From contig PCBG01000012.1 of NCBI GenBank assembly GCA_002731315.1, positions 1 through 58,505 on the forward strand: 58,505 nucleotides of DNA, written 5' to 3'. This stretch comes from Rhodospirillaceae bacterium. Lineage in GTDB: Bacteria > Pseudomonadota > Alphaproteobacteria > Puniceispirillales > Puniceispirillaceae. This document shows, piece by piece, positions 1 to 58,505 of this stretch. Both the position numbers and the translations under genes were made by a program. How positions within the stretch are numbered: position 1 is the stretch's first letter; every line of letters begins with the position of its first letter. The notes beneath the pieces were generated by a model that did no database searches, had not been told where the DNA came from, and was given only the letters and a program-made list of their open reading frames with translations.

Positions 1-17
1 GATTTAACATTGGTAAG

Positions 18-94
<77 letters not shown>

Positions 95-219
95 TTATGG
101 CTGACGCGTGTCTTTCTCGCCAGCGTTATACGCGCTTGCGCTGGCGCTGCCAAGCCATTTGCCCAGCCGGAACCGGGCGGGTCTAAAGCGGCCTGCCGTC
201 ATAATGCCAGTCGCGGCCC

Positions 220-1200
220 TCAGACCGCTACTAAGTTTTCGGTAATCATCGAGATCATCTCGAACATGATTGCAGCGCCGACCATTGCGGTGATATTATT
301 GGGTGAATCCTTGGTCGGCATCATGCAGACCACATCGCCGCCAATAATATTCATCCCGCGTGCGGCATGCAGCAACGCCACCGCTTCATCCATTGAAAAG
401 CCGGTTACACCGGGTTCGATATTCGAGACAGCAGGGGCCACAGACGGGTCCAGACAGTCCAGATCGAAGGTTATATAAACCGGTCGCCCATCCAGCACAT
501 CACGCGCCTGCGCGATCACATCGGCCGCGCCGCGCGCGCGGTATTCGGCCATGGTCACGACATTATAGCCGTAATCATAGGAAGGCTGCAGCCAATCCAG
601 CGTCCGCGGATGGCCGCGCAGCCCGATCTGCATCGATCCCGATGGATCAATCAGCCCCTGGTCTGCGGTATAAGCACCCCAATGCGCCGCCGATTTTTCT
701 GCCCCCAGAAAATGGTCGACTGTGGTGAACACATCAGTATGAGCGTCCAGATGCAGAAAGCAGATTTTTTCGCCACCGGCCAGCTTGCCGCGCCCCAGCC
801 CCTGGATAATACCGCCGGTAATAGAATGGTCTCCGCCAATCGAAACCGGGCGAGCGCCGCTGGCATCGATATCCCGATAGAAATCGGTTATGCGGGCAAT
901 ACAGTCTTCATTGTTATTGGCGCGCGGAAAGGGCACATCGCCAGCATCGACAATATGTGCGGCCTCCCACGGGTCCAGCTGAAAGCCGCCATGCGCACGC
1001 CGCTGCAGTGCGGATACATTGCGTACCGCACGAGGGCCCAGATGCTGGTCGCGCTCGGTAGTGCCATTGCCCGTGGAATGGGGCACTCCCACTAGCGCAA
1101 TATCGGCCCCTTCTGGTTCGGCGTGGGGCGCGCGGAACAGCGTCGGCACACCCCACCAGTAGAGATTGTCCATCATGCTCTGGTCATGTTTGCTGGCCAT
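220..1200 (-). CDS. speB: ureohydrolase (agmatinase/guanidinobutyrase-like)
   Basis: Arginase/agmatinase-family metallohydrolase that would release urea from agmatine or a similar guanidino compound, using two Mn ions. The metal ligands are all present: GGDHS near residue 123, DAHTD near 152 and FDLDCLDP near 245, followed by a normal C-terminus. I place the start at position 1200 (326 aa) because GGAGG precedes that ATG by about 7 nt; an upstream in-frame ATG at 1254 has no such site. The substrate cannot be decided from sequence, so agmatinase is the family default. It stands alone, head-to-tail behind an ABC ATPase and 130 nt from it. No partner gene of polyamine metabolism is adjacent. 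Confidence 0.85.
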
Positions 1201-1330
1201 TACCCCGCCTCCACAAGAATACGACAGCCCTGACTGTAGCTGACTGGTTCCCATGCCGCAATTTGCTGGTGGGGCGGGGGATATCAGGCAGAACCGGCAG
1301 TGCCGGAGTAACCGGGAAATGGGCCCCGGC

Positions 1331-2347
1331 TCACCCGCCTGCGGGATCGCCGATTATTTCAAGGAAAACATCTTCAAGGTCGGGTTCTGCGGTGGTCACA
1401 TCGGTTACAGCGATTCCGGCATCATTGACGGTGGCTATAATCTCAGCCGCATTAATGCGATGCGGGTCAAAACGGATCATCAGCCCGCTGCGACCCTCGC
1501 TAACCTCCGCGCCACCCCGCGTACCGGCCTGCGCGCCGGCCTGTGGTACTGTAACCTGAGCGCCAAGTGCCAGCAGTGTGTCGGGAAGCGGGTCCGGCAA
1601 TGTGCTGCGCACCCCAAGATGCAGGTCCTTGCGGCTGGCTGATGCCATCAACTCGGGCGTCGGCTTATTGGTGATCAGCTGTCCGTGATTGAGGATCGCT
1701 ATGCGGTCGCACAGCGCTTCCGCCTCTTCCAAATAATGTGTTGTCAGGATGATTGTCACCCCGGCGGCGTTCAGCCCCTTCACATTGTCCCACAGCTGCT
1801 GGCGCAGTGCGACATCAACCCCGGCGGTTGGCTCATCAAGCACTAGGATAGGTGGCGAATGCACCATGGCCTTCGCCACCAGCAGGCGCCGTCGCATGCC
1901 GCCGGAAAGGCGCCTTGCATATGTATGGGCCTGATCGCCAAGACCGACCATGTCCAGTATGGCATCGCTGCGGCGCTCGGACGGCGGTACACCGAACAGG
2001 CCGGCCTGCATTTCCAGTGTCTCCCGAGGGGTGAAATAAGCGTCGATATTTAGCTCCTGCGGCACGATCCCGATATTTGCTCGTGCCTGGCGCGGATTGT
2101 CATCAATATCGGCGCCCCAGACACAGGCCTGCCCGGCAGTCTTGATCACGGTACCGGCCAGAATATTGATGAAACTCGATTTACCAGCGCCATTCGGCCC
2201 TAAAAGACCGAAAATGCTGCCCGCCGGAATATCTAGCGACACACCGTAAAGGGCTGTCTTGGGAACCTTGCCGTAATAGGTTTTCTGCAGATCGCGGGCA
2301 GAGATGGCGATGCCGTCTTCAGGGGGTCGGAAAAAAGATAGGCTCAT
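1331..2347 (-). CDS. ABC-2 type transporter ATP-binding protein (orphan)
   Basis: Cytoplasmic ATPase of the drug/polysaccharide exporter (ABC-2, CcmA-like) class, 338 aa. The Walker A GPNGAGKSS lies near residue 50, the signature LSGGMRRR near 148 and Walker B with the D-loop [11 protein letters not shown] near 168. The C-terminal extension ends in DLEDVFLEI, as in this subfamily. A short N-terminal extension precedes the ABC domain. No membrane permease gene is next to it: downstream is a ureohydrolase, upstream a 69-codon ORF that overlaps its start by ATGA. It must therefore work with a permease encoded elsewhere, or the small upstream ORF may be a partner. The second ATPase of the same class at 45.2-46.1 kb does have its own permease. 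Confidence 0.88.
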   Translation of the reverse strand: MSLSFFRPPEDGIAISARDLQKTYYGKVPKTALYGVSLDIPAGSIFGLLGPNGAGKSSFINILAGTVIKTAGQACVWGADIDDNPRQARANIGIVPQELNIDAYFTPRETLEMQAGLFGVPPSERRSDAILDMVGLGDQAHTYARRLSGGMRRRLLVAKAMVHSPPILVLDEPTAGVDVALRQQLWDNVKGLNAAGVTIILTTHYLEEAEALCDRIAILNHGQLITNKPTPELMASASRKDLHLGVRSTLPDPLPDTLLALGAQVTVPQAGAQAGTRGGAEVSEGRSGLMIRFDPHRINAAEIIATVNDAGIAVTDVTTAEPDLEDVFLEIIGDPAGG

Positions 2348-2553
2348 CGGACCCTCTCATCGCAGGGAATGGCCGTGGTGTCGGTTGCACAGGGCAATAT
2401 CCGTGTGATGCCATTCGTTGCCGGTAGCATCATCACTTCAGCACAGGTCACAAAAATCGGAAAGCTCATCGCATCCATGGTGTCTATATAGCGAGCGAAG
2501 GTTACATTCTGCAAACGCAATTGCATCCCAACCCGCTTGGCGATAAATTCCAT
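2344..2553 (-). CDS. small hypothetical protein coupled to the ABC ATPase
   Basis: A 69-codon ORF whose stop overlaps the ATG of the downstream ABC ATPase in the tetranucleotide ATGA, which suggests translational coupling. I do not recognise the protein. It contains three cysteines and a short hydrophobic run (FPIFVTCAEVMMLP) too short for a convincing membrane helix. Only a weak GGAAG-like site precedes the start. It could be a real lineage-specific gene or a chance ORF; the overlap is the only positive evidence. Confidence 0.3.
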   Translation of the reverse strand: MEFIAKRVGMQLRLQNVTFARYIDTMDAMSFPIFVTCAEVMMLPATNGITRILPCATDTTAIPCDERVR

Positions 2554-2666
2554 CTGGGGCTTCCGCCTGCCGGGCCGTGTCCTTTGCAGCGCACGGCAAA
2601 TACCGGTTTACGGATGTGGTGTCACAAGCCTGTCCGTGAGATTGTGTTTCGGGTTAGGCATATTTT

Positions 2667-2870
2667 TTGGGGATCGAGAGAATGACTATGGCCAGACCGC
2701 AGGTTGAAGAAATGATAATCATGACTAGCAGCACCCGCGTTGCCTGTAATGGTGGTAGTGGTGCGCTGGGCCACCCGCAGGTATGGCTGACACTCGGTAC
2801 GGATGGCGAAGTCACCTGCCCCTATTGCTCGCGCCGCTATGTGCGCCGTGCGGATGAGGCAGATGAATAG
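2667..2870 (+). CDS. zinc-finger domain protein (zf-CHCC, NDUFS6-like)
   Basis: Short zinc-binding protein of the zf-CHCC family, which in mitochondria and alphaproteobacteria is linked to complex I assembly. The signature is clear: a Cys followed by GGSGALGHP, then VTCPYCSRRYV, giving the C-x(n)-H-x(n)-C-x2-C metal site. Start choice is uncertain. Methionines at 2667, 2682, 2688, 2712 and 2721 are all possible because the conserved domain begins only at residue 27 of the longest form. It lies just upstream of polA on the same strand with 45 nt between them. Confidence 0.8.
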   Translation: MGIERMTMARPQVEEMIIMTSSTRVACNGGSGALGHPQVWLTLGTDGEVTCPYCSRRYVRRADEADE

Positions 2871-2915
2871 AGCCAGCCATCCAAAATCGGCCACCTGTCA
2901 ACTGGTCACAACATC

Positions 2916-5771
2916 ATGAGTGCGCGTGAACAGCTGGTCTTGATTGATGGGTCCGGCTACATCTTCCGTGCCTTTCACGCCTTGCCGCCGATGACCCGTG
3001 GTGATGGCACGCCAGTTAATGCCGTCTATGGTTTTACTGGCATGGTGATGAAACTTGTCGATGACTTGGCCCCGGATCATGTGGCTGTCGTGTTTGATTC
3101 GGCCCGCAAGACCTTTCGCAATGACATTTATGCCGAATATAAGGCCAACCGCAGCGAGCCTCCGGAAGAACTGGTGCCCCAATTCGATCTGGTGCGCGCC
3201 GCGACAGAGGCCTTGTCACTGCCGCAGCTTGAACTTGCCGGATTTGAGGCGGATGACCTGATTGCAACCTATGCCGCTGCTGCCGAGACGGCGGGTCTGG
3301 ACACCGTTATCGTATCGTCAGACAAGGACCTGATGCAGCTTGTGCGCGGTGGGGTCACCATGCTGGATCCGATGAAACAGCGGCGCATTGCCGATGCCGA
3401 GGTGGTAGAACGGTTTGGCGTTGCGCCTAACAAGGTGGTGGATGTGCAGGCGCTGGCCGGCGATTCAACCGATAATGTGCCGGGGGTGCCCGGAATCGGG
3501 GTGAAGACCGCAGCCGACCTGATCAACAGCTATGGCGATCTGGATAGGCTGCTAGCCGAGGCGGACGGGATCAAACAGCCGAAACGGCGCGAGAACCTGA
3601 TTAATTTTGCCGATCAGGCGCGTATCAGCCGCGATCTTGTGAGGTTGCGCGATGATGCGCCAATGCCGCTGCCATTGACGGATCTGAAACGGGTCCCGCG
3701 CGATATGGATCGCCTGAAAGCCTTTCTCGTTGCGCAGGATTTCAGGCGTTTGCTGGTCCGCATAGGCCATGTGGGGGATGGCGAGGCATTGCGCGCTGAG
3801 TCGGCCGTGCGGTCGATGGCGGGTACGCCGCAACCTAGTGCCGTTGATGCATCAGCAGAGATGCCGGCAAAGGCATCGGCACCGGTTGCCGAGCTCTCCT
3901 ATCAACTGGTCACCGAGATTGGCCAGATGGAAACTTGGGTGGCTGGTGCGCATAAACTGGGTTATGTCGCCGTCGATACCGAAACCAGTTCGCTGAACGC
4001 GGCTGCGGCAGAGCTGGTCGGTATTTCCATGGCCCTAGCCCCCGGCCAGGCCTGTTATATTCCGCTGCGTCATAGCGGTGCGCCGATGAACATTGACGGG
4101 CAGAGCGGACTGGATTTTGATGCTGCTGCCGTATCCCACCCGGCGCAAATTCCGTTTGATGATGCCATGCGCATCCTGAAACCGTTATTTGAAGATCCAG
4201 CTGTTCTGAAGATCGGCCATAACCTTAAATATGACAGCCATGTCCTGATGCGCCCGCTGAATGGCGGCATCCGTCTGGCACCAGTCGATGATACCATGTG
4301 CCTGTCCTATGTTCTGGATGGTGGCCGGCTGGGCGGCCATTCAATGGATTATCTGGCTAGACACTGGCTGGACCATGACACCATCAAATTCGAGGATGTC
4401 TGCGGAAAGGGTGTCAAGCAGGTGCCGTTCGGGTCACTGGTGCCCGAGGCGGCGCTGGATTATGCGGCTGAAGATGCAGATATCACGCTGCGCCTATGGC
4501 AGTTATTGCGCCCGCGCCTTGCCATTGAAGGGGTCACATCAGTCTATGAGCGGCTGGAACGCCCACTAATTCCGGTGCTGGCGCAGATGGAACATCACGG
4601 CATTTCGGTCGATCCGGGCATTCTGGCGCGCATGTCCAATGATTTTGCCGCGCGCATGGGGGTCCTGCAGGCTGAAATTCATAATCTCGCCGGCACCGAG
4701 TTTAACATCGCATCGCCAAAACAGCTTGGCGAAATCCTGTTTGACAGGATGGGGCTGAAGGGCGGCAAGAAATCAAAGACTGGGGCCTACTCCACTTCAG
4801 CAGATATTCTGGAAACGCTTGCCGCTGAAGGGGTGGGGATTGCCCAGAAGGTGCTGGATTGGCGGCAGCTAGCAAAACTGAAATCCACCTATGCGGACGC
4901 ACTTGTCGAGAGCATTCATCCTGAGACCGGCCGGGTACATACATCCTTTTCAATGGTAGGGGCCTCTACCGGGCGGCTGTCATCATCCGATCCGAATGTT
5001 CAGAATATTCCCATCCGCACAGCCGAGGGCAGGCAAATCCGAACCGCCTTTGTGGCGGCGCCCGGCTGCAAGCTGATTTCGGCCGACTATTCGCAGATTG
5101 AACTGCGCCTTGTCGCACATGTGGCGGGTGAAAGCGCGATGATCGAAGCGTTCCAAGAGGGTGTCGATATCCACGCGCGCACGGCCTCGGAGGTATTTGG
5201 CGTCCCCCTGGATGCCATGGATGGCGAAACAAGACGGCGCGCAAAGGCTATCAATTTTGGTATCATCTACGGCATCTCAGGTTTTGGCCTGGCTCGCCAG
5301 CTGAGCATTTCGCCGGGCGAAGCGCGTGACTATATCGCTGCCTATTTCGAGAATTTTCCCGGCATCCGCACCTACATGGAAAATATCAAGACTGAGGCAC
5401 GTGAAAAGGGATATGTCGAGACCCTGTTTGGCCGGCGGATACATATTAATGGCATCGCCAGCAGCAATCAGGCGCAGCGGGGTTTTGCCGAACGTCAGGC
5501 GATCAATGCACCGATACAGGGCAGTGCAGCGGATATCATTAAACGTGCCATGATTCGTCTGCCAGCGGCGATGCAGGATGCCGGCATTGAAGCACGGATG
5601 TTGCTTCAGGTGCATGATGAACTGATCTTTGAAACCGAGGCACATCTTGCTGATGATGCGGTTGTGGTGATTACCGGGGTAATGGAGGCTGCCGCCGCGC
5701 CAGTCCTCTCGCTGGAAGTGCCACTTGTGGCCGAGGCAGGCATTGCCGACAGTTGGGCGGATGCACATTAG
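2916..5771 (+). CDS. polA: DNA polymerase I
   Basis: Full-length three-domain repair and Okazaki-fragment polymerase, 951 aa. The N-terminal 5'-nuclease domain spans about residues 1-290. The 3'-5' exonuclease domain (about 330-540) keeps its acidic residues in VDTETSS near 352, KIGHNLKYD near 431 and YAAEDADITLRL. The polymerase domain has motif A DYSQIELR near 724, motif B RRAKAINFGIIYG near 773 and motif C QVHDELIFE near 895. Proofreading should therefore be active, unlike in lineages where the exonuclease site is lost. The start ATG has only a weak ribosome site but matches the family N-terminus (REQLVLIDGSGYIFRAFHALP). Confidence 0.98.
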   Translation: MSAREQLVLIDGSGYIFRAFHALPPMTRGDGTPVNAVYGFTGMVMKLVDDLAPDHVAVVFDSARKTFRNDIYAEYKANRSEPPEELVPQFDLVRAATEALSLPQLELAGFEADDLIATYAAAAETAGLDTVIVSSDKDLMQLVRGGVTMLDPMKQRRIADAEVVERFGVAPNKVVDVQALAGDSTDNVPGVPGIGVKTAADLINSYGDLDRLLAEADGIKQPKRRENLINFADQARISRDLVRLRDDAPMPLPLTDLKRVPRDMDRLKAFLVAQDFRRLLVRIGHVGDGEALRAESAVRSMAGTPQPSAVDASAEMPAKASAPVAELSYQLVTEIGQMETWVAGAHKLGYVAVDTETSSLNAAAAELVGISMALAPGQACYIPLRHSGAPMNIDGQSGLDFDAAAVSHPAQIPFDDAMRILKPLFEDPAVLKIGHNLKYDSHVLMRPLNGGIRLAPVDDTMCLSYVLDGGRLGGHSMDYLARHWLDHDTIKFEDVCGKGVKQVPFGSLVPEAALDYAAEDADITLRLWQLLRPRLAIEGVTSVYERLERPLIPVLAQMEHHGISVDPGILARMSNDFAARMGVLQAEIHNLAGTEFNIASPKQLGEILFDRMGLKGGKKSKTGAYSTSADILETLAAEGVGIAQKVLDWRQLAKLKSTYADALVESIHPETGRVHTSFSMVGASTGRLSSSDPNVQNIPIRTAEGRQIRTAFVAAPGCKLISADYSQIELRLVAHVAGESAMIEAFQEGVDIHARTASEVFGVPLDAMDGETRRRAKAINFGIIYGISGFGLARQLSISPGEARDYIAAYFENFPGIRTYMENIKTEAREKGYVETLFGRRIHINGIASSNQAQRGFAERQAINAPIQGSAADIIKRAMIRLPAAMQDAGIEARMLLQVHDELIFETEAHLADDAVVVITGVMEAAAAPVLSLEVPLVAEAGIADSWADAH

Positions 5772-5938
5772 GTACAGGCCGGAAATCATTGCGGCCACAA
5801 TGCGGCGCGTTGGCCGTAATCGGGCCAAAAGCTGTCATAACTTGGCCCTTTTTCAGGGCAATTCTGCCACAGTGGGTGGACGATATGGGCAGACCCTGGC
5901 GTTTTATTCGCAAAGACGGATGATTGAGAGAGATTGAA

Positions 5939-6631
5939 ATGGCAACACGGATTGCGCTTGTCGATGATGACCAGAACATCCTGACCTCAGTGTCGCTTAC
6001 GTTGGAGGCAGAAGGGTTCGAGATCGATTGTTACCATGATGGCGAAACTGCGCTTCGCGGGCTGACACAGCGCCCTGTCGAGATAGCGGTCCTTGATATT
6101 AAGATGCCACGTATGGACGGCATGGAGCTGATGCAGAGAATCCGCGCCTCCTCCAGCCTTCCGGTGATTTTCCTGACCAGCAAGGATGACGAGCTGGATG
6201 AGGCGCTGGGCCTAGGTATGGGCGCGGACGATTACATCACAAAACCGTTCTCCCAACGTTTGTTGCTGGCGCGTATTCGCGCCGTCCTGCGTCGCGCCAG
6301 TCAGGGCGATTTGGACCCGGACAGCCCGCATATCGTCCGGCAGGGAGAATTGCTAATGGATCCGGACCGGCATCTTTGCAGCTGGAAAGGGAACGAGGTG
6401 AAGCTAACCGTTACGGAGTTTCTAATCCTTCAGGCGTTGGCGGCACGCCCGGGGATGGTAAAGAATCGCGACCAGCTGATGGACTCTGCCTACGGCGAAT
6501 CCATCTTTCTGGATGACCGGACCATCGATAGCCATATCAAAAGACTACGCCGCAAGATTCGTGCCCTCGACAAGGACTTTGACAATATAGAAACGCTGTA
6601 TGGTATCGGCTATAAATATCGGGTGTCCTAA
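5939..6631 (+). CDS. chvI: response regulator ChvI, OmpR family
   Basis: DNA-binding response regulator of the acid/envelope-stress ChvG-ChvI system, 230 aa. The receiver domain has the acidic pair in LVDDDQN, the phospho-acceptor Asp in [12 protein letters not shown] and the conserved Lys in [10 protein letters not shown] winged-helix domain (about 130-230) contains the [16 protein letters not shown] motif. I use ATG 5939, with GAGAGA 8 nt upstream, rather than the TTG at 5924. The kinase gene follows after 76 nt. Homologues control exopolysaccharide, membrane and symbiosis or virulence genes in rhizobia; the target set here is unknown. Confidence 0.93.
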
Positions 6632-6707
6632 CCGGACGCCCGCGACCGCGGACCATCGTACCAGTACATCCAGCGCATGGCGGTCCGGCAAGCTGTAGGG
6701 TGACAGT

Positions 6708-8369
6708 GTGACAAACAATGTGATCAGCAGGATAGCCGGCAGGCTCAGGCCGGTGGTGCGATCTCTGGTGCAACGCAGCATCATTGGCCGTCCTTTGGTA
6801 CGGCTGCGCTTTCGGATGAGCCGGCTCAGTACCCGCATCATGGCCATAATGCTGTTCCCGCTCGTGTTATTTTTCATTGGTCTGTTTTCGATCGACCAGT
6901 ATCGCACTACACTGATCCGTTCGGAATTTACCGCTCTTGAACGACAGGGCTTTACGCTCGCAAGGTCGCTGGCCCTGGCCCAGTCTGAAATTGACGGGGG
7001 GCTGGCCCGCCGGCGCCTGTCACCGGAAACCATGAATCATCTTTTGCCGCTTGTTGGATATGGCACTGATTTGCGTGCTCGGGTGTTCCGCCCCGATGGC
7101 TGGCTGCTCGCCGATACCGCGCGCAGCGGTTCTGGCGGCGAGGTAAAGTTGCGGCGCCGGCTATCCGTTGGTCTTTGGGAGCGCTCTTCACGCTATTTTC
7201 AGGCCTTGATGCGCGGTGCTGCCGGCATGATTGGCAGCGATCGCACATTGCCAGTCTATCGCGAGGGGCGTCAGCAAACCGCGAATGATTATGACGAAGT
7301 GCTGCTGGCGCTTGCCGGCGAGCCGGCCCGGCAGCTGCGACAGGACCGCCAGGGCAGGCTGGTCCTGTCGGTGGCGGTACCAATTCAGGATCTGCGCCTG
7401 GTCCGCGGGGCGCTGCTGGTCAGCATCAGCGGCGGCAAGATCGAGGAAGAGATCGCCGAGGTTAATGTGGTCTTCATCCAGCTGTTTGGTATTGTCACGC
7501 TGATCACCATTGCGCTCAGCGTGTATTTGGCACGGTCCATCACCACTCCGATCACCTATCTTGCTGCCGAAGCGGATAATTTGCGCCGCAGCCGTGATCT
7601 GTCGACGCGCATGCAGCGTCTGCCGCGTCGCCGTGACGAAATCGGCAGGCTGTCGGAATCGCTGATCGATATGACCGACGAGTTGCAGCGGCGGATGGCG
7701 GCAACCGCAGGATTTGCCGCCGATGTATCGCATGAGCTGAAGAATCCCCTCTCATCGCTGCGCAGTGCTGCTGAGACCATCAGCCGTATATCCGATCCAA
7801 AACAGCAACAGCAGTTGATGACGATCATACTGCGTGATGTTGTTCGGCTCGACCGGTTGATCAGCGACATTTCCCGTGCCAGCCGTCTTGATAATGAGAT
7901 GGCAACAGAATCGGCCCGCCGCATCGATCTGCGTGATTTGGTGGAAAGCTTTGTCACAGCCCGCCAACCGACGACAGAGACCCACAAATTACGCGTTGTT
8001 GCGGAAGACAAAGAGGTTCTTGTGATGGTTCAGGATGACAGGATCGTGCAGATACTGGATAACCTGCTTGGCAATGCAGTGTCCTTTGCGCCGGCAGGCA
8101 CTAGAATCGATTTTGCTGTCAACCTTGCCGAAGAAGGTAGTGCCTGCCTTCAGGTATGCGATCAGGGCCCCGGCATCCCAGAGGGCCGATTAAATGAGAT
8201 CTTCAACCGGTTCTATTCGGAACGGCCGGAGGGCGAGGTCTTTGGCGAACATTCAGGTCTTGGCCTGTCGATCGCAAAGCAGATTGCCCAGGGCTACGGC
8301 GGTGATCTGGTAGCTAGCAATTCTAATGGGGCCTGTTTCACCCTGACCTTGCCGCGCGTCGAAAAATAG
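6708..8369 (+). CDS. chvG: sensor histidine kinase ChvG
   Basis: Membrane sensor kinase partner of ChvI, 553 aa. It starts at GTG with AGGG six nt upstream. A basic N-terminus precedes a first membrane helix (about residues 45-62). A periplasmic sensor region (about 65-245) follows, then a second helix (FIQLFGIVTLITIALSVYL), a HAMP region, the H-box VSHELKNPLSSLRSA and an HATPase domain with N, G1 (DQGPGIPEG) and G2 (SGLGLSIAKQI) boxes. All catalytic elements are intact. In many alphaproteobacteria the next gene is hprK; here rapZ follows after only 47 nt. Confidence 0.93.
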   Translation: MTNNVISRIAGRLRPVVRSLVQRSIIGRPLVRLRFRMSRLSTRIMAIMLFPLVLFFIGLFSIDQYRTTLIRSEFTALERQGFTLARSLALAQSEIDGGLARRRLSPETMNHLLPLVGYGTDLRARVFRPDGWLLADTARSGSGGEVKLRRRLSVGLWERSSRYFQALMRGAAGMIGSDRTLPVYREGRQQTANDYDEVLLALAGEPARQLRQDRQGRLVLSVAVPIQDLRLVRGALLVSISGGKIEEEIAEVNVVFIQLFGIVTLITIALSVYLARSITTPITYLAAEADNLRRSRDLSTRMQRLPRRRDEIGRLSESLIDMTDELQRRMAATAGFAADVSHELKNPLSSLRSAAETISRISDPKQQQQLMTIILRDVVRLDRLISDISRASRLDNEMATESARRIDLRDLVESFVTARQPTTETHKLRVVAEDKEVLVMVQDDRIVQILDNLLGNAVSFAPAGTRIDFAVNLAEEGSACLQVCDQGPGIPEGRLNEIFNRFYSERPEGEVFGEHSGLGLSIAKQIAQGYGGDLVASNSNGACFTLTLPRVEK

Positions 8370-8416
8370 ACCGATGGGTTATCGGCAAGCCAAATAATTA
8401 CTGCTACTGTAGTCAC

Positions 8417-9289
8417 ATGCTGGAAGAGGATTGCAGATTAATTCTTCTGACCGGGGCGTCGGGTTCAGGCCTGTCCACGGCATTGAAGGTGTTGGAAGAT
8501 AACGGTTTCATGGCGGTGGACAATATGCCCATTGCCCTGATCGACCAGCTGGTTGCGCTTGTTCTGGAAACCGAACAGCGTAATCTGGCCATCGCGCTGG
8601 ATGCCCGCACGACGGGATTCTCGACAGAGGCGATTTCTACACTTGTGCGGAACCTGCGCAACAGATTTGGCAGTCGGTTTTCCGCCGTCTATTTCACCGC
8701 CAGCCACGATGATTTGCGCCGGCGCTTTAACGCGACACGTCGCCAGCACCCGCTGGCCGAAGGAATGCCACTTTCTGATGCGGTAGAGACAGATTTGCGG
8801 AATATGGATGTGTTGTCACCGCTGGCTGATCTGCATATTGACAGCAGCGGAATGAAGCCAACGGAGATGCGCCTTCAGTTATTATCTGCGCTCGACCCGA
8901 CTGCAGAATTCAAACCGAAAGTGCAGATCACCAGCTTTTCCTACCGCCGGCGTCTTCCCGAACATACCGACCTAGTTCTGGATATGCGCTTTGCCAGAAA
9001 TCCGCATTGGCAACCGGAACTGCGCGGCTTCACCGGGCTTGATCCTGACATCGATGCGTTTCTGAAAGCGGATATGGCGGTGCGCCAGGTGATCGAAAGT
9101 TTTAGATCCATGCTCGGAACCATGCTTGTACGCATGACAGAAGAGGGGAGGCCGTTGCTAAGCATTGCTTTTGGCTGTACGGGTGGCCGGCACCGGTCAG
9201 TATGGGCCGCGGAAACAATCGGCGGTTGGCTTCAGGCACAAGATTACAAGGTGATCATCACCCATCGCGAAATTTCGGCTGAAAACTGA
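8417..9289 (+). CDS. rapZ: RapZ-like nucleotide-binding protein / RNase adapter
   Basis: P-loop protein of the RapZ (YvcJ) family, 290 aa, which in Escherichia coli presents small RNAs to RNase E and senses cell-wall precursors. Typical blocks are present: ALKVLEDNGFMAVDNMP, the region DMRFARNPHWQPELRGFTGLD, and the C-terminal GCTGGRHRSVWAAE. The Walker A motif reads GASGSGLST, so the usual lysine (or arginine) is leucine at residue 19, which should weaken nucleotide binding. No clear ribosome site precedes the ATG. It sits between chvG and ahcY, where alphaproteobacteria usually also carry hprK, an EIIA-Man gene and HPr; none of these is here. Confidence 0.92.
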   Translation: MLEEDCRLILLTGASGSGLSTALKVLEDNGFMAVDNMPIALIDQLVALVLETEQRNLAIALDARTTGFSTEAISTLVRNLRNRFGSRFSAVYFTASHDDLRRRFNATRRQHPLAEGMPLSDAVETDLRNMDVLSPLADLHIDSSGMKPTEMRLQLLSALDPTAEFKPKVQITSFSYRRRLPEHTDLVLDMRFARNPHWQPELRGFTGLDPDIDAFLKADMAVRQVIESFRSMLGTMLVRMTEEGRPLLSIAFGCTGGRHRSVWAAETIGGWLQAQDYKVIITHREISAEN

Positions 9290-9298
9290 TTTTCTGCC

Positions 9299-9312
9299 TG
9301 CGCCGCTGCGCA
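9299..9312 (+). other. small hairpin between rapZ and ahcY
   Basis: TGCGC pairs perfectly with GCGCA around a four-base loop, just after the rapZ stop. There is no following T-run, so it is not a convincing intrinsic terminator. I could not fit the gap to an SAH riboswitch. Confidence 0.3.
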
Positions 9313-9409
9313 ATGAGGCATCAGACAGGGGCCGGTGAAGTTGACTGTTTTAATTTCTGTTCATTTCTGATACTTACACCCCCTATTTCACACACATGCA
9401 GGATTACAG

Positions 9410-10804
9410 ATGTCGACAGATTACATTGTGGCTGATCTTGAGCTCGCCGACTGGGGGCGCAAAGAACTGTCTATTGCTGAAACCGAAATGCCAGGCCTAA
9501 TGGCGCTGCGTGATGAATTTGGCGCAACAAAGCCGTTGAAAGGAGCGAGAGTCGCCGGGTGTCTGCATATGACCGTGCAGACGGCTGTCTTAATCGAAAC
9601 TCTCGTCGGTCTTGGCGCCGATGTGCGCTGGTCCTCCTGTAACATCTATTCGACACAGGATCAGGCCGCTGCTGCGATTGCCGCCGCAGGCGTGCCGGTA
9701 TTCGCCAAAAAAGGCGAGACTCTCGCTGAATATTGGGAGTATGTCGACCGCACCTTTACCTGGGGCGATGGCGGCACAGCCAATATGATCCTTGATGATG
9801 GCGGCGATGCCACAATGTATATCCTGCTTGGTGCACGCGCCGAGGCTGGTGAGGATGTGCTGGCCAACCCAACGAGTGAGGAAGAAGAATTTCTGAAGGC
9901 CCAGCTGCAAAAGCGGCTGGCGGAAAGCCCCGGCTGGTTCACCCGCCAGCGTGACGCCATCAAAGGCGTATCTGAAGAAACCACGACAGGTGTGCTGCGT
10001 TTATATCAGCTTGCTGAGGCAGGTGGTCTCCCATTTCCGGCGATCAACGTAAACGATTCGGTAACAAAGTCGAAATTCGACAACCTATACGGGTGTCGCG
10101 AATCGCTTGTGGATGGCATCCGCCGTGCTACTGATGTGATGCTGGCCGGCAAGGTTGCCGTGGTCGCCGGTTACGGCGATGTCGGCAAGGGATCAGCGGC
10201 CTCGTTGCGTCAGGGCGGTGCCCGCGTGATGGTGACAGAGGTCGATCCGATCTGCGCATTGCAGGCGGCCATGGAGGGCTATGAAGTCGTTACCATGGAA
10301 CAGGCTGCAACAAAGGCAGACATTTTTGTCACTGCAACCGGCAACCGTGATGTCATAACAATGGATCATATGCGCGAGATGAAAGACCGTGCCATCGTCT
10401 GCAATATTGGGCATTTCGACAATGAAATTCAGGTGTCGTCATTGCAGAACATGAACTGGTCCGAGATCAAGCCGCAGGTTGACGAGGTGGAATTCCCCGA
10501 TGGCAAGCGGATTATCATGCTGGCAAAGGGCCGTCTGGTGAATCTTGGCTGTGCGACTGGGCATCCTTCTTTTGTGATGTCCGCTTCCTTTGCCAACCAG
10601 GTATTGGCTCAAATGGAATTGTGGAACGAAGGCGACAAATACGAGCGTAAGGTCTACACATTGCCGCGCCACCTTGATGAAAAAGTTGCCGCGCTTCACC
10701 TTACAAAGGTTGGAGCAACCCTGTCGCAGCTGAGCGCAGAGCAAGCCTCTTATATCGGCGTGGAGGAGCAGGGACCATTCAAGAGTGAGCAGTATCGTTA
10801 CTAG
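9410..10804 (+). CDS. ahcY: adenosylhomocysteinase
   Basis: Cytosolic NAD-dependent enzyme that splits S-adenosylhomocysteine into adenosine and homocysteine, keeping methyl transfer running. Length (464 aa) is normal. The substrate region includes [16 protein letters not shown] and [13 protein letters not shown], the latter with the key Lys and Asp. The Rossmann motif [10 protein letters not shown] lies near residue 253, and the C-terminus ends in KSEQYRY, resembling the family's Lys-Tyr tail. AGGA lies six nt before ATG. tsaE begins inside its last codons, so the two are probably co-transcribed. Confidence 0.98.
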
Positions 10805-11294
10805 TCGCGTGCGCGATCTGGCGATTTATCTTCAGGACCCGGCCGCAACAGCGCGGCTGGGTCTTTTGGTTTCTGCCCACCTGCGTGCAGGTGATGTGGT
10901 GGCACTCGAAGGGACGCTGGGCGCCGGAAAATCGGTACTGGCACGTGCCGTGATCAGCACCTTATGCCCGATGGAAGATAATATACCCAGCCCAACCTTT
11001 ACCCTTGTCCAGACCTATGAGCCGGAAAAATTTCCGGTGATTATGCATTTTGACCTATATCGGCTCGAAACACCGGAAGAGGCGCTGGAACTTGGTATTG
11101 AAGATGCCTTTATTGATGCGGTATCGCTTGTCGAATGGCCCCAGCGACTTGGTGGTTATTTGCCGCGAACGGCATTGACCATTGACCTATCAGAAGGTGA
11201 CAGTGACACCAGCCGCCGCGCTAAGCTATATGGTGGAGTGCGCTGGCAGCCGATACTAGAAGCGCTGGCGGAGCAATTCCGGCGAGGGGTTTGA
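10785..11294 (+). CDS. tsaE: tRNA threonylcarbamoyladenosine biosynthesis ATPase TsaE
   Basis: P-loop ATPase that works with TsaB and TsaD to make t6A37 in ANN-decoding tRNAs, 169 aa. It shows the Walker [14 protein letters not shown] near residue 46, [11 protein letters not shown] (the switch-like region) and [20 protein letters not shown]. The GTG start lies 20 nt inside ahcY. In related genomes tsaE is followed by amgK- and murU-like genes before addB; here the next gene, after 108 nt, is the addB-addA fusion. Confidence 0.93.
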
Positions 11295-11402
11295 AACCTG
11301 CCCGCATGATCATTGGACAATATGTTCTGTTTCTAACCGGCCTCATAGAAATTTGTTGTAACTGGTCTTATCGTAACAGGCGTCTGCTTCTATAGTGGCT
11401 GT

Positions 11403-14400
11403 ATGACATCCCCACCCCGAAATGCTGTCTACAATATCCCTGCGGGCATACCCTTTGCCACAACGTTGGCCGGCGGCATCTGTCAGCTTGCCGGGGATGC
11501 GGAAACGCTTGCGCGCGCCACCATCATGGTGCCGTCACGCCGGGCGGCACAGGCGTTGCGCGCTGCCTTTCTGGAAATTCAAAAGGGCAAGGCCACATTG
11601 CTGCCGCGCATCGAGCCGCTTGGCGATGTCGCCGAGGACAGCCCCGAATTGCTGGTCATCCCTGAAATTGACAGCCTGTGCCCGCCGGCGATCAATCCAC
11701 TGCGGCGGCAGCTGACACTGGCGCGTCTGCTGCGCGGCTTTGCGCTTGGTGGCGTGGCGCCAACACCGCCGCAAACGGTGATGCTGGCGGAATCCCTTGG
11801 CCGGTTGCTGGATGCACTTTGCAACGCTGATGCCGCGCCAGCACAGCTGCGCGATCTTCTTCCCGACAGGTTTTCGGCCCATTGGCAGGATATTCTGGCA
11901 TTGCTGACCATTCTGATCGACAGGTGGCCGCAGTTTCTCGAGGATAGCGGCGAAATTGATGCCGCCGACAGGCGCAACCGGCTGCTGCGCCTGCGCAGCG
12001 CGGTATGGTGCGATGCACCGCCGCAGGGTCTGATTGTCATTGCCGGTTCCACCGGTACCTTTGCTGCCACGCGTGAACTGATTGGCTGTGTTGTGGCCCT
12101 GCCAAACGGGTATGTCGTGCTGCCGGGCCTCGATGCGGCGGCGGCGGATAACTGGCAGGATATCCGTGAGGATGCCGGCCACCCGCAGCATCAGCTGTCG
12201 GTGTTGCTGGACAGTCTGGCGCTGGCCCCGGGTGATGTACAACCATGGCCCCATGGTGCTGACATACCGCAAGCGACCTTGTTGCGTCAGGCGCTGATGC
12301 GTGAGGTATTCAAGCCTGCTGCCCTGACCGCGGACTGGCGCCAGCTTGGCAGCACACATCCTGAACTGGGGCGGGATGCGCTGGCGGGCTTGAGTGTGAT
12401 TGCCGCGCCAAACCGCGCGGTCGAGGCGAATATCATTGCGCTTGCCATGCGCGAGGTTCTGGAAACGCCGGAAAAGACCGCGGCGCTTGTAACCCCGGAC
12501 CGACAGCTTGCCGAAGCGGTGATTACAGCCCTGCAACGCTGGCAAATAAACGCCGATGATTCCGCTGGCCGGCCGCTGTCTGAATGCAGTGCGGGCGGCT
12601 TTCTGATGCTGCTTGTCACCATGATTGCCGAAGATTTCGCCCCTCTGCCAGCCTTGGCGTTCCTGAAACATCCCATGGTGGCAGGGGGGCTGCCGCCTGC
12701 CATGTTCCGCAGGCGCGTGCGCGACCTCGAATGCTGTGTCTGGCGTGGGTACCGCCCACCCCCGGGCCTTGACGGGGTACTGTCCCGCCTGCCGCCAGAC
12801 AGCGACCTGCATGATTTTGTGAACCGGCATATTGCCGCCCCGCTGGCCGAGCTTTGCGCGGTCTGGAACGGCACGCTGCCGACCCTTGCCGATCTGTCAT
12901 CCTGGCTTGGTCGCGCGGCCGAACGCATGGCGTCCCGCCGGCTGCAGGATGATGGCAGCATTGACGAGGCGGACGGGGCAACCGCCATCTGGGATGGCGA
13001 TGATGGCCGGGCTGCGGCTGATTTGCTGCGGGCACTGGTTGTCGAGGGGGATGTGTTCGAAGCGGATAACAGGTCCTTTCCGCAGATTCTGAAAAGCCTG
13101 ATGGAGAGCAAGACCGTCAGGGGCAGCTGGCAGGCGCATCCGCGTCTTGCAATTCTTGGCCCGGTTGAAGCCCGCATGCAGAGTGCTGACCGGCTGATCA
13201 TTGCCGGGTTCAATGAAGGCAACTGGCCGCCACGCCCGGAAATTGATCCCTGGATGAATGGCGAAATGCGTCAGACAGCTGGCTTGCAGCCGCATAACTG
13301 GCGCACCGGACTCAGCGCACATGATGTCTGGATGGCGGTCTGCGCGCCAGAGGTGATAGTAACGCGCGCGATGCGTGACGGGGATTCGGTCACCACGCCA
13401 AGCCGCTGGTTACAGCGGCTGGAGGCGGTGCTTGCGGCCCTGCAGATCACTGATGCGCTCAATCGTGGCGCGCTGATGACATCACGGCTGGCCGCGCTGT
13501 CCCCGTTGCCGCCGCTGACACCTGTCCGCCGTCCTGCCCCCTGTCCGCCAGTGGCGGCACGCCCCCGCCGTTTTTCAGCAACTGAAATTGATGACTGGAT
13601 TAGCGATCCTTACAGTATCTATGCCAAGCGTATTCTGAGTTTGCGGCCGCTGGACGATATTGACCGCGTACCTGATGCCGCGCTGCGTGGCAATATTGTG
13701 CATGATGCGCTGGCGGCTTTTGTCAAAGAATATCCCGAAGGCCCGCTGCCCGATGATGCGCTGTCACAGCTACGCCAATTTGCCAGAACATTTTTTGAAC
13801 CCTTCTGGCAGATCCCCAGTGTGCGCGTTTTCTGGTGGCCGGCATTTGAGCTGCTGTCATCCTGGTTTGTTGAAACCGAGCGGCGACGGCGCGCTGACCT
13901 TGCCCGTGCCCATGTGGAAATTGACGGCAAGCTGGCGATTGACGCGCCGGCAGGACGGGCAGAAATCAAGGCGCGGGCGGACCGGATTGACCAGTTGGCT
14001 GATGGCGGGCTGGCCATTCTGGATTACAAAACCGGCAGCGTGCCAAAACCGGCCGACGTTGAGGCGGGCCGCCGCACCCAGCTTTTGACCGAGGCTGTGA
14101 TTGCGGCTTATGGCGGGTTCGATGCGATTGCCGGTGACGATATTGCGGCGATGCAATATTGGAAACTGGCAGGCCGGCGCGGCGAGGCAGGGCTGATTGT
14201 CGATGTGATGCCGGATGGGTGGAATGTTGCGGCCGCGCACGACAATCTGGCGGCGCTGGTTGCCAGCTTTGATCACCCCGATATGGCTTATGCCAGCCTT
14301 CCGGACCCGTCAACGCGGCTGCCCTTTGCGCGCTATGATCACCTTGCCCGGGTTGAAGAATGGCTGCCGGTGGAGTCCGCCAGCGACGAGGTGACACGTA

Positions 14401-17400
14401 TAGAATGGCCGGTGCCTGCCGCTGGTCGTCTGGCAGACAGCAAGGTCGATGATATCGACCCGCAGATTGCCGGGCAGGCGTCAGGCCAGCAGGCAGCCGC
14501 CTCGGATCCCAGTGTGTCGGTGTTTGTTTCGGCCAATGCCGGCACTGGCAAGACCAAGCTGCTCACAGACCGGGTCTTGCGGCTGATGCTGGATGGCGCA
14601 CCGCCCGAGAGCATTTTGTGTGTGACCTATACGCGTGCTGCTGCCGCGGAAATGCGCAACCGGATTTCGGTGCGGCTTGCCTCATGGACGGTGATGACAA
14701 GCGAGGATCTGCGCAGCGACCTCGCGCGGATGGGGATCGCGGTACCTTCGCAACTGGTGTTGCAACGCGCGCGCAGCCTCTTTGCCGAAATTCTGGACAG
14801 TGACGACGGCCCCCGCATGGAAACCGTCCATTCATTTTGCCAGTCCGTTCTGCGCCGCTTTCCGATTGAGGCCGGGATCGTGCCAAATGCCGAATTGGCG
14901 GACGAGCTGGAACAGGCGCGGTTGAAGGCACAGGTGCGCGAAACGCTGATGCAAAGTCCGTTGCCAGAGATGGCGCGCGCCATTGCCACCCTTGCCGAGC
15001 AGACGGGCGAGAGCACCGCCGAGGAACTGCTTGCCAACCTGATGCGTGCGGAAAGGCGGATTGGCGCGCCGGATATCCTGCAGGCACTGGATACCCATTT
15101 TTCCGAGAGTTGCGGCATTGCAGCGGACAGTGATGCGAATAGGCTGCTGGACCGGGCGGTCGCGGCATTGGATATGAAACAGCTGCGCCAGGCGGCAATG
15201 GCGCTTGCTGCAAGCGATGTCAAAACGCATGTGAATCGCGCCACGCTGATCACCACATGGCTTGGCGAGGATGATCTCGGCAGACGGTTCCATATCGATC
15301 TGCTAGTTACGGCCTTGTTCACAGACGGCAGGCCACTTGCCGAACGAAGCCTGTCAAACAAGGATATCCGTGCCGCCTTCCCTGGCATTCTGGCGGTGCT
15401 GCAGGGCGCGCAGGATGCGCTCGCCAGCTTTGTTACGACGCAGATCAATCTGCGCTGCCGCGATTTGACGACCGCGCTCTACACCTATGGGCATGCCTTT
15501 CACCAGACCTATACCGCCTTGAAAGCCCGTCTGGGCGTGCTGGATTATGACGATTTGATTGCCCTGACCAACCGCATGCTGTCGCGCAGCGACGCTGCCG
15601 ACTGGGTCGCATGGAAGCTCGATAGTGCAATCCGCCATATGCTGGTTGACGAGGCGCAGGACACAAGCCCGGCGCAATGGCAATTGCTGCGCCGCCTGAG
15701 TGATGCCTTTTTTGACAGTCCGGTAGACGATCCCGAAACGCGCCGTACCCTGTTTGTTGTCGGTGACTTCAAACAATCCATCTATTCCTTCCAGGGGGCC
15801 GATCCTGTGGTCATGGGGGCGGTTCGACTGGACTTGCGGGAGCGGGCAAAGGCGTTGCGGCATCCCTTGCGTGATGTTGCGCTTGATGTCTCGTTCCGTA
15901 CCGCGCAACCGGTCCTTGATCTGGTGAATCGGGTCATGCAGGGGTTGGAGGGCATCACCGATCCGCCCCGCTTGCCTGACTTTCTGCCGCACAGGTCTGC
16001 ACGGCCGAAGGCGGGTGGTTTTGTCGAGATCTGGCCGGTAACGCGGGTGGCGGCGGACACCGCGCCCTTGCCGGGATTTGCCCCGCCGCCGGTCATTGTA
16101 CCGCAGGATGCGGCGGCGCAGGCGGCGCATGAGGTGGCTGCGCGCATCGTGGGCTGGATGGGGACGCGGCGCCTGTCTTCTGGCCAGATGATGCAGCCTG
16201 GCGATGTGATGATCCTGCTGCGCAAAAGGGATCGCTATTACCAGCTGCTCCTTGCGGCGCTGCAACGCGCCGGTCTACCGGTGGCCGGCGCCGACCGGAT
16301 GACCCTGTGTGACCAGATAGAGATCATGGATTTGCTGGCACTAGGGGATGTCGCATTGTTGCCGGATGACGACCTGCAGCTTGCAACAGTGTTGAAATCA
16401 CCGCTGTTCGGCATGGATGAGGATACCCTCTTTGATCTGGCCAGCCAGCGCGACAAGGCCACGTTGTTTGCGCGGCTTATGGCGCATGCCGGGGGAGAGT
16501 CACAGCTGGGCCGCATGGCCACGCGCCTGAAGCGCTTTTGCGACATGGTGGACAGGGTTTCGGTCTTTTCCTTTTTCAGTACTGTTCTGGGTGAATGCCG
16601 GCAGGATTTCCGTGCCCGGCTGGGTGGCGCGGTGGATGAATCGCTGGATCATCTGCTGACGCGCGCGCAGGAATTCGGTAATGGCGGCGGCGCGTCACTC
16701 ACCGAATTTCTGGCGCTTGTGCGGGGCAGTGGTGGCGATGTGCGGCGCGATATGGATACCGCCGTCACCAATGAAATCAGGGTTATGACGATCCATGGCG
16801 CCAAGGGGCTCGAGGCACCGGTGGTTGTCTTGCCTGACATGCTGCGCGCCAGCAACAGCCGTGACCGCCTGATTGCCGATCAGGAAAGTGGTTTTGTCTA
16901 TTGGGCGCCTTCAGCCGGCGGCAGGCCATCCTTTGTCAGTAATGCAAAGAATGATGCTGACAGCGCCGCACGCAAAGAGGAAAACAGGCTGCTCTATGTG
17001 GCGCTGACGCGCGCACGCGACGGGCTTGCCATTGGCGGCTGGGAGGCACCATATCGCCGCTTCATGAAAGAAAGCGCCTATCAGTCCATTGCCGCCGCTG
17101 CTGCGGAAATGGACGGTTTCACCCCTGATACAGACGGTATTCTGCAATATGTTAGCGAGGTCGAAACGGTAAGTGAGGTCATCGCTGAAAACATCCCGCC
17201 AGCCCCGCCTGTGGAATCTGCGGCCCCCGTCTGGCTGGTACAGGCTGCGCCTGCCGAGCCACATCCACCGCGTCCGTTGCGCCCATCCATGCCCGATGCC
17301 AGCACGATGGCGGCGACGGCCCCCGGCACCGCCCTTTTGGCCGCGTCACAGGCTTTGACGCGGGGACGACTGGCGCACCGGCTGTTTGAGGTCTTGCCTG

Positions 17401-17852
17401 CCCTGCCATCGAACAGGCAGCAGGATGCTGCGCAGAGGATAATTGCCGGTGAAGCAGATCTGCCCGCAGATACGGGACAGCAGATTGTCAGCGATGTGAT
17501 GCGGGTCATGGCGATGCCTGAACTGGCGGCTCTGTTTGGCCATGACGCGCTGGCCGAGGTGTCTGTCAGCGGGGTGGTTGCCGGCAATGGTGTAGCCGGC
17601 CAGATTGACCGGCTGCATGTTGGTCCGGACCGTGTTCTGATTGCCGACTTCAAGACCGGCCCTATGCCCCCCGCTGCGCCGCAAGCTTATATCCGTCAGT
17701 TGGCCCTTTATGGGGCGCTGCTCGAACAGATTTATCCGGACCATCAGATTATCACCTGGCTTGTCTGGACCGAGGCAACTGCTGTTCAGGAAATTACAGA
17801 AACTGCCCGCGCCTATACGTTGACGGCTCTTGTTTCTACGACGGGCGCTTGA
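11403..17852 (+). CDS. addBA: AddB-AddA fusion: double-strand break repair helicase-nuclease
   Basis: One open frame of 2149 codons joins the two subunits of the alphaproteobacterial AddAB recombination enzyme, which resects broken DNA ends for RecA. Residues 1 to about 990 are AddB: a helicase-like region beginning IPAGIPFATTLAGG and VPSRRAAQALR, and a C-terminal nuclease with GNIVHDAL near 761, ADRID near 858 and ILDYKTG near 872. After a linker (about 990-1025) AddA follows: Walker A ANAGTGKT near 1043, TYTRAAAAEM, VDEAQDTSPAQW near 1413, GDFKQSIYSFQGADP, MTIHGAKGLE near 1792, ALTRARDG, and a second nuclease with GRLAHRLFE, GQIDRL near 2065 and IADFKTG near 2078. Both nucleases and the motor look intact. 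No ATG lies in the linker, so two separate products would need a GTG start. Normally these are two adjacent genes. Confidence 0.95.
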   Translation: MTSPPRNAVYNIPAGIPFATTLAGGICQLAGDAETLARATIMVPSRRAAQALRAAFLEIQKGKATLLPRIEPLGDVAEDSPELLVIPEIDSLCPPAINPLRRQLTLARLLRGFALGGVAPTPPQTVMLAESLGRLLDALCNADAAPAQLRDLLPDRFSAHWQDILALLTILIDRWPQFLEDSGEIDAADRRNRLLRLRSAVWCDAPPQGLIVIAGSTGTFAATRELIGCVVALPNGYVVLPGLDAAAADNWQDIREDAGHPQHQLSVLLDSLALAPGDVQPWPHGADIPQATLLRQALMREVFKPAALTADWRQLGSTHPELGRDALAGLSVIAAPNRAVEANIIALAMREVLETPEKTAALVTPDRQLAEAVITALQRWQINADDSAGRPLSECSAGGFLMLLVTMIAEDFAPLPALAFLKHPMVAGGLPPAMFRRRVRDLECCVWRGYRPPPGLDGVLSRLPPDSDLHDFVNRHIAAPLAELCAVWNGTLPTLADLSSWLGRAAERMASRRLQDDGSIDEADGATAIWDGDDGRAAADLLRALVVEGDVFEADNRSFPQILKSLMESKTVRGSWQAHPRLAILGPVEARMQSADRLIIAGFNEGNWPPRPEIDPWMNGEMRQTAGLQPHNWRTGLSAHDVWMAVCAPEVIVTRAMRDGDSVTTPSRWLQRLEAVLAALQITDALNRGALMTSRLAALSPLPPLTPVRRPAPCPPVAARPRRFSATEIDDWISDPYSIYAKRILSLRPLDDIDRVPDAALRGNIVHDALAAFVKEYPEGPLPDDALSQLRQFARTFFEPFWQIPSVRVFWWPAFELLSSWFVETERRRRADLARAHVEIDGKLAIDAPAGRAEIKARADRIDQLADGGLAILDYKTGSVPKPADVEAGRRTQLLTEAVIAAYGGFDAIAGDDIAAMQYWKLAGRRGEAGLIVDVMPDGWNVAAAHDNLAALVASFDHPDMAYASLPDPSTRLPFARYDHLARVEEWLPVESASDEVTRIEWPVPAAGRLADSKVDDIDPQIAGQASGQQAAASDPSVSVFVSANAGTGKTKLLTDRVLRLMLDGAPPESILCVTYTRAAAAEMRNRISVRLASWTVMTSEDLRSDLARMGIAVPSQLVLQRARSLFAEILDSDDGPRMETVHSFCQSVLRRFPIEAGIVPNAELADELEQARLKAQVRETLMQSPLPEMARAIATLAEQTGESTAEELLANLMRAERRIGAPDILQALDTHFSESCGIAADSDANRLLDRAVAALDMKQLRQAAMALAASDVKTHVNRATLITTWLGEDDLGRRFHIDLLVTALFTDGRPLAERSLSNKDIRAAFPGILAVLQGAQDALASFVTTQINLRCRDLTTALYTYGHAFHQTYTALKARLGVLDYDDLIALTNRMLSRSDAADWVAWKLDSAIRHMLVDEAQDTSPAQWQLLRRLSDAFFDSPVDDPETRRTLFVVGDFKQSIYSFQGADPVVMGAVRLDLRERAKALRHPLRDVALDVSFRTAQPVLDLVNRVMQGLEGITDPPRLPDFLPHRSARPKAGGFVEIWPVTRVAADTAPLPGFAPPPVIVPQDAAAQAAHEVAARIVGWMGTRRLSSGQMMQPGDVMILLRKRDRYYQLLLAALQRAGLPVAGADRMTLCDQIEIMDLLALGDVALLPDDDLQLATVLKSPLFGMDEDTLFDLASQRDKATLFARLMAHAGGESQLGRMATRLKRFCDMVDRVSVFSFFSTVLGECRQDFRARLGGAVDESLDHLLTRAQEFGNGGGASLTEFLALVRGSGGDVRRDMDTAVTNEIRVMTIHGAKGLEAPVVVLPDMLRASNSRDRLIADQESGFVYWAPSAGGRPSFVSNAKNDADSAARKEENRLLYVALTRARDGLAIGGWEAPYRRFMKESAYQSIAAAAAEMDGFTPDTDGILQYVSEVETVSEVIAENIPPAPPVESAAPVWLVQAAPAEPHPPRPLRPSMPDASTMAATAPGTALLAASQALTRGRLAHRLFEVLPALPSNRQQDAAQRIIAGEADLPADTGQQIVSDVMRVMAMPELAALFGHDALAEVSVSGVVAGNGVAGQIDRLHVGPDRVLIADFKTGPMPPAAPQAYIRQLALYGALLEQIYPDHQIITWLVWTEATAVQEITETARAYTLTALVSTTGA

Positions 17853-17877
17853 CGCCTACCAGGCTTGTGCTTATTTT
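17849..17877 (+). promoter_or_regulatory. candidate sigma-70 promoter for trxA
   Basis: TTGACG (17849-17854) and TATTTT (17872-17877) are separated by 17 nt, overlapping the end of addBA and lying about 60 nt before the trxA start. This would give thioredoxin its own transcript. It is a consensus match only. Confidence 0.4.
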
Positions 17878-17935
17878 TATGCAGCCGCTTCAGGTATCAT
17901 TTCCTAGCAAATTCAAAAAAACGGGGACCAAAAAA

Positions 17936-18259
17936 ATGGCGACGACAAAAACGACAGATAGCGATTTTTCCTCTGATGTGCTGCAGGCTGACAAGCCTGT
18001 ACTGGTGGATTTCTGGGCAGAATGGTGCGGCCCGTGCAAGGCTATCGGGCCGGCGTTGGAGGAAATCAGTGACAACAAGGGTGACGCAATTTCGGTCATC
18101 AAGCTGAATATCGATGAGAACCCGCTGACTCCGCAGCAATATAATGTACGTGGCATTCCCACCCTGCTTATTTTCAAGGGTGGCGAGGTTGTCGCCGAAA
18201 AGGTGGGCGCTGTGCCAAAATCACAGCTGGAAGCTTGGATTGATTCCACAATCAGCTGA
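17936..18259 (+). CDS. trxA: thioredoxin
   Basis: Cytosolic disulfide reductase, 107 aa, with the active site WCGPC (VDFWAEWCGPCKAIGP) and the cis-proline segment GIPTLLIF. I use ATG 17936, with GGGGA 10 nt upstream, because it gives the standard thioredoxin N-terminus (MATTKTTDSDF). A longer frame from 17849 adds 29 residues of no thioredoxin character. It follows addBA as in other alphaproteobacteria and converges with folC, 40 nt away. Confidence 0.96.
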   Translation: MATTKTTDSDFSSDVLQADKPVLVDFWAEWCGPCKAIGPALEEISDNKGDAISVIKLNIDENPLTPQQYNVRGIPTLLIFKGGEVVAEKVGAVPKSQLEAWIDSTIS

Positions 18260-18299
18260 TCCCTTTAAGGCGCGTCCCGAACGCCTAGGGCGCAGTCAA

Positions 18300-19649
18300 T
18301 CAGTAAGGCAAAGTGCCGTTTTCTGCCAATACATGGCCGGCCAGATATAGTGATCCGCATATCATGACAGGCCGGGTTTTGGCACCTTCCATTGTCGCGA
18401 TAACAGACAACGCCTCGGCCACAGATGTGGCGGGGCGCGCCTTTTCAAAAAAGGGCGCCGCGGCGCTGGTCAGCGCTTCGGCAGACAGACTCGCCGCCTG
18501 GTCTGGAATGGACAAACAGTGCAGCGAGGCTGCGAGCGGCGTGATTTTTTCAAGAAATTCTTCGGCCGGGCGCGTTTTCAGCGCACCGGTGATGAAATGC
18601 CATTTGTCCGCGTCGGACAGGGTGGGTAGGGCAGCAGCCAAGGCGGCCGCGCCATGGGCATTATGGGCCCCATCAACCCAGAGCGCCTGTTTCGGTGTCA
18701 GTCGAGTCAGCGCCCCATCATCAAGGCGTTGCAAGCGTCCAGGCCAGATGGCACCTGCGCAGCCAGTGCCGGCAAGGCCCATATCAAGCAAGGGCAGAGC
18801 ATCATGCAGTGCGGCAGCGGCCAGTGCGGCATTCTGTTGTTGATGCGCGCCTTTCAGTGACGGTGCTGACAATCGAATAGGTTGGCGGATTTGTGCCCTT
18901 TTTTGGGTTAGGACAAGCCCACCGGATCGGTCGTTGTGAAAATCAAATTCACGCCCCATTGCGCGGACCGATGTGCCGATACTGGCGGCATGGTTGTCGA
19001 GGGTGGCGGCAACCACTGCCTGCTGCGCCGCGCTCAGGCATGGTGTGCCGGCCCGCATGATACCCGCTTTCTGGCCTGCAATACCGGCGAGGTCGCTTCC
19101 CAGAAAATGCTCATGATCACGCGCGATAGGCGTGATTACCGTGGCGGCCGGACGGATCAGGACGTTGGTTGAATCAAGCGCTCCGCCAAGCCCTGTTTCC
19201 AGCAGCAGCAGATCCGCCTTGGTCCGCGAAAAGGCAAGGAAGGCAGCAGCTGTCGTTACTTCGAAAAAGGTTACGAGCCGGTTGCCATTGGCGGTCTCGA
19301 CCTCTTCAAGAAGATCCGCCAGTGCGCTGTCGCCAATCAATTGGCCGGCAAGGCGGATCCGTTCGTTGAAGCGGCACAGATGCGGCGAGACATAGACATG
19401 TACCGTCAGGCCGGCGGCCTCTGCCATCGCCCGCATTGTTGCGATAACGGATCCCTTGCCGTTTGTGCCGGCAACATGGATGACGGGCGGCAGGCTGTAG
19501 TGTGGATTACCAAGGCGGTCCAGAAGATCAAAGGTACGTTCCAGCCTCAGATCAATCAGCTTTGGATGCAGGGCGGCTAGCCGGTTAAGCGCCAATGCTG
19601 CGCGTTCAGCATCGTCAAATGTTGTTTCAGGCGATCCGCCAGCGGGCAT
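18300..19649 (-). CDS. folC: bifunctional dihydrofolate/folylpolyglutamate synthase
   Basis: Mur-ligase-fold enzyme that adds glutamate to dihydropteroate and to tetrahydrofolates, 449 aa. It contains the P-loop VAGTNGKGSVIATM near residue 60, ATVITPIARDHEHFLG and the C-terminal domain marker WVDGAHNAHGAAAL. Its ATG overlaps the accD stop by one base (TGATG), so it is translated with accD. It is the last gene of the leftward cluster starting at aroA. This adjacency is conserved in alphaproteobacteria. Confidence 0.95.
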   Translation of the reverse strand: MPAGGSPETTFDDAERAALALNRLAALHPKLIDLRLERTFDLLDRLGNPHYSLPPVIHVAGTNGKGSVIATMRAMAEAAGLTVHVYVSPHLCRFNERIRLAGQLIGDSALADLLEEVETANGNRLVTFFEVTTAAAFLAFSRTKADLLLLETGLGGALDSTNVLIRPAATVITPIARDHEHFLGSDLAGIAGQKAGIMRAGTPCLSAAQQAVVAATLDNHAASIGTSVRAMGREFDFHNDRSGGLVLTQKRAQIRQPIRLSAPSLKGAHQQQNAALAAAALHDALPLLDMGLAGTGCAGAIWPGRLQRLDDGALTRLTPKQALWVDGAHNAHGAAALAAALPTLSDADKWHFITGALKTRPAEEFLEKITPLAASLHCLSIPDQAASLSAEALTSAAAPFFEKARPATSVAEALSVIATMEGAKTRPVMICGSLYLAGHVLAENGTLPY

Positions 19650-20518
19650 CAGGCGGCCTTTGATGTGCCGCCCCGTTCCATCAGGAAGCCGAGAATGCGG
19701 GCTAGGAATGATGGTTGTGTGTCGCGGGCAACCACTGCGTCGACCATACCATGATCCTGCAGATATTCGGCGGTCTGAAAATTCTCGGGCAGCTTTTCAC
19801 GCACGGTTTCTTCAATGACCCGCCGGCCCGCGAAGCCGATAATGGCGCCGGGTTCGGCGATCTGTAGATCCCCAAGCATAGCGAATGAGGCTGTAACACC
19901 GCCCGTGGTCGGATGGGCCAGCAGCACGATATGCGGTAGGCCGGCCTTACGGACTTTTTCCACTGCCAAAATGGTTCGAGGCAATTGCATCAGTGACAGA
20001 ATACCTTCCTGCATCCGCGCACCACCTGTCGAGGGAACGGTAATCAGAGCGGCCTTCCGCGCTACCGCAGCGTCCGCAGCAGCTATGATTCCATTTCCGA
20101 CCATGCGGCCCATCGACCCACCCATAAAGCGGAAATCAAAGCCTGCCACCACGGCCTGATGTCCGCCGATCCTGCCATGTGCCACGGCAATGGCGTCATT
20201 CAGTCCGGTCTTGCCACGCGTGTCTTTCAGACGGTCGGCATAGCGCCGGCTGTCTCGGAATTTCAAAGGGTCATCATTGACTGGCGTCATTGGGATAATG
20301 TCGAATTTGCCATCATCAAATGTCATCGCAAAGCGGGCTTCGGGGGGCAGGGGAGCGTGATGTCCGCAGGTTGAACAGCAATTATGCGCCTGTTCGAATT
20401 CGCGATGAAAGATCATTTGGCCGCAGGATTTGCATTTGATCCACAGATTGTCCGGTACATCGTTTGTCGAAACAAGCGCCTTGATCTTCGGTAGTACTGC
20501 GTTGGTGATCCAGTTCAT
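19649..20518 (-). CDS. accD: acetyl-CoA carboxylase carboxyltransferase beta subunit
   Basis: Carboxyltransferase beta subunit of acetyl-CoA carboxylase, which with AccA makes malonyl-CoA for fatty acid synthesis; 289 aa. The N-terminal four-cysteine zinc ribbon is complete (CKSCGQMIFHREF, then CCSTCGHH near residue 50). The crotonase-like core has GGSMGRMVGNGI, PSTGGARMQEGILSLMQ and HPTTGGVTASFAMLGD. AGGGGA precedes the ATG. Its stop overlaps the folC start. Confidence 0.97.
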   Translation of the reverse strand: MNWITNAVLPKIKALVSTNDVPDNLWIKCKSCGQMIFHREFEQAHNCCSTCGHHAPLPPEARFAMTFDDGKFDIIPMTPVNDDPLKFRDSRRYADRLKDTRGKTGLNDAIAVAHGRIGGHQAVVAGFDFRFMGGSMGRMVGNGIIAAADAAVARKAALITVPSTGGARMQEGILSLMQLPRTILAVEKVRKAGLPHIVLLAHPTTGGVTASFAMLGDLQIAEPGAIIGFAGRRVIEETVREKLPENFQTAEYLQDHGMVDAVVARDTQPSFLARILGFLMERGGTSKAA

Positions 20519-20568
20519 CAGCTTTCCCCTTTCACCCGTTCCTTGGGTGCGCTGCCCTTGCGGTGGCC

Positions 20569-21396
20569 TCAGCTTGCCTTGCCAGCAACACCATCTGCAA
20601 GCTCGCTGACAAATGCGGCAATTTTGGACACGGTTTCGGCCGTGCCGCTGCCATCGTCGGCAAGCGTGTTGGCGATGATCTCTACCACAGCCGAGCCGAT
20701 AACGGCACCATCACTTCGCGAGGCGGCTTCATAGGCCTGTTGCGGCGTGCGGATACCAAAACCCGTGACAACCGGCAAGTCTGTCGCTGCCGAGATTCGC
20801 TCATAGGCGGCCGAGATGCTGTCACCAGCCGCGCTTGCCGTACCGGTAATGCCGGTAATCGCAACATAATAGACAAAGCCGCTGGCTGTCCCGACAACGG
20901 CTGGCAGGCGGGTGGCATCACTTGTCGGTGTGACAAGCCGGATAAAATCAAGCCCCGATTCCCGCGCCGGAATGCATAATTCGTCATCTTCTTCCGGCGG
21001 TAGATCGACGACAATCAACCCGTCCACACCGGCAGCAACAGCTGCATCGAGAAAACGGTCAACACCGTAAATATAGATCGGGTTGTAATAGCCCATCAGG
21101 ATTAGCGGCGTGCCAGGATGACGCTTTCTGAATGCGGCAGCGATCTCCAGTGTGCCGGCAAGTGTCATGCCGTTTTTCAGCGCACGCAGCGAGGCAGCCT
21201 GAATCGCGGGCCCGTCTGCCATCGGGTCGGAAAATGGCATGCCGAGTTCGACCATATCGACATTTGCGTCGACCAGCGCGTCAAGAATGCTGGCTGACGT
21301 GTCAGCATCCGGGTCGCCAGCAGTGACAAACACGCCAAGAACACCGCGATCTTCGGCTTGCGCCCTGGCAAAGGCACTTGAAATTCGAGTTGTCAT
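20569..21396 (-). CDS. trpA: tryptophan synthase alpha chain
   Basis: TIM-barrel subunit that cleaves indole-glycerol phosphate and channels indole to TrpB; 275 aa. The catalytic Glu and Asp lie in VDMVELGMPFSDPMADGP, and the phosphate-binding loops PVVTGFGIRTPQQ and GAVIGSAVVEII are present. It is 64 nt behind trpB in the leftward cluster. Length and motifs are ordinary. Confidence 0.97.
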   Translation of the reverse strand: MTTRISSAFARAQAEDRGVLGVFVTAGDPDADTSASILDALVDANVDMVELGMPFSDPMADGPAIQAASLRALKNGMTLAGTLEIAAAFRKRHPGTPLILMGYYNPIYIYGVDRFLDAAVAAGVDGLIVVDLPPEEDDELCIPARESGLDFIRLVTPTSDATRLPAVVGTASGFVYYVAITGITGTASAAGDSISAAYERISAATDLPVVTGFGIRTPQQAYEAASRSDGAVIGSAVVEIIANTLADDGSGTAETVSKIAAFVSELADGVAGKAS

Positions 21397-21460
21397 GGTC
21401 CCGCTTGTCTCCTGACGGAATTGGTCTTCATGTCACACAACAGGTCATGCATGATCTGGT

Positions 21461-22684
21461 TTATAGTAGGCCGCGCTCTTCCAGCTTGGGCAACACCGCA
21501 CCCAGATCCTTGTCACCACGTCCGCACATATTCAGGATAACAATGTCATCTTTGTCCATATCGCTGATCATCTTGCTGACAAAGGCCAGCGCGTGCGACG
21601 GTTCTAGGGCCGGAATGATTCCCTCGAGGCGCGAACAGAGCTGGAACGCCTCCAGCGCTTCTTCATCTGTGGCGCTGACATAATTAACCCGCTTCATATC
21701 ATGCAGCCATGCATGTTCCGGCCCGATCCCGGGGTAGTCCAGACCAGCGGAAATCGAGTGGGCGTCAATAATCTGTCCGTCACCATTCTGCAGCAGATAG
21801 GTGCGGTTCCCATGCAGGACGCCTGGTGTGCCGCCCGTCAATGAGGCTGCATGCAACCCTGAAGGGATGCCTTTGCCGGCAGCCTCAACCCCGTAGATAT
21901 CGACCGTTTCATCATCGAGAAACGGATGGAACAGCCCCATCGCATTTGATCCGCCACCAATACACGCGACGATAGCATCGGGAAGGCGGCCTTCGGCTGC
22001 CATCATCTGGGATTTTGCTTCCTTGCCGATAACCGACTGAAAGTCACGCACCATCTGAGGATAGGGGTGCGGGCCAGCAACAGTGCCTATGATATAGAAA
22101 TGTGTCTCAGCATTGGCCACCCAAAAGCGCAATGCCTCATTCATCGCATCTTTCAATGTGCCTGTGCCGGATGTCACCGGATGCACTTTGGCGCCCAACA
22201 GACGCATGCGATCCACATTAGGCTTCTGGCGGTGAACATCCTCTTCACCCATAAATACTTCACATTCCATGTCGAACAGGGCGCAGGCCGTTGCTGTGGC
22301 AACACCATGCTGCCCGGCACCTGTTTCGGCAATGATTTTGGTTTTGCCCATGCGCTTGGCAAGCAGAGCTTGGCCAAGGACATTATTGATCTTGTGTGCG
22401 CCCGTATGATTTAGCTCGTCGCGCTTGAGATAGAGTTTTGCTCCGTTGAAATGGGCGGTCATGCGCTCGGCAAAATAGAGCGGGCTGGGGCGTCCGATAT
22501 AATGGGTCTGATAATATTCGAGCTCGCGCTGAAAATCGGCATCGGTGGTTACGCTTTTGTAGGCAGCCTCCACCTTCAGGATCAAAGGCATCAGGGTCTC
22601 GGCAACAAAGCGTCCGCCATGCATCCCGAACCGGCCGCGTTCGTCCGGCTGGTTGCGCAGCGAGTTCAAATGCACGTCTGTCAT
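21461..22684 (-). CDS. trpB: tryptophan synthase beta chain
   Basis: PLP enzyme that condenses indole with serine to tryptophan, 407 aa, partner of TrpA. The PLP lysine lies in [22 protein letters not shown] and the phosphate-binding glycine loop is [10 protein letters not shown]. The start ([11 protein letters not shown]) and the long N-terminal segment [15 protein letters not shown] are typical of TrpB1. It follows trpF after 69 nt. The remaining trp genes (trpE, G, D, C) are not in the window, as is common in alphaproteobacteria. Confidence 0.97.
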
Positions 22685-22753
22685 CTTATCTGACCTGTCT
22701 CTCGCACAGCCGCATCTGGCAACTGTCTAAAAATAATTGAGGTTAAGCGAAAC

Positions 22754-23428
22754 CTAGCGCAACTGAGCCTGTCGTACAAATGCCTGAATTCGCGCTGCGT
22801 CCTTTTTTCCGGGCGCCAACTCAACACCCGAGGATACATCCAGCGCCTGAGCGCCCGTAACGGCAACAGCCCGGCTGACATTTTCTGCAGACAGGCCGCC
22901 GGCCAGCATCCAGCGCGCGCTGCCGCCATGATTGGCCAGCAGAGACCAGTCAAAGGAATGGCCGGTGCCACCTGGAAGACGTTCCGGGTCCCCTTTGGCA
23001 TCGAACAACAGCCAGTCGGCAATTCCGTCCCATTTGGCACAGACGTCAAGATCGGCTGCGCTTGCAATGCGGATGGCCCTGATTAATGGCAGACCTAGCC
23101 TGTAACGGATGGCTGCGGCGCGTTCAGGCGTTTCATTGCCATGCAGCTGGAGATAATGCGGTCGCGCAGCAGTGACGACGGCGTCAAGAGTCGCATCATC
23201 CATATCGACCGTGAGTGCCACCCGGGCCGGTCCGCCATTGCCTGCCTCTGCGTGATCGGCAATGGCAGATGCCGCTGGCAGCGACAGATGCCGCGGTGAG
23301 CGCGGATAAAAAACAAGGCCGACAAAAGCCGCACCAGCTGTCTTGCAGGCATCATAATCCGCCGGGCTGGAAATACCGCAGATCTTAACGCTGACGGGTG
23401 TCTCTGGCAGATAGGGGGAACGGGTCAT
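22754..23428 (-). CDS. trpF: phosphoribosylanthranilate isomerase
   Basis: TIM-barrel isomerase of the third tryptophan step, 224 aa. The catalytic Cys is in VKICGISSPADYDACK near residue 16, and the catalytic Asp is in ALTVDMDDATLD. Phosphate-binding loops include MLAGGLSAENV and ALDVSSGVELAPGKKD. The ATG overlaps the stop of the upstream lapA-like gene (ATGA). Order trpF-trpB-trpA is the usual one here. Confidence 0.96.
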   Translation of the reverse strand: MTRSPYLPETPVSVKICGISSPADYDACKTAGAAFVGLVFYPRSPRHLSLPAASAIADHAEAGNGGPARVALTVDMDDATLDAVVTAARPHYLQLHGNETPERAAAIRYRLGLPLIRAIRIASAADLDVCAKWDGIADWLLFDAKGDPERLPGGTGHSFDWSLLANHGGSARWMLAGGLSAENVSRAVAVTGAQALDVSSGVELAPGKKDAARIQAFVRQAQLR

Positions 23429-23784
23429 TGGCGCGATGGTAAAGTGGTGGCTTGAGATGACGATGGTGCAGTGTCGGAAGTCACAGCGTCAAGCTCTGCC
23501 TCAGCCGATACGGCGCGTTTTTCTGCTTTGCCAAGACGGCGCTGCAATCGCCAGTTGCGTGCTTTTGCTGCCACAAGCGACAACCAGACAAGCCCGCCCC
23601 CAAACAGCGCGCCAGTAGCCGCCGCGCCTAGTACGATTATCCAGACAGCCAGACCGAATGTGCCTTCCAGAGGCCAAAGCCGCAGCGTGACTGTCTGTGT
23701 GTTGGAGGTAGCGAACAGCATCGCCAGTATGACGGCCAAAAGTGAAATAAATGACCAGGCCAGCCGCCCGAAGAAGCGCATCAC
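23425..23784 (-). CDS. LapA-domain (DUF1049) membrane protein
   Basis: Small inner-membrane protein of the LapA/DUF1049 family, 119 aa, with two membrane helices (FISLLAVILAMLFATSNTQ near 10-28 and a Gly/Ala-rich helix near 45-70) and a charged cytoplasmic tail. The first helix ends in the family block FATSNTQTVTLRLWPLEG. In E. coli LapA acts with LapB in LPS assembly control; that role here is inferred from family only. It overlaps trpF by 4 nt and lies 10 nt behind ihfB. Confidence 0.85.
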   Translation of the reverse strand: MMRFFGRLAWSFISLLAVILAMLFATSNTQTVTLRLWPLEGTFGLAVWIIVLGAAATGALFGGGLVWLSLVAAKARNWRLQRRLGKAEKRAVSAEAELDAVTSDTAPSSSQATTLPSRQ

Positions 23785-23794
23785 AGTGGCCCGA

Positions 23795-24073
23795 TCAGCG
23801 GTTTAACCGCTCTCGCATGCCCTTACCCATTTTGAAAAACGGCACTTTCTTTTCAGCGACTTCGACACTCGCACCGGTCCTCGGATTGCGCCCGGTCCTT
23901 GCTTCCCGATGGCGCACAGAAAATGCGCCAAATCCACGTAATTCTACGCGGTCACCGTGTTCAAGGGCACTTCCGATCTCGTCAAGGATTGTGGCGACCA
24001 GTCGCTCGATATCCCGATGATAGAGGGCTGGATTTTTTGCAGCCAGCTTGGCGATTAGTTCCGAACGTGTCAC
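23795..24073 (-). CDS. ihfB: integration host factor beta subunit
   Basis: DNA-bending architectural protein, 92 aa, heterodimer partner of IhfA. I start it at GTG 24073 (reading [14 protein letters not shown]), because this matches the family N-terminus exactly; the longer frame to 24139 adds 22 unrelated residues. The DNA-binding arm [14 protein letters not shown] with its intercalating proline and the C-terminal [16 protein letters not shown] are complete. It lies between rpsA and the lapA-like gene. Confidence 0.95.
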
Positions 24074-24202
24074 CGACCCCACCCACTTTATACAGCGATA
24101 AACAGACAAAATGATGCCCATTCGAAAAGCGAAGGTCAACTCACAAGGTAGTCAACAACCCTGTTAAATGACTGTTTGACCATTGAATTCCAGAAAATCT
24201 TG

Positions 24203-24245
24203 CCAAAAGAATGGGTGAACCGGTCTAAGGCTGACCGATTCACCC
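24203..24245 (-). terminator. rho-independent terminator after rpsA
   Basis: Read on the minus strand, GGGTGAATCGGTC pairs with GACCGGTTCACCC (one G-T wobble) around a seven-base loop, followed by TTCTTTT. It lies 20 nt beyond the rpsA stop and before ihfB, so much rpsA transcription should end here. Confidence 0.8.
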
Positions 24246-24264
24246 TGATTTGGACAGTCGCAAT

Positions 24265-25980
24265 TTACTCATCGTCGCCCGATTCGCGCTTGGCGAGTGC
24301 TGCGCCAAGGATATCACCCAAGCTTGCGCCGCTGTCTGACGAGCCATAATCCTCTACAGCCTGCTTTTCCTCGGCGGTTTCACGCGCCTTGATTGACAAG
24401 GTAAGCTTGCGGCTCTTCTTGTCGACATTGGTGATTACGGCGTCTACCTTTTCACCAACAGCAAACCTGTCAGCACGTTGTTCGGCGCGGTCACGGCTAA
24501 GATCGGTTCGGCGAATAAAGCCGGTCAGCGTTTCGCCAACGCTGACGTCAATGCCATTGTCGCTTGTCGCGGTCACGATGCAGGTAACAACCTCACCTTT
24601 GCGATGGCTCTCCATCTGACCCGCATATGGATCGTCGGTAAGCTGCTTGACGCCAAGCGAGATACGTTCCTTTTCGATATCCACTTCAAGGATTTTCGCC
24701 TTGACCATATCGCCTTTGTTGAAGTCTTCAAGCGCGGCTTCACCAGTGGCTTCCCAACTGATATCAGACAGATGTACAAGACCGTCAATCTCCTCTGTCA
24801 GACCCACAAACAGGCCGAACTCGGTAATATTGCGGATCTCACCTTCAATCTCGGTGCCAGCAGGATTGGCGGCACTGTACTCTTCCCACGGGTTGCCGCT
24901 GCACTGCTTGAGACCGAGAGAGATGCGGCGCTTTGACATATCAACGTCAAGAACCATGACCTCCACCTGTTGGCTTGTAGACACTATTTTACCAGGGTGG
25001 ACATTTTTCTTGGTCCAGCTCATCTCGGACACATGTACCAGGCCCTCGACGCCGGCTTCCAGTTCGACGAACGCACCATAGTCGGTGATGTTGGTGACGC
25101 GGCCTTCCATCTTCGCACCAATCGGGAATTTGCCCTCGACACTCTCCCACGGATCGGATTGCAGCTGCTTCATGCCAAGCGAAATACGCTGTGTTTCCGG
25201 ATTGAAGCGGATGACTTGTACCTCGACGGTTTCACCGATCTGCAGTGCCTCTGATGGATGGCTAATCCGCTGCCACGCGATGTCGGTGACATGCAACAGA
25301 CCGTCAACACCACCTAGATCGACAAACGCGCCGTAATCGGTGATGTTCTTGACCACACCTTGGAGGACTTGGCCCTCCTGAAGGTTCGAGACAAGCTCGG
25401 AGCGGGCTTCGGCACGGCTCTCTTCTAAAACGGCGCGGCGCGATACAACAATATTGCCGCGACGACGGTCGATTTTCAGTATCTGGAATGGCTGCGGTGT
25501 TCCCATCAGCGGGCCAAGATCGCGCACCGGGCGAATATCGACTTGGCTGCCCGGCAAAAAGGCTGTGGCGCCTGACAGATCGACAGTGAAGCCACCTTTG
25601 ACCTTGCCAAAAATCACGCCAGTGACACGTTCTTGCTTTTCGAAGGACGCTTCGAGTAAGCCCCATGCCTCTTCGCGCCGGGCCTTGTCACGGCTGAGAA
25701 CAGCCTGGCCGTTCTTGTCTTCCATGCGCTCGACATAGACTTCGATTTCGTCGCCAACATTGACGTTTGGCTCTTGACCGGGGCCTGCAAGCTCTTTCAG
25801 CGGCACACGGCCTTCAGATTTTAGACCAACATCGATGACCGCTGCATCGCCTTCAAGGCTGACAACAAATCCGCGGACAACACTGCCCTCGATACTAGTG
25901 TTTGCGCCAAAGCTCTCGGCGAGCATATCGGCAAAGTTCTCGGCGGCAGCGCCTGCTGCACTCATGGTTTCGGATGTCAA
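24265..25980 (-). CDS. rpsA: 30S ribosomal protein S1
   Basis: RNA-binding ribosomal protein needed for translation initiation, 571 aa with six S1/OB repeats. The family marks recur: DYGAFVDLGGVDGLLHVTDI, DYGAFVELEAGVEGLVHVSEM and EFGLFVGLTEEIDGLVHLSDI. I place the start at TTG 25980 because GGAG sits exactly six nt upstream; an ATG 15 nt downstream (25965) has no ribosome site. The 235-nt gap to cmk contains a strong hairpin that could be an autoregulatory leader. A terminator follows the gene. Confidence 0.97.
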   Translation of the reverse strand: MTSETMSAAGAAAENFADMLAESFGANTSIEGSVVRGFVVSLEGDAAVIDVGLKSEGRVPLKELAGPGQEPNVNVGDEIEVYVERMEDKNGQAVLSRDKARREEAWGLLEASFEKQERVTGVIFGKVKGGFTVDLSGATAFLPGSQVDIRPVRDLGPLMGTPQPFQILKIDRRRGNIVVSRRAVLEESRAEARSELVSNLQEGQVLQGVVKNITDYGAFVDLGGVDGLLHVTDIAWQRISHPSEALQIGETVEVQVIRFNPETQRISLGMKQLQSDPWESVEGKFPIGAKMEGRVTNITDYGAFVELEAGVEGLVHVSEMSWTKKNVHPGKIVSTSQQVEVMVLDVDMSKRRISLGLKQCSGNPWEEYSAANPAGTEIEGEIRNITEFGLFVGLTEEIDGLVHLSDISWEATGEAALEDFNKGDMVKAKILEVDIEKERISLGVKQLTDDPYAGQMESHRKGEVVTCIVTATSDNGIDVSVGETLTGFIRRTDLSRDRAEQRADRFAVGEKVDAVITNVDKKSRKLTLSIKARETAEEKQAVEDYGSSDSGASLGDILGAALAKRESGDDE

Positions 25981-26002
25981 AAAAATCTCCGTATTTCGCC
26001 CT

Positions 26003-26035
26003 GCACCGCCATCGACGGAAGCCCTATGGCGGTGC
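26003..26035 (-). promoter_or_regulatory. rpsA leader hairpin
   Basis: A perfect 10-bp stem (GCACCGCCAT with ATGGCGGTGC) around a 13-nt loop ends about 22 nt upstream of the rpsA start and just before its ribosome site. S1 genes are autoregulated through leader structures in gammaproteobacteria. That this hairpin has such a role is inference. Confidence 0.4.
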
Positions 26036-26216
26036 GGTCACTCCTCAGCTGGCGGTGAGGGCCGGTAAGTCTGAACACAACTTCCGGCCTTGCGGCCAGC
26101 CGCAACTAGGCGGTCTAGAAATTCTCCCGGGTCTTTTATGGCGAATGGTTAATTGCCGCCAGCAGTCCAAGGTCTGGAATGGGTGCCGCAGTGGTTCAGA
26201 TCACCATGGCCCCGGT

Positions 26217-26855
26217 TTATGTCCCCGCTACATCAATATGCGCCAGCGCAAAAGCAAAGACTTGGTCGGCATCCAGACTGGATGTGTCGATCAGTTTTGC
26301 GTCTTCAACAGCACGAAGAGGGGCAATGCTGCGCCCCCTGTCACGCGCGTCTCGCGCCTGCATATCAGCAAGAACGCTGCGGAACATAACGGATTGTCCT
26401 GCGGCTTGCAACTCATTGGTTCGTCGCTCTGCGCGCACTTTGATATCTGCATCAACAAAAAACTTAAACGGCGCATTCGGCAACACCACGCTTCCAATAT
26501 CACGGCCGTCTAAAACCGCGCCATTGCCGGTTGGCGGGTGACTGGCAAAACTGCGCTGCAAGACCAGAAAGGCGGCGCGTACTGTCGGCATGGCAGCAAT
26601 CACAGATGCCAACCCGGCCACGCTGTCATCGCGGATTGCCGGGGTGTTGATCAGGTCTAGGTCTAGCCCGGCGATCTGTTCAGCGGCGCTTTGTTCGTCG
26701 GCTGTTTCAGCATTGATACCGCTACGTATTAGATGGAGGGCCAGTAAGCGATACAACCCGCCTGTATCAAGATGGGCCAGATTAAAATGTCGTGCTAGAC
26801 GTTTGGCCAGTGTGCCCTTGCCGCTGGCCGCGGAGCCATCAACCGCAATGATCAT
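26217..26855 (-). CDS. cmk: cytidylate kinase
   Basis: Phosphorylates CMP and dCMP; 212 aa. The P-loop is DGSAASGKGTLAKRLA at the N-terminus, followed by HLDTGGLYRLLAL, LDGRDIGSVVLPNAPFKFF (CMP-binding) and the LID arginines in RDARDRGRS. Its ATG overlaps the aroA stop by ATGA. The cmk-rpsA order is conserved in bacteria. Confidence 0.96.
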   Translation of the reverse strand: MIIAVDGSAASGKGTLAKRLARHFNLAHLDTGGLYRLLALHLIRSGINAETADEQSAAEQIAGLDLDLINTPAIRDDSVAGLASVIAAMPTVRAAFLVLQRSFASHPPTGNGAVLDGRDIGSVVLPNAPFKFFVDADIKVRAERRTNELQAAGQSVMFRSVLADMQARDARDRGRSIAPLRAVEDAKLIDTSSLDADQVFAFALAHIDVAGT

Positions 26856-28231
26856 GCCTGATCTGCGACACTAGAAATCTGCGCCCCGCATCTATTCATG
26901 AGCGTGGCGAAATTCGGAAAGCTGGTATTAATGGTCTGGCAGCCGGCCACGGTGATCGGGGTATCACTGATCATGCCCAGCGTCAGGAAGGACATGGCGA
27001 TCCGGTGGTCGTGTTGTGATGCGATGGTGACGCCGCCGGCGATCGGACTTCCGGTGACGCTTATGCTGTCATCATCATAATGCACGGTGCCACCGGCGGA
27101 TTCGATGCCATCTGCAACAACAGCGATTCGGTCTGTTTCCTTCACTCGCAGTTCAGCTACACCTTGCATGCGGGTGATTCCATTGGCCTGTGTCGCGGCA
27201 ATCGCAAGGATCGGATATTCGTCAATCATTGATGCGGCTCGTCCTGCGGGGACATCAATGCCATGAAGCCGGCTGTGCCTTACCCGGATATCGGCAACTG
27301 ACTCGCCACCTTTGACGCGTGCATGTGACAGGTTGATCTCGCCACCCATTTCCTGCAGCGTGGTTATCAGTCCGGTACGCAGCGGATTTATGCCGACCCC
27401 GGGAAGTATGATATCGCTTCCGGGTGTAAGCAGGGCGGCGACAATTGGAAAGGCGGCTGAAGAAGGATCCCGGGGGACGACAACGTCAGCGGCCCGCAGG
27501 ATCACTTCACCTTGCAGAGCCACATGGTGGGTGCCGTCGGCGGCGGTGGTCTGTGTCACGCTGGCACCAAAATGGCGAAGCATGGACTCAGTATGGTCAC
27601 GCGAGGCGTGCGGCTCTGTGACGGCGCTCGTGCCACGTGCATTGATGCCAGCCAGCAGGATAGCCGACTTTACCTGCGCTGAAGCCACTTTGCTCGTATG
27701 GGTGGCGGCCAGCGGTGTCCGCGCGCCTTTTATCATTACCGGCAAACGTCCGCCTTCACGACTTGTGACATGTGCGCCCATTTCTGCTAACGGGTTTGTC
27801 ACCCGTGCCATAGGCCGCATGCTGAGCGATTCATCGCCGTAGAATGTTGCCGTAACGGGCAATCCGGCAACCACGCCCATAAGTAATCTGACACCGGTTC
27901 CCGAATTGCCGAGGTCCAGCGGTTGCGTAGGCGACTGCAGCCCGGCTGTGCCAACGCCGTCGACTAACCAGCTGCCATCCTCGTCGCGAGTTATGGCGAC
28001 ACCCAGGGCCCGCATCGCATTGGCGGTGGCTTTGACATCATCACCTTCCAGCAGGCCGGTAATCCTTGTAGTACCAATAGCCAACCCGCCGAGAACCAGA
28101 GACCTGTGGGATATTGATTTGTCGCCGGGCACAGCAAACTCGCCTGACAAGCCGCCATGCTGGCATGACTGCAGAATATCCGAGGCTGAAAGCGTGTTTG
28201 TTTCACTCATTTGACTTATGGCCTCTGACAT
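26852..28231 (-). CDS. aroA: 3-phosphoshikimate 1-carboxyvinyltransferase (EPSP synthase)
   Basis: Shikimate-pathway enzyme joining PEP to shikimate 3-phosphate, 459 aa. The sequence resembles the CP4-like class II group: PGDKSISHRSLVLGGLA, SAQVKSAILLAGI, SMIDEYPILAIAA and RVKETDRI. At the PEP/glyphosate position the motif is LGNSGTGVR with glycine, where the tolerant CP4 enzyme has alanine; sensitivity is therefore the simpler expectation. The ATG at 28231 has AGGAG four nt upstream. It heads the leftward cluster and diverges from the TIGR02300 gene. Confidence 0.96.
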   Translation of the reverse strand: MSEAISQMSETNTLSASDILQSCQHGGLSGEFAVPGDKSISHRSLVLGGLAIGTTRITGLLEGDDVKATANAMRALGVAITRDEDGSWLVDGVGTAGLQSPTQPLDLGNSGTGVRLLMGVVAGLPVTATFYGDESLSMRPMARVTNPLAEMGAHVTSREGGRLPVMIKGARTPLAATHTSKVASAQVKSAILLAGINARGTSAVTEPHASRDHTESMLRHFGASVTQTTAADGTHHVALQGEVILRAADVVVPRDPSSAAFPIVAALLTPGSDIILPGVGINPLRTGLITTLQEMGGEINLSHARVKGGESVADIRVRHSRLHGIDVPAGRAASMIDEYPILAIAATQANGITRMQGVAELRVKETDRIAVVADGIESAGGTVHYDDDSISVTGSPIAGGVTIASQHDHRIAMSFLTLGMISDTPITVAGCQTINTSFPNFATLMNRCGAQISSVADQA

Positions 28232-28535
28232 TTATCTCCTGACACCATCAAAACGTACCAGCACATATGCCGCTGCAACATCGAATCTTGCTATTGATGC
28301 CAGACGCAATGGTGTCCGCTGGCAGAATTGCGGCATATTTAGCATTGTCACATCGCTCATGGCAATCGCCCTGCATCCAGATGATGAGGCCGCGCCCGCC
28401 GGTGGCAGAAAATGACCATTAGGCCGCCCGGGCTAATTTTACTTTGACAGAGAGAGGATTTTGTTTCAAATCGCTTGGTAAGTTTTCAGAGGGACACCTT
28501 CCAAGGTGCCCGGCGTTATTTCAAGGTGGATGAAA
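28232..28535. other. divergent intergenic region aroA / TIGR02300 gene
   Basis: No gene is supported here. A TTGACA (28444-28449) without a good -10 element, and a hairpin at 28491-28511 (GGGACACCTT against AAGGTGCCC) just before the TIGR02300 start, are the only structures I see. Confidence 0.4.
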
Positions 28536-28937
28536 ATGCCCAAAGCTGAACTCGGTTTAAAACGTGGTTGCCTGTCCTGTGGCATGAAATTTTATGATTT
28601 TAAACGGAAACCAATTATCTGCCCTGGTTGTGGCGCGGAATTTGATCCTGAGGCACTTGTCAGAAGTCGTCGTGGCCGTGCAGCTACGAAGCCGGCGGCC
28701 AAGGCCGCAAAAGCCGCGCCGGAATCGGAGATTGTCGAAGCTGAGAACGATATCGGTGAAGCGGCTGAAGACGTGGTGGCGGAAGCAGGTAACGCAGAGG
28801 CTGGCGATACGGATGAAGATGCGTTTGAGGACTCGGATATCGATGTAAGTAACGATGACAGCGCTGGCCTGATAGAGGATGATCTGGACGAGGAAGCTGA
28901 AATCATTCCAGGCATTTCAAGCAGCGACGACAACTAG
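28536..28937 (+). CDS. TIGR02300 family protein
   Basis: Alphaproteobacterial conserved protein of unknown function, 133 aa. The N-terminus MPKAELGLKRGCLSCGMKFY and the following CPGCGAEFDPEA form a four-cysteine zinc ribbon. An Ala/Lys linker leads into a long, strongly acidic tail (about residues 65-133) rich in Asp and Glu. I use ATG 28536 because it gives the exact family start; GTG 28506 and ATG 28530 are possible. It is divergent from aroA, a conserved arrangement. The zinc ribbon plus acidic tail hints at a nucleic-acid or RNA polymerase related role, unproven. Confidence 0.9.
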   Translation: MPKAELGLKRGCLSCGMKFYDFKRKPIICPGCGAEFDPEALVRSRRGRAATKPAAKAAKAAPESEIVEAENDIGEAAEDVVAEAGNAEAGDTDEDAFEDSDIDVSNDDSAGLIEDDLDEEAEIIPGISSSDDN

Positions 28938-29076
28938 TCACGGCCGGTTGGGGCTGAAAGTATTTTTTACTTGCCCGCGCGCCATGGGCTGCGATAGACA
29001 AAAGGCTTATCAGATTGCGGCAGCGTAAGGATTTGCTGGGAACATCAATGATCGCTGCAGGTACCGGACGAAATTG

Positions 29077-29152
<76 letters not shown>

Positions 29153-29184
29153 ACTTTCTGATAAATAATGACAAAACAAAGACG

Positions 29185-29206
29185 AAGCGCCTTCGGGCGC
29201 TTTTTT
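29185..29206 (+). terminator. rho-independent terminator after tRNA-Ala
   Basis: AAGCGCC pairs with GGCGCTT around a TTCG tetraloop and runs into six T residues, 33 nt after the tRNA. On the other strand it could also help stop the leftward ptsN transcript. Confidence 0.9.
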
Positions 29207-29254
29207 GTTCGGGAAGTGGTACTGCCGGCTAAGATGGTGCGGATATTGCCATGT

Positions 29255-29710
29255 TTATGCGGCGACATTGCCTTTCGATGTTACGAAAATTGACCGCAAC
29301 TGTCTGATATCGGTTGCGCTACGCATGTCATCGGCATGCTGTTTTACCTGGTCCGTAACATAGCGAATGGCACCATGATATCCCCTCTGACCTTCGCCAG
29401 CACCGAGGACGACACATACAATGTCGACCGGCCGGCCATCCGGCGCATCAAAATCTATGGGCGCGGCGAGGCTTGCCACCAGTGTTACAGACTGGTCGAG
29501 CGTTTCGATTGTGGCGTGTGGTAAGGCCACACCATTGCCGATGGCCGTGGCGCCCAGCTTTTCCCGGCTGACGAGTGCCGACATGACGCTGCGGGGGCAT
29601 ATGCCGGCGTGATGTGCAACCAGATCGCTCAGATCCTGCAGAGTCTGTTTTTTGCTGGTGGCAGGCAGTCGACACGCCAGCAATGCTGGCACGGTAGTCG
29701 TGTCATTCAT
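29255..29710 (-). CDS. ptsN: PTS IIA-like nitrogen regulatory protein
   Basis: EIIA-Ntr-type phosphoacceptor, 151 aa, cytosolic regulator rather than sugar transporter component. The phosphorylated histidine is in GNGVALPHATIETLDQ near residue 73, after VSALVSREKLGATAIG. In alphaproteobacteria the usual order is lptB-rpoN-hpf-ptsN. Here it follows lptB after a 164-nt gap with no rpoN or hpf. No HPr or PtsP gene is in the window, so its phosphate donor must be elsewhere or lost. Confidence 0.9.
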   Translation of the reverse strand: MNDTTTVPALLACRLPATSKKQTLQDLSDLVAHHAGICPRSVMSALVSREKLGATAIGNGVALPHATIETLDQSVTLVASLAAPIDFDAPDGRPVDIVCVVLGAGEGQRGYHGAIRYVTDQVKQHADDMRSATDIRQLRSIFVTSKGNVAA

Positions 29711-29874
29711 GGTTTTCGATCTTTTCCCGAATGGTATGTGCCGGGACTTAGGTTGGAACCCTATTTCGTCCGATTATGAAATTCGAATAACGGGCGACAG
29801 CACGCTAAAACTAAGCCTTCATCATGTCAAGCCGCTATCCGGTGCAGGTCTGACCGGTTTGTCTGCCATTAATT

Positions 29875-30705
29875 TCAGATGCTGAAGCGTTCGCCCAGAT
29901 AGACTTCGCGAACCGCCTGATGCTCGATCACCTCATCCGGTGTGCCTTCCATGAGCACCGAACCATCATAGATAATGTAGGTCCGGTCAACAATGTCCAG
30001 CGTTTCGCGCACATTATGGTCGGTGATCAGAACGCCAAGCCCATGTTCCTTGAGCTGACCGATCATGTTGCGGATATCATTCAGCGCGATCGGGTCAATA
30101 CCGGCCAGCGGCTCGTCAAGAAGCAGGAAGGTCGGGCGCAGGGCCAGCGCACGGGCAATCTCAAGACGCCGGCGTTCCCCGCCAGACAGGTTGACCGAGA
30201 CTGTGTTACGCAGGTGCGCAATTGAGAATTCGGCCATCAGATCATCTAGGATGCCGTCATGATCTCCCTTGCTGCCCTCGGTTGATTCGAGAACAGCGCG
30301 AATATTTTGTTCAACGGTCAGCCCTCGAAAGATACTAGACTCCTGGGGCAGATATCCTAGGCCAAGTCTGGCGCGGCGGAAAACCGGCATCGTGGTAATA
30401 TCGTTCCCGTCAAGCTGCACGTTGCCCTCGTCAGCGGGCAGCAGTCCGGACATGATATGAAAGGTGGTAGTCTTGCCGGCGCCATTCGGCCCCAGAAGAC
30501 CGACGGCTTCGCCGCGTTGGAGGCGCAGCGATACATTGCGTACGACGCGCTTTCCCTTGAAGCTTTTGCCAATACCGCTCGCCACCAAACCATCAGTCGT
30601 GTTTACAAGATGTGGCCGTTGCATCTGCATGACGCGCTGTTCGAATTCAGAAGTTTTCATTCGGTCTTTGTTCTTCCCGCGCCCGCTATCAGGTAGTGTA
30701 TTCAT
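29875..30705 (-). CDS. lptB: LPS export ABC transporter ATP-binding protein LptB
   Basis: ATPase powering LPS transport from inner to outer membrane with LptFG and the LptCAD bridge. It shows Walker [18 protein letters not shown]-loop GYLPQESSIFRG, signature NLSGGERRRLEIARAL, Walker B FLLLDEPLAGIDP and the switch His in ITDHNVRETL. The annotated frame is 276 aa; conserved LptB starts only near residue 35 (GLVASGIGKSFKG), so the true start may be one of the internal ATGs (30660 or 30630). It follows lptA on the same strand. Confidence 0.93.
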   Translation of the reverse strand: MNTLPDSGRGKNKDRMKTSEFEQRVMQMQRPHLVNTTDGLVASGIGKSFKGKRVVRNVSLRLQRGEAVGLLGPNGAGKTTTFHIMSGLLPADEGNVQLDGNDITTMPVFRRARLGLGYLPQESSIFRGLTVEQNIRAVLESTEGSKGDHDGILDDLMAEFSIAHLRNTVSVNLSGGERRRLEIARALALRPTFLLLDEPLAGIDPIALNDIRNMIGQLKEHGLGVLITDHNVRETLDIVDRTYIIYDGSVLMEGTPDEVIEHQAVREVYLGERFSI

Positions 30706-30795
30706 CAGTTGCTGTGGTTATTGTCAGGGTGATCTGCAAACTCTATTCTTTTATAGGATGAAAAAGCTTCCCTGTCACAATTAGTTGGCGATCAA

Positions 30796-31596
30796 CTAGT
30801 TGGTAATCAGCACCCCGCGGACACGCCCATTCTTTTTATCGGATAAGAGGCGGCTGTTACCCGAAATGAAATCGACTTCTGCACGGCCTCCCTGCATGGT
30901 GCTCTTTCCATCCGACACTGACACATCGCCGACAAGGGTCGCTTTCTCGGTTTCCGCCAGATAGACGAGGCTGTTGCCGGATGCTGTGTTGCCTTCGCTT
31001 GTGCGCACATCAACACTCCCTTCGCCTTCGATGCGTTGCAAAGCGCCTTCGGCGTTGAAATAAGCTTGGATGATGTTGCCCGAAAAGCGTTCGTTTTCGG
31101 CATTGATATAGATCGCATTGCCGGTGGCCGTCATATGCTGAGATTCATCGGCGAGTGTCACCAGCATGATCTCGCTGTCTGCCGAGATCGTGCCGTTCTT
31201 GCCTTCGACATTTGCGAACGGACCAGTTACCCGATAGCCGCTGCCGTCGATATTATAAACAATTTTCTGGCCTCGGGCATTCCCCTGCGAATCGACAAAG
31301 GTGACATCGCCGGTGCCGGTGATCTTTTCGATGCTGCGTTTGTCGGATTCTGGATCGTAGGTTGCGACGAGCAAATCACCACTAATCTTTGCGTCACCCT
31401 GTATGGCGACCGCATTGCCAGAGGCGGTATAGACCCCGGCTTCCTGGTCCCACTCTAGCAGATTATCCGCCTCGATGCGCAGCGTCGAACCATCCTCCGC
31501 TATTGCGTGAAACGCAAACGCACACGCAAGTGCAGGCGCAAGTAGCAAAAGACCGCGCACCACAGACCGGCAGCTATGTCCAAAAACCCTGTACAT
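30796..31596 (-). CDS. lptA: LPS transport periplasmic protein LptA
   Basis: OstA/LptA-like periplasmic bridge protein, 266 aa, beta-jellyroll repeats with many Gly-Asp and Thr/Val strands (for example SGNAVAIQGDAKISGD, GTGDVTFVDSQGNARG, GEGSVDVRTSEGNTASG). A signal peptide (LLLLAPALACAFAFHAIA) precedes the mature start. I use ATG 31596, since GGAGGG lies six nt upstream; the ATG six nt earlier directly abuts that site. It is longer than E. coli LptA (185 aa), as usual for this class. Confidence 0.88.
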   Translation of the reverse strand: MYRVFGHSCRSVVRGLLLLAPALACAFAFHAIAEDGSTLRIEADNLLEWDQEAGVYTASGNAVAIQGDAKISGDLLVATYDPESDKRSIEKITGTGDVTFVDSQGNARGQKIVYNIDGSGYRVTGPFANVEGKNGTISADSEIMLVTLADESQHMTATGNAIYINAENERFSGNIIQAYFNAEGALQRIEGEGSVDVRTSEGNTASGNSLVYLAETEKATLVGDVSVSDGKSTMQGGRAEVDFISGNSRLLSDKKNGRVRGVLITN

Positions 31597-31646
31597 CGTC
31601 ATCCCTCCAACGGCATGCGCCGCTTGTTTGTCATTGCCTTTGCAGC

Positions 31647-32294
31647 TTACCTATTCTGGTTGTTGTCTTGCAGCGTCATTCTGGCATCCCCCTTAAAAAT
31701 AATGCGTTTGCCCTTGCCAGTGACTTCCATTGCGTTGGCAGTAACAATCCCGTCATTGCGTTCGACGCGCACCGGTTCGTCGCTGATCATGCTGCCATCG
31801 GCAAGATCGGCGGATAATGACAGCGCCAGAAGTGTGAGCCCCATGTCCCGGCTAGTCATGACAACATCACCATTCAGGTCAATGCGGCTGCTGTTAGGAA
31901 AATACAGTCCGTTCTGTGAAGACAGGTCAATCAAATCACCATCATTGCGGAACAGCTGTGCCGTTGGGGACTCCATGTCGACAACACCCGAACTGCGTTC
32001 ACTGGCTATTTTGGCCGTGACCTCGAAGGCCTCTCCGCTTTCGGTGCGGCCCTTGTAGATGGCACCGGTCAGTTCTATGTCGCTAGCATCGTCGATCTTG
32101 ACGTCGGTTATTTCAAGCTTGATTTCAACTGGCTGCGTGAAAAAGCCAAGCCACAAAACCGTGACAAAGGTCAGGACAAGGCCCAGTGAAATAAACAGGA
32201 TGCTGGCGCGTACCGGTCGTCTGCCAGCATCAATTTCCTGTGCACGTGGTGCAAAACTGAAGCTACTTTTCCGGGTGTCATTCTCGTTAACCAC
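31647..32294 (-). CDS. lptC: LPS export protein LptC
   Basis: Single-pass inner-membrane LptC, 215 aa, linking LptBFG to LptA. A cytosolic segment of about 28 residues is followed by one membrane helix (ILFISLGLVLTFVTVLWLGFF) and a periplasmic jellyroll with ITDVKIDDASDIELTGAIY and LNGDVVMTSRDMGLTLLA. It starts at GTG 32294, 11 nt after rnd, and lptA follows after 50 nt. Assignment rests on topology and context as much as on motifs. Confidence 0.85.
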   Translation of the reverse strand: MVNENDTRKSSFSFAPRAQEIDAGRRPVRASILFISLGLVLTFVTVLWLGFFTQPVEIKLEITDVKIDDASDIELTGAIYKGRTESGEAFEVTAKIASERSSGVVDMESPTAQLFRNDGDLIDLSSQNGLYFPNSSRIDLNGDVVMTSRDMGLTLLALSLSADLADGSMISDEPVRVERNDGIVTANAMEVTGKGKRIIFKGDARMTLQDNNQNR

Positions 32295-32305
32295 GTCTTC
32301 GGACT

Positions 32306-32917
32306 CTAGTGATGGAAAATATCCAGCCCGTCGAATCCGGTAAGATCCAGCTGGACGCGATGGTGCAGGAAATCGAAACAGGCAGCCGCCAGCTCCGTGC
32401 GGCCTTCACGTGAGAGAATTTCATCAAGCCGGTCGCGTATCTGATGCAGATACAGCACATCACTGGCTGCATATTCTGCCTGGGCCTTTGTTAGTTCGGC
32501 GCGTCCCCAGTCGGATGATTGCTGTGCCTTTGAGATGTCGGTTCCCAAAAGGTCGTTGCATAAGTCTTTGAGCCCGTGACGGTCGGTGTAGGTGCGCGCC
32601 AGCTTTGATGCGATTTTGGTGCAGTATATAGAGCCGTTTACTGGCCCCACGTAATGGGTCAGCGCGGCAAGATCAAAGCGTGCGAAATGGAATAGCTTGG
32701 TGATGCTGGGATCGGCAAGAAGCTTCGTCAGATTGGGTAATGGCGCTTGCGGATGGTTGATTTTCACGAGATGGGCATTACCGTCACCAGCGCAAAGCTG
32801 TACCACACATAGCCTATCCCGATGTGTCTTCAGACCCATAGTCTCGGTATCAATGGCAACAGCGTTGCCAAGATCCATGTCCCTAGGCAGATCGTCACTA
32901 TGGATGGAAATGGCCAT
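32306..32917 (-). CDS. rnd: ribonuclease D-like 3'-5' exonuclease
   Basis: Short RNase D of 203 aa with only the DEDDy exonuclease domain and no HRDC domains, the form usual in alphaproteobacteria. Catalytic motifs are AIDTETMGL (Exo I), FHFARFDLAALTHY (Exo II) and YAASDVLYLHQIRD (Exo III with the tyrosine). It trims RNA 3' ends. It is first in the leftward rnd-lptC-lptA-lptB-ptsN cluster, and a perfect FNR-type palindrome lies 53 nt upstream of its start. Confidence 0.92.
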   Translation of the reverse strand: MAISIHSDDLPRDMDLGNAVAIDTETMGLKTHRDRLCVVQLCAGDGNAHLVKINHPQAPLPNLTKLLADPSITKLFHFARFDLAALTHYVGPVNGSIYCTKIASKLARTYTDRHGLKDLCNDLLGTDISKAQQSSDWGRAELTKAQAEYAASDVLYLHQIRDRLDEILSREGRTELAAACFDFLHHRVQLDLTGFDGLDIFHH

Positions 32918-32970
32918 TATCAGTGGTCTCTTTTCAGCAGCCCTTAAAAAATATCATGTGAAATGCGTGT

Positions 32971-32984
32971 TTGATCTAGATCAA
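32971..32984. promoter_or_regulatory. FNR/FixK-type binding site
   Basis: TTGATCTAGATCAA is a perfect palindrome and fits the FNR consensus TTGAT-N4-ATCAA without mismatch. It lies in the divergent gap between rnd (53 nt) and the dimethylglycine dehydrogenase-like gene (241 nt). A GATATT about 15 nt beyond it on the minus strand could serve as -10 for rnd. The direction of control is inference. The rest of the 308-nt gap holds no supported gene. Confidence 0.6.
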
Positions 32985-33225
32985 CAGCGGTGCCGTCCAT
33001 ACCTTGAGGTCCGACCCGTATGCCGCCTGCATTTCGCAGTTCTACCCTACAGGAAACAACCTTTGAAATGCTAGATAAAGATGCGCATTTGCGCCAGTCT
33101 GGCAGGAGGCGGCTTTGTCAGCAGGGCGCAATTCCTGCAGATGATGTCGCTGCCTTGCAAATCCGACTGCCCTTGCTGTGTTGCAACATAAGACAGAACC
33201 ATGTTTCAAGCGGGGAGTGAGTAAC

Positions 33226-35631
33226 ATGAAATCAAATTATCGTGTGGTGGTTATTGGTGGCGGCGTTGTGGGCGCCTCGATTATCTATCATTTGTCAAAG
33301 ATGGGTTGGTCGGATATCGCTCTGGTCGAAAGGTCTGTCCTGACAGCCGGGTCGAGCTGGCATGCTGCGGGAGGTGTCCATGCGCTGAATGCCGATCCGA
33401 ACATCTCGGCGCTGCAGGCCTACACGATTGACCTTCTCGGCAAAATCGAAGAGGAAAGCGGCCACTCGGTTGGCATGCACATGACCGGGGGCCTGACCCT
33501 TGCTGGCACGCCAGACCGCTGGGAATGGCTGCAATCGGCTTACCGCGTCTATCAGAGCATCGGTATCGAGGATGTCCGGCTTGTGACTCCGGAGGAAGCC
33601 GGCGAGCTGTGTCCGGTGCTGTCGACACATGGCATTCTTGGCGGACTTTGGGCTGACCGTGAAGGGTATGTCGATACCACCGGTACGGTTCTGGCCTATG
33701 CCGGCGCAGCAAAGAAGAATGGCGCCACCGTCATCGAACATAACCGTGTGCTGGAATTGAACCAAACGTCAGAAGGCTGGGATGTTGTGACGGAAAAGGG
33801 CACCATTTCTTGCGAGCATGTTGTCAATGCCGGCGGATTATGGGCCAAGCAGGTTGGCCGGATGGCCGGAATCGAACTGCCTGTCTCGCCGCTGGCCCAT
33901 CATTATCTATTGACCGAGGCGATCCCCGAAGTGGCCGCGCTTGGCCATGAACTACCGCTGGTTGTCGATCTAGAGGGCTTTACATATATGCGCCAGGATC
34001 AGCAGGGCATGCTATTGGGAATATATGAAATTAATCATCAGCACTGGATGATGGATGGTGCGCCTTGGGATTACGGCATAGAGCTGCTGAACGAGGATAT
34101 TGATCGGATTGAAAATGAACTGACTATGGGTTTCGAGCGTTATCCGGTATTGCAAAATGCTGGTGTACGTAACTGGGTGAACGGGGCGTTCACCTTCTCG
34201 CCCGATGGCAACCCGCTTGTCGGTCCTGTGCCGGGCAAGCGCAATTACTGGTCAGCTTGTGCGGTTATGGCCGGCTTCCTACAGGGCGGTGGCGTTGGCA
34301 AGTCGCTTGCCGAGTGGATGATCCATGGCGAGCCCGAGGCCGATGTCTACGGCATGGATGTGGCCCGCTACGGCCCGTTTGCCGAGAATAAGGAATACAT
34401 TAAGCAGACCACAGGGCAGTTCTATTCCCGACGGTTCGTAATGACCTATCCGAATGAACAGCTGCCAGCCGGTCGCCCCTTGAAAATGGCGCCAGCGCAT
34501 ACCGCAATGACAGCGGCTGGCGCTCAATGGGGATGCAGCTGGGACCTTGAGGTGCCGCTCTATTTTGCCCCGCAGGGTTTTGCCGAAACGCCGTCCCTGA
34601 AACGGTCGAACGCCTTTGACATTGTTGGGGCTGAATGCCGCGCGGTGCGAGAAAAGGTCGGGCTTCTCGATATTACGGGCTTTTCGCGCTTCGAGGTGTC
34701 CGGCTCGCGTGCCGAAGTCTGGCTTGCCAAGATTTTTGCTACACGACTCCCTGCAACAGGACGCGCGCGCCTGGCTGTCGCGCTTGGTCACGATGGCCGA
34801 TTGAAAGGCGATCTGACGCTGTTCAATTGGGGCGATGGCCGGTGGTGGGTCATGGGATCCTATTATCTGCGCAGCTGGCATATGCGGTGGTTCAACGACC
34901 ATCTTGATGACGGTGTGACTATTCGTGATCTGGGCGAGGAAATTGCTGGATTTTCGCTGTCAGGACCGAAGTCGCTGGCGGTCATTCAAAAGCTGACTGA
35001 CGGCGCTGTCGGCGATCTGCCCTTTATGGGATGTGGTGCGTTCGATATCGGGCTGGCGCGCACCCATATCGGCCGCCTGTCAGTCACGGGCGAGGCCGGC
35101 TATGAAATCAGCTGCCGCATGGGTGATCATATCGCCTTGCGGCAAATGTTGCTGGATGCGGGCGCCGACCAGGGGATTGTTGAATACGGTTTCAATGCGC
35201 TGCTTTCGCTGCGTCTTGAGAAAAGCTACGGCATCTGGTCCACCGAATTTACTCAGGGATATACCCCTTGCATGACTGGTATGGACCGATGGATTGACTG
35301 GAACAGAGAGACCTTTATCGGCCGGGAGGCAGCGCTTGCCGAGCGCGATGGCAATGGTCCTGCGCAGCGCCTTGTGACACTTGAAGTGGCGGCAGAGGGT
35401 GCCGATGCCGGCGGCTATGAACCTGTTTGGTTGGCAGGCGAAAAGGTTGGCTTCATCACCTCCGGCGGCTATGGTCATACGGTTGAGAAGTCGCTGGCAA
35501 TGGCGCTGGTTAATACCGATTTGGCCGAGGTCGACACCGATCTGACAGCACATATAGTGGGGGTCGAGAGGGATGTGAAAGTTATTGCGCCATCACCCTA
35601 TGATCCAGTCGGTGCGGTGATGCGTGCCTGA
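33226..35631 (+). CDS. dimethylglycine/sarcosine dehydrogenase-like protein (FAD-GcvT)
   Basis: Two-part enzyme of 801 aa that oxidatively demethylates an N-methylated glycine and passes the one-carbon unit to tetrahydrofolate. The N-terminal DAO domain starts with the dinucleotide motif VVVIGGGVVGASIIYHLSKMG. SSWHAAGG carries the histidine that binds FAD covalently in this family. A GcvT-like domain (about 430-700: LLDITGFSRFEVSG, FSLSGPKSLAV, TGEAGYEISCRMG) and a GcvT C-terminal barrel (VGFITSGGYGHTVEKSLAMAL) follow. ATG 33226 has GGGGAG nearby upstream. The exact substrate cannot be told from sequence. A second FAD oxidoreductase follows directly. Confidence 0.88.
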   Translation: MKSNYRVVVIGGGVVGASIIYHLSKMGWSDIALVERSVLTAGSSWHAAGGVHALNADPNISALQAYTIDLLGKIEEESGHSVGMHMTGGLTLAGTPDRWEWLQSAYRVYQSIGIEDVRLVTPEEAGELCPVLSTHGILGGLWADREGYVDTTGTVLAYAGAAKKNGATVIEHNRVLELNQTSEGWDVVTEKGTISCEHVVNAGGLWAKQVGRMAGIELPVSPLAHHYLLTEAIPEVAALGHELPLVVDLEGFTYMRQDQQGMLLGIYEINHQHWMMDGAPWDYGIELLNEDIDRIENELTMGFERYPVLQNAGVRNWVNGAFTFSPDGNPLVGPVPGKRNYWSACAVMAGFLQGGGVGKSLAEWMIHGEPEADVYGMDVARYGPFAENKEYIKQTTGQFYSRRFVMTYPNEQLPAGRPLKMAPAHTAMTAAGAQWGCSWDLEVPLYFAPQGFAETPSLKRSNAFDIVGAECRAVREKVGLLDITGFSRFEVSGSRAEVWLAKIFATRLPATGRARLAVALGHDGRLKGDLTLFNWGDGRWWVMGSYYLRSWHMRWFNDHLDDGVTIRDLGEEIAGFSLSGPKSLAVIQKLTDGAVGDLPFMGCGAFDIGLARTHIGRLSVTGEAGYEISCRMGDHIALRQMLLDAGADQGIVEYGFNALLSLRLEKSYGIWSTEFTQGYTPCMTGMDRWIDWNRETFIGREAALAERDGNGPAQRLVTLEVAAEGADAGGYEPVWLAGEKVGFITSGGYGHTVEKSLAMALVNTDLAEVDTDLTAHIVGVERDVKVIAPSPYDPVGAVMRA

Positions 35632-35666
35632 AGGCCTAAATTGATATCAGAGGTAAGGAACAGGTT

Positions 35667-36974
35667 ATGACACAGCAACCAGATGCAATTATCATCGGCA
35701 CAGGTGTAATCGGAACAGCCACGGCCTTTGAGATGGCCAAGGCGGGATGGAAAACCCTGTCTCTTGACCGCAATGGCCAGATTGGCCACGGGTCTACGGC
35801 TGGGTCATGCGCCATTATCCGCATGCATTATTCCACTTTTGACGGCACCGCCTTCGCCTGGGAGGGGTATCACTACTGGCGCGACTGGCGCGAATATCTG
35901 GCGCTGGGAGCCGGCGCATCGCTGGCCACATTCAAGGAATGTGGCTGTCTAGTAATGCGCACCGAGGGTAACGGCTTTCTTCACAAACATCTGGCGAACA
36001 GCCGTGATCTAGGTATTCCGGTTGAGGAATGGGATGCAGCCCAGGTTGAACGGCGCCTGTCGATCTATTCGCTGGACAGTTTCGGACCGCCCAAACGCAT
36101 TGATGACCCGGCGTTCGGCAAGCCGAATGGTGGCAGGATTGGTGGCGCGCTGTACTGGCCGAATGGCGGATATGTAACCGACCCTGCTTTGTCATCGCAG
36201 AACATGGCCGATGCGGCGCGCCAGTACGGAGCTGAATTCCACCTTGGCGTCGATGTTGTCGAGATTCTGCAAAAGAATGGCCGCGTGAGTGGCGTGAAAC
36301 TGGCCTCCGGTGAGGAAGTCCACGCCCCGGTTGTAGTCAATATTGCCGGCCCCGGATCGGCCCATGTCAATGGACTTGCCGGTGTTCTCGAGGACATGAC
36401 AATCGAGACCCGCCCGCTGCGTCAGGAGGTGGCGCATGTGCCGGCGCCCGAAGGCTTTGATTTCGACAGCCTTGGCATGGTGGTGTCAGACAGCGATATC
36501 GCCTGCTACATCCGCCCTGAACATGGCAACAACATCCTGATCGGCAGTGAAGATCCTGAATGTGATCCGCATATGTGGACAGAAAATGACCGCGACTATA
36601 ACGGTGATTTTACCGAACAGTGGAACAATCAGGTGATGCGCTATGGCCAGCGTGTGGCAAGCCTCGGGATACCGTCACGGGCGCGCGGGGTCGTGGATCT
36701 TTATGATGCCTCGACAGATTGGATACCGATCTATGACAAATCTTCGCTTGGCGGCTATTACATGGCCTGTGGCACTAGCGGCAATCAGTACAAGAACGCA
36801 CCCATCGCGGGCAAGATGATGGCCGCGCTGATCGATTATTGCGAAGGGGGCGCGGATCACGACAGCGCCCCGTTGCATTATTGCCTTCCCTATATTGGAC
36901 GGGAAATCGATGTCGGCTTCTATTCGCGCCGCCGCCCGATCAATGATGAGAGCAGCTTTTCGGTGCTGGGCTAG
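35667..36974 (+). CDS. FAD-dependent oxidoreductase (DAO family, sarcosine oxidase beta-like)
   Basis: Flavoprotein of 435 aa with the N-terminal motif IIIGTGVIGTATAFEMAKAGW, the block GHGSTAGSCAIIRMHYS typical of sarcosine oxidase/DadA-like proteins, and a C-terminal FAD-contact segment YYMACGTSGNQYKNAP. GGAACAGG precedes the ATG. It starts 35 nt after the dimethylglycine dehydrogenase-like gene, so they likely form a two-gene operon for stepwise demethylation of methylated amines. The substrate is inferred from context only. Confidence 0.82.
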   Translation: MTQQPDAIIIGTGVIGTATAFEMAKAGWKTLSLDRNGQIGHGSTAGSCAIIRMHYSTFDGTAFAWEGYHYWRDWREYLALGAGASLATFKECGCLVMRTEGNGFLHKHLANSRDLGIPVEEWDAAQVERRLSIYSLDSFGPPKRIDDPAFGKPNGGRIGGALYWPNGGYVTDPALSSQNMADAARQYGAEFHLGVDVVEILQKNGRVSGVKLASGEEVHAPVVVNIAGPGSAHVNGLAGVLEDMTIETRPLRQEVAHVPAPEGFDFDSLGMVVSDSDIACYIRPEHGNNILIGSEDPECDPHMWTENDRDYNGDFTEQWNNQVMRYGQRVASLGIPSRARGVVDLYDASTDWIPIYDKSSLGGYYMACGTSGNQYKNAPIAGKMMAALIDYCEGGADHDSAPLHYCLPYIGREIDVGFYSRRRPINDESSFSVLG

Positions 36975-37414
36975 CTGGGGCAAAGTTCCCGTGGTGGCCT
37001 GACGATTATTAGCCTGTAACGGCGGTCAGCCTTGCAGCCCTCAATGCCGGCGATGGCTGCTGCCTCGTCATTATCTGACTTATCGCCAGAAATACCCACG
37101 GCACCCGGCAGCGTCCCCTTTTGATCCTGAATTAGCACGTCACCCGGCACCTGCACCATGTCGTTACCCGCAACGCCATTTATCGCCTGAATGAAATAGG
37201 CCTGCTGTTCAGCACGATTCATCAGCGCGGCGGGTGCCCCCATGCCAAGCGCAATCGCAGCGTTCGCCCTGCCATGGGCGATGCGTGCGCGCATCTGGTT
37301 GACACCATCTTCCGACATCATCGCAACCATTGCGCCCCGCGGGTCAAGCACCACCGCGCTGAGCGGTTTTAAATTAAGCGTGCGGCCCTTAGTGACGGCA
37401 GCTTCAATGAGCAC
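36971..37414 (-). CDS. GlcG/HbpS-like (DUF336) protein, possibly 5'-truncated
   Basis: Heme-degrading/HbpS-like GlcG domain, 147 aa, of poorly known function. The core reads LKPLSAVVLDPRGAMVAMM, GRANAAIALGMGAPA and GAVGISGDKSDNDEAAA. The N-terminus is short for the family: the frame opens at GTG 37414, behind an in-frame TGA, and lacks the first turn of the usual opening helix. An ATG about 19 nt upstream, in another frame, would reach this frame by a single-base shift. The stop overlaps the convergent FAD oxidoreductase by 4 nt. It adjoins an AT-rich segment, so damage at a recombination edge is possible. Confidence 0.65.
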   Translation of the reverse strand: MLIEAAVTKGRTLNLKPLSAVVLDPRGAMVAMMSEDGVNQMRARIAHGRANAAIALGMGAPAALMNRAEQQAYFIQAINGVAGNDMVQVPGDVLIQDQKGTLPGAVGISGDKSDNDEAAAIAGIEGCKADRRYRLIIVRPPRELCPS

Positions 37415-37801
37415 CCTTGACTGAGAAAGTCATATGGCCATAGCTATCTCCGTTACACGGTCTTTAGTAATTTTTTGCTGCGCAAACTTAGCCTTATGGG
37501 AAGTGAGTTGTACCATATGGCTCTATGACTGTTGAGTCGATGGATGGTAGATTGAGTCTGATGGTCACGGTCAATAAAAGGAAGTCAGCATATCGCTGGT
37601 TGTTACTATGAGCGTCAGTAGGCGGCAAGCCTGACAGCATTAGAAGCTGCGGTTAGATAACTAGTGTCCGGTTGGCGGAGTTCGATCAAAAAAAAATAAT
37701 GACTCTGAGGTATGATGAAACATGCGTTTCCTTAAATGTCGCATATCATGCAGATATTTGTCTGGATTTGTCATGTTGACAGTTTTCAAAAGGAATAGAA
37801 G
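37415..37801. other. AT-rich intergenic region without supported gene
   Basis: 387 nt between the GlcG-like gene and the TRAP permease. I see no coding frame, RNA gene or terminator. The near-repeat CATATGGCCATAG / CCATATGGCTCTATG occurs about 80 nt apart, and composition shifts to AT-rich here. Confidence 0.5.
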
Positions 37802-40153
37802 TTAGGCTAACGCTTGTTTGCGGCTTCGAAGATAATGCCAGCCAAGGAAAGCAAGAGATGCGATAATTGCCGGACCATAAATCATTGGCAACTTAATCAT
37901 CACGAGTATAGCTAGACCAAGCCGGACAATAGTTTCTGGAATACTCAATGGACCAAAATCATACAGGGCTAGGGCGCTTGAAATCAAATAAAGCGTTAGC
38001 ACAAGGCGCGAAAGCAGCCAGATTAAAGCTACCACGTCGAGCTCACCACTATAGCCGGGCAAATATTGTGTGCCAGCCATTGCCGTTGTTGATGGGTCAA
38101 TAACAGCATCATTTATCAGTAGAATTTCCGGGTACATCGCAAAAATAAACGGCACAATGAAGATCACGATCCCGGATTTAACAGCTGAAAAGCCAGTGGC
38201 CATTGGCTCTGCTTTTGTGATGCTAGATGCAGCGAAAGCGGCCAAGGCCACCGGCGGAGTGATGGCACTTGCAACTGCAAAATAGAAAATAAACATGTTT
38301 GCTGTAAAAATTGATATTCCAAGCCCTGCCAATACCGGACCAAGTAGTAGTGCAACATTTATGTAGGCAGGTACGGCAGGCATACCCATTCCAAGTATTA
38401 TCGCCATAAACATTGTTAACAGAAGTGCCACTAGCTGAAACGACACTGATCCGCCTTGGCCTAGCCCCAGTGACCTGAGCCAACCCAAAACGTCGAGGGA
38501 GATGTAGGTTGGCAGCCCTGTGAATTGAAGGCAGAAATCAATAATTGATACCGCTAAGAACATCAAATAGAGGGTTGAAATAAGAATGCCAGCGTTGGAA
38601 AGGGCGTCGACAATCTTAATTGGACGAGCACGAACTTCTGGATCAACGAACAAAAGCCCAATTAACAGCATTACGGCGAACCAACCAGCGCTGCCTGCAT
38701 CGCCAGCGGCATTCCGTATAAGCTCCTGTAGCCAAGACCCATTAATGATTTTACAACCGCCGTCGCTAACTAAAGCCTCGACGCCAATTAGGGGTCCAAA
38801 AAAACCACACCCTACACTTTCTTTTTTTGTTAATAAAAGTAGTAAAATTAGTAGTATAGGACCAAAAATCATAATTAAATTAAGAATATCTTGTCTATTA
38901 AGATTCATATCTTCGGTGATTTTGCCGATGGCCTGAATATTTTGCTTTCTTGCCTGAAATGAGACCGAGAGGAATAGACAGAAAAAATAGGCTATAGCAG
39001 GTATAATGGCTGCTACTATAACGCTTGAGTAAGGCACTGTTGTTAGCGCTGCCACAACAAATGCCGCGACTCCCATTACTGGAGGCATAATTGATCCTCC
39101 TGAAGACGCTGCCGCTTCTACCCCGCCAGCAAACACTTTTGAAAAGCCTCGTTTAAGCATCATCGGTATTGTTAAAACACCCGTTGATAAAACATTAACG
39201 ATAGGCCCGCCTGAAATAGTGCCAAACATTGCTGAGGAGACTATTGCAGCGTGGGCAGGGCCGCCCGTTAAATTCCGTGTCCACCGAAACGCTACTTTTA
39301 TAAGTGAACGTCCACCGGCAGAAGATCCAAACAAGGAACCCAAAACAAGATAAGGGAATATTGTGTTGAGAACGATATCCATAAATCTGCCTAAAAGGCC
39401 GGAAGAATTATTGACTAGAATATCATGAATCCGTGGTCGGCCGTCTGATAGCAAACGCGGTTCGCCCGCAAGCTTGGTCATGAAATATTTATTGATATCT
39501 TCCGGCCCATGAAAATACCAAACTAGAACAGTGCCAATTGTGTAAGCAGAAATTAATATGGCAACCAAAACCAGAGGGAGACCCCATACTTTAACATTAT
39601 AAGATAGAAAAACGACTATCGCGAGCCCAACAAGAAGGACAATCCATCCGCCTGTATTGTTCACACATTTAGGATCATCAACTGTAGTTGGCGGGGTCAT
39701 GCCAAGTAGGTCAGCTAATTCCTTTTCTGCTTTAAGGCTTTCTTGGATCAACCGTGCTCGGTCTCCGGTCACCTGATCAATCAGGCAAATCGCTTCGATT
39801 TCTGTTAGGTAAGTAACAGCTATAATGCAAGCCATCAGCACTAGTGCGATATCCATCAGCAGTCCAAACAGCCGGACACCACTAATTTTTTCTGACCAAC
39901 TACGCCAAAGAGAATGCTTCAAAGCGACGATAAGCATCATCAGTGCAAAGAAAAAAGGATAAAACCATTCAAAAGGGAACTTGCGGAAAGTTGCGCCATG
40001 AACGCCCGTTATTGATTGTACTAAATCATCATAGCCCGGAATGCCTGGTGTCATGTTGATTAAACCGACGATGACCATGAATACTGTAAGCCAGTAAACC
40101 AATCGCATGCCAAAATCTTCGGATTGACTCATCTTACCCGAGCCAGATGACAT
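37802..40153 (-). CDS. TRAP transporter fused permease (TAXI type)
   Basis: Large inner-membrane protein, 783 aa, combining the small (DctQ-like) and large (DctM-like) TRAP membrane subunits in one chain. The N-terminal part has about four helices. The DctM part shows the family blocks SLFGSSAGGRSLIKVA, GPIVNVLSTGVLTIPMM, ASSGGSIMPPVMGVAAF and LGMGMPAVPAYIN. AGAGG precedes ATG 40153. The gene is clearly AT-rich with many AAA/TTA/ATA codons compared with its neighbours, suggesting transfer from a lower-GC relative. It is downstream of its substrate receptor. The substrate is unknown. Confidence 0.93.
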   Translation of the reverse strand: MSSGSGKMSQSEDFGMRLVYWLTVFMVIVGLINMTPGIPGYDDLVQSITGVHGATFRKFPFEWFYPFFFALMMLIVALKHSLWRSWSEKISGVRLFGLLMDIALVLMACIIAVTYLTEIEAICLIDQVTGDRARLIQESLKAEKELADLLGMTPPTTVDDPKCVNNTGGWIVLLVGLAIVVFLSYNVKVWGLPLVLVAILISAYTIGTVLVWYFHGPEDINKYFMTKLAGEPRLLSDGRPRIHDILVNNSSGLLGRFMDIVLNTIFPYLVLGSLFGSSAGGRSLIKVAFRWTRNLTGGPAHAAIVSSAMFGTISGGPIVNVLSTGVLTIPMMLKRGFSKVFAGGVEAAASSGGSIMPPVMGVAAFVVAALTTVPYSSVIVAAIIPAIAYFFCLFLSVSFQARKQNIQAIGKITEDMNLNRQDILNLIMIFGPILLILLLLLTKKESVGCGFFGPLIGVEALVSDGGCKIINGSWLQELIRNAAGDAGSAGWFAVMLLIGLLFVDPEVRARPIKIVDALSNAGILISTLYLMFLAVSIIDFCLQFTGLPTYISLDVLGWLRSLGLGQGGSVSFQLVALLLTMFMAIILGMGMPAVPAYINVALLLGPVLAGLGISIFTANMFIFYFAVASAITPPVALAAFAASSITKAEPMATGFSAVKSGIVIFIVPFIFAMYPEILLINDAVIDPSTTAMAGTQYLPGYSGELDVVALIWLLSRLVLTLYLISSALALYDFGPLSIPETIVRLGLAILVMIKLPMIYGPAIIASLAFLGWHYLRSRKQALA

Positions 40154-40184
40154 GATGATACCTCTTAATAAAACTTTATAAGAT

Positions 40185-40208
40185 GGGCCCGGTTATATGA
40201 CCGGACCC
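40185..40208 (-). other. intercistronic hairpin between TRAP receptor and permease
   Basis: GGGTCCGGTC and GACCGGGCCC-like arms pair (one mismatch, one wobble) around a four-base ATAT loop, in the 70-nt gap between receptor and permease genes. Such stems often protect the upstream receptor mRNA or attenuate transcription so that the receptor outnumbers the permease. Confidence 0.45.
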
Positions 40209-40223
40209 ATAAATTATTTATTA

Positions 40224-41267
40224 TTACTTCGCACAATCAGGAATTTTAAAGCCAGCTTCTTCCCATGCTGCCACTGCACCAGGATGATATTTCATTGGAT
40301 TTAAGCCACACATATCTGTCTTTGCAATGTCAGTTTCCCCATGCCAAGAGTTAGCCATAAATGGCGCTTTGGCTTTGATTTCCTCAAGGCTGTCAAGAAA
40401 GGCTTTTGTCAAAGCTTTTGCTGTATCAAAGGTCATGGAGGTGTTCACGATCTCGCCTCCAACTGTACCCGGACAGCGGAATTGATCATCTTCTGAAATA
40501 ACGGTAACTCCTGTTTTCCATCCCATGTCAGAGATCGGCAGGGATACTGCAACGGTACCCGGTCTTTTAGTGAATTTTTGAAACTGCTCGCCGTCAAATG
40601 CTTTAATTGGCATTGACCAAATTGTCATGTCGCCGGAAGACATAGCCGCTGTCATGCGAGCGTCAGGGAAGCTCATTGGAAGCACGTTAGCATCAGCGGA
40701 GCCGTCTTGGATTGTTTTTACTGCCTGGCCCCAGTTCACTTGAACTCCAGTATAATCCTTTTTTTCTTCCAAACCGGTGACTAGACGCACTAAATCACGT
40801 GCGTTAGTGAGCGCCGCGCCGCGTGGTGGACCGTTAAAAATTGTGGCGTCCTTAATTCCGTCGTAACCAGAGAAGTTAGAACTGTCATAGGCGTAGAGGC
40901 CCTGACAAGCGATCCGATAAGTGTAGAGTACAGCAAGTTTTGAAGTTAATTCTGCACCAGCGTCTTTGCCGAGTTTTGCATACGGCCCGACACCTCTAGA
41001 CATCAAAAATGGCAATACAAACGGAGCTGCTGCGATGTCTGATTTGCCTTCAGCGACATTCTGCACAGAGTTCGTCAGTGTCTGGCCTGTTGTGACTTGC
41101 ATGTCAGCAACTTTGTGTTTGGCAGCAGCCTCCGCAAATCCGATCACTGATACGCCAGGTGCGCTAGTAGGAGATGCTGTTTCTGCAGTCAAATTTACAA
41201 GAGCTTGAGCGCTTGTGGTCAAGCTCGTGATAGCCATAATGCTTATGGCGGCGATTTTAATTTTCAT
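40224..41267 (-). CDS. TAXI family TRAP transporter solute receptor
   Basis: Periplasmic substrate-binding protein, 347 aa, with a signal peptide (MKIKIAAISIMAITSLTTSAQA). The TAXI-family features are a VTTGQTLTNSVQNVAEGKSDIA opening region, LYTYRIACQGLYAYDSS, and the segment IFNGPPRGAALTNARDLVRLVTGLE. A strong AGGAGG lies five nt before the ATG. It precedes the fused permease on the same strand. Ligand unknown; TAXI receptors studied elsewhere bind glutamate or other carboxylates. AT-rich like the permease. Confidence 0.9.
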   Translation of the reverse strand: MKIKIAAISIMAITSLTTSAQALVNLTAETASPTSAPGVSVIGFAEAAAKHKVADMQVTTGQTLTNSVQNVAEGKSDIAAAPFVLPFLMSRGVGPYAKLGKDAGAELTSKLAVLYTYRIACQGLYAYDSSNFSGYDGIKDATIFNGPPRGAALTNARDLVRLVTGLEEKKDYTGVQVNWGQAVKTIQDGSADANVLPMSFPDARMTAAMSSGDMTIWSMPIKAFDGEQFQKFTKRPGTVAVSLPISDMGWKTGVTVISEDDQFRCPGTVGGEIVNTSMTFDTAKALTKAFLDSLEEIKAKAPFMANSWHGETDIAKTDMCGLNPMKYHPGAVAAWEEAGFKIPDCAK

Positions 41268-41484
41268 ACTTTCCTCCTCTGTCGCCGTTGAGGGCTTTTA
41301 AATGCATTTGTTGTTGTCGCCTCCGGCTAACTTGATAAGAACATGTTGTCTGCGAAATGTTGGGAGTGCAAGCTTGTAAGTGTTATTGTTTAATCTCTAA
41401 CTTATATCAAAATCTTGAATGGCAGCCTCAACAGATGAAGCCTTCACTCAAGCAACTCATTTTAAAATTACTGAAAGGTTTCAA

Positions 41485-42066
41485 ATGTCAAATCACGATC
41501 TAATGTCTCGTATTTTTGAAGATGCTCGGACCCATCGTTTTTTCTCAGAAAAACCTGTGCCAGATTCACTTCTCAAAACGCTGTATGACACTGTAAAATT
41601 TGCGCCCAGCGCATCGAATACATGTCCCATGCGTATCCTGTTTGTGACCTCGGACGCGGCAAAGTCCAAGCTCATGGAGGCAGTCGGCGACGGCAACAAA
41701 CCGAAGGTGCAAACAGCGCCGGTCATCGCTGTGGTGGCGCATGACATGGAATTCTACAAGCATCTTAACACGCTGGCACCGCATCTGGATGCCGACAGCT
41801 TTGCCGCGCAGGGCGAGGAAAAGCTGCGCATGCAGGCCAGCAACAATACCTGGCTGCAGGGTGGTTACCTGATTCTTGCAGCGCGTGCATTGGGTCTGGA
41901 TTGCGGTCCGATGTCGGGGTTCAACCCGGCCAAGGTGAATGAGCTGTTCTTTGCCGACAGCAGCTGGCGCGCCAGCTTCCTTCTCAGTCTTGGCTATGGC
42001 AGCGGTGATAACATCCGTGATCGAGCCCCGCGGCTGGGATTTGACAAGGTCTGTGAGATCGTTTGA
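41485..42066 (+). CDS. RutE-like nitroreductase (malonic semialdehyde reductase)
   Basis: FMN-dependent nitroreductase-family protein, 193 aa, closest by eye to RutE/YdfG-replacement malonic semialdehyde reductases, which make 3-hydroxypropionate in pyrimidine breakdown. Shared blocks are FEDARTHRFF, VKFAPSASNTCPMRILFVTS, KVQTAPVIAVVAHDMEFY, YLILAARALGLDCGPMSGF and NIRDRAPRLGF. ATG 41485 has GAAAGG seven nt upstream. The first 110 nt or so are AT-rich like the TRAP genes, while the remainder has the GC-rich style of the chromosome. The pyrimidine genes start 6 kb downstream; a functional link is inference. Confidence 0.8.
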   Translation: MSNHDLMSRIFEDARTHRFFSEKPVPDSLLKTLYDTVKFAPSASNTCPMRILFVTSDAAKSKLMEAVGDGNKPKVQTAPVIAVVAHDMEFYKHLNTLAPHLDADSFAAQGEEKLRMQASNNTWLQGGYLILAARALGLDCGPMSGFNPAKVNELFFADSSWRASFLLSLGYGSGDNIRDRAPRLGFDKVCEIV

Positions 42067-42152
42067 CGGCAGTTAATGGGCTGTTATCTTGGCCCGCCAC
42101 CCACACGTAAGCCGGCTGAAATGGTTCGCCAGCAACCAGATGAATAAATAAT

Positions 42153-42357
42153 ATGCGTCCCATTTTCACGCCGGTACTGATCGCGTCTAGCCTCGCGCTG
42201 TTTCTAAGCTTTGGGCTCCGCGCCAGCTTTGGCGTTTTTCAGATCCCGATTGCGACGGAATTGAACTGGTTCCGAAGCTAATTCTCGCTTGCCATCGCCA
42301 TACAGAATCTGGCCTGGGGACTGGGAACGCCGATTTTTGGGGCTGTTGCTGAACGGC
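42153..42357 (+). pseudogene. MFS transporter pseudogene fragment
   Basis: From ATG 42153 the frame reads as the first helices of a major facilitator transporter: MRPIFTPVLIASSLALF and FGVFQIPIATELNW. It then meets TAA at 42279, where relatives have the codons of an SRAEF motif. The same frame continues with FSLAIAIQNLAWGLGTPIF and AVAE before similarity ends near 42357. Only about 70 of some 400 codons remain, so the gene is dead by nonsense mutation and large deletion. It converges on the RraA-like gene and may once have served the same catabolic unit. Confidence 0.8.
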
Positions 42358-42539
42358 CTGATACAGCCGTGCCAGCGCATCGGCCACAAAGCCGACATCA
42401 ACGGTGCCGCGTGCGCGCTATAGCGTATTTTTGTGGGTGACTGCGCTATCCATCATAATAAGCATTAACTTAAATACCTGGGCGATTGTCGCCAACCGTC
42501 ATCTGTAGTTGGCGGCCTCGCTGCTGTCTTCTCTTTACA

Positions 42540-43250
42540 TTAGGTTCTGGATTTTTCGAATTTGGCCCAGGCTTCCTCAAGCTTGTGGATATCGAATCCG
42601 GGTGCGCGCGCCGGACCCAGCACGATGGCCTCACTGGCGATGACCGTTTCTATGGATTGTTGCAATTCCGGGATGACATTGGCCGGGATGACCAGCGCAC
42701 CATGACGGTCAGCATGAATCAGCTCGCCCTGCGTCACACGCATGCCTTTGATGTTCACCGGTGTGCCGATCTCGACCGCATGCACAAAACCATGGCTGGG
42801 GCCAATTGACCCGGCCAGAACCGGAAACCCGTCATCCATCACATCCAGGTCACGCATCACGCCGTTGGTGACAGCGCCGGCAAGGCCCAGCCCCTTATGG
42901 ACGGCGACATGCACCTCGCCCCACCACCCGGCGATACAATTCGGGTAATCAACATCCTCGACAACGGCCGCCGAAGGTGATGGCCCGGCCGCCATGCCAT
43001 GAAAATAGGCCATGCGGCGTTCACGAATGACCTCCTGCGGCTCGTTCGGCGGGGCAAGGCCCGAAATTTTCGCGGTTCTTGCAAAGCCGACAATCGCCGG
43101 CGCGCCCGGTTTGCAATGGAACATGGTGCCACGTGTAAACCGGTTGAAGCCGCGTTTGCCCTGGGCCACCTCGATCGCATTGCAAACGGTGGGTGTGTCT
43201 ACCGTGTGGAGCAGGTCCAGCAAAGCCGGCGGAAGGGTCTTGTCAGCCAT
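42540..43250 (-). CDS. RraA family protein (aldolase-like)
   Basis: 236 aa member of the RraA/4-hydroxy-4-methyl-2-oxoglutarate aldolase family. The core block GLAGAVTNGVMRDLDVMDDGFPVLAG matches the family's phosphate/oxyanion site with its Gly-x-x-Arg-Asp pattern, and VNIKGMRVTQGELIHADRHGALVIP is the typical C-terminal block. Family members are either metal-dependent aldolases in aromatic acid breakdown or the RNase E inhibitor RraA; the long N-terminal part and the setting next to a bicupin favour a catabolic enzyme. It follows the cupin gene on the same strand after 65 nt. Confidence 0.82.
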   Translation of the reverse strand: MADKTLPPALLDLLHTVDTPTVCNAIEVAQGKRGFNRFTRGTMFHCKPGAPAIVGFARTAKISGLAPPNEPQEVIRERRMAYFHGMAAGPSPSAAVVEDVDYPNCIAGWWGEVHVAVHKGLGLAGAVTNGVMRDLDVMDDGFPVLAGSIGPSHGFVHAVEIGTPVNIKGMRVTQGELIHADRHGALVIPANVIPELQQSIETVIASEAIVLGPARAPGFDIHKLEEAWAKFEKSRT

Positions 43251-43315
43251 GATCTCAATGCCTCATCGGTCGGTGGTGCGGTTGCGGGTTGCCCGGGTCA
43301 GACGCGGCCCTTGGT

Positions 43316-44284
43316 CTAGTGGCGTTCCATTGTCGGGCCGGCCGGGTCATCGGTATTGCGGATACGGTACATGCTGGCCTCGCCCGTCATGGATGGTGTT
43401 ATGGCGCGGGACAGGCCGGCCGGCACAAGGCAGGTATCCCCGGAATTCAGCACAGTGCTTCCGCCGTCCCAATCCAGTTTCCAATGGCCCCGGACCGGCA
43501 TCAGCACCTCGGGCTGGTTGCAGCGATAGGCACTTTCCCCAACAGATCTACGCGTGATGAAATCAACCTCGAATCCTGGCCGGTCGCGCAACATTGCATC
43601 CGGTCCGATGACCTTGCATGGCTCGCCGCCGGCCAACGCCATCATGTCCCAATAGCGCGCCACATAATGCGGTACGACCTCTGCTGATGAGGGTTCGGCC
43701 ATCAGCTTCAGCTGATTATCCGCCATCACCGGCATCGGGCCGGTTCCATCGGGCAGAGTTTCGCCCTTTTTGCTGTCATAGAGCTGGCCATTTTTCCCAA
43801 GCACAAGCCCGTGCGCGGCGGCGTTTTCGATAACCTGCGGTGCCCATGTCACGCCGCCACCCGCATCGTTACCGCCAAGGATGGCCATGATCATCCCGTA
43901 ATCGGTGCCGATATTTTCAAACCCACGGAACATGCCGGTAGGGATATTGAAGATATCGCCTTCCTCGAGAACAACCTCGCCGGCATCGCCCCAGCGTCCC
44001 CAGAAAAACCGCCAGCGCCCGGATTGCACGAAAAACACCTCGGCCGTGCGATGTGTATGCAGGCTGTTATGGCATTTTGGCGGCTGGCCTGCCGCACCGA
44101 TATTGAACCCGATCTTTTCAGCAATATGGACGTGCTGGTCAGCGCTTTCGGATACACCGCCGCCGATGATGGTGAAATTTTCCTTCTGGTCGCTGCCGGG
44201 GGTATGCGCGTCGATAAAGGCTGTCTTGCAGGGCACCAGCGTGCCGCGCCTGACGATGTTCTGTTCCATTTGTTGCGGGTTCAT
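43316..44284 (-). CDS. bicupin domain protein
   Basis: 322 aa with two cupin barrels. The first has HNSLHTHRTAEVFFVQSGRW with metal-binding His and Glu and a GDIFNIPTGMFRGFEN closing motif; the second has NQPEVLMPVRGHWKLDWDGG and GDTCLVPAGLSRAI, in which the metal ligands are less clear. ATG 44284 is preceded by AGAGAG; an ORF extension to 44326 lacks a site. It is probably co-transcribed with the RraA-like gene. The reaction is unknown; gentisate-dioxygenase-like or isomerase roles are possible. Confidence 0.75.
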   Translation of the reverse strand: MNPQQMEQNIVRRGTLVPCKTAFIDAHTPGSDQKENFTIIGGGVSESADQHVHIAEKIGFNIGAAGQPPKCHNSLHTHRTAEVFFVQSGRWRFFWGRWGDAGEVVLEEGDIFNIPTGMFRGFENIGTDYGMIMAILGGNDAGGGVTWAPQVIENAAAHGLVLGKNGQLYDSKKGETLPDGTGPMPVMADNQLKLMAEPSSAEVVPHYVARYWDMMALAGGEPCKVIGPDAMLRDRPGFEVDFITRRSVGESAYRCNQPEVLMPVRGHWKLDWDGGSTVLNSGDTCLVPAGLSRAITPSMTGEASMYRIRNTDDPAGPTMERH

Positions 44285-44419
44285 CTGGTACTCTCTCTTG
44301 GGCTTTGGCACATACCCGTCCTGCATGGCTGCGGCACGGTCCTTCAGCGATGATGTTATCGGATCATCGCGCTGTCACGCTACAATTATCAGAAAATCTG
44401 GCCGGATGACCAGTCCGGT

Positions 44420-45181
44420 CTATGACTTCAGACGATAGCCGGACTTGAAAATCCACCAGATCACGGCAATGCAGACAAGCATAAAGCCCCAGATGGCGCC
44501 AAGGCTGACCGCAACCGCAACATCCGCGGTTCCGAAAAAGGCCCAGCGAAACCCTGAAATCAGATACACGACCGGGTTGAACAGGGTGATCTTTTGCCAC
44601 AGGGGCGGCAGCATATCGATGGAATAGAAGCTGCCCCCCAGAAATACCAGCGGCGTGATGATCAGCATCGGTATCAGGTTCAGCTGTTCGAAATTCTGTG
44701 CCCAGATGCCGATGATGAACCCGAACATTGCAAAAGACACACAGGTCAGCACAAGAAATCCGATCATCCACACCGGATGCAGGATCTGGATCGGAACAAA
44801 CAGATGCGCGGTCCCCAGGATGATCAGCCCGATCATTAGCGATTTTGTGGCGGCGGCACCAACATAGCCGATCACCGCCTCGTACGGGGATACAGGCGCC
44901 GACATCAATTCATAGATGGTGCCCATGAATTTTGGAAAATAGATGCCAAAGGAGGCATTGGTCAGGCTTTGCATTAGGACAGACAGCATGATCAGGCCGG
45001 GCACGATGAACGAGCCATAGGCCACCCCGTCCACTTCCTGGATGCGTGATCCGATGGCTGTGCCGAAAACCACAAAATAGAGACAGGTCGAGATGACCGG
45101 CGAAACAATGCTCTGTAACAGAGTCCGAAATGTCCGCGCCATTTCGAAAAAATAGATGGCCTTTATCGCCTGCAGGTTCAT
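44420..45181 (-). CDS. ABC-2 type transporter permease
   Basis: Six-helix inner-membrane permease, 253 aa, of the ABC-2 exporter class. The family block [29 protein letters not shown] lies between helices 2 and 3, and the late block [35 protein letters not shown] is present. I use ATG 45181 ([14 protein letters not shown]), since the frame's earlier 54 residues overlap the ATPase gene and lack membrane character. It sits 4 nt behind the ATPase gene and forms a complete exporter with it. Substrate unknown. Confidence 0.88.
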
Positions 45182-45185
45182 CCGT

Positions 45186-46106
45186 TCAGTCCCGAACCAT
45201 GTTGACGAAGATATCTTCAAGCGAGCTCTGCGATGTCGCAACATCGCGTATCCGCAGGCCGCTGTCATTGACATCGGCAAGAAGCCGGGTGATGCCGGTT
45301 CGCTTTTCGGTGGAATCATAGTTATAGAACAGGGTCTCGCCACCCGGCTCCAGCTTCAGGTCATAGGCGGTCAACGCGTCAGGTATCGCCGTAATCGCAT
45401 CCTGCAGATCAATGCGCAGGGTCTTTGATCCCATTTTGCGCATCAGGGTGGCCTTGTCCTCGACAAGCAACAGCTCGCCGCCATTGATCACCCCGACACG
45501 TTCGGCGATGGCTTCCGCCTCCTCGATATAATGCGTTGTCAGGATGATGGTCACACCATCCGCCTTCAATTCGCTGACAATGTCCCACATCTCCTTGCGC
45601 AACTCGACATCGACGCCGGCGGTTGGCTCGTCAAGGAACAGGATGCGCGGCTGGTGACTCAGCGCCTTGCCGATCATCACCCGGCGCCGCATCCCGCCGG
45701 AAAGCGTCATGTTCTGTGCGTCCCGCTTGTCCCACAGGGACAGTTTCTTCAGCAGGGTCTCGACAATGGCAGGGTCACGCGGTTTGTTGAAAAGGCCACG
45801 CGAATGATGCAGGGCGTCCTTCACCTTCTGAAAGCTTTCCAGCATGATTTCCTGCGGCACCAGCCCGATCAGCGCGCGGGCCTTGCGATAGTCATCGACG
45901 ATATCAAACCCGTTCACAGTGACGCTGCCGCTGGAAGCGCGCACCAGCCCGCAGATGGTAGAAATAAGCGTCGTCTTGCCGGCGCCATTGGGACCAAGGA
46001 GCGCGATAACCTCGCCTTCCTCAATATCCAGAGAAATGCCTTTCAGCGCCTCGGCGCCCTCACCATAGGATTTACGAAGGTCACGAATGGACAGAATAGG
46101 TGCCAT
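45186..46106 (-). CDS. ABC-2 type transporter ATP-binding protein
   Basis: ATPase of the exporter with the permease just downstream; 306 aa. It contains Walker [12 protein letters not shown], signature [15 protein letters not shown], Walker [16 protein letters not shown] and the switch His in [15 protein letters not shown], plus the C-terminal [11 protein letters not shown] of this subfamily. It resembles the orphan ATPase at 1.3-2.3 kb, so the two are paralogues. Confidence 0.92.
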
Positions 46107-46256
46107 TGATCTTTCTCAGGACACGGAGTTGAAGAATAATATGCGGAAACATGCGGGATCGCTGTGAACGCCAAACATCTATCACGAAAGCAGGGCGGCT
46201 GTCATGCTGCCAGATGCCGTAAATGCGGGCAGCATGGCGGGACGGGTTTGACGGGT

Positions 46257-46421
46257 CTAGCCGGTGTTGATGTCCGTACGCAAAACACTTTCCACATATT
46301 TTAATGTGAGGTTGAGGGAGTTAGCGATCAGCCTGATTGCGCTTTTCCGTGCAATGCCCTGGCGCCGGTAGGCGACGAACAGGCGGCTGATTGTTACCAT
46401 TTCCGCCGTTTTCTTGCCCAT
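46257..46421 (-). CDS. small hypothetical protein (possible HTH)
   Basis: A 54-codon ORF in a 455-nt gap that holds no other gene. It is basic (MGKKTAEMVTISRLFVAYRR at its start), and the segment ARKSAIRLIANSLNLTLKYV has the spacing of a helix-turn-helix. An in-frame TAA lies 18 nt upstream; the ribosome site is poor (GAGG one nt from ATG), so ATG 46400 is an alternative. It may be a short regulator remnant or chance. The rest of the gap holds nothing I recognise. Confidence 0.3.
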   Translation of the reverse strand: MGKKTAEMVTISRLFVAYRRQGIARKSAIRLIANSLNLTLKYVESVLRTDINTG

Positions 46422-46561
46422 ACCTCGTCTTGCTCGCGCTTAGCCTCGGGATTTAATATTACATTTAACTGATGAAAAAAGCGACTAGTCCTCGATGCGC
46501 GCTGCTGCACCCGTCCAACAACCGGCCAAACAGGCGGGGATTGCCGTAGCAGCCGACGCGG

Positions 46562-47116
46562 TCAATCGGGCTTGATGCGCTTGCGCGGCCGGCCGCCGAT
46601 GGCAAGGGCGAGGATGACCACAATCTCATTGGCATGCGGTGCGTCCGGCACTGTGATTTCGGCAGCATCCATGTGATCGAAATCCCAAATGCTTATTTTA
46701 CTGGTCAAGGGCACAGTCAGCGTCGCACCGGGTCCGCCCATCTTTTTCGTTGAGGTGATGATCTCGCTGGCGTCGCCTAGAGCGCTGCGAATTGGCGCGC
46801 CAAAGCGCGGGTGAATCAGTGCCGCAGCATGTTCTATTTCACCATCGACGCCGACGATGGCACCCTTGCCATAGGATTGAACATCATCCGGTCTGGCTTC
46901 CAGCACCCGCAAGCCTCGCGCCACTAGCTTTGCCGAAATATCGGCTCCGATATCTTTCAGTAAATCTAGGTCGCCATCCGGCTGGCCGGCAAAGGGGTTG
47001 CTGATCACCGCCGCGACGACGCATTTGCGACTTGGCGTTTCCAAAGACTGTCCGGCATCCCGGTGGGTGTCCTCGACCGTGGCAATCATTTTACGAATTT
47101 CTGCTGTGCGTTGCAT
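46562..47116 (-). CDS. AA_synth (DUF1185) family protein
   Basis: 184 aa protein of the amino acid synthesis (DUF1185) family. Family blocks are visible: VVAAVISNPFAG, YGKGAIVGVDGEIEHAAALIHPRFGAPIR, STKKMGGPGATLTVPL and MDAAEITVPDAPHANEIVV. The biochemical role of the family is not established; members often lie near amidohydrolase and transporter genes. GAGGAA lies eight nt before the ATG. It is divergent from the PreA-like gene, and a RutR-like site lies between them, suggesting shared control. Confidence 0.8.
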   Translation of the reverse strand: MQRTAEIRKMIATVEDTHRDAGQSLETPSRKCVVAAVISNPFAGQPDGDLDLLKDIGADISAKLVARGLRVLEARPDDVQSYGKGAIVGVDGEIEHAAALIHPRFGAPIRSALGDASEIITSTKKMGGPGATLTVPLTSKISIWDFDHMDAAEITVPDAPHANEIVVILALAIGGRPRKRIKPD

Positions 47117-47222
47117 GGCGGATTTTCCTCACACTGAGATGACAATCGCGACAGTGTGTCAAAAACCGGCGACGAACGAAAGCGGTAGCTTAGCCAGTCG
47201 GTGTTATCGTAGCGGCAAAAAT

Positions 47223-47238
47223 TTTATCATTTGGTAAA
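47223..47238. promoter_or_regulatory. candidate RutR operator upstream of the PreA-like gene
   Basis: TTTATC-ATTT-GGTAAA has the six-four-six layout of the RutR palindrome. Its right arm GGTAAAAAT is shared exactly with the site at 50253-50268. It lies 79 nt upstream of the PreA-like start and 107 nt from the divergent AA_synth gene. The left arm deviates from consensus. Confidence 0.45.
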
Positions 47239-47316
47239 AATTTATGGACAAGGGGCATTTATCCGGCATTAATGGTCTTTGATGGAAGGATTCAACCGAC
47301 ACGAGGCGGGGATACT

Positions 47317-48414
47317 ATGACGAATAGACTTGCGACGACATTCACGGGACTAGAGTTTGTAAACCCATTCATCCTGGCGTCTGCGCCACCCACGGAAAGC
47401 AAACGCAAAATCATGAAGGCCTTTGAGGCGGGCTGGGGCGGTGTTGTCACTAAGACCATCGGCCTGCATCCTGTTGAGAATGTGGCCGGCCCGAAAACCA
47501 TTTTCCAGCGGTCAAGCGACCAGACACCTTATGTGTCGCGCATGAAACGCACCGATACTGTGTCGCACTCTTCATGGAACTGGGAACTGATATCCGATCA
47601 GCCATTAGAAATATGGCTACCTGACCTACGAGACATCAAGGCGGCCTATCCCGACCGTATGCTGATCGCCTCGATCATGGCGGGTGCAGGCAGTGAAGAG
47701 GAAATGGATAATTGGCGTAGGTTGGCTTTGGCAGTTGTTGAAGCGGGCTGTGACGCAATCGAGCTAAACATGTCTTGCCCCCATATGGACCGCAAGGATA
47801 TGGGGGCGAATATCGCCAATGACGAGGATATCATAAGATCCATTCTGGCAGCGTTGACAAGCGTGGTAAGCGTGCCGATCTGGGTCAAGCTGACGCCGTC
47901 AACATCTAAGCTCGTTGATGCTGCCGGGGCGGCCTACGAGGCAGGTGCGGCAGCTATCTCGCTCTGCAATACCTTTCCCTCACTACCATTGATGGACCCG
48001 GAGACCATGAAATTCGAGGTCGAGGTTGATGGTCTGGTGACATCTGGTGGTCTGGGTGGCCTTGCGATCCTGCATCAGGCGCTGCAGCGCGTGTCGGATA
48101 TTTCAAAGGCCTATCCAGATCAGGCGATTTCCGGCATTGGCGGCATTAGGGGTTTTCGCGAAGCCTTCAATTTCGTTGTGCATGGGGCTGGTAATATGCA
48201 GATCTGTACCGCCGCGATGGAAGAAAAAGGCAGTGGGGGTATAGGTGTTGAACTGATCAAGGAACTGACGCGGGACCTGAACGACTATCTGGAGCGCAAG
48301 GATTATGCCTCAATCGAGGAATTCCGCGGCGTTGCGCGTAAGCGCATTGTCGAACATTCAGATGTACGCAGGAAAAGTGGCAACTATAATGGTGGCTATT
48401 CGATCGCATCCTGA
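47317..48414 (+). CDS. PreA-like dihydropyrimidine dehydrogenase catalytic subunit without Fe-S domain
   Basis: FMN TIM-barrel enzyme, 365 aa, of the PreA/dihydropyrimidine dehydrogenase branch of the dihydroorotate dehydrogenase family; it would reduce uracil or thymine. The opening NPFILASAPPTESK and FEAGWGGVVTKTIG are PreA-like. Residues matching the substrate-binding set of mammalian DPD are present: Asn55, Asn151 and the catalytic Cys154 in ELNMSCPH, Asn218-Thr219. Unlike E. coli PreA (about 410 aa), it stops before any C-terminal 4Fe-4S ferredoxin domain, and no PreT gene is adjacent. GGGGA precedes ATG 47317. A ferredoxin-NADP reductase gene follows at 48.7 kb and may supply electrons; this is inference. 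Other ring-reducing activity is possible. Confidence 0.8.
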   Translation: MTNRLATTFTGLEFVNPFILASAPPTESKRKIMKAFEAGWGGVVTKTIGLHPVENVAGPKTIFQRSSDQTPYVSRMKRTDTVSHSSWNWELISDQPLEIWLPDLRDIKAAYPDRMLIASIMAGAGSEEEMDNWRRLALAVVEAGCDAIELNMSCPHMDRKDMGANIANDEDIIRSILAALTSVVSVPIWVKLTPSTSKLVDAAGAAYEAGAAAISLCNTFPSLPLMDPETMKFEVEVDGLVTSGGLGGLAILHQALQRVSDISKAYPDQAISGIGGIRGFREAFNFVVHGAGNMQICTAAMEEKGSGGIGVELIKELTRDLNDYLERKDYASIEEFRGVARKRIVEHSDVRRKSGNYNGGYSIAS

Positions 48415-48586
48415 CGCTGCTAGAAAGCAGTGTTGCTCAAATAGGGGCTTAGTCGATTGCAGTGTCAGAGCTGTTTGCCGTATCCGTGATGCTCGGAACA
48501 GTCCACACCCTTTCTGTAAAGTCGCATCGGGCACACGGCTCTTCTGCGACATACATGCCGAATACATCAAAATCGACGATACCTGA
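48389..48586 (+). CDS. small cysteine-rich protein (GcrA C-terminus-like)
   Basis: A 65-codon ORF starting 26 nt inside the PreA-like gene, in another frame, with AGGAAAAG about 10 nt upstream. It has six cysteines. The segment HPFCKVASGTRLFCDIHAEY has a C-x9-C-x2-H pattern similar to the zinc-like C-terminus of GcrA cell-cycle regulators (FC...YCxxH..AY). The spacing does not fit a ferredoxin. It could be a real small zinc protein, a remnant of a lost gene, or chance. Confidence 0.35.
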   Translation: MVAIRSHPDAARKQCCSNRGLVDCSVRAVCRIRDARNSPHPFCKVASGTRLFCDIHAEYIKIDDT

Positions 48587-48693
48587 TCGACATTTCAATC
48601 AGTTGGGGAATGACCCCGCAATGTATATGATCCGGCAGGCCGGCACTGTCGGCAGCGACAGAACTGTCCAACCGGGGAAGAGGAACAAACGGA

Positions 48694-49464
48694 ATGGCAA
48701 TCGTCAAAGAAACTGTCCTTGAGGTAAAACACTATACAGACAGGCTGTTTCACTTCCGGACGACACGAAGCAGCGGGACCCGGTTCCGTGACGGCGAATT
48801 CCTCATGATTGGGCTGGAGGCAGACGGCAAGCCGCTGCTGCGGGCCTATTCGGTCGCGTCTCCGAATTACGAGGACTATATGGAGTGGTTCTCGATCAAG
48901 GTGCCTGACGGGCCGCTGACCAGCCGCCTGCAACATATGAAGGTCGGAGACGAGGTGATTACCAACACCAAGGCCGTTGGTACCCTAGTCATGGATAATT
49001 TGAAATCCGGCAGGAACCTCTACATGCTGGCGACCGGCACCGGCGTTGCACCTTTCATGAGCCTGGTCAGGGGACTGGAAACCTATGAAAAATATGAAAA
49101 GGTCATCCTGCTCTGGAGCACGCGCGAAGTGAAAGAGCTGGCGTTCATGGACATGCTAGAAAATCTGAATAACCATCCTGTTTGGGGTGAGGTTACTCAG
49201 GGTAATTTTCTGTTCTATCCGTCAGTGACGCGCGAAGATTTCAAAAATACTGGCCGCATCACCGACGCTATCTTTAATGGCTCGGTCTATGACAAGCTGG
49301 GCGTCCCAGTTTTTGACAAGAATCAGGACAGCGCCATGATTTGCGGGTCAATCGAAATGAACATGGAATTCAAGCGGTATTTCGAGGACAGGCTCGGCTG
49401 TGTGGAAGGCAGCAGCAATACACCCGGCGACTTCGTTCTGGAAAAATCCTTCGTCGAGAAATAA
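48694..49464 (+). CDS. fpr: ferredoxin-NADP(+) reductase
   Basis: FAD enzyme, 256 aa, of the bacterial FPR subclass exchanging electrons between NADPH and ferredoxin/flavodoxin. The FAD motif is LLRAYSVASPNYEDYMEWFSI; NADP-binding GTGVAPFMSLVRGLE and MICGSIEMN are present. The C-terminus ends in the subclass tail EKSFVEK. GAGGAA lies eight nt before the ATG. Alphaproteobacteria usually carry one housekeeping fpr, so it may be only that. Its position between the PreA-like gene and rutR makes it a candidate reductase for pyrimidine reduction. Confidence 0.93.
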   Translation: MAIVKETVLEVKHYTDRLFHFRTTRSSGTRFRDGEFLMIGLEADGKPLLRAYSVASPNYEDYMEWFSIKVPDGPLTSRLQHMKVGDEVITNTKAVGTLVMDNLKSGRNLYMLATGTGVAPFMSLVRGLETYEKYEKVILLWSTREVKELAFMDMLENLNNHPVWGEVTQGNFLFYPSVTREDFKNTGRITDAIFNGSVYDKLGVPVFDKNQDSAMICGSIEMNMEFKRYFEDRLGCVEGSSNTPGDFVLEKSFVEK

Positions 49465-49483
49465 GTCCCGGAACAACGAAGGG

Positions 49484-49506
49484 TGGCGCCATGAAGATTG
49501 GCGCCA
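49484..49506. other. hairpin between convergent fpr and rutR
   Basis: TGGCGCC pairs perfectly with GGCGCCA around a nine-base loop, flanked by CCCGG and CCGGG arms, in the 55-nt gap between convergent genes. It could act as a two-way terminator, though no T-run follows. Confidence 0.4.
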
Positions 49507-49519
49507 GAATGGTGCCGGG

Positions 49520-50200
49520 TCAGCTGTCAGTCTTAGGCGTGACAAGCCGTCCAAGGAATAGCGTGTTCAGCATCTGGGCCGCTTCGGCATAATAGCTCTT
49601 GTCACCTGGCGCGAGGCGAAGCACATGCCGCACCTGAACGCTGAAGTCGGCATAATGCTGGGTGGTCGACCAGATTGCGAATAGCAGATGGCGCGGGTCG
49701 CATGGGGCCAGGCGTCCGTCATCAATCCATCTTTGCAGGATGTCGGCCTTTGCATCGACAAGCTGCCGTAGCTCGCTTTGCAGGAAATCACCGATATGCG
49801 GCGCACCAGCGAGAATTTCGTTGGCGAACAGCCGCGACTCGCGCGGATATTCACGCGATGATTCCAGCTTGCGCTGGATATAGCTGCCAATTTCTGTTGC
49901 CGGATCACCATCAGCGCGGATGGCGTGCAGCGGGGCCAACCAGACATCCAGCAAGCCGGTCAGAAGGGCGATGTGAATTTCTTCTTTATTCTTGAAATAA
50001 TATAGGAGGTTTGGTTTGGACATATCGGCAGCGCTTGCAATCTTGTCCAGCGTTGCACCGTGAAAGCCGGTCTGCGAAAACACCTCAAGGGCTGCTAGCA
50101 GGATGCGCTCTTCATTTTCCTTTTGAATGCGTGTTTTGTTGCGCGGCCGTTCCGCCTGCGTTTTGGCAGCCGTTGTCTCTTGCATCTTGTTTCCCTGCAT
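49520..50200 (-). CDS. rutR: RutR-type TetR family pyrimidine-responsive repressor
   Basis: TetR-family regulator, 226 aa. The helix-turn-helix lies near residues 40-70 (FHGATLDKIASAADMSKPNLLYYFKNKEE). The ligand domain closely tracks E. coli RutR: LDVWLAPLHAIR, YIQRKLESSREYPRESRLFANEILAGAPHIGDFL, APCDPRHLLFAIWSTTQHYADFSVQV. RutR binds uracil/thymine and leaves its operator. The gene is divergent from the aminotransferase-hydrolase-transporter operon, and two operator-like palindromes lie between. An internal ATG at 50185 has the better AGGGA site and may be the true start. In E. coli RutR controls the oxidative Rut pathway; here it sits with reductive-pathway genes. Confidence 0.88.
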   Translation of the reverse strand: MQGNKMQETTAAKTQAERPRNKTRIQKENEERILLAALEVFSQTGFHGATLDKIASAADMSKPNLLYYFKNKEEIHIALLTGLLDVWLAPLHAIRADGDPATEIGSYIQRKLESSREYPRESRLFANEILAGAPHIGDFLQSELRQLVDAKADILQRWIDDGRLAPCDPRHLLFAIWSTTQHYADFSVQVRHVLRLAPGDKSYYAEAAQMLNTLFLGRLVTPKTDS

Positions 50201-50252
50201 TCAGTCCTGCTTTCCCATCCGTCTTTTTATTGCATCCTATATTCTAAGAGAT

Positions 50253-50268
50253 TTGACCAAACGGTAAA
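50253..50268. promoter_or_regulatory. candidate RutR operator O1
   Basis: TTGACC-AAAC-GGTAAA: the left arm is identical to the RutR consensus half-site TTGACC and the right arm differs by one base (GGTAAA for GGTCAA). It lies 53 nt upstream of rutR, suitable for autoregulation. Confidence 0.55.
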
Positions 50269-50313
50269 AATGTTATTTCATAATTTTGTGGTCTGGTGTT
50301 CATCCGGGCTACG

Positions 50314-50333
50314 ATCTGACCGTCTGGTCAGAT
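50314..50333. promoter_or_regulatory. candidate RutR operator O2
   Basis: ATCTGACC-GTCT-GGTCAGAT is a perfect 8-bp inverted repeat with a four-base spacer. It matches the core GACC-N4-GGTC of the RutR site TTGACCAnnTGGTCAA. It lies 54 nt upstream of the aminotransferase start, overlapping the expected promoter. Confidence 0.65.
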
Positions 50334-50387
50334 GCGCCAGATGTCTGAAAAAGGCAATGCGCGTTGATAATTACGGAGAGTGCCACC

Positions 50388-51713
50388 ATGCCTGACAGCG
50401 CGACCCCGCAACCGAACGATTTACGTGCTTTCTGGATGCCGTTTACGGCGAACCGTCATTTCAAGGCTAACCCGCGCATGCTGGTTAGTGCCAAGGACAT
50501 GCATTACGACACCGCCGATGGCCGCAAGGTGCTGGACGGCACAGCCGGACTGTGGTGTGTGAATGCCGGCCATGCCCGGCCAAAAATCGTCAAGGCGGTG
50601 CAGGATCAGGTGGCACAGCTGGATTATGCGCCAGCTTTCCAGATGGGCCATCCCAAGGCGTTTGAACTGGCCAACAGGCTGGTCGATATCACGCCTGACG
50701 GCATGAATTACTGTTTCTACACCAATTCTGGATCGGAATCGGTAGAGACCGCGCTGAAGATGGCGATTGCCTATCAGCGGGTGCGCGGCGAGGCCAGCCG
50801 GACACGGCTTATCGGACGCGAGCGCGGCTATCACGGCGTCAATTTCGGCGGCATCTCGGTGGGCGGGATCGTCGCCAACCGCAAGATGTTCGGCACCCTG
50901 TTATCAGGTGTAGACCATATGCCGCATCCGCATGATCTGAAGCGCAATGCCTTTACACGCGGCGAGCCGGATCATGGTGCAGAGCTGGCGGACGAGCTGG
51001 AGCGGATTTCAGCCCTGCATGACCCCTCGACCATTGCAGCTGTTATCGTCGAGCCGGTGGCCGGGTCTACCGGCGTTCTGATCCCGCCAAAGGGCTATCT
51101 GAAGCGGCTTCGCGAAATTTGTGACAAGCATGGATTCCTGTTGATCTTTGACGAGGTCATCACCGGCTATGGGCGGCTGGGTACGCCCTTCGCGGCTGAT
51201 TATTTCGATGTAAAGCCCGATATCATCACCACCGCCAAGGGGCTGACCAGCGGGGTCATTCCCATGGGGGCGGTGTTTGTCCGTGACGAAATCCATGATG
51301 CCTTCATGAACGGGCCGGAAGAGCTGATCGAGTTTTTCCACGGCTATACCTATTCCGGCAATCCGATGGCTGCGGCGGCCGCGCTTGGCACGCTTGACAC
51401 CTATGCCGAGGAAGGGTTGCTGACCCGCGCCGCCGATCTGGCGCAATATTGGGAAGACAGTCTTCATAGCCTGGCCGACCACCCTTATGTGATCGATATC
51501 CGGAATATCGGCCTGATCGGGGCGATCGAGTTGCAGCCGATTGAGGGGCACCCGACCAAACGGGCCTTTTCGGCCTTTCTGAAAGCATTCGAGAAGGGCT
51601 ACATGATCCGCACGACAGGCGACATCATCGCGCTGTCACCGCCGTTGATCATCACCCGCGAACAGATTGACGAGCTGATCGGAACGATTGGAGAGGTATT
51701 GCGGACTCTCTAG
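50388..51713 (+). CDS. omega-amino acid:pyruvate aminotransferase (beta-alanine transaminase)
   Basis: Class III PLP aminotransferase, 441 aa. It has the family opening DLRAFWMPFTANRHFK, the cofactor block FYTNSGSESVETALKMA, the catalytic Asp in LLIFDEVITGYGRLG and the PLP lysine in TTAKGLTSGVIPMGAV. The opening matches beta-alanine:pyruvate transaminases, which yield malonate semialdehyde and alanine. ATG 50388 has GGAGAG nine nt upstream. First gene of the operon that continues with ureidopropionase and dihydropyrimidinase, fitting the last step of reductive pyrimidine breakdown. Confidence 0.9.
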   Translation: MPDSATPQPNDLRAFWMPFTANRHFKANPRMLVSAKDMHYDTADGRKVLDGTAGLWCVNAGHARPKIVKAVQDQVAQLDYAPAFQMGHPKAFELANRLVDITPDGMNYCFYTNSGSESVETALKMAIAYQRVRGEASRTRLIGRERGYHGVNFGGISVGGIVANRKMFGTLLSGVDHMPHPHDLKRNAFTRGEPDHGAELADELERISALHDPSTIAAVIVEPVAGSTGVLIPPKGYLKRLREICDKHGFLLIFDEVITGYGRLGTPFAADYFDVKPDIITTAKGLTSGVIPMGAVFVRDEIHDAFMNGPEELIEFFHGYTYSGNPMAAAAALGTLDTYAEEGLLTRAADLAQYWEDSLHSLADHPYVIDIRNIGLIGAIELQPIEGHPTKRAFSAFLKAFEKGYMIRTTGDIIALSPPLIITREQIDELIGTIGEVLRTL

Positions 51714-51742
51714 TCCGGCATCCGAAGGGAAAGGTTGATATT

Positions 51743-53023
51743 ATGGCATCTGACATGAATACCGGTATGATGGAGCAACGCGGCAAGAATTTCCGCATCA
51801 ATGGCGACCGGTTGTGGGATTCATTGATGGAGATGGCGAAGATCGGGCCCGGCATCGCCGGCGGCAATAATCGCCAGACACTGACCAACGAGGATGCCGA
51901 GGGCCGACGGCTCTATCAGAGCTGGTGTGAGGCGGAGGGGATGGTAATGGGGCTCGACAAGATGGGCACCATGTTTGCCCGTCGCGAGGGCACCGACTCG
52001 TCACTGCCGCCGGTCATGGTCGGCAGCCATCTCGATACGCAGCCGACAGGCGGCAAATATGACGGGGTTCTGGGCGTGCTGGCCGGTCTTGAGATTATCC
52101 GTACGCTGAACGAAACCGGAATCAAGACTCGCCACCCAATCGAGGTGGTGAACTGGACAAATGAAGAAGGCACGCGGTTTTCACCGCCGATGATGGCATC
52201 GGGCGTGTTTGCCGGGGTCCATACGCTGGATTGGGCCTATGGCCGCACCGATGCTGCAGGCAAGACGGTTGGCGGCGAACTCGAGCGGATTGGCTGGATC
52301 GGCGATGAAGAGGTTGGCGCGCGCAAGCTTGCGGCCTTTTTTGAACTGCATATCGAACAGGGGCCAATCCTCGAGGATGAGAGTATCGATATTGGTGTTG
52401 TCACCCATGGGCAGGGCCTGAACTGGCTGCAGGTCACGCTGACCGGCAAGGAAGCCCATACCGGGTCAACCCCGATGCCGAAACGCGTCAATGCGGGTCT
52501 TGGTATGGCCCGTATCACGCAGCTGGTAGACGAGATCGCCTGGTCTCATGCCCCGCTGGCAGTGGGTGCGGTTGGTCATTGCGATGTTTATCCCAACTCG
52601 CGGAATATCATCCCGGGCAAGGTTGTCTTCACCATCGACTTCCGTCATCCGAAACAAGAGGTGATCGACGATATGGAAAACCGCCTGCGTGCGGGTGCGG
52701 CCGAAATCTGCAATGAGATCGGGCTGGAGATGGAGATCGAGCAGGCAGGTAAATTCGATCCGGTCGAGTTTGATGATGGCTGTGTCGGTGCGGTGCGCCG
52801 CGCCGCAGAACGGCTTGGATATTCGCATCGCGATATTGTTTCGGGTGCCGGTCATGATGCATGCTGGATCAACCGTGTCGCACCAACGGCGATGATTATG
52901 TGTCCCTGTGTTGATGGGCTGTCGCATAACGAGGCTGAAGATATAACCAAGGACTGGGCGACCGCTGGTACGGACGTGCTGTTCCATGCCGTCGTTGAAA
53001 CCGCCGGCATTGTCGATGACTGA
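51743..53023 (+). CDS. beta-ureidopropionase / N-carbamoyl amino acid hydrolase (M20 family)
   Basis: Zn-dependent amidohydrolase of the M20 AllC/HyuC/PydC group, 426 aa. It removes the carbamoyl group from N-carbamoyl-beta-alanine, giving beta-alanine, CO2 and ammonia. Metal ligands are in GSHLDTQPTGGKYDG, NWTNEEGTRF, FELHIEQGP, and the late His in LSHNEAE; the lid-domain motif is GKEAHTGSTPMPKR. It lies 29 nt after the aminotransferase and 15 nt before the dihydropyrimidinase. The pairing makes the beta-ureidopropionase role likely, though hydantoin-derived substrates cannot be excluded. Confidence 0.88.
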   Translation: MASDMNTGMMEQRGKNFRINGDRLWDSLMEMAKIGPGIAGGNNRQTLTNEDAEGRRLYQSWCEAEGMVMGLDKMGTMFARREGTDSSLPPVMVGSHLDTQPTGGKYDGVLGVLAGLEIIRTLNETGIKTRHPIEVVNWTNEEGTRFSPPMMASGVFAGVHTLDWAYGRTDAAGKTVGGELERIGWIGDEEVGARKLAAFFELHIEQGPILEDESIDIGVVTHGQGLNWLQVTLTGKEAHTGSTPMPKRVNAGLGMARITQLVDEIAWSHAPLAVGAVGHCDVYPNSRNIIPGKVVFTIDFRHPKQEVIDDMENRLRAGAAEICNEIGLEMEIEQAGKFDPVEFDDGCVGAVRRAAERLGYSHRDIVSGAGHDACWINRVAPTAMIMCPCVDGLSHNEAEDITKDWATAGTDVLFHAVVETAGIVDD

Positions 53024-53038
53024 ACAGGGAGATAGATC

Positions 53039-54493
53039 ATGAGCACGGTAATCAGGGACGGCACCATTGTCACCGCAGATCGCACCTACAAGGCTGATGT
53101 GCTTGTAGAGGACGGCAAGATCACAAAGATCGGCAGCGGACTCAGCGGTAATGAAACGCTGGATGCCACTGGATGCTATGTGATGCCGGGCGGGATCGAC
53201 CCGCATACCCATCTCGAAATGCCTTTCATGGGCACCTATTCCAGTGATGATTTTGAATCAGGCACGCGTGCTGCCCTGTCTGGCGGCACAACTATGGTTG
53301 TGGATTTCTGCCTGCCGGCCCCGGACCAGTCATTGCTGACGGCCATTCAGGCCTGGGACAATAAATCGACCCGTGCCACAACGGATTATTCCTTCCATAT
53401 GGCCATCACCTGGTGGGGTGAGCAGGTCTTTAACGAGATGCCGGAAGTGGTCTCCAAGGGCATCAACACCTTCAAGCATTTCATGGCCTATAAGGGTGCG
53501 CTGATGGTGGATGATGACGAGATGTATGCCAGCTTCCAGCGCTGCGCCGAGCTGGGCGCGATGCCGCTTGTCCATGCTGAAAATGGCGATGTGGTCGCGC
53601 AGCTGCAGGCAAAGCTAATGGAAGAGGGCAATAACGGTCCCGAGGGGCATGCCTATTCGCGCCCGCCCGAGGTTGAGGGCGAGGCCACAAACCGCGCTAT
53701 CATGATTGCCGATATGGCCGGGGTGCCGCTCTACGTCGTGCATGTATCCTGTGAGCAGTCGCATGAAGCCATCCGCCGCGCCCGCCAGAAAGGCATGCGT
53801 GTCTTTGGCGAGCCGCTGATCCAGCACCTGCTGCTGGATGAGAGCGAATATGCCCATCCGAACTGGGACCATGCGGCGCAGCGCGTGATGTCACCGCCGT
53901 TCCGTAACAAGCTGCATCAGGACAGCCTGTGGGCCGGGTTGCAGGCTGGCAGCCTGCAGGTTGTGGCCACCGACCATTGTGCCTTTACCACCGAGCAAAA
54001 GCGCTATGGGGTGGGCAATTTCACCAAAATCCCGAACGGCACAGGCGGCCTTGAAGACCGGATGCCGCTCTTATGGACCTATGGGGTCGAGACCGGCCGT
54101 CTGACAATGAATGAATTTGTCGCTGCAACATCGACCAATATCTCCAAGGCGCTGAACCTCTATCCGCGCAAAGGGGCGATCCTTGAAGGTGCGGACGCCG
54201 ATATCGTGGTGATTGATCCGGCCCGTGAAAAGACAATCACCCACACCAAACAGCAATCAGCTATTGATTACAATGTGTTCGAGGGCTTTAAGGTAAAGGG
54301 CCTGCCGCGTTTTACGATGACCCGTGGCTATGTCGCCATTCAGGAAGACGAGGTCAAAACACGCGAGGGGCATGGCAAGTTTGTGCCGCGTGAACCGTTT
54401 GCTGCGCCAAATAAGGCGCTGTCAAAATGGAAGGCTCTGACGGCCCCGCGTGCGGTTATCCGCGATCCGGCCAACATGCCGGCAGGAGTCTGA
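53039..54493 (+). CDS. dihydropyrimidinase
   Basis: Cyclic amidohydrolase opening dihydrouracil/dihydrothymine to N-carbamoyl-beta-amino acids; 484 aa, family length. The binuclear zinc site has GGIDPHTHLEMPFMG, the carbamylated lysine in FKHFMAYKGALMVDD, HAENGD, VHVSCEQS and the Asp of VATDHCAFT. GGGAGA precedes the ATG. Its stop overlaps the ATPase start (TGATG), tying catabolism to import. Hydantoinase activity is a usual side reaction of the family. Confidence 0.93.
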   Translation: MSTVIRDGTIVTADRTYKADVLVEDGKITKIGSGLSGNETLDATGCYVMPGGIDPHTHLEMPFMGTYSSDDFESGTRAALSGGTTMVVDFCLPAPDQSLLTAIQAWDNKSTRATTDYSFHMAITWWGEQVFNEMPEVVSKGINTFKHFMAYKGALMVDDDEMYASFQRCAELGAMPLVHAENGDVVAQLQAKLMEEGNNGPEGHAYSRPPEVEGEATNRAIMIADMAGVPLYVVHVSCEQSHEAIRRARQKGMRVFGEPLIQHLLLDESEYAHPNWDHAAQRVMSPPFRNKLHQDSLWAGLQAGSLQVVATDHCAFTTEQKRYGVGNFTKIPNGTGGLEDRMPLLWTYGVETGRLTMNEFVAATSTNISKALNLYPRKGAILEGADADIVVIDPAREKTITHTKQQSAIDYNVFEGFKVKGLPRFTMTRGYVAIQEDEVKTREGHGKFVPREPFAAPNKALSKWKALTAPRAVIRDPANMPAGV

Positions 54494-55302
54494 TGAGCGA
54501 TACAAAAGGCAGTAAAGGGTCCGGCCGGGATCAGGTCATCAGCGCGGACAAGCTGTGTCTGACTTTCGATTCCAATGACGGACCGGTACATGCGCTCAAA
54601 GATGTGGATCTGACAATCGAGAAAGGGGATTTCGTCTCCTTTATCGGGCCATCGGGATGCGGCAAGACCACGCTGCTGCGGGTCATTGCCGATCTCGAGA
54701 ACCCGACATCGGGCAGCATTACGGTCAATGGCATGACACCAGAGGAGGCGCGCCTGCAGCGTGCCTATGGCTATGTGTTTCAGGCACCGGCATTGCTGGC
54801 CTGGCGCACGATTGAACGCAATGTCGGCCTGCCCCTGGAAATCATGGGACTCAGTTCGGCAGAAAAGGCGGCGCGTGTGGCCCGCACGCTGGAACTGGTC
54901 GGCCTTGACGGTTTTGGGCGGAAATTCCCGTGGCAGTTGTCCGGCGGCATGCAGCAACGCGCCTCGATTGCGCGGGCGCTAGCCTTTGATGCTGATTTGC
55001 TGTTGATGGATGAACCGTTCGGCGCGCTGGACGAGATTGTGCGCGATCACCTGAACGAACAGCTGCTGCAACTCTGGAACAAGACCGGCAAGACCATCTG
55101 TTTCGTCACCCATTCCATTCCCGAGGCTGTATATCTTTCAAACAAGATTGTGGTGATGTCTCCGCGCCCGGGGCGTGTGACAGATATAATCAAATCCGAG
55201 CTGCCAGCCGATCGCCCGCTCGATATCCGCGAGTCCAAGAGATTCCTGGAAATCGCCCAGCGGGTGCGGACAGGTCTGCGCGAGGGGCATTCCTATGAAT
55301 AG
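54493..55302 (+). CDS. ABC importer ATP-binding protein (nitrate/taurine/pyrimidine type)
   Basis: ATPase of an NMT1-type (SsuB/TauB/ThiZ-like) importer, 269 aa. Walker A GPSGCGKTTLLRVIA, Q-loop GYVFQAPALLAW, signature LSGGMQQRASIARAL, Walker B LLLMDEPFGALDEI and switch His FVTHSIPEAVYL are present. ATG 54493 overlaps the dihydropyrimidinase stop and has GGAG five nt upstream. With two permeases and a binding protein downstream it forms a complete importer, probably for pyrimidines or a related ring compound. Confidence 0.93.
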   Translation: MSDTKGSKGSGRDQVISADKLCLTFDSNDGPVHALKDVDLTIEKGDFVSFIGPSGCGKTTLLRVIADLENPTSGSITVNGMTPEEARLQRAYGYVFQAPALLAWRTIERNVGLPLEIMGLSSAEKAARVARTLELVGLDGFGRKFPWQLSGGMQQRASIARALAFDADLLLMDEPFGALDEIVRDHLNEQLLQLWNKTGKTICFVTHSIPEAVYLSNKIVVMSPRPGRVTDIIKSELPADRPLDIRESKRFLEIAQRVRTGLREGHSYE

Positions 55303-55360
55303 ACGACGCGTGCCACTGTCGGCCAGAATGCCGGCCCGGCAAAAGGCAGGCCTGCGGTGA
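55295..55360 (+). CDS. 21-codon leader-like ORF coupled to permease 1
   Basis: A tiny basic ORF beginning MNRRRVPLSAR, with GAGGGG eight nt upstream, overlaps the ATPase stop at one end and the permease ATG at the other (TGATG). The permease itself has no good ribosome site, so this ORF could bring ribosomes to it. Alternatively its N-terminus belonged to the permease before a frame change. Confidence 0.3.
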   Translation: MNRRRVPLSARMPARQKAGLR

Positions 55361-56232
55361 TGGCTGTGCTGTCACGGGTGTTTCCCATTGCCACGGTGGT
55401 CGCCGCCATCATGGTCATATGGTACGGCTTTGCCGTTTATCTGAATGCGCCATGGCAGATCGACCAGTATGAAAAGACCGGTGTTGAATGGCAGATGCGC
55501 GACCTTGTGCGCGATACAATGGCGCATGACCGCCCGATCCTGCCGGCACCGCACCAGATCGTGACTGAAATCTGGAAGACAACAGTCGAAAAGAAAATCA
55601 CCTCCAAGCGGTCCCTCATCTTTCATGGCGGGGTCACATTGTCATCGACAATGCTTGGCTTTCTGATGGGCACCATTTTGGGGATCGGGCTAGCGGTCTC
55701 GATTGTCGAAAACAGGGCGATGGACAAGTCTCTGATGCCGTGGATTATCACCAGCCAGACGATCCCGATCCTTGCCATTGCGCCGATGATTATCGTGGTG
55801 CTGAATTCGGTCGGGCTTTCGGGGCTGGTGCCAAAGGCGCTGATTTCCACCTATCTCAGTTTCTTCCCCGTCGTGGTGGGCATGGTAAAGGGGCTGCGCA
55901 GTCCTGACCCGATGCATATTGACCTGATGCGCACCTATAAGGCATCGCGCCTGCAGATGTTCTGGAAATTGCGGCTGCCGGCTTCGGTGCCCTTCCTGTT
56001 TGCGTCGATGAAAGTGGCGGTCGCGATCAGCCTTGTTGGGGCGATCGTCGGTGAATTGCCGACCGGGGCAGTGGCGGGACTTGGCGCGCGGCTACTGGCG
56101 GGATCCTATTATGGCCAGACCATCCAGATATGGTCGGCGCTGATCTCGGCGGCCTGCATGGCTGCTGTGCTGGTCATGCTGGTTGGTGTTGTCAGCCATT
56201 TCACCTTGCGCCGCATGGGGCTGTCGCAATGA
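55360..56232 (+). CDS. ABC importer permease 1
   Basis: Inner-membrane permease of the BPD_transp_1 family, 290 aa, about six helices. A first helix (FPIATVVAAIMVIWYGFAVYL) precedes a long extracytoplasmic segment, then the core with SQTIPILAIAPMIIVVLNSVGLSG and the ATPase-coupling EAA-like loop LMRTYKASRLQMFWKLRLPASVPFLF. Permease 2 overlaps it by ATGA. The long segment between helix 1 and the core is unusual compared with SsuC/TauC but seen in NMT1-type systems. Confidence 0.9.
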   Translation: MAVLSRVFPIATVVAAIMVIWYGFAVYLNAPWQIDQYEKTGVEWQMRDLVRDTMAHDRPILPAPHQIVTEIWKTTVEKKITSKRSLIFHGGVTLSSTMLGFLMGTILGIGLAVSIVENRAMDKSLMPWIITSQTIPILAIAPMIIVVLNSVGLSGLVPKALISTYLSFFPVVVGMVKGLRSPDPMHIDLMRTYKASRLQMFWKLRLPASVPFLFASMKVAVAISLVGAIVGELPTGAVAGLGARLLAGSYYGQTIQIWSALISAACMAAVLVMLVGVVSHFTLRRMGLSQ

Positions 56233-57326
56233 CCCGGTTCCAGACCATCCTGTCGGGCCTTGGCGGGCTGGCGGCGCTGTATGCCCTGGCAGAGGGGCTG
56301 TTATCAGGAACGCCGGATATCTTGATTATGGTGGCAAGCCTTGTCCTGCTGCTGGCAGCAGCGCGGCGCTTTGCCGGTGTGATGCCGCATCATCAGATTG
56401 ATTTTGGTGCCGGGCTGGTCGGAATGGCGGCGCTGCTAATGGTGCTGGATGCCGGCATGGGTGCTGATTTCTGGGCATTGCTGTTGGCCAGCTGGCTGTT
56501 CAGCTGGTTGGCGGTTGAACGCGCGATGATGGCGCGCGCACAGGCAGCAGCTGTGGCGGCGGCCCTGTCGCTGGGTGTTCCGGTATTCTTTGGAATCTGG
56601 ATTATTTTTGTCTGGCAGCTGCTGACAGTCGGGCTTGAAATCCCGATGATATTGCTGCCATCGCCAGAACAGATCGCAGTCCGGTTTTTCAACTCCACCA
56701 GCGTGCTATGGGCGGATTTCCAGCAGACGTTCGTTAAGGCAGCCCTGACCGGCTACATCATGGGCTGTGGCAGCGCCTTCATCCTCGCAATCCTGATTGA
56801 TCGCGTACCCTTCCTGCAGCGCGGGCTGTTGCCCGTTGGCAATTTTGTATCCGCCCTGCCTATCATTGGTATCGCGCCGGTGATGGTGATGTGGTTCGGC
56901 TTTGACTGGCAGTCCAAGGCAGCGGTGGTCGTTGTCATGACCTTTTTCCCGATGCTGGTAAACACGCTTGCCGGGTTACAGGCGACACAGGCGATGGAGC
57001 GCGATCTGCTGCGCACCTATGCCTCATCCTATTTCCAGCTGTTGATAAAGCTCCGGCTTCCAACAGCGGCCCCCTTTATCTTCAACGCGTTGAAGATCAA
57101 CTCGACGCTGGCACTGATTGGTGCCATCGTAGCCGAGTTCTTCGGCACCCCAATTGTGGGTCTTGGCTTCCGCATTTCCACCGAGGTTGGACGCATGAAC
57201 CTCGATATGGTCTGGGCGGGTATTGTGGTCGCGGCGCTTGCCGGATCACTAAGCTATGGCCTTCTCGGCCTGCTGGAACGGCAGGTAACTTTCTGGCACC
57301 CCTCCAACCGTCGGAAACAATCATAA
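56229..57326 (+). CDS. ABC importer permease 2
   Basis: Second BPD_transp_1 permease, 365 aa. It begins at ATG 56229, overlapping the permease 1 stop (ATGA). An extra N-terminal block of about four helices precedes the core, which has SALPIIGIAPVMVMWFGF and the coupling loop LLRTYASSYFQLLIKLRLPTAAPFIF. The two permeases are diverged copies, implying a heterodimeric channel. Confidence 0.9.
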   Translation: MTRFQTILSGLGGLAALYALAEGLLSGTPDILIMVASLVLLLAAARRFAGVMPHHQIDFGAGLVGMAALLMVLDAGMGADFWALLLASWLFSWLAVERAMMARAQAAAVAAALSLGVPVFFGIWIIFVWQLLTVGLEIPMILLPSPEQIAVRFFNSTSVLWADFQQTFVKAALTGYIMGCGSAFILAILIDRVPFLQRGLLPVGNFVSALPIIGIAPVMVMWFGFDWQSKAAVVVVMTFFPMLVNTLAGLQATQAMERDLLRTYASSYFQLLIKLRLPTAAPFIFNALKINSTLALIGAIVAEFFGTPIVGLGFRISTEVGRMNLDMVWAGIVVAALAGSLSYGLLGLLERQVTFWHPSNRRKQS

Positions 57327-57345
57327 ACTTTACAGGGAGAATGAC

Positions 57346-58326
57346 ATGAAAAAACTATTAGCTTCATTGGTGGCACTTGCCGTTTCGGCAACTGCTGCAC
57401 AGGCGGCTGACAAGCTTACGCTTCAGCTGCAGTGGGTGACGCAGGCACAGTTTGCCGGTTACTACGTTGCCCTCGACAAGGGTTACTACAAGGAAGAAGG
57501 GCTGGATGTCACCATCAAGCCGGGTGGTCCTGACATTGCACCGCCACAGGTGCTTGTCGGTGGTGGCGCCGACCTCATGCTGAACTGGATGCCATCTGCG
57601 CTGGCAGCGCGGGAAAGGGGTGTTCCGCTGGTGAATATTGCCCAGCCTTTCAAGTCCTCCGGCTTGCAGCTGACCTGCCGCAAGGAAACAGGCATCACAT
57701 CGCCAGAAGATTTCCGTGGCAAGACAATCGGTGTCTGGTTCTTCGGAAACGAGTATCCGTTCCTGTCATGGATGAGCCAGCTTGGCATTCCGACGGATGG
57801 TGGATCAAATGGCGTGACTGTCCTGAAGCAGGGCTTCAATGTTGACCCGCTGCTGCAAAAGCAGGCCGACTGTATCTCGACCATGACCTACAACGAATAC
57901 TGGCAGGTGATTGATGCCGGCATCTCACCGGATGATCTTGTTGTCTTCAAATATCAGGACCAGGGTGTCGCCACACTTGAAGATGGCATCTATGTGCTTG
58001 AGGACCGCTTGCAGGATGCCGCTTTCCAGGATCAGCTGGTACGCTTTGTGCGCGCCTCGATGAAAGGCTGGAAGTGGGCTGAAGCCAATCCGAATGACGC
58101 CGCTGAAATCATTCTCGACAATGATGCCACCGGTGCCCAGACAGAAAAGCACCAGCGCCGGATGATGGGCGAGATTGCCAAGCTCACCGCCGGTTCAAAC
58201 GGCACGCTTGACCCTGCCGATTTTGATCGCACGGTTTCGACACTGCTGAAAGGCGGTTCCGACCCGGTGATTACTAAAAAGCCGGCGGGCGCATGGACAC
58301 ATATGATCACCGACAAGGCGCTCTAA
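57346..58326 (+). CDS. NMT1/THI5-like substrate-binding protein
   Basis: Periplasmic receptor, 326 aa, with a signal peptide cut after AQA (residue 20). The NMT1 block LTLQLQWVTQAQFAGYYVAL is followed by KGYYKEEGLDVTIKPGG, and GADLMLNWMPSALAARERG and MTYNEYWQ form the pyrimidine-type pocket region. Relatives bind hydroxymethylpyrimidine or other pyrimidines. GGGAG precedes the ATG. Last gene of the operon; a strong terminator follows. Confidence 0.92.
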   Translation: MKKLLASLVALAVSATAAQAADKLTLQLQWVTQAQFAGYYVALDKGYYKEEGLDVTIKPGGPDIAPPQVLVGGGADLMLNWMPSALAARERGVPLVNIAQPFKSSGLQLTCRKETGITSPEDFRGKTIGVWFFGNEYPFLSWMSQLGIPTDGGSNGVTVLKQGFNVDPLLQKQADCISTMTYNEYWQVIDAGISPDDLVVFKYQDQGVATLEDGIYVLEDRLQDAAFQDQLVRFVRASMKGWKWAEANPNDAAEIILDNDATGAQTEKHQRRMMGEIAKLTAGSNGTLDPADFDRTVSTLLKGGSDPVITKKPAGAWTHMITDKAL

Positions 58327-58357
58327 AGATGGTCTGACCATCTTTGGATGACGTTAC

Positions 58358-58386
58358 GGGCCATCCGCGATGCGGGTGGCCCTTTT
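58358..58386 (+). terminator. rho-independent terminator of the pyrimidine operon
   Basis: GGGCCATCCGC pairs with GCGGGTGGCCC (11 bp with one T-G wobble) around a GAT loop and ends in TTTT. A weaker stem (AAGATGG/CCATCTT) lies just before it. Confidence 0.88.
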
Positions 58387-58438
58387 CTGTTCTGCCAGAA
58401 TTGTTGATAATAATGGCTAAATTCAGAGGGGACAGGCC

Positions 58439-58505
58439 ATGGAACAGACCGACGAAATTTTGCGGGTCATTCTCCTTGGAACAGGCATTCCCAATCCGGA
58501 CATCA
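58439..58505 (+). CDS. metallo-beta-lactamase fold protein, N-terminal fragment
   Basis: The frame from ATG 58439 reads MEQTDEILRVILLGTGIPNP and is cut by the window end. The VILLGTGxPNP strand is the usual opening of RNase Z/arylsulfatase-like metallo-beta-lactamase proteins. AGGGGA precedes the start. Function cannot be assigned from 22 codons. Confidence 0.6.
   Translation, partial: MEQTDEILRVILLGTGIPNPDI

Follow-up and report, generated by a model that had tools for sequence, protein, structure and literature searches.

Both AddAB and RecBCD are built from several subunits, and a single reading frame that carries both AddB and AddA raises the question of whether these two subunits have been joined into one chain. 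The frame lies in a 58,505-nucleotide stretch of DNA from the SAR116 order (hereafter the window), starts with an ATG codon, and runs for 2149 codons plus the stop codon, corresponding to a protein of 233.5 kDa. From base composition alone, the probability that 2149 codons stay open by chance is about 1e-36. Residues 9-987 match the alphaproteobacterial AddB family (TIGR02786, addB_alphas) with 850.7 bits against a curated NCBI cut-off of 486.5, covering model positions 2-1023 of 1024, and residues 1029-2130 match the corresponding AddA family (TIGR02784, addA_alphas) with 933.5 bits against a curated NCBI cut-off of 860.75, covering positions 2-1137 of 1138. The uninterrupted AddB-AddA frame described in the initial annotation is thus confirmed, with both families above cut-off over nearly their full models. 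Against the RecB model (TIGR00609), the fused protein reaches 165.9 bits, below the cut-off of 696.05. The features of the locus are collected in Table 1.

Table 1. Features of the fused addBA locus and its flanking genes, in window coordinates
Feature	Position	Strand	Evidence
Fused addBA gene	11403..17852	+	ORF; AddB and AddA family matches; 97% identical fused frame in L001
AddB part, residues 1-987, C-terminal end at the conserved HLARVEEW	11403..14363	+	TIGR02786
AddB PD-(D/E)XK nuclease domain, residues 723-924; H767, D860, D874, K876	13569..14174	+	
Bridge, residues 988-1032, 45 aa	14364..14498	+	Low pLDDT; dN/dS
AddA part, residues 1033-2149	14499..17849	+	TIGR02784
AddA Walker A, SANAGTGKT, residues 1043-1051	14529..14555	+	Motif inspection
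AddA motif II, DEAQDTS, residues 1416-1422	15648..15668	+	Motif inspection
AddA PD-(D/E)XK nuclease domain, about residues 1982-2111; H1992, D2069, D2082, K2084	17346..17735	+	PF12705
tsaE, upstream gene in both fused and split genomes	10785..11294	+	tblastn, 48/50 loci
trxA (thioredoxin), downstream gene in both fused and split genomes	17936..18259	+	tblastn, 47/50 loci

The motifs quoted in the same annotation are found in the fused protein, which has one motor and two nucleases, as judged by the AddA Walker A and by two PF12705 stretches. The H, D, D and K residues of the AddB nuclease, which presumably form its active site, are all present, and the AddA motor and nuclease residues are intact (K1050, D1416, E1417, Q1458, R1499, E1804, R1870, D2069, D2082 and K2084), the motor residues being those of the SF1 motifs. 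The AddB motif-I region reads IPAGIPFATT and has no GK[ST], so that the helicase-like part of AddB lacks a functional Walker A. The flanking genes are taken to be tsaE and trxA. With a probability of roughly 0.87, the locus represents a real addB-addA fusion, fixed in one sampled SAR116 clade, the product of which would be a single 233-kDa chain with the fold of an ordinary AddAB heterodimer.

The window frame is 97% identical to that of MAG ARS84 1073, where the same fused frame is present, and a search of the nearly identical genome G001 gave no separate addA or addB beside the fused gene. Among the 63 genomes of the order that carry AddAB, the genes are fused in 11 and unfused in 48, and 4 lack coverage of the junction. 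The search for one-gene AddBA in related genomes that the initial annotation had proposed returns fused genes in the nearest relatives, and not the uniformly two-gene relatives that it had named as contrary evidence. The open-frame length given by the genome survey passes through stop codons in at least one case (G095, with a length of 2144 and two separate frames at the locus), and for this reason each of the 11 fused genomes was verified by inspection of its locus. A 2226-codon frame in G165 was rejected as a fusion, as it is an AddA frame that happens to stay open under an AddB encoded in a different frame, and a long open frame was consequently not accepted as sole evidence. Open frames alone are weak evidence in GC-rich genomes. 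Together with the window, the 11 fused genomes form one clade (SH-aLRT 100; one state change among 51 rows), and the fused state is kept in all 11 sampled clade genomes that carry the gene.

In the unfused genomes of the order addB and addA are separate, as in Candidatus Puniceispirillum marinum IMCC1322 (G080), which has a standalone AddA of 1162 residues (P0209). In the 26 of 38 unfused junctions that could be parsed, the addA start codon coincides with or overlaps the addB stop and is out of frame with addB, by +1 in 23 cases and by +2 in 3. The commonest unfused lengths are a 7-residue AddB tail and 14 residues from the AddA start to ASDP, as compared to a bridge of 40-51 residues in the 12 fused loci of the SAR116 clade, window included. 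Most simply, the fusion arose once in this order and usually gained some 20-30 disordered residues. Some standalone AddA proteins (P0197, P0201 and P0202) have 26-30 residues ahead of ASDP, so the net gain could be less than 20.

Fusion of AddB to AddA is not unique to SAR116. The in-frame bridge is carried by 65 protein clusters, including fusions from three further lineages (P0044; P0045-P0056, P0058, P0059, P0121-P0123 and P0126; P0124, P0125 and P0127), which share the AddB-bridge-AddA arrangement of the SAR116 fusion but differ from it in having a separate descent. The full-length ones have about 2120-2210 residues; the proteins have bridges of 31-69 residues, and are alphaproteobacterial from the AddA-tree position of those placed. 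On that tree, in which the unfused rows are long AddA matches and loci of the order, long matches with fewer than 1050 residues after the Walker A having been dropped, the fused state occurs at four separate places (four state changes), always with AddB first. A single clade of all fused proteins is rejected (p-AU 1.2e-70, 38 rows), as is a single clade of SAR116 and P0044 (p-AU 3.5e-8, 38 rows), and these sequence comparisons indicate that the fusion arose separately in at least three other alphaproteobacterial lineages. Thus, the suggestion that a single-chain enzyme would be a new architecture for this family does not stand as a claim of uniqueness, but does hold as a genuine, clade-wide fusion.

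Several candidates were set aside in this survey. P0057, P0060, P0061, P0062, P0128 and P0129 lose the AddB C-terminus just before the junction and were kept out of the fusion count; five of the six are in the AddA tree yet outside its state count. P0130 (1368 residues) and P0132 (1384 residues) keep the bridge but are short, and lie outside the fused and unfused classes. P0041 and P0043 are cut fused proteins and not standalone AddA, and P0196, the sole standalone AddA above 53% identity among the 120 matches listed, is a fragment whose first residue is an internal Met beyond the Walker A. On plasmids, 237 of 72,556 records match, all at less than 60% identity; among the ten plasmid matches listed, H1 and H7 have separate genes, H6 has addA alone, and the others have no gene named.

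A linker was correctly recognised in the initial annotation, but its length of about 35 residues was an underestimate, as 45 residues separate the end of HLARVEEW (residue 987) from ASDP (from residue 1033). The bridge has a dN/dS of 0.11-0.65 in eight pairs, as compared to 0.06-0.21 for AddB and AddA, barring one 24-codon AddA piece without replacements, and these ratios place the bridge under purifying selection. Bridge identity between the window and L012 is down to 33%, and the sequence itself is therefore hardly constrained. In a fold model built from an alignment of fused proteins only, an AddB-like nuclease domain is followed by a low-confidence bridge and an AddA-like motor, with pLDDT below 50 at model residues 304-326 (protein residues 993-1015), and the bridge is thus predicted to be disordered. 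The model has further low-confidence stretches and does not give the inter-domain geometry. Its VIA-align match list mostly spans model residues 335-858, such that missing further AddB entries there carry no meaning.

How such a chain would arise and work can be outlined from these arrangements. In the two-gene relatives with parsed junctions, the addA start is at or inside the addB end, out of frame with addB. The fused clade has no such stop and has the frames joined, usually with some 20-30 residues added as a bridge, and it retains the two nuclease sites along with the SF1 motor motifs. From the roles of AddA and AddB in strand cutting and translocation, as given in PMC4824097, the AddA motor of the fused chain would move 3'->5' and its nuclease would cut the 3' strand, whereas the AddB nuclease would cut the 5' strand and its helicase-like part would scan the 3' strand. 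The tether would provide covalent 1:1 coupling in place of the translational coupling of overlapping genes, and should leave the chemistry unchanged. Ordinary AddAB function with permanently tethered 1:1 subunits is most likely.

Why the fusion exists is a separate matter. There is a little under an even chance that it is a neutral by-product, in which overlapping same-direction genes in compact genomes fuse with no selected advantage. The fast divergence of the bridge is consistent with this origin, as are the listed sizes of the order genomes (about 1.0-2.8 Mb) and four class-sample genomes in which addB, a stop codon and addA abut in the same frame, representing same-direction neighbours near fusion. 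Against it, the fusion is kept in 11 of 11 sampled clade genomes that have the gene and occurs at those four places on the AddA tree in constant order. Recurrence is also expected from easy neutral fusion of adjacent genes, and a neutral origin is compatible with tethered AddAB working. It is doubtful, if conceivable, that tethering was selected and not merely tolerated, having been reached at least four times with AddB first; in that event, there would be no subunit loss in long runs, or an altered Chi switch, and resection would be unlike that of two-subunit AddAB.

The natural reading of the frame is a fixed 1:1 single-chain enzyme. The alternative, that one frame yields two proteins through initiation inside the bridge or proteolysis of a disordered bridge, is improbable. 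The absence of an ATG from the linker, offered in the initial annotation against internal initiation, is true of this gene but is weak alone, since in-frame GTG codons occur three times in the window bridge and twice shortly past ASDP, leaving minor internal initiation possible; moreover, Met is present in 32 of the 65 bridges, and the low-confidence segment may be open to proteases. A better argument is the lack of any conserved start codon across the fused clade: none is common to all 12 fused loci, and the commonest, a GTG 15 codons before the ASDP end, is present in 7 of 12 and absent from the window. By eye, no good ribosome-binding site precedes the window GTGs. Of the 26 parsed split junctions, 25 have an ATG no more than 11 bases from the addB stop (L061 has GTG), and this ATG is lost in the window.

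Least credible, to the point of being negligible, is a sequencing or assembly indel in this one contig that joins two ordinary genes. Apparent artefacts do occur in the family (the six excluded proteins shift the AddB C-terminus, apparently to another frame, and G095 changes frame within AddA), but homology in the window stays in one frame across the AddB end and AddA start, all 12 fused loci, window included, agree despite diverged bridges of differing length, the bridge is subject to purifying selection, and, in place of the missed indel against which the initial annotation had cautioned, L001 (97%) and many other assemblies have this frame independently, with clusters P0001, P0015 and P0035 representing 203, 245 and 600 member sequences.

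Among the open PMC papers listed, none describes a naturally fused AddB-AddA in its title or the opening of its abstract. Database names of the fused protein are AddA, subunit B or hypothetical, and automatic annotation often hides the fusion under the name AddA; as NCBI so labels some fused genes (for instance P0021, P0031 and P0046), gene surveys of these bacteria may seem to show that AddB is missing. A natural chain with the motor and both nucleases offers structural and single-molecule studies an enzyme of fixed 1:1 composition that needs no engineering, and would allow the role of subunit exchange in resection and in the Chi response to be tested. Stages of the transition are visible: within the order the genes overlap or are fused, and in other members of the class they abut in the same frame, making the cause and consequence of fusion testable in relatives.

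Among known systems, the single-chain proteins P0179 (2040 residues, AdnAB-like) and P0182 (2340 residues) combine, in this order, a RecB-type nuclease, a UvrD motor and another nuclease stretch, and differ from fused AddBA in scoring far short of the cut-offs for alphaproteobacterial AddA and AddB. The nuclease domain of B. subtilis-type AddB has an iron-sulfur cluster, reportedly described by Yeeles in 2009. The fused protein has no Cys at residues 715-1072, and this cluster therefore cannot form in the same way here; across fused and split rows, the last 30% of AddB has 0-4 Cys and no conserved four-Cys set. The Bacillus subtilis AddAB (3u44, 3u4q and 4cej) consists of two polypeptides, unlike the fused chain, but the fused AddA part resembles 3u44_A by sequence and fold, and the fused AddB nuclease domain resembles 3u4q_B by fold. 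The two-subunit alphaproteobacterial AddAB, such as that of IMCC1322, has the same families, gene order, tsaE and trxA neighbours and catalytic residues as the fusion. Where AddAB is recognised by two separate polypeptides from separate addB and addA genes, however, the locus described here has one frame and one chain, joined by a 45-residue bridge.

The AddB and AddA subunits were proposed in the initial annotation to lie in one uninterrupted 2149-residue frame that also holds two nucleases and a motor, and both proposals are borne out by comparison with protein families. With hmmscan, residues 9-987 match the alphaproteobacterial AddB family TIGR02786 (addB_alphas; 850.7 bits against a cut-off of 486.5), and residues 1029-2130 of the same chain match TIGR02784 (addA_alphas; 933.5 bits against a cut-off of 860.75), while the Pfam matches comprise two stretches of the PD-(D/E)XK nuclease type and a single UvrD motor. 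The two parts are joined by a bridge of 45 residues, from HLARVEEW, the last conserved element of AddB (to residue 987), to ASDP, the first of AddA (from residue 1033). From the window GC content of 55.9% alone, the chance of an open run of 2149 codons is ~1e-36, and the computed mass of the product is 233.5 kDa. Elsewhere in the window, an 817-aa protein falls short of the cut-off for each of the 25 NCBIfam families shown.

Coordinates of the features in the window
Feature	Position	Strand	Length	Description
Fused addBA open frame	11403..17852	+	2149 codons	
817-aa protein	33178-35631		817 aa	N-terminal half FAD-dependent oxidoreductase-like, C-terminal half GcvT-like

The nearest genome contig, locus L001 of the SAR116 MAG ARS84 1073, is fused likewise, with 97% identity across 2149/2149 residues. 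No second addA or addB was found in the ARS84 1073 genome, where the other matches fall only in a UvrD-looking frame of 774 aa, and when only the AddA half served as the query, no true standalone AddA of >53% identity was among the 120 matches listed. Candidates rejected as standalone AddA were the protein clusters P0041 and P0043, which are cut fused proteins, and P0196, a fragment starting past Walker A. In Ca. Puniceispirillum marinum IMCC1322, the standalone AddA is P0209.

A one-gene AddBA in related genomes, for which the initial annotation had suggested a search, does occur. Among 136 genomes of the order of ARS84 1073 (G001), AddAB is matched in 63 (matches stronger than E 1e-20), and a single frame spans both parts in 11 of these, being whole in G001, G113, G114, G116, G118, G119, G121 and G123, and crossing the junction but cut by contig ends in G117, G120 and G122. 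The genes are unfused in 48 of the 63, with 38 fetched and examined at the locus and 10 (G068, G072, G081, G096, G100, G107, G109, G111, G112, G133) judged by short open frames or an AddB stop; G084, G099, G103 and G105, whose fragments do not reach the junction, were assigned to neither class. On a concatenated AddB and AddA tree of 51 rows (the window, the 11 fused genomes and 39 split rows including outgroup G003), made by a quick method and with some outer branches long and some forks open, all fused rows form one clade (SH-aLRT 100) with one state change. In the split locus L048 (G095), the frame switches inside AddA near query residue 1227, which is an assembly error or a broken gene. 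AddA above the family cut-off is found in none of the 63 genomes G004-G066, as against 4/4 AddAB-bearing controls of the order; these are apparently a sub-lineage without AddAB, provided that the genomes are reasonably complete.

Fusion required a frame change between addB and addA and, starting from the commonest split form, a net gain of ~20-30 codons, because split addA is frame-shifted and split lengths are shorter than the 40-51 residues between the AddB end and ASDP in the 12 fused loci. At the 26 of 38 split junctions that were parsed (the search pattern missed the other 12), the start of addA is at the addB stop or overlaps with it, with a frame of +1 relative to addB in 23 and +2 in 3. 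AddB ends 5-8 residues past the conserved EW in ten of the parsed relatives, and standalone AddA starts 14-30 residues ahead of ASDP (n=17; 14 or 15 in 12). The codon gain would be smaller if the longer AddA N-termini of P0197, P0201 and P0202 (26-30 residues before ASDP) are closer to the ancestor. Four other genomes of the class (G244, G249, G353, G420) have addB, a stop and addA in a shared frame and are thereby one lost stop short of fusion. In the AT-rich 0.9-Mb genome G306 (L088), addB and addA are in the same frame with a short spacer containing in-frame stops between them. The neighbours are alike in fused and split genomes, with tsaE upstream in 48/50 loci and trxA downstream in 47/50, in a set that includes three genomes twice and whose misses sit near contig ends.

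Beyond SAR116, a fused-chain query against 5.8 billion proteins gave 266 matches, of which the best 120 were listed, and a second query, built from aligned distant fused proteins, gave 91; both searches scored only candidates with most words in common. An in-frame bridge is present in 65 clusters, and six clusters in which the end of AddB is lost were excluded. An AddA tree of 110 rows (FastTree), in which five frame-broken rows are uncounted and the choice of unfused rows favours long AddA, shows four changes of the fused state, as does a 38-row IQ-TREE; these counts do not distinguish gain from loss. The fused places are the SAR116 clade, P0044 (among the outer branches of SAR116's own order), a Rhodospirillales-like clade, and P0124/P0125/P0127. 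On the 38-row tree, a single clade of all fused rows is rejected (p-AU 1.2e-70), as is one of SAR116 with P0044 (p-AU 3.5e-8). Since the split form is widespread, gains are the simpler reading of the four changes. Among 385 sampled genomes of the class, at least five have homology that crosses the junction in frame and without a stop (complete in G001, G171, G299 and G396, partial in G472), and in two of the five the contig measures 0.9 and 3.4 Mb, respectively. The 2226-codon frame of L100 (G165) was rejected as a fusion, as it lies beneath AddB, in a different reading frame, before continuing into AddA, a case indicating that GC-rich genomes yield false fusions.

Two further one-chain helicase-nucleases with more than one nuclease stretch, P0179 (2040 aa) and P0182 (2340 aa), are AdnAB-like or AddBA-like and score well under the alphaproteobacterial cut-offs; fusion may be recurrent in other groups. 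In P0136 and P0137, an AddB-like protein is fused to nucleotidyltransferase domains, and P0136 additionally includes TsaE; these joins echo the gene order around addB. P0136, listed from a eukaryote set, may be contamination.

Full-text searches of open papers, a scope that leaves out most subscription papers, turned up no account of a naturally occurring AddB-AddA fusion. Fused proteins are already public; among the matches listed, those that have a name are called AddA, subunit B or hypothetical. AddB comes first in every fusion found in these groups, matching operon order. This recurrence fits the pattern described by Marsh et al. 2013 (PMC4009401), where fusions tend to link nearer termini of complexes and simplify assembly; however, gene order by itself would also give AddB-first fusions, and the bridge tether may have been selected or may be neutral.

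The checked nuclease and motor residues are kept in every fused row reaching them, and in split rows too, except for three E-to-Q changes at motif V and one X. The AddB nuclease domain of the fused protein has zero Cys and therefore lacks an iron-sulfur cluster of the kind in B. subtilis AddB; fusion is not the cause, because split relatives have 0-4 Cys in the region. In B. subtilis AddAB, according to PMC4824097, AddA provides the one motor and a nuclease that cuts the 3' strand, and AddB provides a nuclease that cuts the 5' strand and a helicase-like part that is the Chi scanner. Because the fused protein retains the needed parts, ordinary AddAB chemistry would be expected, with the subunits held 1:1.
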